A program made the translations under genes and the position numbers. A DNA stretch of 64,000 nucleotides. Source: Cavenderia fasciculata (Eukaryota; Evosea; Eumycetozoa; Acytosteliales; Cavenderiaceae). The notes under the pieces were generated by a model that was not told the DNA's origin, did no database searches, and saw nothing but the letters and a program-made list of their open reading frames with translations. Within the stretch, counting starts at the first letter, position 1. Each line of letters starts with the position of its first letter. Where the stretch lies: assembly GCF_000203815.1 (NCBI RefSeq), contig NW_004457737.1, forward strand, positions 1,178,001 through 1,242,000, given 5' to 3'. Below are positions 1 through 64,000 of the stretch, one piece after another.

Positions 1-803
1 AAACCTACGATTCTTAAAAGTGTATCGGTAATCTTTTTCATTGCCGGAGTTGTTGGTATATTGTTGGCTGATAGAGCTTCATCGGTTGGTGCCTATGAAT
101 TCCCAGATGCTGTAAAGGGAGATATTATGATGGTGGCAGCAGCAGCATTGTATGGAGTATGGCAAGTATTAACTGCCAAGTTCCTCGTTGACAAGAATAG
201 AACCATGGTTCATAGCTACATTGGATTGATGGGTTTCTGGTGTTTGTTGTTTGGTATCCCAGTACTTTTAGCACTACATTATTCTGGTTACGAAACATTT
301 GAAATGCCAACCACATCTAGATCGGCAGGTCTCATTTCAGTGAGTGCATTCCTAACATTTACAGCCAATTATCTAATTAATTGGGGTCTTTCATTGGTAT
401 CACCGTTGGCCGTCAGAGGCGCTGAATTATTAATCATACCAGGTAACTACATTCAACCAATAATAATAATAATAGTAATAGTAATACTATACAATCATCC
501 TAATAATCATTATCTATCTATTATCTATTATTATTATTTGTAGCTACATTACTATTTGATATCTTTGTCAAAAAGGTTGTATTCCCAGCCATTTCAATAC
601 CAGGGTTCCTCTTTATTATCTTTGGATTCCTTATTATGATGTTTGTCGAGAATATCCAATTAAAGAGAAGACAAAGGACAAAGCATCAACAGCAACAGAG
701 CCACCAAAGAATGTCTAGTCTTGATGTCGACAATACAGACAACACTAATCCTCCTACATTGTCGCTCAAAATAATCAACTTTATGAGAAGAAATCTTGTC
801 TAA
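1..803 (+). CDS. Drug/metabolite-type transporter (SLC35F/EamA-like), 3' part
   Basis: Multi-pass membrane transporter of the drug/metabolite superfamily, cut off at its 5' end by the window edge; the frame is open from base 1. Exon 1..442, a 101-nt GT..AG intron, then exon 544..803, joined in phase 1 (g|ct, Ala). Several hydrophobic helices are visible (for example LYGVWQVLTAKFLVD, then a GFWCLLFGIPVLLAL segment and LISVSAFLTFTANYLIN), followed by LFIIFGFLIMMFV as the last helix. The tail is short, hydrophilic and rich in Gln and Arg (RRQRTKHQQQQ). The helix pattern and the AAAALYGVWQVL stretch fit the SLC35F branch, known for solute carriers of the Golgi or plasma membrane. Substrate cannot be told. 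The intron retains an open frame, so the frame alone would give a false stop at 543. Confidence 0.75.
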
Positions 804-1185
804 TCCAACCTTGAATACTCTACACTACTGTACTGTATACAGTCACTATGATATAAATAAATCGCGATTACTCTTATGAATGTTATTATTACTATACTTT
901 ACAAGATAAGGAATGAATGTACTTGTGTGAGTCAGCAAAGGGAAAGGTCAACATCTTTTTTTTTTTTTTTTTTTTTTTTTTTCAGCCCCTTTGAGAGTGA
1001 AGTTCTTGTTTATTGATCAGTAGCCTTTTATTTTCTTGTATTGTATTGTCATCGTCATCTAGTCATCTTTATTTATATATATATTTCAATCACAGATAGA
1101 ATAAGATAGATAAGATAGATAGAGAATAGAAGTAAAAAGACAATCATAATAATAATAATATAGATAGATATAAATATATATAATA
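804..1185. other. Intergenic spacer with long oligo(dT) upstream of SEC23
   Basis: AT-rich spacer of 382 nt. It holds an uninterrupted T run of about 26 nt (957-982) and short TATA/GATA repeats just before the SEC23 start. Long oligo(dT) runs are a usual feature of dictyostelid promoters. No open frame or RNA was recognised. Confidence 0.5.
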
Positions 1186-3724
1186 ATGGACGCCATTTAT
1201 CAATCAGAAGATGTTGATGGAGTTAGATTCTCATGGAATGTATGGCCAACTAGTCGTGTCGAAGCAACCCGTAAGTTGCTAGTACCATTAGGTGCCATGT
1301 ACACACCAATGAAACAAAATCAAAATACTCTTCAAGTACCATACCCTCCACTACATTGCAAGGGTTTATGTACTGCTGTTTTAAATCCTTTTTGGTAATG
1401 ATCATATGATTTGATGATATGATGATGAATTAGATGGGGATAGGAATACCTATACATTTGTTATATATATATACTTATACTTTTTTTACTTTATACTTTT
1501 TTTAGTACTGTAGCACCACCATATAGAACATGGGTATGTCCATTCTGTTTACAACATAATCAATTCCCACCACATTACAATGGATGTATTACCGATACTA
1601 GCAGACCAAGTGAATTGTTACCAAATGCTTCGACGATCGAGTATTTGTTGCCAACTAAAGAGTCGGCACCACCCATCTATTTATACATTGTTGACACTTG
1701 TCTACCAGATGATGAGTTGCAAAAGTTGATTGATTCATTGACCATGTCGTTGTCATTGATTCCAGAGAACAGCTATGTCGGTTTGATCACTTTTGGATCG
1801 ATGGTGCAAGTGTACGAGCTCGGTTTTACCGCCTGTCCCAAGAGTTATGTGTTCCGTGGTAATTCGCAGACTGCATTCAAGGCAGCTACATTGCTCGACA
1901 AGCTCGGCGCACCTGAAACACTCAATCTTGCCAGCAAGCGTTTCCTCGTGCCCGTAGGCGAATGCGACGACTCGTTGACAACTATTTTGGAGGAGATCCA
2001 AAAGGACCCATGTCGTGTGCCATCGGACCGTCGTCCACAACGTGCCACCGGTATTGCCTTCTCGATTGCCTCATCACTCTTGCAGGCTGTTGCCGAGCAA
2101 GCACCACACACCAAGTTGGCAGCTCGTGTCATGGCATTTATCGGCGGTCCCGCAACCGTCGGTGTTGGCATGGTTGTTAGCGACGATCTCAAGGAGCCAA
2201 TCCGTTCGCACCACGATATCGTCAAGAACAAGGCCAAGCACACCACCAAGGCATACGCCCACTACAAGTCGGTTGCCGAGCAGGCTGTCGCAGCCGGTCA
2301 CGTCATTGACATCTTTTCGTGCTCGCTCGACCAGGTCGGTCTCTATGAAATGCGTGAGATGGTCAAGTTGACCGGTGGTTTCATGGTGCTTGCCGATGGT
2401 TTCTTCCATCCCATGTTCCAACAATCCTTCCAGAAAATATTCTCGCGTGACCCAGACCACCAACTCAACGTCGGCTACAATGCTGACATCCAAGTCACAA
2501 CCAACCGTTACCTCAAGATATGTGGTGCTATTGGCCATGTATCATCTTTAAATGTTGCTTCTCCAAATGTTTCTGAAAATGTTTGTACATCCCAAAAACA
2601 AAAAAAAAAACAAATCAAATCAAATTATCAACTAACATTTAAATATTTATTTTTATACTCTTAGGAAATAGGTATTGGTGGAACATCAAGTTGGAAGGTA
2701 TGTGGATTAGATCAAAATTCTACATTTGCATTCTATTTTGAAATTGCCAATCAACATAATAACGCTATTCCAGTGGACCAACCGGGATTGATCCAATTCA
2801 CCACCACCTATCAAAACGGACAGGGTAAGCGTATCATGAGAGTAACTACTGTGCGTCGTGAATGGGCTGATCCAAGCGCCACCATCTCTACATTGGCCAA
2901 TGGATTTGATCAAGAAACTTCTGCCGTGCTCATGGCACGTCTCGCCGTTTTCAAGGCCGAGACTGAGGAGTTGCCCGACATTACCAGATGGCTCGACAAG
3001 ATGTTGATTCGTCTCGTCTCGAAATATGCTGATTTCCGCAAGGATGATCCTCGCTCATTCAACTTGGCTCCCAACTTTGCCATCTATCCACACTTTATGT
3101 TCCATTTGCGTCGTTCCAACTTCCTCCAAGCCTTTAACAACTCGCCTGACGAGTCGTCATTCTATCGGTTCATGTTGAATCGTGAGAATGTATCCAACTC
3201 TCTCATCATGATTCAACCAACACTCGAACAATACTCTTTCAACGGACCACCAGCTCCAGTCGTCTTGTCTGCCACCTCCATCTCTGCCAACACTATCCTC
3301 CTCCTCGATACTTTCTTCCACGTTTTAATTTTCCACGGAGAAATGGTTGCAAAATGGCGCAAGGAAGGTTACGATAAGGATCCACAACATCAAACTTTTA
3401 GAGATTTACTTGCTGCTCCAAAGGAAGATGCTAAAGTATGTAAATCAAAAAAAATATTCATCTCATCAAAAAAAGTTATTAATTCTCTTTTTATTATTTT
3501 CTTTTATTTTCTAGAATATTTTAAAGGATAGATTCCCATATCCACGTTATATTGATTGTGATCAACATTCAGGTGAAGCTCGTTTCCTTTTAGCTACTAT
3601 TGATCCAAATCTTACCCATGTTAGTAACCCACAAGAACAAGGTAATGGTGAGGTTGTTTTCACAGATGATGTCAATCTCCATGTCTTCTTGGAACATTTG
3701 AAGAAGTTTGCTGTTCAATCCTAA
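1186..3724 (+). CDS. sec23: COPII coat GTPase-activating subunit Sec23
   Basis: Inner-layer subunit of the COPII coat, which binds Sar1-GTP and Sec24 on ER exit sites and stimulates Sar1 GTP hydrolysis. Four exons: 1186..1394, 1506..2580, 2665..3435 and 3515..3724, giving 754 residues, the usual length. The N-terminus has the zinc finger (HCKGLC, then WVCPFC at residues ~79-84). The trunk domain starts at [12 protein letters not shown], the beta-sandwich holds the conserved [17 protein letters not shown] join across intron 2, then the helical domain follows, and a gelsolin-like C-terminus starts near residue 630. Each join restores the family sequence, for example [14 protein letters not shown] over intron 1. 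Start codon ATG 1186 gives the canonical [21 protein letters not shown]. Some introns stay open in frame, so they look like coding extensions. Convergent with the pseudogene downstream. Confidence 0.97.
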
Positions 3725-3988
3725 ACACAACTCAAACCCAATTTTTATTTCAATTGGCTGGATTTATTCAATATCCTTTATCAAGGTATCTGAAAACCCA
3801 AACAATAAATTTAAAAACAAAAGTATAATATAACAATTGATATGAAAAGTTTTATAATCTCTGATTGTATTATTCAATTTTATTTTGTGTAGATAAAAGC
3901 AACTATGATCAAAGTATTGGCACTGAGGAGAATATTCATATAATACATTCATTATTATTATATTGGGCACTTATTATTATTATTATTA

Positions 3989-6860
3989 TTAATTATTTTG
4001 TTGTTGTTGTTGGTCAGCGTTTTCTTGGTCAGTATTTGGAATAGGATCCATTTCTACTGCTTCTCTATATGGTCTGTTCGTTGGGGGTTCCACCTTCCAT
4101 ACAATGATTGCCACTATTGTAATAGAGAGAAGGAATATCGATAAAAGCACAGAGACGATGACTTTTGGGAGTGAATCTGTAGTCTCTATGCATTCGTATG
4201 GCAAGGCAGAGTCATCATCAAGAATGACTGCGTTGAATACCGGATCTAGCTCAACCGAGTGGCTGAACCTTGGTATGTGAAACGTTGTCAAAAGGTTGAA
4301 CCCTTGCTTGTCAGTTTGTTGAGAGAGTGGATCATCTGGATTGTGACTTTTGATGGCATGATTGTTGAGTTGTCTATAATCATTCTACTTGCTATCTTGC
4401 AGTTTAAAAGTGTTCGTCCAACTTGAACTCTGGTCCATATCATTTGGTCACCTGGAGATACATCATTTCCAATTTTCATCCTACCACAATCATCATATTC
4501 AACTGAATCTGATCGAGAATGGAATATAACTTCGAGTGTGTTGATAGGTGATGATCACACCCAATCAATAATTTTGGTAGTGTACTTGATTGAATTTGAT
4601 GATACTTGGTTATCCTCACCCTAGAATTTACTGGTGTTGGTGTCTTCGAATTGAACAACTGTGACATTGAATCGAGTGGATTGATTGTGAATGCTTCCAA
4701 TAAATACAGTTTCAATATAAGATGTCTGATTATGTTGTGTTTGATTGACTTGCTCCCAATATACATTATCCATAGACATGCTTATCATGACTAATTTCTC
4801 GGATGGATTGAATTCCAGTTGACACCGCTGATCGTTTGATTGGTTGATAGAATTGATGTTGAATACATCATAACGGTTGTGTTGAGTTGTTTATCACGAT
4901 CGATCGAAGATGAGCAATCTAATGGGGGTTCATAACCACTATGACATTTGCATGTCCCAAAAGTTGAATTACCTATTCCATGAGAGGAAAAGTTCTTACG
5001 ACACTCTTTTGCAAGAGATACAACTTTTGTTGTAACCATTCCAGAAATACCTATTTGGACTGTATAGTTTAGATCTGTCGAATAAGGCTGGACAGTGTCC
5101 AATAAACAAGTAATTTGTTTAAAACCATCTCCAACAAAACTTGGTGATTTGCATTGTTTTGATTGAATCGTTATCAAAACATATGAACCATCTTTTCCAA
5201 AATGATTACCATTGATTGTAACCTGTGATGTCTGTCCAGGTATAATATTGGTAACATTATTAATGATTGGTGTATCACTTGTATAAAATGTAATCAATGG
5301 AGTGTAATATTTAACATTTTTAGTATCGAATGGGACCACCTTTCCATTATGAATATTATATAGAATATGATCTGATGGTGTGACAGAAGTCTTATTATCA
5401 TAATACAAAGGAGAAGGTGTTCCTTTGTATGGACCACTATTTCTTGTAAACTCTTTGCCGTCGTAGGAAACTCCTTGCCAAAATGTATAATCATCATATC
5501 AAATTAAATCCAATGATTCAAAACATTGATACATTTCTTGAGATTCAAATGCACCAACATAAGGGGTATTGAAAGTTGCACCCATTGTTACTTTATCAAT
5601 CATTAATCGATAGACTCTTTCATAATCTCCACCACATAGAATGGTTGAAAAGAATCTATCTCCACAGACTATTGAAAAAGAGTATTGCATTAGAATTGAA
5701 TTAAATCTATAAAGAATATTATTATTTAATTAATTATTATAAATACATACAAATATGAGGTTTATAGGTTTGAGTGTAAACTTGGTCAACTGAAATTGAA
5801 ATCGGAAGGAGTTTGGTCTCTCCAACAAGAGGTGTTTCGAGTTGACAAATAATTTGATTTGATGATGCAAAACTAATAATACATGGAATATTTAATGTTG
5901 AGACACTGACAGATACGAGACCATTGGTGTCACCAAAGTTATTACCAATCAATGTAACCAATGCATTGGTTGGGGATGATGGTGGATAGACAGCTTTGAT
6001 AAATGGTGGATATGGTTGCCATGCATAGTGTGTTGAGCTGGTTCCACTAGCATCTTGAACAGTGACATCATGAAATCCTAGTGGAACTATACAAGTGACT
6101 GAGTTCCTTGTGTTTGAGTTATATTACATGATTTCGAGAGTTGTTTGGTTGGATTGAAAAATGTAATGTTGATTGTTGAAATGTTGAATCGTGTCAGATT
6201 GTTGATTGTTATTGTTCCTCCATTTGTACCAATTGATGGAATATATACTTCTGAAATTGCAACCAATTCACATATAACGCCTGCGACATCATTAGCACCG
6301 CATTTTTGAAATTCCATGTTGGTCCTCTGATGTAAATATATTTCTCCTTTCCATCGGCAGGAGTTAAAGATGGTTCACCTGCATCGAATGGACAATATCC
6401 TTTAATAAAAACAAAATGATTAATACAATTAATTTTCAAAATAGTTGATCGATTAAATATATACATACCAAAACATTGACCAGTATACATATTAAATAAT
6501 GGTTGATTGGTTCCAGGTCCACTTGAATAGGAATAATTCCCAATACCTCCAATGTCTCTACCAGAGACCCATACAGGTGTTGCCGGCCAATTGGTTTTAA
6601 TAAAATCCAATTCTTGCTTTGAATCAATTGTGGCAATATATGATTTGATAGTATTGCTTTCAAAAGCCAAACATTTTGTCATCGCCTCTTTGTTTGTAGA
6701 TATTCCCATGTATCCATGCCCATTCCCTCCTTTTGAAGTTGACCAAACCTGTGCACCTGTAGGATAGTTTTCACAATGAATGGTGAAATTGATTGATGTC
6801 TTTGTTGTTGTTGTCTCTTCTTTGGGGTTGAGGTAGAACGGAGGATAGGTGCAATGTAGT
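3989..6860 (-). pseudogene. Decayed C-type lectin / IPT-TIG / EGF transmembrane receptor
   Basis: Remnant of a dictyostelid-type surface receptor related to TIG-domain (tgr-like) proteins. Reading down the minus strand: a C-type-lectin segment (HCENYPTGAQVW, then WVSGRDIGG), an intron at 6471-6405, TIG domains (GNNFGDTNG and GNHFGKDGSYV), a second lectin-like patch (TFWQGVSYDGKEF), an EGF-like motif (CKCHSGYEPPLDC), a juxtamembrane domain and a helix (VIVSVLLSIFLLSITIVAIIVWK) with a short Gln-rich tail. The frame is broken many times: shifts near 6310, 6110, 4790 and 4290, in-frame stops at 5499-5501, 4621-4623 and 4555-4557, and a splice-phase clash near 5730. No ATG exists on this strand between about 6724 and 7336, so the start is lost too. 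Assembly errors could explain some indels but hardly the stops plus the lost start. The TIG protein at 57.3 kb is an intact, shorter relative. Confidence 0.8.
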
Positions 6861-7343
6861 CTTATTATTTATACTATAATTATAATCACTTTACTGTAAT
6901 ATCTGATTTGTATGTTTGTTGTGGGTGTGACTGTTTTTTGGAAAAGGACTTTAAAACTTGTACTTATGTAATTTTTTATACCAATCAATCAAATCAATAT
7001 TATTATGATGTATTAAGGTCAATTTAAATACAATGATAGATTAATTAATATAAAAGGTTGTTTTTTATTTTATATGTATCGTTTGGTTGGTGGATTGGAT
7101 TGGAGGATAGAAATATACACAAAAAAGAGTTTAACTTGATTGTATTTTTATATATATAATAATATATAGAAATGTTGGTTTGGGTTGGTAGGTAGGTATG
7201 GTAGGTGAGGTGGGTATGTTATAATAAATAAATAAATAATGTAGGTTGGTTGGTTGGTTGGTTGGTTGGTTGGTTGGTTGGTTGGTTGGTTGGTTGGTTG
7301 GTTGGTTGGTTGGTTGTTTGGATTGTTACTACTCTTTTTTAGT
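6861..7343. other. Spacer with TTGG tetranucleotide repeat
   Basis: AT-rich spacer between the pseudogene and the coiled-coil gene. I see no open frame that looks coding. On the minus strand it lacks any ATG, which matters for judging the pseudogene's missing start. Its right part is a long TTGG microsatellite (separate entry). Confidence 0.5.
7244..7319. repeat. (TTGG)n microsatellite, about 18 units
   Basis: Near-perfect tetranucleotide repeat GGTT/TTGG, ended by TTGTTTGG. It lies within 30 nt of the stop codon of the coiled-coil gene on the minus strand, so it would be transcribed in that gene's 3' untranslated region as CCAA repeats. Confidence 0.95.
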
Positions 7344-9176
7344 TTAGATATAATCCAACATTGATCTTGGGGAAGATAGAATCTTTTTAGGTGTACGATT
7401 ATGTGACTTTGATAGTTGGTTGACACTACTGGTTGGTGACTTGAAGGAAGAGTTGGAGTTGGATGTGGTTGGTACCTTTTTCTTGGCTGCTGATTTTGGT
7501 GTCGAGATACCTGATGATGTTGATGGTCTTTGTTGATTGGTACTATTTGACAGTGGTCCGCCAACAATATTGATACTGCTGCTGCTATTGTTGTTGTTGA
7601 TCATTGAAGTGGTATCTTTCTTGTTGGGAGTTGATGATTTGGAAGGTGAAGATGGGATAATCAATGAACTATTTGATAGACTTGAATACGATGTATTGAG
7701 AGCAACAACGCTGCTGCTGCTGCTGCTGCTACTACTGGTGTCAACCGTAATATTTTGTTTAATTGAATCATGTTGATCAACCAATTGTAAAAATGATTGG
7801 ATCTTTTGTTTGTATTGTTTGATCTCGTCGCTACGGGTAGTAAGCTTTCTAGTCAATTCATTGTTCTCGGCACACTTCTTTCCAAACTCTTCTTGATAGT
7901 ATCCAACCAATGTTTGGCAATCCAGTAACTCCTTTTTGTATTGGTTGACGAGTGACATTTGAACGTCGCGTTCACCACGTGCATTGTAGAGGTCTTCGGT
8001 GGCCTCGTCAATTTCAGCCTGAACATTTTCCAGTTCCAATTGTAACTCGTCTCTTTCAATGGTGAGTTGGTCAATCTCTTGGACATTGACGTCGTTCATC
8101 AGCAAGAGTTCTTGTTTGAGTGACTTGTTTTCATTGTGTTGATGTTCCAGTTGTTTTTCCAAATCGGTGATCTTGTTTCTATAGACATCGATGGTTTCTC
8201 TGATTGCTGTGGTCATGTCTGGAACTGCTGAAGAACTATCTTTTTTTGGTGTTGTATTTGTAGATGACGACGATGACGATGACGATGACAATGTTGTTGA
8301 TACCTTTGGTGACAATGGTGATGGAGTAGTCTCAGTTGAGCTTAATGATGGTGTAGTGGTGGCAGATGATACCTTTGCAGCTGATGATCTTCTTCTCTTG
8401 GGGGAGACAGCTACAACTGGAGTGGCAACAACAGCTGGAGCTACCACAACTGGAGTGGCTACAACAACTGGAGCAGTGGTGGTGGTGCTGGTGGTGGTAG
8501 TAGCAACAACAGGCTTAGCAGCAATAGTAGTTGATTTTGCCTTTTGATTTTTGTTGTTATTTAATTGTTCATAGTATGAAGCCAATGATTTAACTTCACT
8601 CTTTTGATTATGCGATAATAGATTGGTGGAACTATTCAATCTTTCGATATCCTTAAAGTAATGTACTTGAGGTGTTGGTGCTTTGGCAGCAGTGGTGCCA
8701 TTTGAAAGTAAACTCTTTCTATTATTCATTTTCTTTGGTGGACTCGACTTCTTGGGTACACTCCTATAATAACAATTCAAATTATAAATATAATATTATT
8801 AATATATTTTATTTTGAATGAGACAATGAATTATATTATATTGATTTGGTTTGTTGTTGTAGGTGTAATTGCAATTTCCAAGTAAGTGATCGATCATCAT
8901 CATCATCATTATTCCAATTTATTTATTTATTTATTGATTTATTTATTTATTCCTATTGGTCCAGTCTGGTTGTCTGTTGTTGCTCTTTAATTGGTTGATT
9001 TAACTTGCACTGGTGTGTGTGTGAAATGAAGGATCAACCCTTTCGTTTGTCACAATAATAATGATGATGATGTTGATCGGTCATTGGTTGTTTGTGAATT
9101 CACAGAGCTGTGTTGGTGTGTAGGTTGTGGTAGGTTGAACTTACTTTTCTTTCTCTTCTTTTACTGGGAGTCTCAT
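7344..9176 (-). CDS. Coiled-coil protein with low-complexity flanks
   Basis: Function not recognised. Two exons: 9176..9145 ([11 protein letters not shown]) and 8763..7344, separated by a 381-nt intron and joined in phase 2 to give KEEKEKSVPKKSS; 483 residues. The first ~180 residues are basic and rich in Ser, Thr, Pro and Val/Ala-Thr repeats. Residues ~195-335 form one long coiled coil ([19 protein letters not shown] through [17 protein letters not shown]). The C-terminus is Ser/Asn-rich and ends SPRSMLDYI. The central coil with a basic head resembles cytoskeletal or motor-adaptor scaffolds, but no named family is supported. The start is chosen because exon 1 has a strong GTAAGT donor and restores frame; without it exon 2 has no good initiator. 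Divergent from the ITFG2 gene with 288 nt between starts, so a shared promoter is likely. Confidence 0.75.
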
Positions 9177-9464
9177 TTTCTAAATCTAAATCTATTAAGT
9201 ATGTTGTTCTGTTTAGTTTTCTAGCCAATAATAATGATTGATGGATGTAAATTAAATGATTTAACATTGATGTTGTTGTGTAACATGTGGTGTGGGTTTG
9301 ATTCATCCAGATTTTTCAAACAAAAGGAGGGAACTTTAACGGATCATAACACTAGTGTTAATTTGAAAAATCGAACTTCTTTTGCAGAATTAATCACATT
9401 GACCATCATGATAGACGACAATAGTTATAAATAATAGTAATAGTAATAGTAATAGTAAATTATA

Positions 9465-10145
9465 ATGAGACATATATCTTTAGATAAAATAGTGTTTTCA
9501 TGGAAAGGGAATGTATATAGAAGAGGTATAACTATAGCTGATGTAGATAATGATGGAGACAATGAGTTGGTTGTCGGTAGTCTTGAAGGTAACTTGTCTA
9601 TCTTTAAAGGTATAGATCCTAATCCTTGGAAGGTTGATCATAACTTGGGTTCTGTAAGTTAGATAGAGAAAGAGACAGAGTGTGCCATAAAGCATTACTA
9701 ACCTTTGTCTATTCTCTATAGATTACTTGTGTATCAGTTGGTGACCTTTTGAATAATGGCAAGGTAAATACAAATTGATGAGAAGATGAAGAAGATGAAG
9801 ATGAAGATGCTTGAATAAGGGAGAGAAAGAGAGAGAGAGAGAAGAATAAGGAAGAAGAAGAAGATGAATATTAATATACATTATGTTGATTGAATCAAGA
9901 ATTTATTGGTTGTCATATCATCAGAAGGACTTATAAATATTTATAATGTACAACAAGATACAAATAGTTTAACTCCTATACTTTCACATCGATTGCCACC
10001 AAATGCAAGTGCCATCTTAATATCTGATATTGATAATGATAATAAGAATGAACTTGTTATTGGTACATATGATCATACACTTTATTCATTCTCATTTTCA
10101 TTGGATCCAAATACAAATAATAATAATAACAATAATAATAATAAC

Positions 10146-10180
<35 letters not shown>

Positions 10181-11207
10181 TAATAATAATAATAATAATA
10201 ATATAGAACAAAAATATTTATTAAATTTAAAGAATAAGTGGCAATTACCAGGACAAATAGCAAACTTGACAATGGCAAAAAACAAAGAAGGTAAAGATGT
10301 TTTATTGATTGGTTTGTGTGAAGGTACCAACTACTTGGTACTTCATAATGGTTCGTTGTACAAAGAAGGTGGGTCGGGTGCTGAAGGACAAAATAGAGCT
10401 CCTTTACCCACCTCTGGAAGTAGTGGAAATATTATAGTCGACACGCTACCCATTGCAGATTTGACATCGTCTCCTCCACTTGGATTCGATGGTATGCGCA
10501 AGAGAAAAACTGAAATTATTACATTTATTTCAACACCAATCAGCAGTACTGGAAAAGGCTCTAAATTGGCTCAACAAGAGGCTATCGAACCAAACCCTAT
10601 AATTGACCAACAACAACAACAAGGAGAAGAAGAGGATGAAAATTCACAAGCAAGATTGGTACCGATTGCAACATTGGAAGGAGTACTAAAATTACAAAGG
10701 GTTGGAGGAGGACCCGTTTGGAAGATGGAGATTGAAGATATGGGAAGTGGTCAATTGATAGCATTGTATACACTCAACCTACTACAAGGCGACAATCAAG
10801 AGGATGAATATGAAAAAAAAAATAATGGAAAATCGGCAATCGTGGCTTGTGGATGGGATGGTCTCACCTTGATCATTGACCACAACAAGAATCTTATATC
10901 TTTTAAATTTAGTGACATGGTTTGTGCTTTTACCGCTGGAAACTATTCACTTTGTCATGGAAGCAAGACCACTTGTTTTGTATATGTAGGATTCTTTGGA
11001 GAGATTGTCATGTATTACAACATTGCTTCCAACATTGAACCTGCACACAGTCTAAAATGGTCGGTTCGACCAGAGATTGAAGAAATGTTAAAATCACTCT
11101 CTCTTGAATCAAAAATCGATATCAATGACCTTTATCAAGCACTAGTTTCAAACAAATTGGATCTTAACCTTTTAAAATTATATAAAGATAAATTAAATTC
11201 AAACTAA
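9465..11207 (+). CDS. itfg2: ITFG2-like KICSTOR subunit (FG-GAP beta-propeller)
   Basis: Homologue of human ITFG2, a beta-propeller subunit of KICSTOR, the complex that recruits GATOR1 to lysosomes to restrain TORC1 when nutrients are low. Three exons: 9465..9653, 9722..9763 and 9900..11207; 512 residues. FG-GAP-type repeats carry calcium-loop-like acidic motifs: ITIADVDNDGDNELVVG (residues ~24-40), ITCVSVGDLLNNGKNLLVV across introns 1 and 2, and ILISDIDNDNKNELVIG. These match the human order closely (GDVDNDTLNELVVG, CVGVGDVCNKGKNLLV, LISDIDGDG). A poly-Asn run from an AAT/AAC repeat (10117-10203) interrupts the propeller in a likely surface loop, and a second acidic Gln-rich insert follows near residue 310. 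Exon 2 is only 42 nt. Convergent with VPS8 112 nt downstream. Confidence 0.88.
10117..10203 (+). repeat. (AAT/AAC)n coding repeat in ITFG2
   Basis: Trinucleotide repeat encoding about 29 Asn with one Asp. It lies in frame inside the propeller. Runs of this kind inside conserved proteins are typical of dictyostelid genomes. Confidence 0.95.
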
Positions 11208-11319
11208 ATTTTAGTATTTCTTAAAATTTACTTTTCTTTTTTAAATGTAAATAAAAAAAGGTGCATCAAGGCAAACTGCGTCCTTTAAAAATCAAATTTT
11301 ATTTATACATCTTTGTCTG

Positions 11320-14300
11320 TTATTCTCTTGTATATTTTGATTGTGAAGAGGTATTTGAAGTGGTAGGTCTATTAGTTCTCTGTTGTGTTGAATGTTGTTG
11401 TTGATATTGTTGTTGTTGTTGTTGGTGTTGTTGATATTGTTGTTGTTGTTGTTGTTGATAATGTTGAGAATATCTAGAAGCTTGTTTGGAAATAATTGGA
11501 CTATAGAGTTGATGATCGTCACTACTTTTACTTTTAAGAATATTGTTTGTATTATAATAAGACTATATAGATGATAAATTAATATTAGTTATAATATGAT
11601 AACTATTTTTTAACCATATAACTTACATAAGTATTTCTCTTGTTCAATTTAGTATAATTTGAAAGTCTTTCTAAATAAGTATTTCCTTGACCACCGTCCT
11701 TGTCTTGTCTAATCTTTTTAGGGTCAAAAAGAATGGGTGAAAGTGGTTGATTTGGTTGTTTTTGTTGGTTAGGGTTGCTACTACTATTAATATTATTATT
11801 ATTATTTGATTTCTCTTTTTTCTTTTTGTTGTTTGAACCATTGTTTTCAGCATTTTCATTGTCTTTACTACACAATGGGCATGCTGAATGCTTGCCCATG
11901 CAAGTAGAGTGAATGGCGTGATTACATTGAAAGACGACAACGAGATCAAGAGGAACCTGTTGGTTGTTGGACGAGGCTGGGAAATCGCCAATGGGTCGGC
12001 TACACATGACACACTTTCGCATGACCGGAGAATATGCCTTGCTACGTTGTCTAATGTAGGATCGAGTGGTATTGTACATGTCATTTTGGATGAGTTGGTT
12101 GGCGGTGTGAAGAATACTAGTCTCAAACGTACAAGTATCCAACATGCCAGTGATGATTGCCTTAAAGTCACCAAACTCATCACTACCGTGGTCATTTACA
12201 ATCTTGGTGAGAATCAATGGCAATGCAACCGATCCCATCATACTATTGAGAATAATATGAATGAGTCTATTTAGGAAACCAGTACATTTGACATAGATGG
12301 CACTCTTTGGTTTTTGTTGTAATAAATTAATATTGTTGATCAAAGAGGAAGAAGAGGAAGAAGAAGTATCAATGTTGCCATTTGGATCCAAAGTCAATGG
12401 TACAAGTGATGGAGATTGAGATTGTTGTGGTGAAGAAATGAGTGATCCCTTTGACCAACCTCCTGGAGTTCTATCATCTGCAAGTAATAACGGACTATTT
12501 GAATTACTATTTATCATTGATTGTTTAACTTTTCTTACAAATAATACAATTGTATCTAATAATCTAAACCAAATCATCTAAAAAATTATAAAAAATAAAA
12601 AAATAAATTAATTAAACTAAATCAAAATAATAATATTATTGTTTTGATAATTACTTGATTTTCAGATATTTGTAATTTTTGAGAGTTTCTTTGACAAAGA
12701 GCAATAGCAGTATTTAAAGTATCCATAATTTCCTTTTCAATTGGGATGGCTGTCGCTTTTTCATTCTTTAGATTCTTGACATTGGCATATACATTTGAGA
12801 AATGTTTCAAAATATCCTCAATCTTCTTTTTCAATACTGTTACAATCATTTCCAATGCCTTGTAAACATCACCTGTTCTTTCCAATAAATAAGTAGCACC
12901 TTCAAAATTATTATATTGTTGACAAATCTATAAAAAATAAACATAAACATAATTAATATCAAAGTATGACTTTAACCTTTTTTTTTTACTTTACCTTTAA
13001 ACAAGCATCTAATGGATAATCATCATGAGAAACTAGATATTTATAAACTAGATCAGATGAATACATGCACATTAATTTAATGTATAATTCATAAGTTTCA
13101 TTTGAGATGTAAATGCCAGTACGTTGTTGGATGGCGACACGAGAGGAACTATCGTTACCCAAGAGACCAACCAAATAGGTGTATTGTAACTTGGGGAACT
13201 GACCCAACTCTTTGACAATCTTTTCGTGATCCGATGCAAAGTAGTCCATAATGAGTTGGGCAGTGGCTGTACTGTCGACCACAATGAGATGAGCAAGATT
13301 AGAGATGGTTGTTTGACGAACAGTCTGACGATCGGCGTCGTTGAGGGCGGGATTCTCGAGGAGTTGACGAACATAGTCAAAGGTTTGGGCACGAGTGTCT
13401 GGGTCTCTAATTTGACAGACCACCATCTTGGCATATTGGCGTTGCTGGCTATAGATGTATTGAGCAACGCGATACAATTCATTTCCTTCGGCAATGACCA
13501 ATAGTTTGTCAGAGTCATAGTCTTTGGGCGACGAGTTCATGAGCACTCCCAAGAGACTGGATTGACGGTCCGTTCGGTTATAGATGGGTGCAGCCGATGC
13601 AATGGGTGGAACCGAGAGAATACCCACCAAACGGCCCAATAGAGTTGGCTCTATCGATTTGATGAGACGCTTTTCAAAGCATTTGGCGAGCAGTACGCAT
13701 ACTTGACCCTGTTGCTCGATTGTGAATGGCCATGATTCATTGGTGTGTGGATCGTATGGCTGTTGCGATCTATCAATCACAATGAGCAAGAGTACAGACA
13801 TCATGGTATGGTGATTGAGATTGGATTTGTTAACGTTGAATGGAATGGCAGGAATGACGAGCGATGAATTTACAGATGGTACCGATCCTGCCTTGTGTAC
13901 TTGTTGTTGTTGTTGTAATTGTTGTTGTTGCAGTTGTTGTTGGTATTGTTGAGATGGTTGAGGTTGTTTGGGTGATGCTGGAATAGACAAGAGTTGATCG
14001 TCAAAAGAGTTGGAGAGAATATTGATCATCTCTAAACTATTCAACTTTAAAAGATTGAATAGTCTAGGATAGGGTGTTGGATCCTCTGGGAATATGTTGC
14101 GTAAAAAGAGGTACTCGTAAATCTCCATCTTGAGTGATGGCACACGTTGTGATGGGATTGGTTTACCACTTGGAAACACTCTCCCTGAAAGACTGTATCT
14201 TAGATAATGTAATAATCGTTTTGAAACCTCCTCAACAAGATTTAAATGATTTGATGATATTAAATTTGGTGATATTCCTCCATTTAAATCACCACGATTA

Positions 14301-17300
14301 ATATGACCATTTCCATTATCTTCTTCTTCTTGTTGATTTTCTTCAGTTGGTTTTAATACAACCAATTCCATCATATCTTCAAGTGGAGTGATATAATCAT
14401 CCAAACCTCTATTGTAGAGATAGATGAGTGCACTGTAAAGATGGTGTTTACGACAGAGTACGACGGTTTGATGGAAATCCAAACTGGCAATGTCGAGATG
14501 CAAGAGACATTGTTCGGCACGCAACAAGATTCCCTTTTCCTGATAATGATTCATCATGAATTGCATCACCTCTGGATTGAGATGGACGAGACGGTCGTGG
14601 AGAATGTATGGCTCGAGGAATTCAAGAATGGTGGCAACCATCCCACTCTCGACAAAGTAGTTGAAGATTTCACCAAATAAAAAGTCGGTTCTCTTGATGG
14701 TGACACAAAACTCTATACAAATCAATGCCAACTGTTGGTGCATTGTCATATTACTAATCTGTTCATTGTCAATTAGATTCTTTGGAATCAAATTACGTGA
14801 TCTAAGAATAACAATTGATGGTGAGTCACTTCCACCACCAGATTTTCCACCAAGTGAATGTAGATTTGAATGACTATTGTTTAAACTTCCACCACCACCA
14901 CCATTTGGTTGACTAAAGACTATATAACATAGTTGAGACAACATTTCAATGATCTTTTCTCCAGTGAGTAACTTGCAGTCGATTGTATTGCTAGACAGAC
15001 CTGTGGTGGCCTTTGCCTTGCCTTCATAGAAATCCAATGCCAAGCAGAGAGCTTCAAACCACTGCTGATTCGACACTAATACAGACAGACGTTCCAACCA
15101 AGTCAGAACGTGTGCTGTAAAGAATCCATTCAACCCTAGCAAATAGATACGCGACTTGTTGGTACGAATACTATTGTGGAACGAGTAGACCGACTGGAAT
15201 TTGGAGTGATGGATGATTTGCATAGACTTTACATTGACGCTCTCAACCTCTTCCAATGCAAATGGATCAAATACACGCAACTCGTCCTTGTTGTTGTGAA
15301 GCAGTATGGTCTGGCTGTCCATCCACTCGAGTCCGCACACCTCGCTGTTTCCCTGGTACTCTGCGACGACGATAAACTCGGGGTTGGCAAACTTGAGGTC
15401 GTTGGGATGTGTGACAATTTGGAGTAGCTGGATATTGGTACCCCATCCAATCGCCAAGATTGGTTCCAACGGCTTGGTGTGTCCGAGGTTACGTTGAAAG
15501 TTGACACGTCGCCAAGAGAGGTATGGCAACACACCTGTCGACTTTACATAGGTTGGTTTGGTAATCTTGTTGTTGAGAATGCAAACACCCTCGATCGATG
15601 CTGAAATGACAAGGATCTTTCTCTTGGTTGCCAATGCAAATATGTGTGACTTGTCAGTTGGATGGGGATAGTTGCCTGGCAAGAGGGGAGCAATCGACAA
15701 GACTGGCCCCAAATTGCCATTGAGCAATAGTTGTTGATCCGATCCCAACGACATGAACCCACGTGTAATCGTAATGATATAAGTGACACCGTGTGCATCC
15801 GACGAAATAAATCGTTGTCCATCGGAAAAGAATTTGAGGTGTAGGATTGGATGTTTGTGGATGGTTGCATCCATCACTTTGAGTGGTTTGCCCGTTGGGA
15901 TATCCCACAATATAATCTGTCCATTTTGGTGTCCACTCACCATCCAATCCTCATTCACCTTGCAACTCGGTTGATCAATCGCTGTCACCGACCCACTATC
16001 CGCGCATATCGTACCTCCAATAATTGATACCAAATCTTGATTATAATTAAATATTAATAAAAATCCATGTGATGTACCAATACAAATATATTTTGATGTC
16101 TAAAAGATAAATAAGAAAGTAAGTAAGTATAAATTATTAATATTATTATTTAATATTTGTTTCTATTTTCATTTCTTACAGAAAAACAAGTAGGATAACC
16201 AGCTTCTTTTCTAATATCTGGTGATGATAATTGTTCGGATAGTTTTGTGTAAAATTGAGGTTCGACGACAATTCCATTCAATGATCTTCTAGCATTCTTT
16301 GATCCCCACAACATTGGTAATATATTGTCACTATTGATATCGATTGAATTCATCATATGTTTGGAAATGACTGATGATGTTGATGATGAGTTGTTATGAT
16401 TATTGATACTACTATTAAATAGGTTTGAACCGTGATGATGAGGATTAATTTGTAATCCAGCGGCAGAAGAAAGTGAAACGGTTGAAGGTGATGTTCCATA
16501 GATTGGTGAAAACATTCCAATACCTCCCACTCCACCTACGGCAACGCCACCAGTACTACTACTACCATCAATGATCTTGCTAGAGTTTGCAACACTCATC
16601 ATCTCTTCCAAATCCTCTTCATCTTCTATATCTTGATTATCATTTAACAATTGATTAATATCAATCTCTTGTTCATCATCTATATCTACATCATCATCAT
16701 CATCTTCACTTAGAATCTTTTTTAACATTTCTTGATCAACTATATCAGTTGTTGATTTCTACAAAATACAAAAGAGTATTATTATTAGTTTAGTTTGATA
16801 CTCCTTCAATAATAATACATACATTAAAGATACTATCATTGATTGAATTATTTAAAGAGTTGCTTGTACTATCTGATTGTTGTGAAGTTGCACTAGCTAG
16901 TACTTGAGAGAATGAGTTGTTGTTTGATTCACTGCTACCACCATCCTTTTCCTTTGCCATCATCTGAGCAGTGATAGTATGGTTGTATTGACTCTGACTA
17001 AATTGTTGTTGAGGATCATATACTCTTAGTGTTGGTGGTGCTGGTGCAGACAGCATCGTTACCAACTGTGGTAGTTCACTCATACTATTATTATTACTAT
17101 TACTACCCGTTGTATTATTACGACTATTGTTATTATTATTATTACTGCTACTATTATTAACATTACCCGATCTCCATTCTCCTCTACCTTTTCCTCCTCC
17201 TCCTCCTTTACTATTACTATTATTAATATCTTCTACATTGTCATATTCATTATTACTACTATTATTATTATTACTATTACTATATTGTTTCTTTTGTATA

Positions 17301-17311
17301 TTATTACTCAT
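11320..17311 (-). CDS. vps8: CORVET subunit Vps8 (WD40 - alpha-solenoid - RING)
   Basis: Subunit of the CORVET tethering complex that binds Rab5 on early endosomes. Six exons: 17311..16823, 16758..16180, 16099..12995, 12927..12655, 12577..11627 and 11562..11320, all joined in phase 0; 1,879 residues. The first ~355 residues are low-complexity (Asn, Ser, acidic). A WD40 propeller follows (DWMVSGHQNGQIILWDIPTG, FISSDAHGVTYIITI), then the helical VPS8 region (LSWRRVNFQRN, SNQQWFEALCLALDFYEGKA), then a RING-type zinc finger near residues 1670-1725 with CVMCSRPI, CNHAIHSTC and CPLC. The tail is Gln-rich (exon 6). The frame is open through every exon. Vertebrate and yeast homologues lack the long N-terminal low-complexity part. 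Confidence is high for identity, moderate for the exact first and last exons. Confidence 0.93.
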
Positions 17312-17488
17312 AACTATACTATAGTATGTATAAATACAAATAAACTACAACAAACTAAATTATATATTATATCTTCTCTCTTCTGCAAATGAACTTTGAT
17401 GCACACAATGTTTTTACTGATTTTCAAAGGTTGGGTGTGAAATTCACGAACCTTTTAAATAAATATTGTTATTTATTTGTTTAATTCT

Positions 17489-19079
17489 CTATTCTTTTAT
17501 TCTATCATGTTGACCTTCAACAGCAGCAGTTGTATATTTAATAATATTATTTAGATTTGTAATTTCTTCTTCTTCACCAAGCTAAAAAAATAAGTAATAT
17601 TAATATTAATATTTGATTGATTGATTTGATTTGATTTGAAATTACATACTCTTTGACCATTCATACCTTCAGCATAAAGGTAAAATTTTTCTAAATCTGG
17701 ATGTAACATGCCAGCAAATTCACGAACCTTTGTACCTTTTGGCACAAGCATACAATCCCTTAATATACTACCACCGGCCTTGTCACATGAAAGACTCTTT
17801 AGATTCTTTACTGGATAAACAGGTATATATTCTTTGAGTTCAACCGCTGCTTTAATAGTCTCTTGAACACCTGTAGACCCATATCTAAACAATACCAAAT
17901 CTCTTAATTTCTCTAATCTTGAAAATAATTTCTCATCACATTTTTTTAATGTTGATAATGTTTCCTTTTAAAATAAATAATAATAATTAATAAATATAAT
18001 TAATATTTTGATATTCTCTATATTTTATGTTTACATACATTTGTATCAAAATTATCATCACCTTCTTTATAATTTATATAATTTTGTGATTTCATTTTCC
18101 TTAGAAAGATTTCAGCGAGTGCACTTGTAGGTATCATCTTCATGTCTGGATACTTGCTACAAATCTTTGTGATGTTTTGGTCAGATGATGACATATCGAC
18201 CTTGTTTAAAACTAGAATGATTGGGAATCTAACATCGAGGAATGCATCGACAAACCTGTGCACTGCATCCGCATCCCACGACGATAGATCGATAGGTTCA
18301 TGTACTTGCATTGAATCCAATGTTGTCTTTACAACTACCAACTTTGTTCCATAACCACTTAATTTCTTATGTAATATTATTTCTGCCAATGATTCTACAA
18401 ACAAACAAACAAATTGATAAACTATATTAAAATCACCTTTTACATTGATTGATTTCTTTTGGTTTCTATTGATTTGATATTATAAATACTTGTAGCTTTT
18501 TGTTTTCTTGTAATATTTCCCCATCTCTTCCAAAGATTATTATAAATCCAATTATGGATTTCATCTTTTAACCATTGAATATCGTTGATTGGGTCGTAAC
18601 CTGTTGTTTCCTCTCCTTTTTCGTTGGTTGTACCGGATACGTCGACAACGTGTAATAGTACATCGGCATGTCTCAAATCATCGAGGAATTGATTACCCAA
18701 TCCCTTGCCTTCAGAGGCACCAGGTACCAACCCAGCAACATCCAACATCTTTACTGGGAGATAACGTACTCCCTTGTCACATCGACCATATCTAGGTGCA
18801 CATTGATCTATCTTGTCATACTTTGCACAAGGACATACCGATGGATAATATGTTACACCATAATTTGGTTCAATCGTTGTGAATGGATAATTACCTAACA
18901 ATCAAAACGAGTAATCAATAATCAGTATCATATGATATGATCATCTATCAGTCTATCTATCTATCTGTCTATATATCCGATGACATACCAACTTTAGCAT
19001 TTGAATCAGTTGCTGCATTCAAGAATGAACTTTTACCTGCACTAGGTTTACCTACACATCCTACAACCAATTGGTTCAT
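17489..19079 (-). CDS. Obg/YchF-related GTPase of the Ygr210 type, with TGS domain
   Basis: GTP-binding protein of the OBG-HflX-like class; the subgroup with yeast Ygr210c and archaeal relatives is thought to act with ribosomes, but its job is not known. Five exons: 19079..18989, 18894..18490, 18394..18039, 17964..17650 and 17581..17489; 419 residues. G1 is [12 protein letters not shown] (residues ~8-19), the effector stretch is [11 protein letters not shown]3 is DVAGL, G4 is NKVD and the G5 region is IPTSA. The TGS domain ends the protein (KNLKSL through [21 protein letters not shown]). The [22 protein letters not shown] helical insert is typical of this subgroup. The donor of exon 2 is a GTATTT inside an open frame; using it restores ATKSLAE at the join, while reading through gives a false tail. 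Stop is 169 nt from the VPS8 start. Confidence 0.88.
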
Positions 19080-19333
19080 CTCTTCTCTATCTCTCTTTCT
19101 TCTTCTTTATATTATATGTATAGTTGTTATATTTTATCTCTTTTACACAAAAATGAAATAACTTGTTCACTCGGGGTGTGATGATATGTTTGGTCATTAA
19201 ACCAAATCGAGTAATAATGAGAAAAAAAAACGATAAATATCTGAATTGAGATAATCCATCACATGATACATATTATCTGTATCATTAATCATATGATTCG
19301 TTTTCACAACGAAGGTTAAACATTCTCGGATAG

Positions 19334-19422
19334 CCTACACAACTTTCGGTGCGGCACCAACTAAATTACCCCATAGTGTTGTTAATTGTGCCTTTTACAA
19401 CTCAAAAGCTTGGTATATGTAT
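19334..19422. repeat. Direct repeat, copy 1
   Basis: 89-nt block starting CCTACACAACTTTCGGTGCG and ending in GGTATATGTAT. It matches 19580-19668 with one difference (C/T). About 15 nt to its left (ACATTCTCGG) is also shared but is followed in copy 2 by an 11-nt addition. Confidence 0.9.
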
Positions 19423-19579
19423 ATCATATGATGGCTCAATATTTATATTTATATTTTCTTTGGTTTTAAATTAAAAAGTATGATAACTGTTATTATCGTT
19501 AGGTGCTCCTACTTCATGAAATGTATCCAAAGGAGTGTTTTACATAGATAAAAACATTCTCGGGGTACGGAACGGATGG

Positions 19580-19668
19580 CCTACACAACTTTCGGTGCGG
19601 CATCAACTAAATTACCCCATAGTGTTGTTAATTGTGCCTTTTACAACTCAAAAGCTTGGTATATGTAT
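19580..19668. repeat. Direct repeat, copy 2
   Basis: Second copy of the 89-nt block, 246 nt downstream and in the same orientation. To its left ACATTCTCGG is again present (19554-19563), extended by GGTACGGAACG. To its right the frame continues for another 58 codons, which copy 1 lacks. Confidence 0.9.
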
Positions 19669-20541
19669 AAAGGTTTTTCAAAACTGAGACGATGGGAACG
19701 AACATGTTTAAAAGTTAGCTTTATCTTTTTTCGGTCAGTGGACTCGGTTTTTATTTTCTGTCGACTCGTTTGCAAAGGTACCCTTACCTCAACACACGCT
19801 CAATGGTCACGTGATCGTATCTCAGGTGATACGTTTGGTTAGGTCAGTAGTTACAGATAATACTTCATATTTAATTTTGTTGTGGTTTAGAGTGGTGCGC
19901 ACAAGACAATGCGTCCATAGTAACCTATGGTAGTCTTTATTCAAGAATGTCTTGGTTGTACTCAATTCAATATTGAAGGGGATCGTGGTCATGAGTAGGG
20001 TACACAACGGGACAGTCAAGCATACTCAAACAAAAGAGAAAGTATTTATTTATTTTCCTTCAAAGGGGAGATATTTATTTCAATCGATGACCAAGTAATT
20101 TTGTGGTTGGCCAATTCTAAAACCATAGGCAACCCTGATTTATGTCATAGTCGATACTGGATTTTCATCGAAAAGGGTATGCACCATATTATTGGGCATC
20201 TTACGAGTCATGAAAAAATATTAAAAAAAGTAGTTTGTAGGGGAATTGCTGGCGTCAACCAACTTTTTAAGATATTTTACAGAGCAGATCTTTTCGTCCG
20301 ATGGAAAGAAAAAAAAAAGAAGGAATAAAATCAGATTCATGGCAAAATATTTCTTTATTGTACCAAAGCCACATCATTCTCGAATGAAGCGTAGCAGCTG
20401 CAATCGCAAGCCTAATTGAAATAAGCAATCTTCTCGTCATTCATATCATCATTCATTTTTTTCTAATTTATTTATAACTCTAAACTATATATATATACAT
20501 ATTTAACATACACATACCTTTCCTTTTAATACAAATACAAC

Positions 20542-23179
20542 ATGAGTCAATTTTCTGAATATTTACTACAAATTGGTTTGGAATCATACCAAACATTACT
20601 TGAAGAAAATGGTAAATATAAATATAGATTATCGATATAGATTGCTGTCTCGAGGATAGAATCCATAAATATCAAACAATGATAAATAAGAATATCTTCA
20701 CAAAGTCTCTACAAAAGAGTAGAGAAGGATCAAAAAATTGCGACTGGTGGTGGTGCAGTGGCCTCGTCCTTGCGAGACTAAGAAAAAAAAAAAACTTAGA
20801 CCCCATCCTTCACAGTATAATTACTAATCATCTGATACCATCACTTTCACTTGAATAAATAGGTTACGATGATCCAGATTTAATTTCAGAGTTGACAGAA
20901 GAAGAACTCGTTTCTATTGGTGTAAAGAGAGGTCATGCCAAAAGAGGTAAGTTGCAACGACTCTTCACACCCAAATGATCATCTTTTGATTCAACATCTA
21001 ACAATTACCTCTCTCTTTATATTTTTAGCATTTTTAAAAGCACAAGATAGAAATAGTACAACTGTAACTACTAGTTCTTCATCATCATCTAGTTCAACTA
21101 CATCAACATCATCAACAAATGCACCACCAGCTACACCAACCAATCCACCCCCATCCAAAAAGATAGTGATGGGTAAAAAGGGTGATGACGAAAGTGACGA
21201 TGAAGACAAGTCAGATATCGCTCCATCATCCAGTTTTGGTGGTCCAAAGCTACAGTCAAAGGTCCTTTGCGAGGGCTTTTTACAAAAGAAAGGAGAGGAA
21301 GGCTTTTTTGGAAGCAAAGTATGGAGCAAGAGATATTTCAAGTTGTTTGAAGAGGGACGTATCGCATACTACAAGAACCAACAAGATGTTGCATATATCA
21401 ATATCATCGAGTTGAGAGGTGCATTGTCGTGTGAGGAGTTTGCCGGCAAACAATATGCTTTCAAGATCTCGATGAAGACTAGTGCTCGTGTCTACTACCT
21501 CTTGGCACCAAACCCAGGTGACAAGTCGAGATGGATCTCAACATTGCAACGTGTGATTGTTCCACCCGCCGTGCCAAAGAGAATCGATCCAAATGCCATC
21601 CGTCCATACCTCCAACACACCCAAGAACCACCACAAGCTGCCAGCTCCCGTTTCGACTCACCCCTCTCATGGGACATTGTCGAGCGTCACCCACGAGGGC
21701 GACATCCGTCTCCATCTCCACAGCTCTGGCTCACTCTTTGTTGAAGAGACCCGTAAGCTCTCTGTCGACGGTTCCGTCCCCATCTGGATTCGCAACTTGC
21801 CACGCAAGATTGACGACCGCTCTGTTCACTTTTTGTCACTCTCTGACCCAAATGCCTTTGTCGCCGAGCAAACCTACCACTGCGACCCAATCACTCCCGA
21901 AAAGATGCTTGAAAAGTTGATTGGCTTGACCATCGAAGTGTCGGTTCCTCGTGACGACCACTTTTCACATCCAGTCACTTTCAAGGGTGAGCTCCAATAC
22001 TTTGCCAAGCAAAAGTCGTATGCACTCGTAAACCAAGAAGACAATAGCGTCCACTTTTTGGGCAGTGCCGAACACGTCACCTTTAACCTTTTGGAAAACA
22101 AGATTGCCGATGGTGTGTTCCGCCCAAGCTCACTCGAGTGGATTGTCAAATCGCAAGAAAAGGATCACCTCTTTAAGCTCTCTTACAATGCTTCCGATCT
22201 CTTCAAGTGGTTTGCTTCCTACTCTATCATTCTCAACCCAAAGGAAACCGAGATGGAGTTGCGTGGTTTCTACACCATCAAGAACAAGTCTGGCAAGACC
22301 TTTGAGAATGCCAACCTCATCTTGATCCGCGAGCCAGAGGATCCAGCCACCAAAAAGGACGAGAAAAAGGATGAGGGTTCGTCGCTACCCATCCCCATGC
22401 CCAAGCTAGGTATGTTCAAGTTTGGCAAGTTGCCCATCCCAGGCTTGGGTGGAGGTTCCACCAAAGTCGACCACGGTCCAGACAAACGTTCCTTTAAATA
22501 CACATACCCAGAACGCACCACCTTGCGTGACAACGAGACCAAGCAACTATGCTTTGTATCGGCCAAGATGCCAGTAAAGTCTGTCGACTACATTACCTAC
22601 GCCACACCCAAATACACCAAATACGCATCGATTGACAAGAGCCACGGCTCTGACATTACCACCGGCCAAGTCGACTCGGCACTCATCTTTACCTGGGACA
22701 AGGGATTCCCATTGCCAGGCGGTCAAGTCAAGTTGCAACGTCAAAACAAGGATGGCTTTGGTTCGGATATTGTCAACACTTTCAACTTGTCGCACTACAA
22801 CCCCAACGACATTATCCTCGTGCCACTCCAAAGTCTCGGCCGTGTCTCTGCGTCGAGAAAGCAAACTGGTTACAACCTCGACATTGACCAACTCTACTGT
22901 GTCGAGACATTCGAGTTGCGTGTCAACAATGGTCGTGAAGAAGAGGTTCGCGTCATTCTCGAAGAGTCACTCTACCGTTGGGAAAACTACGAAATCACCT
23001 ACGACTCTATTCCACACTCTAGACATCCAACACATCCACGCAAGATCCAATGGCATCTTACCATCCCACCTTTGGACGGTGTCACTATCAACTACTCTGT
23101 CTTTTACAGTGGTCTTTGTATTCCTGAATCAATGATGCCAAAGAAAGAACCAACTGCTGCTACTCCTCCAAAGAAATAA
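20542..23179 (+). CDS. SAM - PH - DUF4139-like protein, with one frame break
   Basis: Probably a membrane- or scaffold-associated adaptor; no named orthologue recognised. Exons 20542..20611, 20863..20946 and 21029..23179. An N-terminal SAM domain (FSEYLLQIGLESYQTLLEE, YDDPDLISELTEEELVSIGV) spans introns 1 and 2. A Ser/Thr linker follows, then a PH domain (LCEGFLQKKGEEGFFGSKVW to GDKSRWISTLQRV, residues ~130-230). The remainder resembles the DUF4139/mucoidy-inhibitor-A type beta-rich fold: VEWxF-like segments, then ALIFTWDKGFPLPGGQVKLQ, DIILVPLQSLGRVSASRKQ and VETFELRVNNG. The exons sum to one base more than a multiple of three. The frame changes by one base between about 21600 and 21700, where the first frame runs to LSWDIV and the second takes up at SSVTHEGDIRLHL. 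No intron signal fits there. An assembly insertion is the simplest cause; programmed +1 shifting or real damage are alternatives. Confidence 0.8.
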
Positions 23180-24633
23180 ATAAAAAAAAAAGTAATAATA
23201 ATAATAAAAAATAATAAAATGTAATTTAAATCTGATCCTCTTTCAAGTACTTCCAAATATGAAATGTAATATTCATAATAAAGTAAAGAGAAGGTGGGTG
23301 TTGTCATTGGATTAATAAATCTAACAAATTTTAATAATTAAAAAATAAAAAAATTGATTGTAAGTTCTGATCTGATCAACCCGATTAAATAATTACTAAA
23401 AATGGAAATAAATTGAATGACAGATATATATTTATTCTATTAGTGGTTAGATTAAAAAAAAAGATTATTAGAGCAGGTGTGGGGAGATTTAATATTAATT
23501 ATTATTTTTTTTGGTATTGTACCCCCAGCTTCACTCTTTCAGTTCATTTTTTTTTGATCAAGTATATTATTGATTGTTAACACACATACTTACTTGACAG
23601 AGATTATTATCAAGCAAGTCACACATATCTTGCAAGATATAAGCATAGATATGGGTTGGAAATAATCAAGTCAACAAAAAGGTGGATGATGATGATGGAA
23701 GAAGCACCCTTAATACCAATACCAATACCAATACCACCAACTAGTATACCTAGTTTGTTGAACTTGTTATTACTGTTGTTGTTCTCGTTTTCGGCTACTC
23801 GTCTAACCCATCAATAGATAGATTATAGGAGAGGAAAAGTGTCACACAACAGACAACAATCAAGCAAGACAACAAGAGGAAGAAAACGATGGAGCAAAGG
23901 TGATTAATTTAGACAACTTTTCGGATTGATAACACCTTATCCTTATTATTATTCTTTTTCTTCCTCTTCTTACTCTTACCTACTTTTGCTTTAAATTAGA
24001 TTCATTTAATTACCTACTACTAGTAGTTTAGAGTTGGCTCATAAACACAAACACACAAAGAGACACTACTACAACTACTACATTTTTTAAATCTGACTTT
24101 TGACTATTCACATTTGGTAAGTAAGATGATATGTATATTAAACAAACAACAAAACACAACACAACACATTAGTTGTAATGTGGTGTACTACACCTCATCT
24201 AACATAACAATCTGTGTATGTTGTTGATGAATGATGATGATGATAGAGGATGATGAATCTATCAATCTATGTATCTTTTTATCTGTTGCGACAGAGCTAG
24301 AGAAGCAGGTGTTCACCTACTGGATACTGTTTTTCCAGTTTGTTGGTTGTTGGTTGATTTTTTTTTCATCTCTATTTGATGACCGGTCATGCGCATTACC
24401 AACACTACACAACTACCCCTTGTAGCCTACTACCACCACTACTATTATCTTTTGGATGACGTTCGAAAGGTTGTAATATCTGGCAAACACTTGATACTTT
24501 TTGTCATCCCACCCGCTTTTATCCACATAATCAAACAACTAGTTTTTGAAGAGAGAGATTTCAATAACATCACCATCATTAACATCACCATGTGTGGCAG
24601 TGTTTTAAATATATTTCCTACCTACATTCTCTA

Positions 24634-24664
<31 letters not shown>

Positions 24665-25088
24665 GGTTGACAAGAAGCTGACGATCGTCTCTATCAAAAC
24701 TAACCAATCAAACGGTAACCTTTTTTCAATTCAATTGATCGTGATATTATTATTCCTTTCTTTGCCTCTTTTTGTTTTTCATAAATAATATTAAATGATT
24801 AATATTATTCTTTGTTTACATTTTCAATTTTTACAGTCTTGTTTTTTTTAGATAGAAATAATAATAATAATAATAAGAATAATAATAACAAGTGCGAATT
24901 AATTAAATTGTATAAATATTTATTTCCAGAGAATATCTATTTTTTTTTTTTCCTATCCAATCAATCAATTAATTAATTAATTAATTAATTAATTAATTAA
25001 TCAACTTATTCACATTAATAGATTAATATATTTTATTATTATTATAATATAAATAGTTTAAACATTTTTTAAAATTATTTTTAAAAAT
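23180..25088. other. 1.9-kb AT-rich intergenic region
   Basis: Region between the SAM-PH gene and the ADP-ribosylglycohydrolase gene. It contains homopolymer runs, CA/AC-rich patches (24030-24060), a (TTG)n run at 24636-24662 and a (TTAA/TAAT)n run at 24965-25001. Open frames at 24231-24425 and 24389-24634 lack coding character. It likely holds the promoter of the downstream gene and the 3' end of the upstream one; nothing else is recognised. Confidence 0.5.
24965..25001. repeat. (TTAA)n microsatellite
   Basis: About nine units of AATT/TTAA just upstream of the ADP-ribosylglycohydrolase gene. Confidence 0.9.
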
Positions 25089-26307
25089 ATGGATAGAGAT
25101 AAATGGATTATAAGTGGATTGGAAAAGGGGATTATAGAGGATCCCTATTTTGATAGGGTTTTAGGTTGTATATATGGTTCAGTTTTAGGTGATGCATATG
25201 GTCTATGTAAGTAACCAACACAAATAATATTTATAAATATTGATTAGTTTGATTATTAATCATTTTTTTCTTTTTTTTATATTTTTATATTTTTAAGCTA
25301 CAGAATGTTTAAATAAAGAACAAGTATTAAAAGCATATGGATCAAATGCTATACCATTTCCAGGGTTTTTAAAAACCTCACATAATTCTAGATGGCCAAA
25401 AGGAGATTGGACAGATGAATCGGATCAGATGATTATAGCACTCGACTCGTTGCTAGAGACGGGAGGCAAGTTTGACGAATGCAATTTTGCAAAGAGACTA
25501 CATAAATGGGTGACTACTGGGTTTGCCGAACTGGGAGACACCTGTGGTTTGGGGTCGACGGCAAGCTCCATCATCTTACAGGGTCAATTCACAACCAATC
25601 CCTACTTTGTCTCTGAAAAGACGTGGATCCAAACAGGACGAAGACAGGCAAACAACGGAGCGATAACACGTTCCATCTCGGCCGGACTCTTTAACCATGA
25701 GAACCTGTCATTGGTCTCGTCCAACGCAGGCAATCTTGCCAAAACCACAAACTTTGACCAACGTTGTGTCACATCCAACATGGCAATCGCATGCGCCATC
25801 TCTATCCTCCTCAACAATGTAGAATGCAAAAAAATATCAATCAGTGGTACCAGTATTGGCGGTGGGCCATCCAGCGTGCACTCGGGATCTAGCAAGAGCT
25901 GCTCGTCTGAAGAGGTGGAACATCTCATAGAAGAGGTCGTTGGCAAGTGTGCCACCACAATGACAACCATTACAGAGCGTGTCGAGTTTGAAGAGATTCT
26001 ATACAATACCTCGTTGGAGTCACTCAGTCTCTCTAGTCCCGACTCTGTCACCTATGTCTTTAAAGCTTTGGGTGCCGGCTTTTGGGGGCTTCGCTCACAC
26101 TATAGTTTTAAAGACACCCTCAACTATGTCATTCGTGAAGGTGGCGACTCTGACTGCAATGCCAGTCTGTGTGGTGCACTCCTTGGATGTCGTCTAGGAT
26201 ACAGCCAACTCCCAAAAGATTGGTTACAAGTTCTACCCTTTAAAGAATGGTTGGATTTCAAAGTTGTAAAATTAGTTGACTTTTTAAAAAGGAATAGAAA
26301 AAATTAA
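25089..26307 (+). CDS. ADP-ribosylglycohydrolase family protein
   Basis: Member of the DraG/ARH fold, dinuclear-Mg enzymes that remove ADP-ribose from proteins or small molecules. Two exons, 25089..25206 and 25298..26307, joined in phase 1 (GDAYGL-S-TECLNKEQ); 375 residues. Conserved blocks are in order: RVLGCIYGSVLGDAYG (residues ~23-38), GDWTDESDQM in the first metal motif position, NNGAITRSISAGLF, and the C-terminal second metal motif GGDSDCNASLCGALLGCRLG followed by QLPKDW. The usual GDTDT and TDDT forms are altered to GDSDC and TDES, so metal residues are kept in kind but not exact; activity is likely but not certain. A Gly/Ser loop near residue 205 is an insertion. Single-copy here; no operon-like link to neighbours. 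Confidence 0.88.
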
Positions 26308-26475
26308 AGTTAAAGTTATAATAATAATAATTTGATACTAATAATAATAATGAATAAATAATAATAATAATAATAATATTTACTATAATAATAAATAAAT
26401 AAATAATTTATTAAAAAAAAATACAAGTATGTTCATTCTTCATTCACGGTCACTTCCAGAATAAAGATAGAAAGA

Positions 26476-27054
26476 ATGAAGTTTAAATTAATATTTGTAG
26501 GATCGTTATCTCAAAAAGTTGGTATTCATTCTTTTATTAAAAGATATATTGATGGTGTATATCATCAAGATGGTGGTAGTGATGATGGATTAAAGAAAGT
26601 TATAGGATCAGTAGATTTGATAACAAAAGAAATGGTCGACCAAGACAGTAGTAGCGCCGATCAACTTTTAATATTCATGCCATTTCGTAGTAGTGAAGCT
26701 AGATTTATTATCTTTCCCAGTGCCTATCTTAAAGCTGTCGATGGTATATTTCTTTTCTTTGATGTTACCAACAAAGCTAGTTTTAAGAAATGTAAAGAAT
26801 TGTATGGTGATATGAAAAAGGAGTATGGTGTCATCACTCAAGATAATAATGAAAAGGGACCTATTATAGTGGCATTGATTGGTTGTAAATGTGATATAGA
26901 ACAAGACAAAAGACAAGTATCAATCGATGAAGCCATACAATGGACCAAAGATAACAAACTCGCATTCTATCAAGAAACAAGTGCAAAAGATAATATTGGT
27001 ATTGATAATGCTTTTAATACAATCTATTACTCAATGTTGATGAATATAAACTAA
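26476..27054 (+). CDS. Ras/Rab-like protein lacking a canonical P-loop
   Basis: Intronless, 192 residues, with the fold pattern of a Rab/Ras GTPase but degenerate nucleotide motifs. Residues 1-16 read KLIFVGSLSQKVGIHS where a GxxxxGK(S/T) loop is expected; there is no GK(S/T). The switch II WDTAGQERF position reads FMPFRSSEARF. The strand after it (AVDGIFLFFDVTNKASF) is a good match to the family. G4 is CKCD instead of NKxD, and G5 is a perfect ETSAK. No C-terminal cysteine for prenylation (ends MLMNIN). This combination suggests a pseudo-GTPase that keeps the fold as a binding module. The frame is intact and of normal length, so it is not a broken gene. Confidence 0.8.
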   Translation: MKFKLIFVGSLSQKVGIHSFIKRYIDGVYHQDGGSDDGLKKVIGSVDLITKEMVDQDSSSADQLLIFMPFRSSEARFIIFPSAYLKAVDGIFLFFDVTNKASFKKCKELYGDMKKEYGVITQDNNEKGPIIVALIGCKCDIEQDKRQVSIDEAIQWTKDNKLAFYQETSAKDNIGIDNAFNTIYYSMLMNIN

Positions 27055-27265
27055 ATAAACTACTATGTAAATACTATTGTAAAACATTCCAAAGACCGAC
27101 CGTTATGATTATCTATCTCTTTTCGTCGTTCCTCCTTGCCCTTTAAAAATAATTATATTGAAAAAAATTGAAAAATAGAAAAAAACGAACGAATACCTCA
27201 TTAATTCTTTCGTTAATTTATTGTTTGATTAGTTGTGAGAGAGATAATAGTAATAATAATCTAGA

Positions 27266-30082
27266 ATGGGTCAAAAGAAAAAGAAATTAGCAAAGGGACG
27301 TTTGGACAAGTTCTACTACTTGGCCAAGGAGCAAGGTTTTAGATCTCGTGCCGCTTTCAAGTTGATTCAATTGAACAAGAAATATAACTTTTTGGGCTCT
27401 GCTAAAGCTTGTTTAGATCTTTGTGCTGCCCCAGGTGGTTGGTATGTACAAACACAACATCTATATCAATATAGATATATACTAACAATCAATGAATCTA
27501 TCTATCATACAATCAATTAAATTAAATAATTAATAGGATGCAAGTAGCTTCAAAATATATGCCAGCTCAATCTGTTATTGTTGGTGTCGATCTCGATCCA
27601 ATTCGTCCAATTCGTAATTGTATTGGTTTACAAGAAGATATTACAACTGCCAAATGTCGTGCAGAAATCAAGAAAGCTCTTAAAACTTGGAAGGTTGATA
27701 TGTATGTTGAGAAAGAGATATATAGTATAATTATAGTTATTAGTATTAGTATTTGTTGGTCATAATATACTTATCATTTCAAAATTTTTTTTCTATTAAA
27801 GATGTTTACATGATGGTGCACCAAATATGGGTACTTCATGGATTCAAGATGCTTTCCAACAGGCAGAACTTACATTACATGCACTTAAATTGGCAACAGA
27901 ATTTTTGACAGCAGGTGGTTGGTTTGTCACCAAGGTTTTCCGTGGTCCCGATTACAATTCATTGATGTGGGTATTCCATCAACTCTTTAAAAAGGTAGAT
28001 TCCACCAAGCCACAGGCCTCTCGTAACGCCTCTGCCGAAATTTTCGTCGTTTGTCAAGGTTTCTTGGCACCAAAGAAGCTCGATCCAAAGCTTCTCGATC
28101 CAAAGCACGTCTTTAAAGAAGCCGAGACCAAGGTCGAAGCTAGAGACGTTCTCAAGGAAATCAAGATTGGCAAGAAGATTCGTCACCGTGACGGTTACGA
28201 AGACGATGCCTCTGATTTGCGTAGCATCGGTCGTGTCAAGGACCTCATCGAAGCCAACGACCATCTCCAAATGTTGGGCAAGTACTGGTCGTTGCAATGG
28301 GATGTCGAGTCCAAGATCTACGAGGACCATCCCCTCACCACCAAGGAAATCAAAGAGTGTCTTGCCGATCTCAAGGTGCTCGGTAAGACCGACTTTAAGA
28401 AACTCATCAAATGGAAGCAAGAGATGTACAAGTACAAGGAAGATTTAGACGGCATCAAGGAAGAGGCCAAGGAAAAGCAAGAGGAAGAGGCCAAGGAGGA
28501 AAAGGGCGAGCTCGACCCACACCGTCCATACACACCCGAAGAGTTGGAAGACAACCTCGACAGACTCTTGCAAGAGAACATGGACAAGTTGGCAAAGAGA
28601 AAAAAGAAAGAAAAGAAAAAGGAGAGTGCAAAGCACAAGGAAGACCAAAGAAGAGTGCATTTGGGTATGACCATCCAGGGTGACTCGTTGGAGCAATCGG
28701 AAGAGGCCCATCTCTTTGGCTTGGGTCAAGTCGACAAGGATGCACAAGAAGATTTTGGAGATACTGTCCACGCCGACATTGATGTTGGAGGTGACGAAGA
28801 TTTCGATATGGGCTCTGGCTCGGAAGACGAGGACAGCGGCGACGAGTTGGACGACATGGAAATGATGGAACAACAGTTGGATCTCGCCTATGAAGAGTAT
28901 TTGCGTAACGCCAAGGGCAAGAGAATCATGGCCTTTGATGTCACCAAGGTCACCAAGGACAAGTTTATTCAAGACGACGACAATGAAGATCAGGACCAAC
29001 AAGATGACATTATCGGTGACTCTATCGAAGACCAAGACACGTTGACCGAAAAGACAAAGAAATCAAAATCTACCGATTTGTTGTTGGGCAAGAGAAAGCC
29101 ATCCGACAGCTCGTTTTTCAAGAACCCATTGTTTGCAGGTGTCGACGGTGACGACGATGCTGCCATAGACCCAGATTTGGACATCAAGAAGCCAATCAAA
29201 AAGGTCGGCCAAGTGCAAAAGGAGGAGGAGGAAAAGGAGGAAAAGAAGTTGGCAGCAAAGAAGCAAAAGAGAGAAAAGGACCCAGACGCCGACATTCCAC
29301 TCACCAAAAAACAACAACGTAGACTCCAACAAAAGGCAAACAGAGAAAAGAAAGTAGCATACAAGCTCAGAAACAAGGAAGTTTCAGACGACGAAGAGGA
29401 AAGCTCGAGCAAGAAAAAGAACAAACAAGGTTTTGAGGAAGTACCAGCCGAGCCAGAGTATGGAGACGATAGATTCGACGAAGATGCCATCACCTACTTG
29501 CCAATGGAAAAGGATGTCGAATACGAGAGTGACTCTGAAGAAGAGGAAGACGAAAAGATCAAGACCTTGGCTATCGGAACTGCCATGCTCAGAAAGAAGG
29601 CCAAGCAAGACATTGTCGACGACGCCTACAACCGTTACGCCCACAACGATCGTGATGAACTCCCAGCTTGGTTCATGGACGACGACAAGAAACATTCCCA
29701 ACCAAATATCCCAATCACCAAAGAAATGGTCGAAGAAATCAAGAGAGAGATCCGTCTCATCAACTCTCGTCCAATCAAAAAGGTTGCCGAAGCCAAGGCC
29801 AGAAAGAAACGTCTCCAGATGGCTAAAATGGAAAAGGCCAAGGATAAGGCTACTTCTGTTATTGATAACAGTGATATGACTGGCAGAGAAAAGACCCGTG
29901 CCCTCGAAAAGATCTACAAGAATGCCGATGCCACCAAGCGTGCTCAAAAGATTACCCTCATTTCTCGTAGTTTCAAGACTGGTGGTGGTACCAACAAGGC
30001 TTACAAGGTCGTAGATAGAAGATTAAAGAAGGATATGAGATCTCAAAAAGCAAAAGAAAAGAGAAAACCAAAGAAACATTAA
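27266..30082 (+). CDS. spb1: Spb1/FTSJ3 rRNA 2'-O-methyltransferase
   Basis: Nucleolar AdoMet-dependent methyltransferase and 60S assembly factor; yeast Spb1 modifies the A-loop of 25S rRNA. Three exons, 27266..27441, 27537..27701 and 27802..30082; 873 residues. N-terminal FtsJ domain: [24 protein letters not shown], the AdoMet motif [10 protein letters not shown], then [17 protein letters not shown] and the catalytic lysine of [11 protein letters not shown] (FtsJ K-D-K-E tetrad: K in [10 protein letters not shown] in HDGAP, K in TKVF, E likely in SAEIFVVC). A long charged, Lys/Glu-rich middle follows and a basic C-terminal Spb1 domain ([20 protein letters not shown], ending in [21 protein letters not shown]). 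Phase at both introns restores these motifs (W-MQVASKY; VD-I-CLHDG). Confidence 0.96.
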
Positions 30083-30229
30083 ATATAGAAAATAATAATA
30101 ATAATAATATTCTTCTTTTTTTTTTAAATATATATAATAAATACTCACCAAAAATTTTAACCAAAAAAAACTATAGTATAAAGAACTTTAACTTTATTTA
30201 TATATATATATATTATTTATTTATTTTGT

Positions 30230-32375
30230 TTATTCTTTTTTATCAATAAATTTCATTATTTTTCTATAAAGTTTTGCAATTGGTCTATCTGAAACAAAGT
30301 CATCACCAGTAAATGTATCTTTTAATCTTCTGATTAAAATATTGATGATTGAACCAAAAAATAGTGCAAATACAGTACCAGTTAGCGTAATTACATTGTA
30401 CAACATACTGAAATCTGGTGTTGGTAATGTAATTAATAATCCTTCTGTATAGATATGAACTGGTATACTATTTGAATCGTCGTCGTTGTCACTGATTTGT
30501 TTCTTTTCTTTTTCTTGTTGTAGAATCTTTGTTGGCGATTCAATATCCATTAAACTGGTTGATGTTTGGGTGAAATATTTAGGATCGATAAACGTCGTAA
30601 CGACACCTGATCCCAAATCGAATCCTCTGTTGGCATCGGGTGGATGTGCAGTATAATGTAAAAATACCTTGTCAAAATCAATAGACATTGAAGCTACTGT
30701 ATCTGCTCCCAATTCCAATGAAAATTCAATAGTTGATGGTGATGATTTAAATTCTGATGGATTAAATTTAATAAATTTAAAATCTAAAAAAATAATAAAT
30801 TAAAACAAAATGGTTAATATTGATTAATAATAATAATAATTATTATATTTTAACATACCTTGATTTGAAATTAAATTATTATTAATTGAACATTTAAAAG
30901 TATGGAAATAGATACGAAGATACCAAGGAATAGCTTGATAATATGTAATATTGATTGGATGATTAAAATTATTATAGATTTGAATGGCAATGCCACCACG
31001 TTCTTGACCATAACCAGTAAGATGAGAATGAGCAATGACTGGAGATACAGAATCCTTTTTAAAAGATCTGTTCCATTTCATTAGTAGCTTTAATGGGTTG
31101 CTGGTACTCCAAGATGTCAAGTCGTAAACAAGATAGTTCAAAGTGTCTTGCGTTGCCTTTGGCTCTATTGCCAATTGATTATCACTCTTTTTTATATAAA
31201 CTTTACTAGATGATGCCAATGGACATGATGATAATCCATTTTCAACTCCAAATAATGATCCAAAATTAATATCTATCAATTTTTTATTTGGTTCTACAAA
31301 ATAAAAAGATGATAAAGTTAATAATAATTATAATTATTTATATATCTATTATATTTACCTTTAGGAGGAATATCATGAACAATTGATAAAGTTTGAATAC
31401 TTTGTAAGATTGGACTTTGAACTTGATTATTATTTTGATTGTTTTGAACCTTTCTGATGGTGATTGACATTGAATGATAATGTACGTCATAGAGACGATG
31501 TGGGTTTAATAGTTTGGCAAGACCACTTTGCGAACGACATGGTAGCAGTTTGAGCCAAGGTGTAAGATTTTCAGTGCATACACTCTCACGTGGCAACAAA
31601 CCATAACGAACTTGAAGTGGTGTGGTTGTATTCTTGCGCATATTGTAAATGGCAGGAGTACTATTCTCCTCTCCATAGTAGACATTTGATTCACCTTCAG
31701 GTCTAAATGATCGTAACGGTGAAGATGTATGTTCAGGTACTTTATATAGTGATTGCATATTAGCACAAAACAATCCTGCCAATGAATGTGTAAGTTCTTT
31801 CCATTGTGCATCAACTCTAGAGAGACCAAAATTGATACATTAGTTACAATATCTCTCTCTTTACTCTTCCTTTCTTTTACATACCCTTTATCTAATGGTT
31901 TAAACCATGCTACCAATTCAACACCAACAGGTGCCGATCTAATTGGATATCCCCATTCTTCATAACTCCAACGTCCTTGTGTAAACTTTAATGTCATCTC
32001 TTCCAAACCTACTCTTGTTATTAAATCACCCATCGATCTTGGGAATAAATCATAATGTTGAACTAAACAGAAAGAGAGACAAGTTAATAAAAGTTAACAA
32101 AAGTCAATGATTCTTCTCTCTCTCTCTCTACTCTCTTTAAACATACAAGTAGTACGATTATTAAAGTTTGAACTCCATTCTGTTGTAAATTGGGCATGTG
32201 TATATATCTTTCCGTTGACCAATGGTCTAATAAATAGATCCTCTTTTAATGATTGATTTTCCTTTATGTTTACAATAGTATTTCTACTACTACCACCACT
32301 ACCACTGCTCTCTACTATACTACATATAATAGCTATTATACATATTGTTAATGATATTTGTTTATATCTTTTCAT
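30230..32375 (-). CDS. pigt: GPI transamidase subunit PIG-T (Gpi16)
   Basis: Component of the ER GPI-transamidase complex that attaches GPI anchors to proteins; PIG-T holds the complex together. Five exons: 32375..32147, 32062..31885, 31816..31359, 31293..30859 and 30783..30230; 617 residues. Starts with a signal peptide (ISLTICIIAIICSIVES). Family blocks follow: DLFIRPLVNGKIYTHAQFTT, FPRSMGDLITRVGLEEMTLKFTQGRW, SAPVGVELVAWF, VDAQWKELTHSLAGLFCANM, LLPRESVCTENLTPWLKLLPC, and GYGQERGGIAIQI, ending with a transmembrane helix (VITLTGTVFALFFGSIINIL) and a short cytosolic tail. The two cysteines around CTEN and CRSQ fit the family. Convergent with SPB1 and 152 nt downstream of ATG13's stop in the same direction; the two are unlikely to be co-transcribed. 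Confidence 0.95.
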
Positions 32376-32527
32376 GATTCTCTTGAGATAGTATACTAAA
32401 TATTAAATGATTAAAAAATGTAAGTTTTTAGAAGTTCACATCGACAGAAACCCAAATTGCTTGTTTTGTAAAAGTTTGGAAAAATAATTAATAATATAAT
32501 TTTATTAAATTTGTTGTTTCATATATG

Positions 32528-33425
32528 TTAACGTGAATATTGTTGTTGAGGTTGTTGTTGTTGATGTTGATTACTACTACTATTATTGTTGTTGTTGTTG
32601 TTGTTTGTAAGAGATAGCTTTGAAAGTTCTATTATTTCTTGATCAACTTTGAGTGGAGCTTCAGTACAGTAATTGTTATCAAAAAGTTTGAGAGGTGGTC
32701 CAATCTTACATAGACGAACAAAATCTCCAACCTCACTATCAATGGTTTTGGTATTGGATGCTATCGATGATACAAATGCTGGTTCTTCGTCATTGAATCC
32801 ACCACCACCACCCCCAGATCCAGATGCTGATGATAGGTTATTATTATTGTTGTTGGGATTGTTGGTAAAGGTATGAGCTTTACGAGCATCGGAAACTAAT
32901 AAAGGTCCATGAATTTGACTTAGTTTACTATTGATGGTTCCTATTCTACTATTATTATTATTATACTTTGAATTGTTTGCAAATGATCCTCCTACTCCTT
33001 CATATTGAAGTGTTTGGGGACTGTTATCAAATCCAACCTGTTGATAAAATGGTGGTGTCTTGTTGGATTGAGCTAGCTGATGTGTATTTGTATTGGTTGG
33101 TGATTGATATAGTCCTTGTGGTGCAAAAACTGGTGCAGATGTACTTCTATTTCTATGTGTATTCGTTTGGTATGGTTGAGGTTGTTGTTGTTGTTGTTGT
33201 TGTAATTGTCCCATTGGTGATCCTGATTGATAGTTATTATTATTATTATTTGGTGATAATTGTTGAGGTGGAGTAAAATTAATTTGTTTAATTGGGATGG
33301 TGGATGATGGAGGTTGAAGTGGAGGTTGTTGAGGGTATCTATTGTTTTGATTGAAATGTTGTTGTTGTTGTTGTTGTAATGGTAGAGAAGAAGAAAATGG
33401 TGGAGATGTTCCAGTTTTAATATTT

Positions 33426-33457
<32 letters not shown>

Positions 33458-34845
33458 GTTAAAATTCATATTATTATTATTATTAGTGGAAAATGGTGGA
33501 GATGTAGAATAAGTTTGTGATTGATGAGGAGATGATACTAGTTGATTTATGGTTGTACTTGGAGATTGTTGTTTTTTTACAAAATATACATTGTTTGGAT
33601 TATTTGGATTATTGGGATTATTCATATTGTTTATATTTGATGGGATATTGTTCATATAATACTCTTGATTTGAGTCATTTGAACCTGCAGAGTTTGGTGT
33701 TCGACTATACATATCCATCATACCACCCAATGAACGTCCTTGACTTCCATAGGACTGTTGTTGTGGATAGAGAGGTGCAGCTGAAATGGGATTGTTGGTA
33801 GGTTTTCCAATTGGCAAAGATTGTGATTGTGTATACTCTATTCCATTTGCACTTCCAACTACTACCATTCCACCTTGTTGCTGTTGTTGCTGTTGTTGTT
33901 GTTGTCCACCACCATAATAATCATTTGTATTATTCTTGTAATCTTTAATGATAAATTGAGAATCTAGTGCCAATTGTGAACTAATCGATATTTCTCTTGA
34001 AAGATTGTCCTTGTATGAGGTGTCAACCTTGAAAATACCCAGAGGTGTCGTTATCGTTGAAAATGAAAATGATTTGGTTGGTGTCGCTGTTAAAACGTGT
34101 ATAATCAAGATTAGTCAAATGCGATAGAGTCTGGTTGGTTGGTTGGTCAATCAATATACATACATAATGGAAAAGAAGGAGAGTTGATAGTTGAAGGATC
34201 ACAAGTTCTAATTTGATATTTAATCTTTGAAGGTGACGATCTATTCTTTAAAAAGTTTCTATATACACGATAACATGGAAGATTCCTCAACAATGAATAT
34301 AATGTTCGAACAAATAAAATTGCATTCTTGTATAGTTTTGGTAATTCATAACTTGTATCTGGTTCCTTACTAAGATTATATATATATAACACATTAATAA
34401 ATTGGTGATTGATTGTTTGTTTGTTTGTTTCAGTCTTTACACATACAATGGTTCAAATATAAATCTCCAAGATTCTACTATTGTATTGAATCCCAACAAT
34501 TCATTATTCTCATCAAAGTGTATATCCAATAAAAAGAGTGTCTTGATACCACTTCTCGCAAATACTACGCTATCCAACATCTTTTGTATTGATTCTGATT
34601 CCTCTGTTTCAATGTGGAACTATATATTAAATGATAATAATAATAATAATTAAAGGTAATATAAGTATAGGTAGTAGTTATTGATACAAGTATATATATA
34701 TACATACATTCTTGTTTATCTTTTTTTGGGTTACTACATCTACTCTTGAGAGGAGAATGCAAAGTACAGCCTTTGAAATACATTTTCTTATTAGGTCGTC
34801 GGACTTGTCTAATTTATCCCTAAGACTTAATGTCTGACTCTCCAT
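32528..34845 (-). CDS. atg13: Autophagy protein Atg13 (HORMA domain)
   Basis: Regulatory subunit of the Atg1/ULK kinase complex that starts autophagosome formation. Four exons: 34845..34708, 34619..34447, 34369..34164 and 34086..32528; 691 residues. The HORMA domain fills about the first 190 residues: RKCISKAVLCILLSRVD, FHIETEESESIQKML, ETWRF-like VESWRFIFEPL, and the most conserved ELPKLYKNAILFVRTLYSLLR followed by LPCYRVYRNFLK. Exon joins restore these blocks (EPL-F-KEPDTSYELP; L-S-TPTKSFSFST). The rest is disordered, rich in Asn, Gln, Pro and Ser, as in other Atg13 proteins where this part carries regulatory phosphosites and Atg8/Atg17-binding motifs; I did not pick a specific motif. Identification rests on the HORMA part. 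Confidence 0.92.
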
Positions 34846-35294
34846 TATAATCTTCTTTGATTTATATATTGTGCAATATATCTCTATCTATCCTATCTAT
34901 CTCTTTCTATATTCTTGTGTGTCTAGTGAATGTAATGTATGTAATATAATTGTCGCGTGTGAGCGACCAAGAGGTACAATAATACTACACTGACTCATTT
35001 TTTGAGAAATATTTTATTCCCATAATCGTGTGAACAAATAATTAATTAAATTAATTCTTATATTATATTCTTTTTATTTTATTTATTACTAAATCTAGAC
35101 TAAAACTAAACTATTCATTGATAGGTTAGATTTATAATAATAATCACAACATATGTTTGAATTAAAATTAATTTGGTTTCTTGAAAGATCTTTGTGTTTA
35201 TTTATTTTGGTTGTTTATCAAGTTTGTATGTTTGTTCATTGCATGCATACAGAGTCAGTAATATTTAATTAAATACAAAAAGAAGAAGAATAAG
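34846..35294. other. Divergent promoter region of ATG13 and TBCA
   Basis: 449-nt AT-rich spacer between two divergent starts. Contains TATA-like A/T runs and no coding frame. Likely holds both promoters. Confidence 0.5.
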
Positions 35295-35776
35295 ATGTCT
35301 ACTACAGCTACTACTAAAACAGTTAATAGAGGATCAGCAAATAGAGAACAAGATTTAAAGAAATCATTAAAGATAAAGATTGATATATTGAAAAGGTAGG
35401 TTTGTTATTGTCATTGTCATTGCCACAACCATCATCACCTTGATTCTTACTTACTTTCCTAACTATATCATCACCGTCAATTGAAAGATTACATAAAGAT
35501 TATGAATATTATCAAAAGGAACAAAAGAGTCAAATAGAATTGATTGAGAGATTCAAGAATGATGCTGCAAAGGATGAATACGATGTAAAGAAACAAGAAG
35601 AGATTTTAGAGGAAAACAAAACAATGATTGTCGACACGATCAAACGTATCACTGCTGCCATTACAACATGCACTGAATTCATGGTTGAACACGAAGAAAA
35701 ATCAGATGAATTGGAACAATGGAATGAAGCTTTGGAATTGGTAGACAAATATAGTGATGAATTTATTAAAGAATAA
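35295..35776 (+). CDS. tbca: Tubulin-specific chaperone A (TBCA)
   Basis: Cofactor A of tubulin folding, which captures and stabilises beta-tubulin intermediates. Two exons, 35295..35395 and 35488..35776, joined in phase 2 (KR-LHKDYEYYQKEQ); 129 residues, close to the usual 108-120 plus a short N-terminal extension. The protein is a three-helix bundle: LKKSLKIKIDILKRLHKDYEYY, then a central helix DEYDVKKQEEILEENKTMIVDTIKRI, then EKSDELEQWNEALELVDKYS. The pattern and length fit the family well. Convergent with the next gene (113 nt apart). Confidence 0.9.
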
Positions 35777-35889
35777 AACCAGTCAACCAACTAACTAAGA
35801 AGTTTGTAAATATAAAGATCCAACAACAACAAATGAAAATAAGCAATATCCAATCCTCTTCTTCTTCTACTTCTTCTATTCTTCTTCTT

Positions 35890-36945
35890 CTAGAAATCAA
35901 AAGTTTTATTTGTTCTCCATGGATAATTTGATTCATCTTGAATGATTAACATTGCAAATAATACCAATTCATGACCAAATGGTTTGAATGCGTTTAGATA
36001 CTCTTTATCAATGGATGCTTGATCACTTGGTACGTGTCTTGCATCGTAGCCAATGATTTGTAGATTGGTTCCGGTTCGGTGTAGTTGCACCAATTGTTTG
36101 AACTGGTCTTGTTGTTTGACCAATCTCTCATAATAGTTACAATAGAATTGACGGCACTGCACAATTCCAAGACGATGTTCTTTACCATCCTTATCGTAAT
36201 AGACAAAGAACTTGGGTTTGAGAGGCTTGCCCTTGTCATCTTTATACTTGTGTCTGTGTGGATCAGCGTCTGTAAACATCTTGTCACGTGACTTTTTGTA
36301 TTTCTTTCCAACACTTCCATCAGACTCGAGATCTAAATCAAAGCATTTGCTGCCTTGGTGAAAGTTCTCAATGTTTTTAGCCTCTGGTGTGTTGGGTTGA
36401 TTGTGTTGGACAGGACCCAGGTACTTGGGTGACAGTGTGTTCATACCAAGTCCATCCTTTCTTCCAGCATGCTTAAAATTGGGAAACACCTTGAGATAGC
36501 CGTCCATCTGCTCGGGCGACTTCATCATGAGTAGCGGAGACAGTCTGACATTGCCAAACATGCCATTGGCAGCATTGAGCAGTCGAACATTCTCAACCTT
36601 TATCTTTTCAAGTTCAAACAACTGCAGTTGTCTTTGATCCTTGTCCTTTTGCGATAGTTTCGGAAGTGGCTTTGCTGACGTACCATGCGTCTTTGAATGC
36701 ACACCACACAGGTACGATTTATTGGTCGATATGTAAAAGTATGCCTTATTATTACATTGTTTGGTTGTTGATTGACATTTTAATTCACCATGATAAACAA
36801 TAGGTGAAGCAGTAGTAGTAGTAGTAGTAGAGGTAGTTGTTTCTTCCTCTTCCTCTTCTTCTTCTTCTACTATTTTATTTTTTTGTTTCTTTTTTATTGC
36901 TTTATTATCTTTTGTTGTTTGTTGATTGAATCTTTTGGTTGACAT
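35890..36945 (-). CDS. Unassigned protein with Cys-rich N-terminal motif
   Basis: Single exon, 351 residues, family not recognised. An N-terminal basic stretch and an acidic/Thr run (residues ~27-46) lead to a possible zinc-binding patch: LKCQSTTKQCNNKAYFYI then YLCGVHS, a C-x6-C...C-x2-H arrangement at residues ~56-84. The middle is ordered-looking (SPLLMMKSPEQMDGYLKVFPN; LGPVQHNQPNTPEAKNIENF; HQGSKCFDLDLESDG; KKYKKSRDKMFTDADPHRHKY). The C-terminus (LGIVQCRQFYCNYYERL, then GHELVLFAMLIIQDESNYPW) ends in a hydrophobic stretch that is unlikely to be a membrane helix. The NIENFHQGSKCF block suggests a conserved catalytic or binding domain. Proteins with similar short Cys motifs occur in large DNA viruses and protists, but I cannot verify a link. 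Confidence 0.6.
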   Translation of the reverse strand: MSTKRFNQQTTKDNKAIKKKQKNKIVEEEEEEEEETTTSTTTTTTASPIVYHGELKCQSTTKQCNNKAYFYISTNKSYLCGVHSKTHGTSAKPLPKLSQKDKDQRQLQLFELEKIKVENVRLLNAANGMFGNVRLSPLLMMKSPEQMDGYLKVFPNFKHAGRKDGLGMNTLSPKYLGPVQHNQPNTPEAKNIENFHQGSKCFDLDLESDGSVGKKYKKSRDKMFTDADPHRHKYKDDKGKPLKPKFFVYYDKDGKEHRLGIVQCRQFYCNYYERLVKQQDQFKQLVQLHRTGTNLQIIGYDARHVPSDQASIDKEYLNAFKPFGHELVLFAMLIIQDESNYPWRTNKTFDF

Positions 36946-37501
36946 TTAAATTTAATTAGTTTGAGAGAGGATGAGACCGATGATCAGCTGAGATGAATGA
37001 TTTCAGCCGACTACTTTTATTAGTATATCGACTAATAAAAATTTCCAAGAAATCAATGATCGTAACCATTATATTTTTATTTTATTTTATTTATTTTTTA
37101 CTTTGGATAGTATGGCCATATCCTACTCCTTTCTTTCAAGATGGTATCCATGTGATGAAAAATAATCTAATTCAAATGAACATCAATTAATTAATTAATT
37201 AGTTAGTTGTCAATATCTGAGGTGGGATGATGTCAACTCCTACCACAGCAGAGACCTACCATCAATCTTTTGGTAATTTGACCTCGGTGATCCTACCTTT
37301 TTGTGCTGTAGACGATAAAGATAAAAGGATAATCAAAGATCAAGGAGAGTCTCATATGCAAACTTAAAATTAGTTAAGAATAAATTAATTCAACTTGAAC
37401 TCGAGTTTGAACATCATCATTTTTTGCTGTCACTTTCATATGACAGACACATTGCAATAACACATTTATACAGAGATAGAAATAACAACAAAAAGAAGAC
37501 C
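36946..37501. other. Spacer with a GC-richer block, no gene seen
   Basis: 556-nt spacer between divergent genes. It includes a patch at about 37215-37320 with higher GC and a few inverted-repeat-like words (CTACCACAGCAG, GTGCTGTAGACG), which might be a small RNA or simply promoter DNA. No tRNA, no CCTTACAGCAA class I RNA motif and no coding frame were found. Confidence 0.4.
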
Positions 37502-37779
37502 ATGGTTAGCAAAGCGCAAATAGGATTGTTAGCAACGGTTATTGGTGTTGGTGGATTTATTTTCTACATTCATACCGATCAACAAGATGCAAGACTTGTA
37601 AATATCATCCATTATCAACATTGTTTGTTGTTGTTATTGTTTATTCATTAATTATTAATACTAATATCACTGTTATCATCATTGTTTACTTACCTTGTTA
37701 GAAAATGAGACAAGCAGTTATTAAAGATATTGAAAGAGAAAAGTGGAAAGAGGTTAATAGAAATCAACAAAAGAATTAA
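37502..37779 (+). CDS. pet117: Cytochrome c oxidase assembly factor PET117-like
   Basis: Small inner-mitochondrial-membrane protein needed for cytochrome oxidase assembly, where it links heme-A synthase functions. Two exons, 37502..37597 and 37702..37779, phase 0; 57 residues (family ~65-80). N-terminal helix AQIGLLATVIGVGGFIFYIH is the membrane or targeting segment. It is followed by the diagnostic motif MRQAVIKDIEREKWKEVNR, which matches the MRQGVxRDxER signature. The gene is too short to be found from its first exon alone. No other reading gives such a match. Confidence 0.85.
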
Positions 37780-38029
37780 TACCTTCTTTTCATAACATTA
37801 GCATATCAAATTCAAAAAGTATACTTTGACAACAAACAAACAAACCTTGTAAATACAATAAATCAACAAACGCAACAAATTGAAACAACTACATTATCAT
37901 CGTCGTCAACAATGATCATTGAATGTATTTACAAAGAATGGTTTTATTTATTTATTCTGTACAAGAATTGATGGTTGGTTTTATAAAAGTGGTATCTTTA
38001 TCATCATCATCATGGTCATTATATGATGG

Positions 38030-41000
38030 TTAAATCTTAAATCCTTGTTGCTCTTGGAATTTAGTTTTAAGCATTGAAACCAATCTATCCTTATCCATTG
38101 GAGTTTTAACCGATGGCCAATTGAACATATTTTGTTGTTGTTGTGTTTGTTGTGGATGTACATGTGGATACAAGTATGGTGTAGTTTGTTGTGGTTGTTG
38201 TTGTTGTTGATATCCATATGATGGTTGTTGATATGGATTGTATGGTGGTGATTGTTGTTGTGGTTGTTGTGGATATCCATATGATTGGTGTTGTGGTTGT
38301 TGTAGTTGTCTTGGTGATGATTGGTCATCATCATCTTCGTCATCACTGTCAATTTCAAACATGTTGGATGGATCATCACGTGTTGGTCTTGTTTCACGTA
38401 ACAAATCTGTCGATGAATTGGATCCATACAAAGATATTGGCACTGCAGGTGATTGTTGAGTAGTAGTGACAATAGGAGGATACAAAGCTGGTCCATTTCG
38501 ATAATTATTATTATTATTGTTATTATTATTATTATTAATATTGCCATTTGAAATATGTGCTGGAAGACTTGGAAGTGGTCTTTGTGGGATTTGTAATGGA
38601 GGAACTTGATGATGATTAAACTGAGTGTAAGGTGGTGAAACTGGCGCAATGATTGGAGAAACAACTGGTTGTTGAACTTGTTGTTGTTGTTGTTGTTGTT
38701 GAACGAGCGGAGGTGATTGGTAAACAACTGGTGGGTATTGTTGTTGTGGTTGTTGTTGAACTGGTTGTTGTTGTGGATAAATATATTGACTATTATAATA
38801 TTGGGGAGGATAGTATTGTTGTTGATAGGCAACGGGTGGTTGGTGGTATCCTCCCATGTAATTGTATGTTGGTGGACGGGCCGGTACAGGAGGGGCTGGA
38901 TGGATATAATAATTGGGTACTGGGGCTGGGTAGGTTGGTGGTACTTGATGTGCCAATGGGTATTGAGTAGGATACTCAATTCTTGGATAGAGTGACTGAC
39001 TAGATGTTGTTGGTGACACACGAGTAGTTGGGGCAGCTGTAGTAGTGGTAATAGGTGGAGAAGGTGTAGGTGGAAGAGGAAGAGCTGCATTTGTTGGAAC
39101 AGGTGGTAGAGGTTTAGGTTGTTGTTGTTGAGTCATTTGTATATTACTTTGATCCATATACATTTCATCATTGTCATCATCTGAACTATCATCTTCATCA
39201 TCGTTTTCTTCTGTTTCAATTGACTCTTTGAATGATCGATAGACAATTGGTCCACTGCTATTTGAATCCATACTATTTGCCAATCTATCTTCACTGATCG
39301 ATGTGCCAGATGAAGATAGGGAAGATGTAAGAGGTGGAGAAAAGATGGGTTGAGGTAGGGCTGGTGGAGGGAGAGGATCGGTTGACAATGACATTCTCTT
39401 GGTCGATCCAGACAAGGCAGACATGGAAGTAGATGACGATTTGGAATTGCAGCTACTACCAGATACTACTGGACTCTTTCGATGAACTGGAGGAGAAGAA
39501 GATGGAGATGGTGGGTTTGCAACTGACGATCGTTTGGGTTGTTCTTTTGATTTGCCATCCTTGAAAAATCCCCAACCACTACCACCACCAGATCCAGTAC
39601 TACTATTACTATTATTACTATTCTTTGAGTCAGATAGTTCGAGTGACTTTTCAGAACCTCTGCTTGTCTTTTCCATATAGGCAGCGGTTGCTTTGTTTTT
39701 AAGCTTTTTACCCATTTCTTGAACCTTCTTTCTACCTTCTTCGACGGCGACAAATGGATTGACAAATGGACTGCTGCTAGGACTGACCATACGTTGTCGT
39801 TCAAATTCTTCCTGTCCGACAAAGTCTTGGATCATTTGCATGTAGGTGGGGTCGTTCCAGTTCTCCTTGGCAATACCGGCTTCATTGAGGATGGCCTGCC
39901 ACTCGCTTGGAACGTCTTCATTGCGTGTGTTGACGTTGCTTGAAAGCATCTCCATGTGTCCGGTGCTGAGATGCTGCGACACTTGGATCTCGGGCCCGAC
40001 ACTTGGTTTGAGGATGGACGGTGCGTTGAACCAGTCCTTGATACGACTCAGGCCACTCTTGTTGAGCGTCTCGACACGCTTGCGAATCTTTGGCAACAAA
40101 TCAGTGGTGATATTGTTCATCTCAAAGATCATTTGTGCCTGTCCGAGGAACTCCAACTCTTTGTTCTTTTCCTTTCTCTTTTTATATAATTTCGAATAGT
40201 TGTATCTGAGAAAAGCCTTTAGATAGTGATCTGGGAATCGATCACTAATATCTATACAACGATCAAATATCTTTTGTGCTTCTGAGTGTTTGCTACGACC
40301 CCATGAAATGTACATCTGAGCCATATGGTCAAGTGTCAATGCAACATATCTCGACACCTCTCCAAACTGTTTGGTTCTAATCTCCAAACAATCCTTGAAA
40401 TATTTCTCGGCCATTGAATAATTCTTTTTCTTGGCATAGACCAACCCGATATTATCCAGAGTGACTGCAACATCACTATGGTTTCTACCATACTGCTTCA
40501 CAAAGATATCTTCCACCTTTAAGAAAATATCCAAACTCTTTTCCAATTCATTGTTTGATAGTAGTAAATGACCCAAATTATTCAATGTCTTGGCTACGCT
40601 GAGTGAGTTTCCACTCTTTGATGCTTTAATCTTTAATGCCTTGTTATAATATGATAATGACTTTTCATATAACCCTTGTGATTGTAATGTCCATGCTAAA
40701 TTATCATATGTATCTGCTACTTCAATTGAATTATCTTTAAATATTTTAATCTTTACAATTAATACTCTAAGAAAAATTAAAATTAATAAATAAAATTAAA
40801 TTAATAACTAATTTCCTTTTCCTTTCTTTTCTATTTGTTTCTTCTTACGATTCTAATAATTTTGAAGCATCTAAATAATTTTTTTGTTTAATTAAACAAA
40901 GAGCCAATTTTTCCTTAAAATTTGCAGTACCAATATCATCTTGACCAAAACGAGCTTGATAAATGGTAATGGCTTCGTTGTAGTGACGTTGAGCACCTTG

Positions 41001-43750
41001 TAAGTTTGAATAGGTTTCATAGAGCTCTGCCAAATGAATGTGAGTCAATGCAACCTGAGTATGATCCTTGCCAAGTTTGTTTGATTTATACTCTAGTTCG
41101 GTTTTATAGTAGGTCTCTGCTTCACTGTAATTAACAAATGTCTTGAAACTTGAAGACACTCGCATATGCTTGACAGTGATATCAATCTGTTTAATATCTT
41201 TGATTGTAAGAGTAACTGGATTCTGATCCTCTTTTAATTGTTTCATTGTATTTTCGTCAAATACCAAACCGGTCAATTCTGCAAACTTTTTGATAAACTT
41301 GTATTTGATGCTATTCTTGGCCGGTGTATAATAGGCAGCTGTAAAGGGAGGTGAAAGGGTAATGACAGGTTGAGTCATCGTATTGAGAATGGTCGACAGA
41401 CCCTTGGTACTGGTAAACAACTCGCCTACCTGTTTCTCGACCTTTGGTACGGTGGTACAGGTATACGAGTATTTGCCAATGAGCGATTTGGTGAGGAATA
41501 TGCTCCAGTATTTAGAATTGGTGTCACCGGTGCCCATGGTGAGCAGTTTGTTGAGATGGTTGATGGCGACGGTTAGATGAGGCTCGTCGTCTGGCGCATT
41601 GATTTGACGCATCTCTGTAAACACGACAAACCGCATCACACGTGCCAACATTTCAATGCACAGCAATCCTTGCAAATAGCGTTTGCGAGGCTCGTCAATC
41701 TTTTCAAGTGTACATGTAATATGGTAGAGGATAACACCGAGGTATCGCAGATTGATACCCTCTTTGTGCAACGTCTCCTTAAGTGTCTTGCCCGTGACTT
41801 CGGCGGCTACGAACCGCTCGACAAACGCCGGGATGTACTCTAGGATGAGATGGTTGTTGGCTTTGGTCGCTTCTTCGTTGTATGGGTCCTGGTTGACAAC
41901 GTTAAAGTTGGCAAATGCGTCCGAGCATAGTTGGGTCTCGTACTTTTTAACAAACTCGGGTCGGAACAATCGATACAAGTGGCATCCCGTGATACCCGGG
42001 ATCGGTGTCTCGGGTGGGAACAGACGCGCAGTGTCAACCACATAGTATCGTCCATCGAACCCAAAATGTCCCTCTATATCAATCGCCAGCGGGATATTGT
42101 ACTGCAAACCAGTACGACGAATGGCAAATCGATTCTCTTCGACCAAATGCTCTTTGAGGTTGAGTATCTCACCAACCTTGACCATCATCTTGAGGACCGT
42201 ATCGTTCTTGTGGATAGTCTCTCCAGCGTTGGAACTGCCAAATACCAGTGTCTTGGATGAGATGGGCAACTCGCTAATAACAATCAGACGGAACCCTCGA
42301 TAGTTGAGCAAACACATAAGTGGAAAGTGCAGATTGGGTACTCCACACGACACGAGTGCATTGATACTCTTGAGTTCGTGTCCAGCCCCTTTGTTGGCAA
42401 AGTATGATACAGGGTTACTCTTTTCATAGATTTGGTGTGGATTGAGTGCAAACTTGATAAACATCGACTCGACACGGTACTTTTCGCCACCTGCAAACCC
42501 TCCAGCACCCTCGTACGGTTTGATACTCTTGCACTCGGATCGCATATGCACCTCTTGTACGAGTGTCTTGACATAGGTGGTGGCCGTATTAGCCAGATGC
42601 TGTGAAAAGAGTGAGATGCTGTGATTACGTACACGCTCCTCTTCCAAACTATTGACAGGTCGATCCAACAACTCTTGAAATGACTCGTTCCACGGCAGAC
42701 TTGATATATTCTTATTCTCTTCTATCCCTTCCTTTATCAATAGATTGATGTTGGTTGATGAGTTTGTTGATTTTACTGAATCTCCTGATAATGCCATCTC
42801 TGGTGTTTGTGCAAGTGGTATCTTTGTTGTAGTAGTAGTAGTCATTGAATTGGTAAGACTTGTTGGAGGTGGTGGATGATTCAAGTAGTTGGCTACTCCA
42901 GAGGATGGATGCCCAGAATACCCACTACCAGCTGAATTACCTAAACCAGATGTAGTACTACTATTACTACCAGTCGATGCGCTTATCATTGATGACCCTG
43001 AGTTGGTACTACCAACTAGATTACGATCCCCTCCACCACCTCCATGTTCAGAGAATGCTTCAATGTATGAACTATAGTTGGCAGCAGGTGGGGAACCCAA
43101 TGATATATTTCTATTGTGAGTATATATATTCCCATTTGTTGTTGTTGTTGTCTTTTCTTTGGTATTGGTAGCAGCACTAGTACTTTGATGACGACGATGA
43201 TGACTCTGACTATAATCACTATATGTATTTATATATGATACGATTGAATTTAAATCATCTGATGGTGTTGGACTTGACACTGACACTGACGCCGAATCTG
43301 ATAGTCCAGATGTATCTGCCAAATAACCGGCAGATGATGGTATAGAATATGAAGATACAGCTAAAAAGAAAGAAAGAAAAGAGTCGTTAGATAAACTATA
43401 TTCTATATTCTATATTCTATATTTCAAAACATACCACTATCATCCTTCCAAAAAGAATCTTTAACATATGAACTACCTCCACCACCACCAATATCACTAT
43501 CAATCGATGTAAGATTAGTTGTGTAGAGGCTAGAGTTTGCACCATAGATACCACTTGGTTTAATGTCACCATAGACACTGGTATATTGGTTAGATGAGAA
43601 TTGAGAGTCGCCTCCAAGGTATGAACTTGCTTCAATCTCGTCGGCAAAGATCGATAGAGGACTCGTAAGTTCTCTTGCATCACCTGCCTCCTTGTATGCC
43701 TCTCTCTTTAGATAATACCAAATATTCTCATTAGGTCTATGGTCTACCAT
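38030..43750 (-). CDS. Clu-domain and TPR protein with Pro/Gln-rich tail
   Basis: Large protein of 1,854 residues in three exons: 43750..43435, 43360..40849 and 40766..38030. The N-terminal ~320 residues are Ser/Thr/Gly-rich. A Clu domain follows (SLPWNESFQELLDRPVNSLE near residue 325, FIKFALNPHQIYE, then NIPLAIDIEGHFGFDGRYYVVDTARLFPPE). About residues 860-1150 hold tandem TPRs of the kinesin-light-chain type (HTQVALTHIHLAELYETY, VAKTLNNLGHLLLSNNE, DVAVTLDNIGLVYAKKK). The tail from ~1250 is Pro/Gln/Ser-rich with acidic patches. Clu proteins affect mitochondrial distribution and mRNA-linked functions; this one lacks the N-terminal Clu-N region of the canonical cluA type, so it is a distinct, shorter-architecture relative. 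Exon joins keep TPR periodicity (SKLLESVLIVKIKIF). Exact function unknown. Confidence 0.85.
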
Positions 43751-44745
43751 TATTATTATTATTACTACTCTAACTAAACTAAACTAATCAGTTCTGACGT
43801 ATTAGTTGTTGTTGTTGTTGTTGTTTTGTGATACAAATAAATAAATAAATAAATATAGCTAACTATCTAATGGTACTGTATATTATAATAAATATATATA
43901 TGTGTGTCAACACTAACTAACTAACTAACTATAGTTTCTAATCTGCTGTCTACTATATTATGTATGTTTGTGTGTTCTTCTTTTTAAAAGTGGTGTTGTT
44001 GAGGTAAATAAAAGATGGGTGTGCGTGATGGATGCGAGGAAATTAATCAAATAATAAGAAGAGCAGGGAGGTGATAATAATAATAATGAAATGCAATGGG
44101 TTATTTTAAACAATGATGGCCTCATTCATTCATTCATTCATTATCCCAATATGTGATCGACGATTAGTACTACCCTCTCTCGTTGTTCTTGTTTCTTTCA
44201 TTCACAAGAAGGGGGAGAGGAGAATCTATAGATGTAAGGTTGATAGGTGTGCCACCTCTCTACCCAAATAAAGCTTCTCTGAAAGTGCGTGGGGAGATTT
44301 TTGTTTTAGGGTACCGTGTCGGTTTTGAACAGAAACTGATGTGATGCTCAAACCAGTCGGTTATCTCACAAATTAAGTTTGTATATTAAAAACTTAATAT
44401 ACTGAGAATAAACTCTCTCTCTTTTGTTGTTTGGTAGAAGATCTTCTAATTTAAGATTTGGTATGGTCACATGTATGTGCATGTTTGTTTCCTTGAGCTC
44501 AAGGATTTCAAGGACAACCGTACAGTAGTATGGTTTCCCGCTTGTTTTTTGAAATTCAAAATGTGTTTTTTAACAACGGCGGAAAAAGAAGACCAATGAA
44601 TATCTTTGCAAGATAGATATGTTGTGTGTTTTGAATCGTAATAGGTTTAAAAGAAAGGGAGTAATTACTAACAGCAGATAGATAGACAGATAGACAGACA
44701 GATAGATAGATAGAACGATCATCTTATCTAATCATATCTATCATC
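43751..44745. other. Divergent promoter region with (GATA)n run
   Basis: 995-nt spacer between two divergent genes. Contains (TTG)n at 43804-43823, an (ACTA)n run near 43914, an ATTC repeat near 44126-44141 and a GATAGACA/GATAGATA run at 44677-44713 next to the start of the acidic gene. The stretch at 44290-44370 is GC-richer but not recognised. No coding frame seen. Confidence 0.5.
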
Positions 44746-45885
44746 ATGTCGTTCCCATCGCTGTTAGGACCATCACTTGGTAGTGTGTCGTTGTTGGATG
44801 GAACTTTGTTTACACATAATGCAAGTCAAGCTTTCATGTTGATGAATGGTAATAAGAGTGGTGGTGGTGCTGGTGCTAGTACAGCTTCTGGTGGTGGTGC
44901 AGGTGCAGCAGCTGCGACGGGCAAAGTGGGAGACGTACACTTTGGTAACAACCACAGCTACGCATACTATGCCTGTCGACTCGGTGTCGAGGAAGAGTGG
45001 ATCGTCAGAGAAACTACTAGATTACATCAATCTATAGATCATGCTCTATCATCATCATCTACATTACTTGGATTCAATAGTAATCGTATAATTGGTGTAC
45101 ATAATAATAATAATAATCAAAATAATAGTAGTAACACAAACAAGAATAATAATAAAAAGAAAGGAGGAGTGGGAGGAATAGGTAGTCGATTTGGACAACA
45201 ACAAATTCAACCACAAGATTACTATCATGAAGATGATCATGAACAAGAACAAGAAGAAGAAGAAGAGGAGGAAGAATATGAAGAAGAAGAATATGAAGAT
45301 GAAAGTAATGATGAACCTACATCATCACCATCATTGGAAAGACAAATTGAAGATATGGATGAAGAGGAGGAAGAGGAGGAAGAGGAAGAGGAAGAAGAGG
45401 AATACCATGATATGGATCAATCAACAATCTCATTCAACCAAAGTAATAGTATTGGAGAGATTAGTAATGGTAGTAGATTAAGTAATAATAATCTATTATC
45501 CATTTTAGAGTTTACAACTAATAATAATAATAATAATAATAATAATAAGAGTTTACAACATGATGATGACCAACAACAACATGACATGTCATTATCGATG
45601 CAAATGGAAGAAAGTGTTCAAGATATGAATACTACCAATAACTCTGTCGATATGAGTGTGAATATGGACCAATCCAATGTTTCTCAACATATAGTAGATG
45701 AAGTTGAATACCAAGCACAACAACAACAACAACAACAACAAAGAATATTCTCATTTGGCAAACACGATCATGAACCAAATCATCATCATCAACAACATGA
45801 AGATGAAGAGGATGAAGAAGAGGAAGAAGAAGATGAAGAGGAGGAAGATGAATACGAATCGAATGATATGGATATATCAATGTAA
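44746..45885 (+). CDS. Acidic low-complexity protein
   Basis: Single exon, 379 residues, not recognised. Residues 1-105 are the only ordered-looking part: an Ala/Gly stretch, then VHFGNNHSYAYYACRLGVEEEW and IVRETTRLHQSIDHAL. The remainder is built of poly-Asn, long Asp/Glu runs (for example residues ~165-185 and ~205-225), and a His/Gln stretch, ending EYESNDMDISM. It is next to the CaaX array, and a fragment of its 3' half recurs at 47521-47690, which shows it was part of the duplicated block. Base composition is highly repetitive, so length variation between alleles is to be expected. Confidence 0.65.
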   Translation: MSFPSLLGPSLGSVSLLDGTLFTHNASQAFMLMNGNKSGGGAGASTASGGGAGAAAATGKVGDVHFGNNHSYAYYACRLGVEEEWIVRETTRLHQSIDHALSSSSTLLGFNSNRIIGVHNNNNNQNNSSNTNKNNNKKKGGVGGIGSRFGQQQIQPQDYYHEDDHEQEQEEEEEEEEYEEEEYEDESNDEPTSSPSLERQIEDMDEEEEEEEEEEEEEEYHDMDQSTISFNQSNSIGEISNGSRLSNNNLLSILEFTTNNNNNNNNNKSLQHDDDQQQHDMSLSMQMEESVQDMNTTNNSVDMSVNMDQSNVSQHIVDEVEYQAQQQQQQQQRIFSFGKHDHEPNHHHQQHEDEEDEEEEEEDEEEEDEYESNDMDISM

Positions 45886-46242
45886 ATACATGTAATAAAC
45901 TTAATTGTGAATTATAGTGTATATATACTTGTGTGAACCGACACCCATATTAATCGATTGGTAGATTGGTTGATTGATTGATTGAAATCCAATTTTAGTT
46001 TAGTTTTAGAAATATGTAATCTTGGATTATTCATACTGGTTTTCTGAAATCTTTTCATTGTGAGTGTCAATGACGTTCGTTTATTGATATTAACGGTCAG
46101 TCAGATGGTCGAATCTTTAACAAAGTGGCCGACACCAACTCGATTATCGACGACTATGACAGTCAAGACAAAATATAAATGTTGCTAGTTGGAATGATCC
46201 ATTTCATTCATTTCTGTTTAACAAATAAATATCATCAACATC
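45886..46242 (+). promoter_or_regulatory. Upstream block of CaaX gene A
   Basis: Starts after the acidic gene with a GATT repeat (45956-45984). It then has the conserved word GTGTCAATGA at 46064, followed by a TTTATTGATAT box, CGGTC, and near 46160 GACAGTCAAGACAAA followed by TATAAATGTTG. The same order is seen upstream of genes B, C and D, with the first word 172-200 nt before each ATG. No open frame crosses the block. Confidence 0.6.
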
Positions 46243-46523
46243 ATGACACTTTACGGTAATAATTTATTTATTACCCCTTTGCAAGGGAAAATAAGGAGGG
46301 ATGGATTGATGGAAGGACAACCAATTTTATTAATATAATTTATACTTTCTTTTCTTTTCTTCCCCATAATTATATAGACTCTACTGTATCTATTGGCAAG
46401 ATCAAGCCTTCAAACATTTCAAAGACAGCACCCCCCAAAAGAGGTATCTTCGGAGTGCCAGTTAATAGAAAACCAAAGATGCCAGGAGATAATGGAGGTG
46501 GATCAGACTGTAATATCATGTAA
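46243..46523 (+). CDS. CaaX micro-peptide gene A
   Basis: Two exons, 46243..46255 and 46378..46523, joined in phase 1, giving 52 residues. It starts MTLYDSTVSIGKIKPS, has a basic middle (PPKRGIFG, NRKPKMPG) and ends GGGSDCNIM. The last four residues are a CaaX box; X=Met is known to favour farnesylation. There is no signal peptide and no membrane helix, so if it reaches a membrane it does so by the lipid. The 122-nt intron is GT..AG and its acceptor is TATATAG. Part of a four-gene array with the same exon plan, N-terminus and CaaX ending, which is my main evidence that it is a real gene. Gene prediction programs would easily miss it because exon 1 codes for only four residues and one base. 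Confidence 0.75.
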
Positions 46524-46926
46524 TCAATTTCATTTCATGTCTTGGTAACCATCCAACCAACCACCTCACAAGGATTTGTTTTGTTTGGATCATTCAGGTC
46601 AATTTTAATAAAACTAGTTTGGGTCTATTGTAGATTGTACATACCAAATGTTTATATAATTAATAACTTTCAAATTTAACCCTACTATATCAATTTTACA
46701 TAACTTTATTGATTGATTGATTGATTGGAATTAGAAATATGTATTTGTGGGTGAGTGTCAATGAGTTTTGTATATTGATATTATCGGTCGGTACTCAAAT
46801 ATATACATTGACTCGGACTGTCATGTCAAGACAAAGTATAAATGTTGTTAGTTGGAACGATCGATTTCATTTCATTCCATTGTTCAACAATAATTTCATT
46901 CCTAAAATTAATAATTCATCATCATC
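46524..46926 (+). promoter_or_regulatory. Upstream block of CaaX gene B
   Basis: Conserved GTGTCAATGA at 46755, then TATTGATATTATCGGTCGG, and near 46824 a TGTCAAGACAAAGTATAAAT stretch. The GATT repeat (46709-46727) again precedes it. The word order matches the upstream block of gene A. Confidence 0.6.
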
Positions 46927-47183
46927 ATGACACTTTACCGTAACTATTTATTTATTTAAAAGATTTACCTTGAGAAGAGGGGAAAATAATTATTAATTTC
47001 TTTTCTTATTTTTTCTTTTAAATAGGTACAACTGTATCTATTGGCAATTCTGTAAAGAAGGTTCCAGCTCGTAAAGAATACTATGATAAAATTGTTGTTA
47101 ATCAATCAGGTAGTTCTCAAGAAACCCCAATGACCACAGCAAATACGTTTGGTGGAGAAGGAGATGACTGTATTATCATGTAA
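46927..47183 (+). CDS. CaaX micro-peptide gene B
   Basis: Two exons, 46927..46939 and 47026..47183, phase 1; 56 residues. Starts MTLYRTTVSIGNSVKKV and ends TFGGEGDDCIIM. The first intron base pattern differs at one codon base, so residue 5 is Arg where A and D have Asp. CIIM is a good farnesylation-type CaaX box (aliphatic a1 and a2). Its middle (RKEYYDKIVVNQSG) diverges from A, as expected for a fast-evolving mature or spacer region. Same exon plan and conserved ends as A and D. Confidence 0.75.
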
Positions 47184-47345
47184 TCAATTTAATGTCTTGA
47201 TAACCAACAGACCAAACAAACAACCATCCATCCATCATCCATCGACATCATAAATAATAATAATAATAATAATAAATTAATAATAATTGTACCAAATGAA
47301 ATTAATAACTATCTAAATTCCACTTTTATTATTAATAATAATTTT

Positions 47346-47500
47346 AATAATCATACAAAGAGGACAGTATGTTTAGATGGATCATTCATATTCAGTTACA
47401 ACACTCAAACAACCTCCTTGGTAAACGATCAACTCTAGTCAATGCAAAGGGGGTTTGAACAAGAGGAATCCTGTAGTCGTGTCTAGAAATGTAACATCCT
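47346..47500 (+). pseudogene. Scar copy of the 5' end of the SNM1 gene
   Basis: Duplicates 49242-49430, the leader and first codons of the SNM1 gene, with shared words AATAATCATACAAAGAGGA, ACACTCAAACAAC and a long match GGGGGTTTGAACAAGAGGAA followed by TCCTGTAGTCGTGTCTAGAAATGT. Relative to the intact gene it has lost about 50 nt and carries substitutions, so it no longer encodes a protein. It marks the end of one duplicated unit. Confidence 0.85.
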
Positions 47501-47520
47501 CATCCTCTTCCTCACAATAG

Positions 47521-47690
47521 ATACAACAACTGGATGATGATGATCAACAACAAAAGGAAGACAATGTTCAAGATATGAATACTCCCAACAACTCTTCGAT
47601 ATGAGTCAATGTTTATCAACATGAAGTAGATAAAGTTGAATACAGGGAATAACATGAAGATGAGGAAGAAGATGATGAATATCATCGGGT
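47521..47690 (+). pseudogene. Scar copy of the 3' part of the acidic gene
   Basis: Matches parts of 45551-45860 in the acidic gene: GTTCAAGATATGAATACT, CCAACAACTCT and GATATGAGT, then GAAGTAGATAAAGTTGAATAC and AACATGAAGATGAGGAAGAAGA. It is compressed by deletions relative to the source and has stops. It directly follows the SNM1 scar, an order that only a tandem duplication of the block between these two genes would produce. Confidence 0.8.
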
Positions 47691-47911
47691 ACTTCATTCT
47701 TCCCTGTTTATGTGTCAATGAGATTTGTTTATTGACATTATCGGTCTGTCGATTCTTTAACAAAGTGGCCGACTATGGTTTAACCCATACTTCGACTCGA
47801 TCATTAACGACTCTACCAGTCAAGACAAAGTATATAAGTTGCTGGTTGGAATACAATTAATTTCATTCCATTCCACTGTTCAACAAATAATTCAACATCA
47901 TCATCATCATC

Positions 47912-47926
47912 ATGACACTTTACGGT

Positions 47927-47967
<41 letters not shown>

Positions 47968-48237
47968 TAGATTTCCTTTGATTCAAGGAAATAGACAATC
48001 AATTTTATTAATTTAATTTATTTTTTTCTTTTCTTTTAATTACTTGATGCACACATTTATCAATATATAGAAACCTCTGTATCTATTGGTCAGATCAAGT
48101 TTTGAAGACTTTTTGATTCAAATTTAATTATTGCAACATATGATCCCGTACCAATTACATATAATAAACCAAAACCAAAACCAAAGACTACTGCAGATAT
48201 GTTTAAAGGAAATGGAAATGGTTGTAATTTAATGTAA
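47912..48237 (+). pseudogene. CaaX micro-peptide gene C, interrupted by a stop
   Basis: Same plan as its paralogues: exons 47912..47924 and 48071..48237, phase 1. Starts MTLYETSVSIGQIKF but has an in-frame TGA at codon 16 (48104-48106), after which the frame stays open to a good ending GNGNGCNLM. The 146-nt intron holds a long ATTT repeat (47930-47969). So the gene is broken by one substitution or a read error, or makes a 15-residue product; I treat it as a pseudogene. The remainder (TYDPVPITYNKPKPKPKTTADMFKGNG) resembles gene D (RYDPNANG, GDMFKGG), linking C and D. Confidence 0.7.
47930..47969 (+). repeat. (ATTT)n repeat in intron of gene C
   Basis: About ten ATTT/TTTA units in the intron. 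Shorter ATTT runs occupy the same place in the introns of A and B, so the repeat is ancestral and expanded here. Confidence 0.9.
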
Positions 48238-48695
48238 TCAATTTAAGTTTATTTCATTTCTTGACAACCAACTAACCAACCAAACCAAACCTCACAAAGT
48301 ATTCTACTCAACTGTAAAGTCAATTTTAATAAATGTATAATTGATAACTTTCTATAATACCCACATATTAATAGATTGATTGATTGATTGGTTGATTGGT
48401 TGATTGGTTGATTGATTGATTGATACAATATTAGTTTCAGAAATCTTGATAATAATCATCTGGACAACCCCACTCTGCACCTCATTCTTCCCTGTATGTT
48501 TGTGAGTGAGTGTCAATGAGTTTTGTTTATTGATATTATCGGTTGGCCATTTAATATATTTAGACAGTCTTGACAAAGGTGTAAATGTTGTTGTTTGGAT
48601 TACAAATCATTTGATTTCATTCAACTTGTTTAACAAATAAATACAATTTCATTCGAGTGCACTGCTCACCAAATTATTCAATCATCATCAACATC
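48238..48695 (+). promoter_or_regulatory. Upstream block of CaaX gene D
   Basis: A long GATT/GGTT repeat (48374-48424), then GTGTCAATGA at 48511, TTTATTGATATTATCGGTTG, and near 48568 a CTTGACAAAGGTGTAAATG word corresponding to the TATAAAT region of A and B. Confidence 0.6.
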
Positions 48696-48980
48696 ATGAC
48701 AGTTTACGGTAATTATTTACAGTTTCTTCCATACTAATCTGAGAAAATAGGATGGATGGATTGACGAAAGGACAACCAATTTTACTAAATGATTTAATTT
48801 ATTCTTCCCCATTATTAAATAGACACTACTGTATCTGTTGGCCAGATCAAGGCAACAAATCTTACAAAGCCATCAACGACAAGATACGATCCCAATGCCA
48901 ACGGTGCATTGAAAGATCTTCAAGCAAATACAGGAGATATGTTTAAAGGAGGAGATAAGACTTTTTGTAATATCTTGTAA
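48696..48980 (+). CDS. CaaX micro-peptide gene D
   Basis: Two exons, 48696..48708 and 48823..48980, phase 1; 56 residues. Starts MTVYDTTVSVGQIKATN and ends FKGGDKTFCNIL. The final Leu, instead of Met, would favour geranylgeranylation in known enzymes, so this copy may be modified differently from A and B. Middle part RYDPNANGALKDLQANTG. Frame intact. Confidence 0.75.
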
Positions 48981-49281
48981 TTGATTTCATTTCATATGTT
49001 GACAACCATCCAGCCAATCAACCATTCAACCAACCAACCAACCAACCTCACAAGTACAGTCCACTTGATTCTTTGTTTGGGTCATTAATTAAAGTCCATT
49101 TTAATAAATGACGAAATAATTGTTGATCTCTCATATAGTACATTTTAAGTATTACATATTAAATAAAATTCCACTAAATTTTACCTTTAGTTCAAAATTA
49201 TTTTATTTATTTGTAGAGTTTAATCGATTCACACAAAAGAGATAATAATCATACAAAGAGGATAATATGTTTAGATAGAAT
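48981..49281. other. Spacer between gene D and SNM1
   Basis: 301-nt spacer, AT-rich, with CCAACCAACCAACC runs after gene D, also seen after genes A and C. Its right end is the source of the SNM1 scar at 47346. No further CaaX gene recognised. Confidence 0.5.
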
Positions 49282-52198
49282 ATGAATGGTCATTCACAAC
49301 ACTCAAACAACTCCTTGAGTAAACATCGATCAAGCATCAACAACAACTCCTCTCAGAGTCAACAACAACAACGCAAAGGGGGTTTGAACAAGAGGAATCC
49401 TGTAGTCGTGTCTAGAAATGTTACCTCTCTAAAGAATGTGAGCACTCAACATACTACACTTGGATACAACCCAAAACAACTAGATGAAGATGATGATATC
49501 GATTTATTCATTGTCAGTAATCCTCCAGTAGATATGGACACGGATACGACTAGTACGACTACTACTACTACTACAACGAGTAGGAGTGCAAGTAAAAGTA
49601 ATGTTGTCACTGGTGGCGGTGGTGGTGATGATGATGATGATGATATAGGGGATTCAATTACAAATACAACTACGAATAAACAGAACCCTCGTATTCATCT
49701 TCCTCCTCTTCTTCCTCCTCCCCCAATAGATATGGATCAACTGACAACCGATACAACCACATCTACTACAACTACAACGACAACTACAACCAATAATAAT
49801 AATAATAACAATGATAGTAGAGACCATGGTGGTGGTGGTGGTGGTGATGGTATAACATTAGATTACAGTAATACTACAATCAATGATGATTTTGAATTTG
49901 ACTTTACCAACTTAAGTGATGATGAAGTAGACAATAACAACAATAATAATAATAATAATAATAACCAAATCAATTTTGATGATTATGAATTCGATGATGA
50001 TGATGATATATTTTCAACTAAACCAACTACGCCAACATCTACATCACCATCATCAAGTGGAAAAAAGACACCACAACCAAAGAAACCTGCAAGTAAAAGG
50101 GCAAGTTTACCAAAAAAGAAAGATCCACCTCCTGTTAAAATACCCCCAAGTTTTAAAGTTATTCATGGTACTAAATTCCTAGTTGATGGATTTCAATACA
50201 AGTCAAAGGAATATACCCATTATTTCTTGTATGTACTAAAAAAAAAAAGAATATATTAATATTATATTTATTATATTGTATTATATATTAATTTCTTTTT
50301 TTATTTTTTTAATTTAGAACACATTTTCATTCTGATCATTATGTTGGATTGACAAAGACATTTAGTTTTGGAAATGTTTATTGTACAGAAGAAACTGGTA
50401 AATTGGTTCATAGTAAACTTGGAGTTCAACCAAATTTTATAAAGGCAATGCCTTGGAATCGATTCATCACCATTGAAGGGGTAAGGGTGGCGATGCTAGA
50501 TGCCAATCATTGTCCGGGATCGGCAATGATATTGTTTCATGTAAATAACGAGTACAGTCTTCATACTGGTGACTTTAGGTATCACCACCGGATGAAGGAA
50601 TACCCACTCTTGAAGGATATCGCCATCTCAAGACTCTATCTAGACAATACATTTTGTGATCCAACCTATGTATTCCCACCACAACAAGAAGTGATTCAAG
50701 AGGTGGTTAAAATCATTCAAAAGGAAAACGATGGACGCACTGTATTCTTGTTTGGAACTTATACCATTGGCAAGGAACGTATCTTGATGGAGGTGTCCAA
50801 GAATCAGAGGAAAAAGATATGTGTCAGTCAGGACAAGAAACAAATCATCGCGTGTCTTGATCTCGACCAAACCATGTTTACCACCGACGAGACCATCACA
50901 CCATTCCACGCTGTACCAATGGGTACACTTCGATTCGATTCTCTCCGAGGTCGTCTAGAGGCTCTGAAACCAAGGTATGGACGTGTCGTTGCTTTTCGAC
51001 CAACTGGATGGACACAATCAAAGAAATCAATCACTCACCAGCGATATGGGGCAGTCACCCTATACAGTGTTGCCTACTCTGAGCACAGTAGTTATAATGA
51101 ACTTTTACAATGTATCGATCATTTCAGACCAACTGAAATTATTCCAACTGTTGATTGCTCAACTCCAAATCATGTTTCTGTAAGTAAAAATAGATAGATT
51201 TAATTAGAAAGATTCTTATTGTTTTTATTACTATATAGAGAATATTATCACATTTTAAACCAATTTATGAAAAGAAGAAACAAACAACCATGATGTCATT
51301 CTTTTCAACTACCAAATCATTGGCAACTAGTTTATTTGGTGGAAATGTGAATAATAATAATAATCAACAACAACAACAACAACAAGAAGATAAAATCACC
51401 AAACCATGTCAAAGTACTTTATCTCTTTTTGATGAATTATTGATGGATTCCCTTGAAGACGATATTTTTGCGTCTCCAACTCCGTCACCAACCAAAGCAA
51501 CCAAAACAACAACACCAATGAAACCATCGTCACAGTCTGCTACTACTACTACCACTACTCCATCTACACCAAAACCAATTCAATTACCTCCACCAACAAC
51601 AACCTCTACAACCTCGACAACATCTACCACCTCCACACAAAAAAAACCTTTAAATAACAAACAACAACCTTGTACCGTTCCCAAACAATCTACTCCAAAA
51701 ACAACAACAACAACAAATAACTCTATAGTTTCACAAAACACAAGCGACCAAGATGCATTTGACTTTTTTGACCCTGTTTTCCTTTCTCAGCAAAGATGGA
51801 TTGAAAGGTCAATCTTGCACCAACAACAACAACCCCAGACAAATTCATCACAATCCCAGGCATTACAAATTTTTAAACCTCCTTCTTCATCATCATCATC
51901 CCAAACAAAGACAACAAAGCAGACATTGGAATCCAAGAAAAATAAAACACCACCCCAACCATCCAAGAGCCACTCTTCAACCAAAAAGATATCTCCGGCT
52001 ACTACTACGACAAAGAAACAAAAGCTATCAAAACCAAACTCAACCTCTGTAGCTACCACCAAAGATAATAATAATAATAATAATAACAATAATAATAATA
52101 ATAATGGACAATCATTCATTACGTCATTCTTTCAAAAATGTTCCAATACTACTTCATCAACCATCCAATCCTTTTTTTCAACAACGAATAAACAATAA
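49282..52198 (+). CDS. SNM1/PSO2-type DNA crosslink repair nuclease
   Basis: Metallo-beta-lactamase/beta-CASP 5' exonuclease of the SNM1 group, which acts in interstrand crosslink repair. Three exons, 49282..50228, 50318..51179 and 51239..52198; 922 residues. The first ~290 residues are Asn/Asp/Thr-rich. The catalytic part starts at [12 protein letters not shown]. Motif II is THFHSDH (residues 317-323, across the first intron), followed by [32 protein letters not shown], and the SNM1-specific [17 protein letters not shown]. The DRMBL domain closes with [20 protein letters not shown] and IIPTVDC. The C-terminal ~300 residues are low complexity with several PIP-box-like motifs (see findings). 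It resembles SNM1A/PSO2 more than Artemis because of the THFHSDH[11 protein letters not shown] layout. Confidence 0.9.
52109..52132 (+). other. PIP-box motif near the C-terminus of SNM1
   Basis: Codons for QSFITSFF at residues 894-901, a full match to the PCNA-binding consensus Q-x-x-(I/L/M)-x-x-(F/Y)-(F/Y). A second full match, QTTMMSFF, is at residues 618-625 (51281-51304). Confidence 0.6.
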
Positions 52199-53581
52199 GC
52201 TTACTACAATGCCACCACAAATTAAGATTGGTAGGTGGTAAAAAATCTTAACACCATTGTAGCAAACCAATAACATCCAATTGTAACAATGTATCGCTTG
52301 CTTGCTATTATTATAATGATAGACCAAATTACTTTAAATTTTAGATCAAAAGTACGATTGTTTTACATGAACCCAACATGATATGATAATGATGATGATG
52401 TATTAATTAATTAATTCTATATATATATATATTAAAAGAGTGTTGTGTGGGATTGGTGGGGTATTGTATCATTATATACATATCATTATTAAGATTAAAA
52501 GACAGATAGTTTTGTTCAATTGATATATTAAATTTAATTTAATTATTCCCCATCTACAAAAATTTTCCAGTGGGAGAGCGATCAATCAACCACATATTAT
52601 TAGTACATGTGTTTCGTGAATGTTAACACCGTATGCAGTGTATATACATATATACAACAATTAATGGAATGTGATAGACGACAATCAATCTCCTCCTCTC
52701 TACTTTTTCTACTCCATTTTCTCATCATTAACATACTATACGACATGTAATAGTATAGTACCGCACTTATAAGATATAGTAGTAATTGCGACAATAACAC
52801 ATCACAATCAACAATAACAACAACAAAGAACAATATCCACATTACAACATTCGTAATCCGCAAAGCAGTTTACAAGCATGTGCATATGCACCAACATACC
52901 AACCTTTACTTGTACTTTATTACACAATACGTATTATTTTTCATTATATGATTGATACTGTCGTATTACTTGCTACAACCATCCGACACACCCACAACCC
53001 AACCACAACAACTACTACTACTACTACTACTACTACTTCTTTTATGGATGATGATGATAGTAGTAGTATAGTAGTACTACTTTAAATGGTGATTGCTCAG
53101 ACACACACATACAACTATTAAAATATGTAAAGTCTTTTAAAAGATTAAGCATGCTTATTCTATCAACTGACAGTTGACCGACCGACTGACTGGTATGTGT
53201 ATGACTATATACCTTTATATATTTGATGAAAAGGGGTGGGTTTAGTATCTCATCTATCTATCCTATCTTGGCCATCTAAATAGACATGATATTGTTAATA
53301 ACAATCATCAACAACACATGAATACTATTGGATACTATGTAAATTTACAACTTTTACTTTATAACTTTGCAAAGAATGAATAAAATCTGGATCACCACTA
53401 TCATCACCATAAACAAACGCACCTCCATGCATGGCATGCAAACCGTTGCCAATTGTTATAAATAGAGTGGAATCAAGCTTTATTCAATCATCAATCAAAT
53501 CAAGTAACATTAATTATTTCTTTGTTTGTTTCCTTTTTCTCTCTCTCATCCTTTTCTCTCTCCCTTACTCTTTTTTAAACA
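52199..53581. other. 1.4-kb AT-rich intergenic region
   Basis: Upstream region of the CBM49 gene. Holds an (ACT)n run (53010-53038), several repeats of short AT words and no plausible coding frame. The last 150 nt are CT-rich, as often found before strongly expressed genes, leading directly to the start codon. Confidence 0.5.
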
Positions 53582-54487
53582 ATGAGAATTCATTTCCTTG
53601 TACTATTACTTTTATGTATCACTACTTCAAGTTACGCTGGCTACGTTCCAAAATGTGTCAACGGCCTCAGTCAAACCATCTATGGTGATGCCCTTGGCAA
53701 GGACTGTTTCGACTGGTCCTGGGCAGCAGGCCGCAAGTGGGATGCTTGCGACCCGGTCCACAGCGGCAAGCACTCCTTCTCGTTTACTCCAACCAACTGG
53801 GACGGTCTCTACATCAATCTCGGACACCCCATCAACCCAACCCACGACTCTCACATTAGCTTCTGGGTGCACGGTGGAGGTATGGCCGGTCAAAAGATGG
53901 CTGTCCGTCTCACCAAGAACAAGGTAGCCCTCGCCAGAGAGTATCCATTGTACGGTGCCAACAGCGTCCTCGTTGGTTGCAACGACATCCGTCCCACCAA
54001 CTGGACCCAAGGTGTCATCTCACTCCACGACGTTGACCCAATCTCGTATGACGGTATCCAATTTGTTGCTCAAGGTCAAAACTGCTCCAAGCCAGTCTTT
54101 ATCGACACCGTTGAGGTTCTCCTCCGTTGCGACTCTGACCCACACGTAAAGACCCTCCCAACCTGTGCCTGTCCATCTGAATCCTGTGTCACCATTGCCG
54201 TCAAGGAAACCAACAACACCTGGACACAAGACAACTGTGAATACACCCAATACGATGTCATCCTCAAGAACGTCGCTGGAAAGGCCATCACCCGTATCGA
54301 CTTTGTTGCCGACAAGTTTGACTGCCGTTCCGATGAAGATATCTGGGGTGTCCAAAATGTTGCTCATGGTCGTTGGGGTATCCCAACCTACATGGGTGGT
54401 TTGACCAAGGGTGGCGAATACAAGTTTGGTTGTGTTGCCAAGCGTGGTACTGCTGGATTCAAGGTTGTTTATGTTGAATATTCTTAA
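53582..54487 (+). CDS. Secreted CBM49 cellulose-binding protein
   Basis: Single exon, 301 residues. Signal peptide MRIHFLVLLLLCITTSSYA. The first domain (residues ~20-190: KCVNGLSQTIYGDALGKDCF, WSWAAGRKWDACDPVHSGKHS, SFWVHGGGMAGQKMAVRLTKN, ending at EVLLRC) is a beta-sandwich-like module of unassigned family. The second, residues ~200-301, is CBM49: CVTIAVKETNNTWTQDNCEY, VILKNVAGKAITRIDFVADK, WGVQNVAHGRWGIPTYM and GLTKGGEYKFGCVA. CBM49 proteins in dictyostelids bind cellulose in stalk, spore and slime-sheath walls. Coding GC is high, with a preference for C-ending codons, which suggests strong expression. Convergent with the lysozyme gene. Confidence 0.88.
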   Translation: MRIHFLVLLLLCITTSSYAGYVPKCVNGLSQTIYGDALGKDCFDWSWAAGRKWDACDPVHSGKHSFSFTPTNWDGLYINLGHPINPTHDSHISFWVHGGGMAGQKMAVRLTKNKVALAREYPLYGANSVLVGCNDIRPTNWTQGVISLHDVDPISYDGIQFVAQGQNCSKPVFIDTVEVLLRCDSDPHVKTLPTCACPSESCVTIAVKETNNTWTQDNCEYTQYDVILKNVAGKAITRIDFVADKFDCRSDEDIWGVQNVAHGRWGIPTYMGGLTKGGEYKFGCVAKRGTAGFKVVYVEYS

Positions 54488-54850
54488 ACTGTGTAAAACA
54501 TCCCAACCCAATCTCACAATCACAATTATCATTAATGATGATAATTTTTTCCTTCTTTTAATCTTCTCCTTTTTTAATCTTTTCTTTTCCCTTCCTCTCT
54601 TCTCTCCTATCTTTTTTCAAATTACTATTGGATATATATGCTTATCAACCCAATATTTTTTCAACAAACAAACAAAAATAAATCAAATAAATTAATTGGT
54701 TTTATTCCTTTAAATAAAAAAAAAAGATCAACATGAAAGAAATACATTTACTTTTTTTTTTGATTATAATTAAATATACAAGAATACAAATTACCTAAAA
54801 TGTAATCTTTTTGTATATTTTTAGTTTTGGGATTTTTTTTATTAATTGAT

Positions 54851-55602
54851 TTAATACCAGTTTTGGTCAACACCCAAACCACAGACGGTAACGTCACCGT
54901 TGTATTGCTTGATAGCTGGAGTGTTCCATCCACCGAATGGTTGGAAATCAGAGAAAGAGGGATTGTCATCGTAGTGAGCATACCAGAGTGGGAAAGAAGC
55001 ACCACCAGCCCAGTTACCCATAATTGGGATCCATTGGGAGGCAGAGGTGTAGATACCGACCTTGGCACCAACAGCGTGGGCACCAGCGACCATAGAGTTG
55101 AAGAAAGCTTGGTTGTCAGCTTGGTTGTCGGACCAGTAGACACCTGGACCTTCAATATCGAACCAGACCATACCGTACTTGGCATTGTATGACTTGATGT
55201 AGTTGACCATAGATTCGACTTGACCAGCACCGTTACCACATGAGAAACATGGGAACATGTAAGCATCAACGTCAGCCATACCACCATCCCACTAAAAGTA
55301 AAAGTAAAAGTAAATAGTAAATATAAGGTAAAAAAACAGTGTTAGTTATCATATATGATCGATGTAGGATATATATATAGTTATTGACTACTTACAGCAT
55401 TGTACATGGAGTGTGGACAGTTGGAATCTGGTTGACCTACAGACTCCCAACAACGAATGATGGCGAAAGAATAGCCATTAGACTTGAGACATGAAAAGGA
55501 TGAGATATCAGAGCCAGAGGAGATATCAACACCCAAAGTGGCGGCGGAAAGGCCAAAAATGGCACATAATACTACAACAAATAATGCGATTTGTCTGTAC
55601 AT
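54851..55602 (-). CDS. Secreted GH25-type lysozyme
   Basis: Glycoside hydrolase of family 25 (Chalaropsis-type), which cuts bacterial cell-wall peptidoglycan; amoebae use such enzymes to digest prey. Two exons, 55602..55396 and 55291..54851, phase 0; 215 residues. Signal peptide MYRQIALFVVVLCAIFGLSA. Then TLGVDISSG, AIIRCWESVGQ, ADVDAYMFPCFSCGNGAGQ and the catalytic patch MVWFDIEGPGVYWSD, where the D and E of DIE are the family's conserved acids; SQWIPIMGNW, PLWYAHYD and AIKQYNGDV fit the barrel's later strands. Ten or more cysteines are not expected, but C residues in CFSC may form a disulphide. High codon bias again suggests strong expression. The start at 55602 gives a good signal peptide. 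Confidence 0.9.
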
Positions 55603-57299
55603 TTTTAAAAGAAATAAATATATATGATGAATATCTGTAGAGAGCACGGAACTAGGTTATAAATAATGAACGGTTACGGCGTAACTCCGAGCCTCAGCTG
55701 TTGCATCGATTTTTTGCAAAGACCGATTTTTTTTTAAAACAATTTTAAAACATTTTAATCACGACCCAAAACGCAGATTTTGTTTGCGGTGCGTTTCAAA
55801 ATACCAACTGCGGCAACCTGGTTACTTTACACGTTGTAGGAAGGAAAATTCAAAGACGCTGAATTCAGACGATTTAGATATTTTTTCGTCTTTTTTTTTA
55901 TTCACTGCTACAATGGGTTTGAGAGTGAGCCCTCTAGATTTCGTTGTTGGATAAAGGGTCGCGATGGTTAGTGGCCCAAATATCGCGCATAGAATATCTA
56001 AAGATCCTTATGGTGAGATTGTACAATCCTGGTTGTGCTCCAATACCGTTCATAGGAGTTACGAATAGGGAAATGCATTTTCAAAGGGGGTGACCATTCG
56101 TTATTCAAAAGAGATACAAAAGAGAGAGAGAATCAACTAATTATTAGTGACAGGGAGAGAGAGAATCAAGGCTGATATTTTAATTAATTTACTGTGATAT
56201 TAAAGATAAAGATGGTATGGAGGTGTCACTTCCCAAAAGCAGTGAAATCCCATCCTATTAGAGGTGGTGTTTAAACAAAAAGAAGAATATGAGAATAACG
56301 AGAAAATAGACTTTTTTAATATGATGAACACCAGGTAGGTACCGTGTTTAAACATTGTGTTGAATCACATCGCAGTATATCTTCTCCTCCATCCCATCAA
56401 TCCCATCCAACACCACGCACATGTACAATTTTTTGGTTGGATATATATAAAAGTGTTTAACGGAAGGAGATATTCCCACACCTGAAATGAGAATACAAAA
56501 AAACAATCATCAAAAGAATATCATCAATCTCTAGTACATCATCACTCATTAACATCATCTCCTCCATCACCATCATTTTAATCAAAGATAGTCTCTCACA
56601 TTTTGGAGTATTGATGAAAGAAAGATGATGTATATTTAATATACCCTCCTCCTACAGCTTACTTGGTTATCATAGAGATTATGATGATACATGCATACCC
56701 GCAATTGGCATAACAATCGTACGTATGTTGGATATCCATTAGATGGGGTTTGTTTTATTATCATTATTGTTATTATTGTTGGATGGTTGTGGATGATATG
56801 ATGGATAATTGATTGATTGCTTGCTCTGGAAGTGAAGTCATCAAAATATTAAATAATAATTTCTTTTAAATCGTCACCATAGTTGATCAATGCTTTCCCA
56901 TCAACACCACCTTCCCCACCAACAACAGTTGCATCATCAACAAGAGATAAACTAAAAATAGTAATTGTAGTAAATATCCAGCTAAAATTCTGTTGTTGTT
57001 TGTTGCTCTTCTTGGTATCAAATAATTATATAATTCCAAGTTGGTGTATGGTTATGGATTTGGTTTGACGTTGATGGTTGTTTCTAAAATTCGCATTTCT
57101 AATCATCATCATCATACATCATCATCATTAAATTAATAACAATTAAAATCTAAAAGGCATTCCTTCTTCCCAATTCTTTAACATTTCCATCAATCCATCA
57201 ATTTCTTTCGTAAATCTATTTATCTAATTATTTCCCAAATCTATTTATTTCACAAATCTATTTCCTAAATCAAAAATCATAAATAATAATAACAATAAA
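55603..57299. other. 1.7-kb intergenic region with an unexplained GC-rich stretch
   Basis: Between the lysozyme and TIG genes. The part at ~55670-56070 has noticeably higher GC than other spacers here and contains words such as GGTTACGGCGTAACTCCGAG and GGGTCGCGATGG. It does not fold into a tRNA cloverleaf I can see and shows no long frame. The rest is AT-rich with TATA-like words and short repeats, and the frame at 56883-57068 is not convincing. Confidence 0.5.
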
Positions 57300-58203
57300 A
57301 TGATTGTGTGTAATAACAATAAGATAATCATCTTTGTATGTTTACTATTTATAGTTTTTATAAATCATAGAGTTTATTCTTTGGAAAATGGTACCTAACT
57401 ATTCAAAAAAATGATCAAACTTTGTAATTACTTTTCTAATAATCTTTTCTTCTTCTTCTTCTGTCTTTTAGGAATCTCATCAATAAATAATTCGACCATT
57501 CCAACCAATAATTCAACAAAACCAAATAATACTAATACTACTACAACACCAGTTCCAACCAATAATTCAACAAATACCAATTCTACATCTCCAACACCAA
57601 CTCCAAACAAAAATTCAACAACTACTTCCAATGTAACTATTCCCCAAGAAGAAGATAAATCACCCAAAGTCTATTCAATTTCAACCACACCCCCAGAGGG
57701 AGGAGTTGTATTTATCAAAGGAAATCATCTGACTTCCAAGACTCCAATTTATATCTCTGTTGCCGGTGTAATGTGTTCAACAATTGATACTAGACGCCAA
57801 TGTGACGACTCTAATATAATTTGTATACTTGGTCCATGGAATGGAGAGACACCAACTCCTCCAGATTATCCTCTCCGAATGAACATTTTTATCAATGGTC
57901 AACAAATTCCAGGTGCTCATTATTTCCAATATGAAGGTACGTAAACATTTGTATTAAAGTGTTTGTTAGTTCCTAATCACTAATACATTTTTTTCTACAT
58001 TAGCTGTTGAAGAAGGAGGCATTTTAAGAAGTTTATCATCAAAAGACAAAATATTGATTGCAGTTTTAATACCATTGTCATTATTTATTTTGTTTGGTAT
58101 CGTTTTGATTGCCTATATTAAACGTAGAGTTGATGGTGTAAATAGAATGAGTGAAGTTAAAACTAGTCAAGTTCAATGTCAATTAACTCATGAATTGGCA
58201 TAA
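57300..58203 (+). CDS. IPT/TIG-domain transmembrane protein
   Basis: Three exons, 57300..57390, 57472..57936 and 58004..58203, both joins in phase 1; 251 residues. Signal peptide IIIFVCLLFIVFINHRVYS. Residues ~31-83 are Asn/Thr/Pro-rich with many N-x-S/T sites. One IPT/TIG-type domain follows: VYSISTTPPEGGVVFIKGNHL, then CILGPWNG and FINGQQIPGAHYFQYEG. A single membrane helix (ILIAVLIPLSLFILFGIVLI) and a short tail (KRRVDGVNRMSEVK) end it. A small relative of the tgr-like adhesion and recognition receptors; the decayed gene at 3989-6860 shares the TIG plus membrane-helix layout. Its role (adhesion or signalling) cannot be told from sequence. Confidence 0.82.
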
Positions 58204-58432
58204 ATTATTATTAATAATTCAAAATAATAATAATAATAATACTACCAATTATGTATATATTTTAAAATAAATAAATAAATATTTATTTCTATTTCTTTTA
58301 TTTGTCTAAACTACAGGTTGATTTTGTTTGCTATATACTATTATTATATCAATTATTCGGTGGGGATGTTGATTGCCTCGTGTTTGTTTGGTTATTATTA
58401 TTATTATTTAATTTTAAAAAGATTACATTTGA

Positions 58433-60214
58433 TTAATCTTCTGTAAAACAACTGTTGTTGGATTGTTTGGTTAAATGTTGTAAAATAGAAAGTAATGAAT
58501 CGGAAATATGTGGACATGAATTTAAACTAACGATCATTTTACTTAATCGTTCGTTTCCAATCTTGAACAATGATTGTAATACTCTATCTGTTAAATTGGC
58601 TAATAAAAATATATTCAATTAGATATGAGATTATCTTTTTCTTTTCTTTTCCTTTCTTTTCTTCTCTCTCTACTTACAACAACCAATTGAAATTAAAATT
58701 TCTAATGGTAAAATATCTATTGCGTTTAGAATACAATCGTCGTCGACTGCAGTTTTACTGAGAAATAGGATTTTAATTTGTCTACATCGTTGAATGACCA
58801 TGTCGATGGCGTGTGATGACACGAGGGTGCATTTGCTAATGTTGAATTGGAAGAGTTGATGACAATTACTTGCAATGGCTTCGAGTACATTATCATCGAC
58901 ATTGTCACAACCACCAATATCAAACGAGCCCAGTCGAGGACACGCCAATGCAATCGCTGATAAAGTGTCGGATGAAAGATGTTTCATGTTGCTGATACTA
59001 AATATAACAATGTTTTGGCAGAGCACTCCAAGCGATCGCACTGCAAGGTCCGACAATTGTGTCAGATTGTTGAGTCCTATAGTCTTGATTCTCGATGCGA
59101 TTGGGACGAGATGGGCAATTGCTTGGTCGTTTATGGTCAGACATTTTCCCAATCCCAGAGCTTTGAGAGATGGCGCGATGGAAACTGCTCTTTCTATGGT
59201 TTTGTCGCCAATATAGGGCATTTCACCAATTGCCAATGTTTCCAATTTAGGTAGATACGATATCACTTGGTCTGCAAAGTCTGCATCAACCATGCTAGTC
59301 GACCGACATCTACGTGTGACGAGTTTGGTCAATGTAGATGAAAATGCTTGAGCGAGTGTGGAAAGCGACTCGAGTTTCATGTCGACGCATCCACTTAGGT
59401 CTAGCACCTCTACTCGACAATATCGTACAGCCAGTCCACTAAAAAAGCGTTCAATGCGAACATCCAACTGTATGGAAATGTCTTGTTGTACCTTTTTCGA
59501 GCGCAACATTTGTCTTTGAAAGATGGGTGGTGAGGTGCTGTCTGGTCCGCTTCCTGGGATTAGAAATCCATAGTTTAATATCATGTTTTGGATGATTGAT
59601 TCCAAAGAGTTTAGTTTTTTGGTTGTTGTTGGTGCCGTTGGTGGGGTACTACTAGTTGGTAGCGTCACCACTATATTATCATGGTCAGATGATGTCTTGT
59701 CCATGTACAAATCATCTTGTTCTTGTTTTTTCTGTTTATTAGCAACCTTTTCTTTTTTCCTTGTTTGTTTTGTTGGGTTGTTTTGTTGTTTCAATTGGTT
59801 GAGCTTGGATGAGATGTGCGTCAGGTGATTATGTGATTTCGACAAATCGATTGTATGCCAAAGCGAGTTGACCACGACATTCCATTGCTTTGATACCATT
59901 GACGCCGATCGTAACGTCGATTGTCCAACAAGATGTAATATTGAATCGATTATTTCCAATGGCAAATTTATAAATGATATAGTATTGTTGGCCAAAGTTA
60001 TATCATTTAGTGGTGTAGTAGTACTAGTCATTGAGCTCGATGATGTTAAATAGGATGAAGAGGATGATGATGATGACAGTGATGAAGATGATACAATGTT
60101 TTTATTATCTTTGCTACCATCGTAATCTAAACTATTACTTCTGCTATTATTCCTACTATTGTTATTACTATTGCTATTACTATTACTATTATCATTTTCA
60201 TAATTATGTACCAT
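58433..60214 (-). CDS. F-box and leucine-rich repeat protein
   Basis: Substrate-binding subunit type of SCF ubiquitin ligases. Two exons, 60214..58678 and 58599..58433, phase 1; 567 residues. Residues 1-~75 are Asn/Ser-rich. The F-box is FINLPLEIIDSILHLVGQST followed by SMVSKQWNVVVNSLWHTIDL (residues ~80-125). LRRs of the FBXL (Amn1-like) type follow: VEVLDLSGCVDMKLESLSTL, LETLAIGEMPYIGDKTIE, IKTIGLNNLTQLSDLAVRSL, LGSFDIGGCDNVDDNVLEAI. The last repeats cross the intron (ISIGCC-S-NLTDRVLQS). Substrate not inferable. Convergent with the TIG gene. Confidence 0.88.
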
Positions 60215-60614
60215 TATTCCTATTCTCCTCTTGTTGTAATATTACAACAAGTATAAGTTGTTTATTATTACTATTATAATTATTATGTTTAATGCAATGT
60301 AGCGTATTTTGTCATCTGACTTGTATTGTTGTTCTTTGATTGATATATAAGGTACTTTATATTTTAATATGAATATGCTTTAACAAATACAATAGTAGAT
60401 AGATAGATAGATAGTAACTAATCTTTATAAATGTTTGAAGATGAGCAAACAAACGTCAGACATGTCTTTGGACTGAACAAAGACCACAACTTTACACTTT
60501 GAACTTTAATTTTTTTTATGCAACCATCTTGCACATGAGGTTGTTTGAAAGTGTTGGATCGATCACAAGCAATCTACTATATATTATATTATTTCAACTA
60601 GATTCACCAATGTA
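60215..60614. other. Divergent promoter of the F-box and UFM1 genes
   Basis: About 400 nt, AT-rich, with a short GATA run (60395-60413). Probably contains both promoters and the UFM1 leader. No coding frame recognised. Confidence 0.5.
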
Positions 60615-61290
<676 letters not shown>

Positions 61291-61455
61291 ATAAGATAGA
61301 TATATATATTAATATTAAATTGTTGTTTGGATTTTGGGTGCGATTAGAAATGTATGGAAGAACAATTTTAAGACTCTTAAAACTAATCAATCATTTAGAT
61401 TTTTATTTCTAGAACTATCATATTTATAGTGTATGGTGCACTAATATTCATCAGT

Positions 61456-62450
61456 TTATTCCAAATCATTAACAATTTCTTCAATTAAGAGTTTGTGGTG
61501 CATGTTGGATGCAAGTTTCAACACTTTTTTGAATGTAAAGCAGGATTGGTACCCCAAATCTCCTTCTATTGTTTTCTTGGTTTGTTTATAAAGATACCAG
61601 AGCCGGTCAAACATATTTGGTTTTTCAGGGTCGATAACACCGCAATAGGGTTCCAAAATGTTGTCAACCATATCTTTTAGATCAACAAGATAGTTCATTA
61701 TTGAAATATGTTGAGTGGTTTGGTCAAGAAAATCACGTTCGAAATCTCCTTTCCATGTTCTCAGGGGCTTTGGAGATACACATGGATCCGAGTCGTTTAC
61801 AAATTGAATATTTTCATTCACTCTATCCATTAAAATATGTTTCAAAAAGTAATCAATGACTCCTGCCATATGATTATATGTCTCTATTACCATCGAGTTA
61901 TACGATTCTCCAATGACATTGCACGAGTATAGAGCTTCAATCTTGTCATCAAACTCTTTTTTTAACCTCTCTTCCAAAAGTTTGTTTGATTCAAGTATAA
62001 ATTGTTGTTGATTCTTTTCCAGGTCGGATTTTAATGATTTCTCCAATCTATTGAATTTGGTTTGCAACGATTTCATATCTTCACTCAATTCTTGGGCAAT
62101 CTTTTTGTTTATGTCATTTCCTTTTTTGATAGAGTGTACCTCTGCTATAAGAGCATTAATCTTTTCGTTTTGTTTTAACAAATCTAATTTGGTTGTTTTG
62201 CTTCCTTGAGTTTTATCTTTTTTGATTTGAGTCTTTCATCAAAAGAAACATTCTCTTGTCTTGATGCTAATATTTGTTCATTGAGACTTACAATAATTTC
62301 ATTATTTTGTTCGATTGCCAATATATTGTTTGCGTATTGAAGTTTTAATTCTTCATAATTTTGTCTCATCACTATCCTGATGTTTAACAATTCATCTTCT
62401 GGTTCTGAAAAGATTTTATCTGTGATAGGTATTTTTGGAAGGGTTATCAT
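61456..62450 (-). CDS. Coiled-coil protein with a frame break
   Basis: Function not recognised. The N-terminal frame (62450..62184) reads MITLPKIPITDKIFSEPEDE and a coil ending SFDERLKSKK. The larger frame (to 61456) gives KDKTQGSKTTKLDLLKQNEK and continues as coil (SIKKGNDINKKIAQELSED, FNRLEKSLKSDLEKNQQQF), then a globular end with four to five helices (CNVIGESYNSMVIETYNHMAG, WKGDFERDFLDQTTQHI, MFDRLWYLYKQTKKTIEGD). The shift lies at a six-A run (AAAAAAG near 62219), where one base too many or too few changes frame; a sequencing error is likely. If joined, about 330 residues. Convergent with UFM1. Confidence 0.6.
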
Positions 62451-62715
62451 ATTTAATCTATTATTATTATTATTATTGAATAACTAGAAAATAAAAAGAA
62501 TGTCAACTTTTATAACAATCATCATCATATAAAGAGGAGAAAACATTAAGAATTAATAAAAAAATAATTAAAAATAAGTAAAAAAAAGCTTACACTTGGT
62601 GGCTTTTTTATTTTTAAACTTTAATAAAAAGTTTATATAGAGATCGATTCGATAGAGTTGAATAATATAATATAATATAATATAATAAATAAATAAATAT
62701 TTTATTAAGGGGTTT
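62451..62715. other. Spacer between the coiled-coil and PI3K genes
   Basis: 265 nt, very AT-rich, with a TATAATATAATA repeat near 62668-62700. Nothing else seen. Confidence 0.5.
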
Positions 62716-63982
62716 TTACTTTGGATGAATCATAACATGAATTTGGTTGTTAATTTCAACTCTTATATTTCCTTTACTTTCACGGACCAATTTGAGCATA
62801 TGGTTGGCAGCATCTTCATTTGTGAGGTCAAGTCTGAGACGATCTTTTAACAACTCGGCACCTGACTGTGCATAGGCACTGTTTGCCATTGAAATGAGGT
62901 TTAATAAGAGACGACTATTTTCACGGAAAATATTGTAAATCTTGCAACAACAATCTTTAAACTCTTGTTCTCGATGACCAATAACCTTTACAATCTCTTT
63001 TGGAAATACAAAATGTGCTGTCTCTCTATCGAAAAAGAAGAATTTAGTAACTTGTCCAAGGAAATATCCAAAATCAATATCTACAACAAAAAAAGAAATA
63101 ATAAAAAATTAATATTCCATTGCTCCTTCAAATATAGTTATTTGTTATTACTATTATTATAGTTAAATTATTACATACGGAAGAAATGACCAGTATTTGA
63201 AACCATCAAATTGTCATTATGACGATCATAGATACCAAGAATATGAGTAGCCACAGCATAAGCAGCACAAGATGTTAAAAAGATATCCAAATAATTTGGG
63301 TTCTTTTCATTGTGTTTCTTTAACCATTCTTCAATGCTATGGTATTTAGGTTGATCACGAATAAAATCTGCAAGTGTGACACTGTTTGGAACAACTTCAA
63401 TAATACCCAATCCACTACCAACTGATATACATTTAAATATAGTAAAATGACAATTAAGTCCATTTTCTTTTAAAATCTAAATAATTAAATAAAAGTTAAT
63501 AAAATTGTATTGGATTGATTACATTCTTTTTTACATACATTATCCATAACAGTAAATAATTGTAAACATAATTCATCAGGTCTAACATCATCCTTTTTAA
63601 AGATAACTTTAGTATCATCTGCACCAGGAGTAACAGAATTGAAAACCAACCAAAGTGGAGCAGCATTTGAATCTTTGACTTTACATTCCTCGACGATAAA
63701 AGAATTAAATTCTTGAAGAGGATGTGTTGGAAGAGTAAACTTTTTAGGTAGACTTGCCAGTCTTTGTTCGAGAATCTTTTGTTGTTTGTCTGGTTCTTTG
63801 ATGATATCCAAGTTGATTTGTTTAAGTATTTGAATCATTAGATATTGGTGAAGAATAGATTGACCAATCAAAGAACCTTGTGTATGTGATAATCCAAGTC
63901 CATACAATAATGCTTCCATAACCAACTTGTATCTAATTGGTATAAAGAATTTATCTTTACTTGTTAATTCTTGAATTTCATT
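62716..63982 (-). CDS. Class I-type phosphatidylinositol 3-kinase, C-terminal part
   Basis: Lipid kinase that phosphorylates the inositol 3 position at the plasma membrane, with roles in chemotaxis and macropinocytosis in amoebae. Only the last three exons are in the window (63982..63539, 63476..63179, 63080..62716); the gene continues beyond the right edge on this strand, since 63982 follows a TTATTAG acceptor. Kinase motifs: WLVFNSVTPGADDTKVIFKKDDVRPDEL holds the ATP-binding lysine, then catalytic loop GIYDRHNDNLMV and activation segment HIDFGYFLGQV (the H is completed across the last intron). The end, HVMIHPK, lies near the place of the usual membrane-binding tail. Which of the dictyostelid PI3K genes this is cannot be told without the N-terminal domains. 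Confidence 0.92.
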
Positions 63983-64000
63983 CTAATAAAAAAATAGAAA

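Follow-up and report, generated by a model that had tools for sequence, protein, structure and literature searches.

The region described here lies in a 64,000-nucleotide stretch of Cavenderia fasciculata DNA (the window), in which positions 46060–48980, which begin with the first promoter and finish at the last stop codon, contain four tandem copies of a tiny two-exon gene (Table 1). In all four copies the exons are joined in phase 1, and the introns (122, 86, 146, and 114 nt in copies 1–4) share a GTAA donor and a TAG acceptor. The peptide continues after the join as TVSIG, TVSIG, SVSIG, and TVSVG, respectively, and each CaaX-type end is encoded directly 5' to a stop codon. An earlier note on this DNA had claimed this anatomy, namely the 13-nt exon 1 encoding MT(L/V)Y, the phase-1 split, the TVSIG-like motif (present in all four as (T/S)VS(I/V)G), and the four CaaX-type ends, all of which were seen. 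Its claim of four genes of 52–56 residues holds for copies 1, 2, and 4, the three intact copies, and fails for copy 3, which is interrupted by an in-frame stop codon. DNA matches of at least 100 bases between copies show 68–79% identity (best E, 1e-40), and shorter ones reach 89%; the matched copy pairs are thus duplicated and not alike by chance.

Table 1. Positions of the four gene copies, promoter elements, and degenerate fragments in the window.
Feature	Position	Strand	Remarks
Promoter element ACAAAGTGGCCGAC	46120..46133	+	123 nt 5' of copy 1
Copy 1 exon 1	46243..46255	+	13 nt, MTLY + 1 nt; donor GTAA
Copy 1 exon 2 through stop	46378..46523	+	52 aa protein, CNIM end
Copy 2 exon 1	46927..46939	+	13 nt, MTLY; donor GTAA
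Copy 2 exon 2 through stop	47026..47183	+	56 aa protein, CIIM end
Degenerate fragment, copies 2–3 interval	47345..47498	+	duplicate of 49243–49427; 74.7% identity, E 1.7e-31
Degenerate fragment, copies 2–3 interval	47551..47643	+	duplicate of 45601–45711; 75.7% identity, E 5e-19
Promoter element ACAAAGTGGCCGAC	47760..47773	+	152 nt 5' of copy 3
Copy 3 exon 1	47912..47924	+	13 nt, MTLY; donor GTAA
Copy 3 exon 2	48071..48237	+	in-frame TGA 48103–48105 (codon 16), then open to CNLM-TAA
Copy 4 exon 1	48696..48708	+	13 nt, MTVY; donor GTAA
Copy 4 exon 2 through stop	48823..48980	+	56 aa protein, CNIL end

The frame of copy 3 comprises 59 codons including the TGA, apart from which it is open. A script for alternative splicing to the in-frame CNLM end returned three solutions with a second intron and two with an alternative acceptor, none of them giving a product of 52–56 aa; rescue by other splicing was rejected, because the products are merely 13–23 aa long. 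Copy 3 is probably a pseudogene or carries a sequence error. The promoter element ACAAAGTGGCCGAC has four exact matches in the genome, all located 123–152 nt before an exon 1 of the family type, and does not occur before copies 2 and 4 even with one mismatch allowed. The sources of the two degenerate fragments between copies 2 and 3 are the 5' portion of the gene downstream, with its upstream edge (49243–49427), and part of the gene upstream (45601–45711).

Conserved ends and variable middle

The strongly differing middle and the kept ends described in the earlier note are borne out by the percentages of matching bases between copies (matches divided by the longer length). Over the initial 26 nt of exon 2 the figure is 65–88% and over the final 18 nt 72–94%, whereas for the middle part it is 49–60% (z, 0.0–5.5 against 60 shuffles). 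The introns match at 50–75% (z, 4.8–12.8), the 70 nt of 3' flank at 61–69%, and the promoter stretch at 53–66%; constraint on the middle is not above that of non-coding DNA. For the ends of the CaaX family, pooled over 21 pairs, pN is 0.186 and pS is 0.426 (pN/pS, 0.44). In the 11 N-terminal codons, the third position varies in nine, the first in six, and the second in four. For the CaaX box alone, there is no clear sign of selection on the protein, because across the final four codons variation is equal at second and third positions (two of four each).

Family members in the genome and a proposed link to hssA/sigN

The 56-aa copy 4 peptide, used as a query against the genome, matched only copy 4 itself, and the family was therefore sought through exon patterns. 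The queries consisted of exon 1, the start of exon 2, or one exon-2 protein; the last, the only query with a C-terminus, yielded no additional locus. Five pattern searches gave 35, 7, 25, 16, and 28 matches, against 12, 0, 12, 2, and 6 for the reversed-pattern controls. From the 35-match search, C18:1430627, C21:1044114, and C21:2961869 were left out and most of the others were scanned by script with an S-I-G-like filter; in the 25-match search, nine of the matches fall on family loci, with 16 left out; from the 28-match search, one of five near-identical places on C13 was inspected and most other one-mismatch places were left out. Since part of the pattern matches was left out, the family counts are lower bounds.

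The family is small and scattered over the genome. Ten loci have both an exon 1 and an exon-2 start, and the frame is open in nine; two loci are remnants. Beyond the array there are four more intact CaaX genes, ending in CIIL, CNIL, CIIQ, and CIIL, so that C-(N/I)-I-(M/L/Q) closes seven of the nine open frames, with proteins of 47–56 aa. All three intact window copies have a Cys four residues from the end, an aliphatic a2, and an allowed X. The box had been proposed as a family trait, with homologues in related species that lack it named as refuting the proposal; the four genes elsewhere strengthen it, and two open-frame loci of this same genome with the family head and no box, C2:31917 (54 aa) and C14:984013 (65 aa), are in part evidence of that refuting kind and limit it to most members.

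The gene plan is not new to amoebae. A 13-nt coding exon 1 with a single intron is the structure of 89 of the 96 sigN-related genes of Dictyostelium discoideum (PMC2257962). For hssA genes, PMC6198379 gives a first exon of 13 bp; D. discoideum has nearly 100 of these genes, and in cup cells some of them reach extremely high expression. The earlier suggestion of a family not known from amoebae is thereby narrowed to the combination, as we found no paper joining the hssA/sigN family to a CaaX box. The CaaX genes likewise have a 13-nt coding exon 1, a single intron, and the rest in exon 2; outside the window the members were partly sought by this pattern, and there the plan is no independent proof. 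In the present genome PF05710 has 12 matches, and the five that were modelled (L002–L006) all follow the 13-nt-exon plan.

The N-terminus aligns with this class through two bridge genes without CaaX, which lie beside PF05710 genes at C1:981–984 kb and start with MTLYESLKSIGNPK and MTLFASLKSIGNPK; these starts resemble that of one CaaX gene outside the array, MALYDSTTSIGNPR. In hhalign comparisons the CaaX set matched the bridge genes (E, 5.4e-6; probability, 86), and these matched the PF05710 hssA genes (E, 1.8e-7; probability, 94), a likeness that is partly by choice, because the bridge genes were chosen via the exon-1 pattern and an S-I-G-like filter. Against all eight hssA/sigN-like proteins, the CaaX set gave E 1.7e-4 and a score of 25.1, reached by none of 60 column shuffles (best, 10.2); permutations equalled the likeness in 0 of 5000 cases for residues 2–14 and 7 of 5000 for residues 5–14. 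The direct match to three PF05710 proteins is weak (E, 0.036; probability, 1.4; score, 14.2, with 0 of 40 shuffles reaching it and a best of 12.6; permutations, 14 of 5000 for residues 2–14 and 66 of 5000 for residues 5–14), so that the link to hssA rests on the bridge genes. The bridge genes themselves fall below the PF05710 cut-off (E, 0.0036 and 0.0071), and two others of the eight proteins (MAIFETLSNLGN and MSLFASLSKIG) have no PF05710 match. Up to an E of 10, none of the seven CaaX proteins matches PF05710 or any other family in Pfam, and their membership of PF05710 was rejected on this ground; the Ser/Gly/Cys-rich body is absent from all seven, each of which has one Cys.

Possible working of the CaaX proteins

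On balance, we lean towards the view that the array genes are a divergent, CaaX-tailed offshoot of the hssA/2C/7E/sigN class, whose products would be prenylated and membrane-tethered, with a variable linker that presents the conserved peptide of the N-terminus. The offshoot would have retained the 13-nt first exon and the N-terminal peptide of the class, while the Ser/Gly/Cys-rich body would have been replaced by a short, variable, probably disordered linker with, in most members, a CaaX box at its end. A prenylated CaaX Cys generally receives farnesyl when X is M or Q and geranylgeranyl when X is L. The mRNA would be spliced to encode a protein of 47–56 aa, the single Cys would be farnesylated or geranylgeranylated by this rule, and the aaX residues would then be removed and the new end methylated. 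In the genome, the prenyltransferase beta family PF00432 matches at three loci, and the ICMT family matches at one locus over its cut-off. Of the 14 bacterial or archaeal genomes used as controls, six also have ICMT-family matches. The lipid may hold the peptide at the inner side of a membrane. The conserved head, with the pattern M-x-(L/V)-(Y/F)-x-(T/S)-T-x-S-(I/V), could touch a partner there. Tethering by a single lipid may be weak, because a basic run near the box occurs in only one member (C2:253238, KKKK six residues before the box; in C1:1276744, KKKK lies 13 residues before it) and a second Cys in none of the seven. If the offshoot keeps the N-terminal peptide and exchanges the body for a CaaX anchor, the peptide is suggested to be a portable functional part. 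It is quite improbable, in our judgment, that these are lineage-specific prenylated peptides derived from hssA/sigN-type genes in which the fast-changing middle confers individual or strain specificity in cell–cell signalling or recognition, in development or mating.

The proteins may also matter little, the genes acting mainly as transcripts or being nearly neutral in an expanding tandem family. Neither the deletion of 13 sigN genes nor any of six single knockouts produced a developmental phenotype (PMC2257962, PMC8554618), and the broken copy 3, the two remnants, the two loci without a box, and a middle no more constrained than non-coding DNA point the same way. Against this stand the pooled pN/pS of the ends and the excess of variable third positions in the N-terminal codons; for sigN, the break-up of mounds by antibodies against group 2 SigN peptides points to the protein, with the authors' own caution on specificity (PMC2257962). 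We regard this reading as rather unlikely.

Comparison with known systems

Like G-protein gamma subunits (PF00631), the CaaX proteins are short and have a CaaX end, and this likeness is the sole support for an assignment as gamma-like subunits, an alternative raised in the earlier note. Unlike them, they have no Pfam match, hence none to G-gamma, and no confident helices: a structure model of copy 4 exon 2 (mean pLDDT, 53) shows a single helix, 13 residues long and of low confidence, within the variable part. The assignment was rejected on both counts and is extremely unlikely.

In fungal a-factor the mature peptide consists of the residues beside the CaaX Cys. The CaaX genes resemble such precursors in being tiny, multicopy, CaaX-ended, and devoid of a signal peptide by eye. 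A precursor that is farnesylated and cut and leaves the cell through an ABC transporter as in yeast, with peptide specificity in the variable middle, would agree with a middle no better kept than non-coding DNA. The comparison is nevertheless weak: conservation resides in the N-terminus, which is shared with the non-CaaX bridge genes, and the residues adjoining the box vary among the seven members, which have no conserved mature peptide next to the Cys. The titles and opening abstract lines of the papers listed also yielded no dictyostelid signal of this type. A secreted lipopeptide is possible but not favoured, and we consider it unlikely.

The closest likeness is to the hssA/2C/7E/sigN class (PF05710, 'Coiled', being the hssA type). 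The sigN group proteins have 87–89 aa and are rich in Ser, Gly, and Cys (PMC2257962), and the PF05710 genes of this genome end in GCGCH, GCGSCH, or HSGCH; the CaaX genes do not, and encode shorter proteins whose one Cys lies in the mostly CaaX-type end. Developmental expression, mostly prestalk or cup, is a further mark of the class and may extend to the CaaX genes. Common to both are the 13-nt coding exon 1, the one short phase-1 intron, the arrangement in clusters, and the tiny proteins; an MT-start peptide also aligns end to end via the bridge genes, with weak likeness in the direct comparison.

Structure and history of the tandem array

On the + strand of the window, a tiny two-exon gene occurs in four tandem copies, in which the 13-nt exon 1, ATGACA(C/G)TTTAC(C/G), is followed by GTAA, and introns of 86–146 nt end in a TAG acceptor preceding exon 2. 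Copy-to-copy DNA matches of at least 100 bases have identities of 68–79%. The earlier note had proposed four working genes with CaaX ends, which holds for copies 1, 2, and 4 but not for copy 3, in which an in-frame stop interrupts a frame otherwise open to CNLM; alternative splicing reaching CNLM would give proteins of 13–23 aa only. Copy 3 is probably a pseudogene or reflects a sequence error.

Between copies, exon 2 is 65–88% identical over its first 26 nt and 72–94% over its last 18 nt, in contrast to 49–60% for the middle, bearing out the previous observation that both ends are kept around a diverged middle. Compared with the introns (50–75%) and the 3′ flank of 70 nt (61–69%), the exon-2 middle is therefore conserved no better than non-coding DNA. 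For the ends (11 + 4 codons of seven genes), pN was 0.186 and pS 0.426 over 21 non-independent pairs. Variable sites at codon positions 1, 2, and 3 numbered 6, 4, and 9 in the 11 N-terminal codons, and 1, 2, and 2 in the last four, so that protein-level selection is visible for the shared N-terminal head and not for the CaaX box taken alone.

Copies 2 and 3 are separated by two degenerate fragments, the first derived from the downstream gene (its 5′ part) and the second from the upstream gene. Copies 1 and 2 accordingly lie between the upstream gene and the downstream-gene fragment, and copies 3 and 4 between the upstream-gene fragment and the downstream gene. It is mainly this order that fits an origin of the array by tandem duplication of a two-copy block, of which the remnants of both flanking genes may be a trace. 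Promoter stretches are 66% identical between copies 1 and 3 as well as 2 and 3, 63% between 1 and 2, and 62% between 2 and 4. Because the copies do not pair cleanly, and the best single match, from exon 1 through the 3′ flank, joins copies 1 and 4, exchange between copies is likely to have occurred. The downstream gene, judged by its motifs, may encode an SNM1/Pso2-type metallo-beta-lactamase DNA repair nuclease.

Family members in the genome and their promoter element

The family was sought genome-wide by the exon-1 pattern, the exon-2-start pattern, and one protein query. Both exon 1 and the exon-2 start were found at 10 loci, including the four array copies; all except copy 3 have an open frame, and seven of these nine end in a CaaX box, whose cysteine is the sole cysteine in each protein. 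Since the pattern searches were blind to the C-terminus, the recurring C-(N/I)-I-(M/L/Q) end is evidence for a family trait, limited by the fact that these genes are paralogues, some of them close. The first ~25 exon-2 residues are common to C1:2249424, C1:2274741, and C2:31917.

Array copies, family loci, and related features (window positions, or contig:position in the genome)
Feature	Location	Protein (aa)	C-terminus	Remark
Copy 1	window, +	52	CNIM	
Copy 2	window, +	56	CIIM	
Fragments of flanking genes	window 47345-47643			
Copy 3	window, +		CNLM	in-frame TGA, codon 16 (48103-48105)
Copy 4	window, +	56	CNIL	
Downstream gene	window 49282-51197			
Family gene	C1:1276744	53	CIIL	
Family gene	C1:2249424	56	CNIL	
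Family gene	C1:2274741	52	CIIQ	start MPLF
Family gene	C2:253238	47	CIIL	
Family gene	C2:31917	54	no CaaX	
Family gene	C14:984013	65	no CaaX	
Remnant	C1:1276260			family-type promoter and exon 1, no working exon 2
Remnant	C14:1410114			family-type promoter and exon 1, no working exon 2
Exon-1-like sequence	C14:983727			no recognisable exon 2 found
hssA cluster (L004, L005, L051)	C1:981000-984300			PF05710 genes with shorter relatives
Identical 22-base exon-1 matches	C13:233186, 237789, 241789, 249743, 251895			within ~19 kb

The promoter element ACAAAGTGGCCGAC has exactly four exact matches in the genome. Each precedes an exon 1 of the family type by 123–152 nt; two belong to array copies 1 and 3, one to the non-CaaX gene C14:984013, and one to the remnant C1:1276260. 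Of its eight one-mismatch places, the one examined is 5′ of C1:1276744; the element read backwards, as a control, gave five matches at up to one mismatch. It is absent before copies 2 and 4, C1:2249424, C1:2274741, and both C2 genes, and is therefore confined to part of the family.

Predicted nature of the CaaX proteins

Three loci of the genome match the prenyltransferase beta family and one matches ICMT above the cut-off; such genes are expected in any eukaryote. A structure prediction for the copy 4 exon-2 peptide, in which copies 1 and 2 served as the alignment, had a mean pLDDT of 53 and a pTM of 0.14, consistent with, though no proof of, disorder. Because the head is common to all members and to two non-CaaX genes described below (bridge genes), it is likely the functional part. 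For a secreted a-factor-like signal, one reading in the earlier note, conservation would be expected beside the box, whereas the conserved part here is the head; we favour short intracellular lipid-tethered peptides with a conserved head.

Probable relationship to the hssA/sigN genes

No CaaX-ended relatives of hssA/sigN were seen in titles and abstract starts of top-ranked open-licence PMC papers, which does not prove their absence; the only paper matched for hssA together with CaaX concerns Plk4 kinase in centriole duplication, and CaaX, prenyl, and farnesyl are all absent from the text of PMC2257962. Dictyostelium discoideum has nearly 100 small-protein genes, with a 13-nt coding exon 1 in 89 of 96 (PMC2257962, PMC6198379, PMC8554618). 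The genome studied here contains 12 matches to PF05710, the Pfam entry for the hssA type (10 above the cut-off), and the PF05710 loci L002–L006 yield genes with a 13-nt exon 1. The same plan is found in tiny non-CaaX genes, namely the bridge genes MTLYESLKSIGNPK... (67 aa) and MTLFASLKSIGNPK... (69 aa), clustered with PF05710 hssA genes on C1, and MTLFAALSQIS..., MAIFETLSNLGN..., and MSLFASLSKIG.... The last, a 54-aa protein ending in WGKW, is encoded at L067 on C13, the one place read among five identical exon-1 matches that may mark a further tandem family of tiny 13-nt-exon genes.

In hhalign comparisons, the CaaX set matched the bridge genes with E 5.4e-6, and these matched the PF05710 genes with E 1.8e-7, the bridge genes having been picked by exon-1 pattern and motif, a selection favouring likeness; they would thus connect hssA with the CaaX set. 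Against all eight relatives together, the CaaX set gave E 1.7e-4, with a score that 0 of 60 shuffles reached; its matches to three PF05710 proteins directly (E 0.036) and to the other three relatives (E 0.019) were weak. The CaaX genes are not PF05710 members, and an alternative is that their exon-2 body derives from other sequence that captured the promoter and exon 1. Weighing the strong bridge links, the weak direct match, and the biased choice of bridges, it is likely, but not proven, that the CaaX genes are by gene plan and N-terminus a divergent offshoot of the hssA/sigN family.
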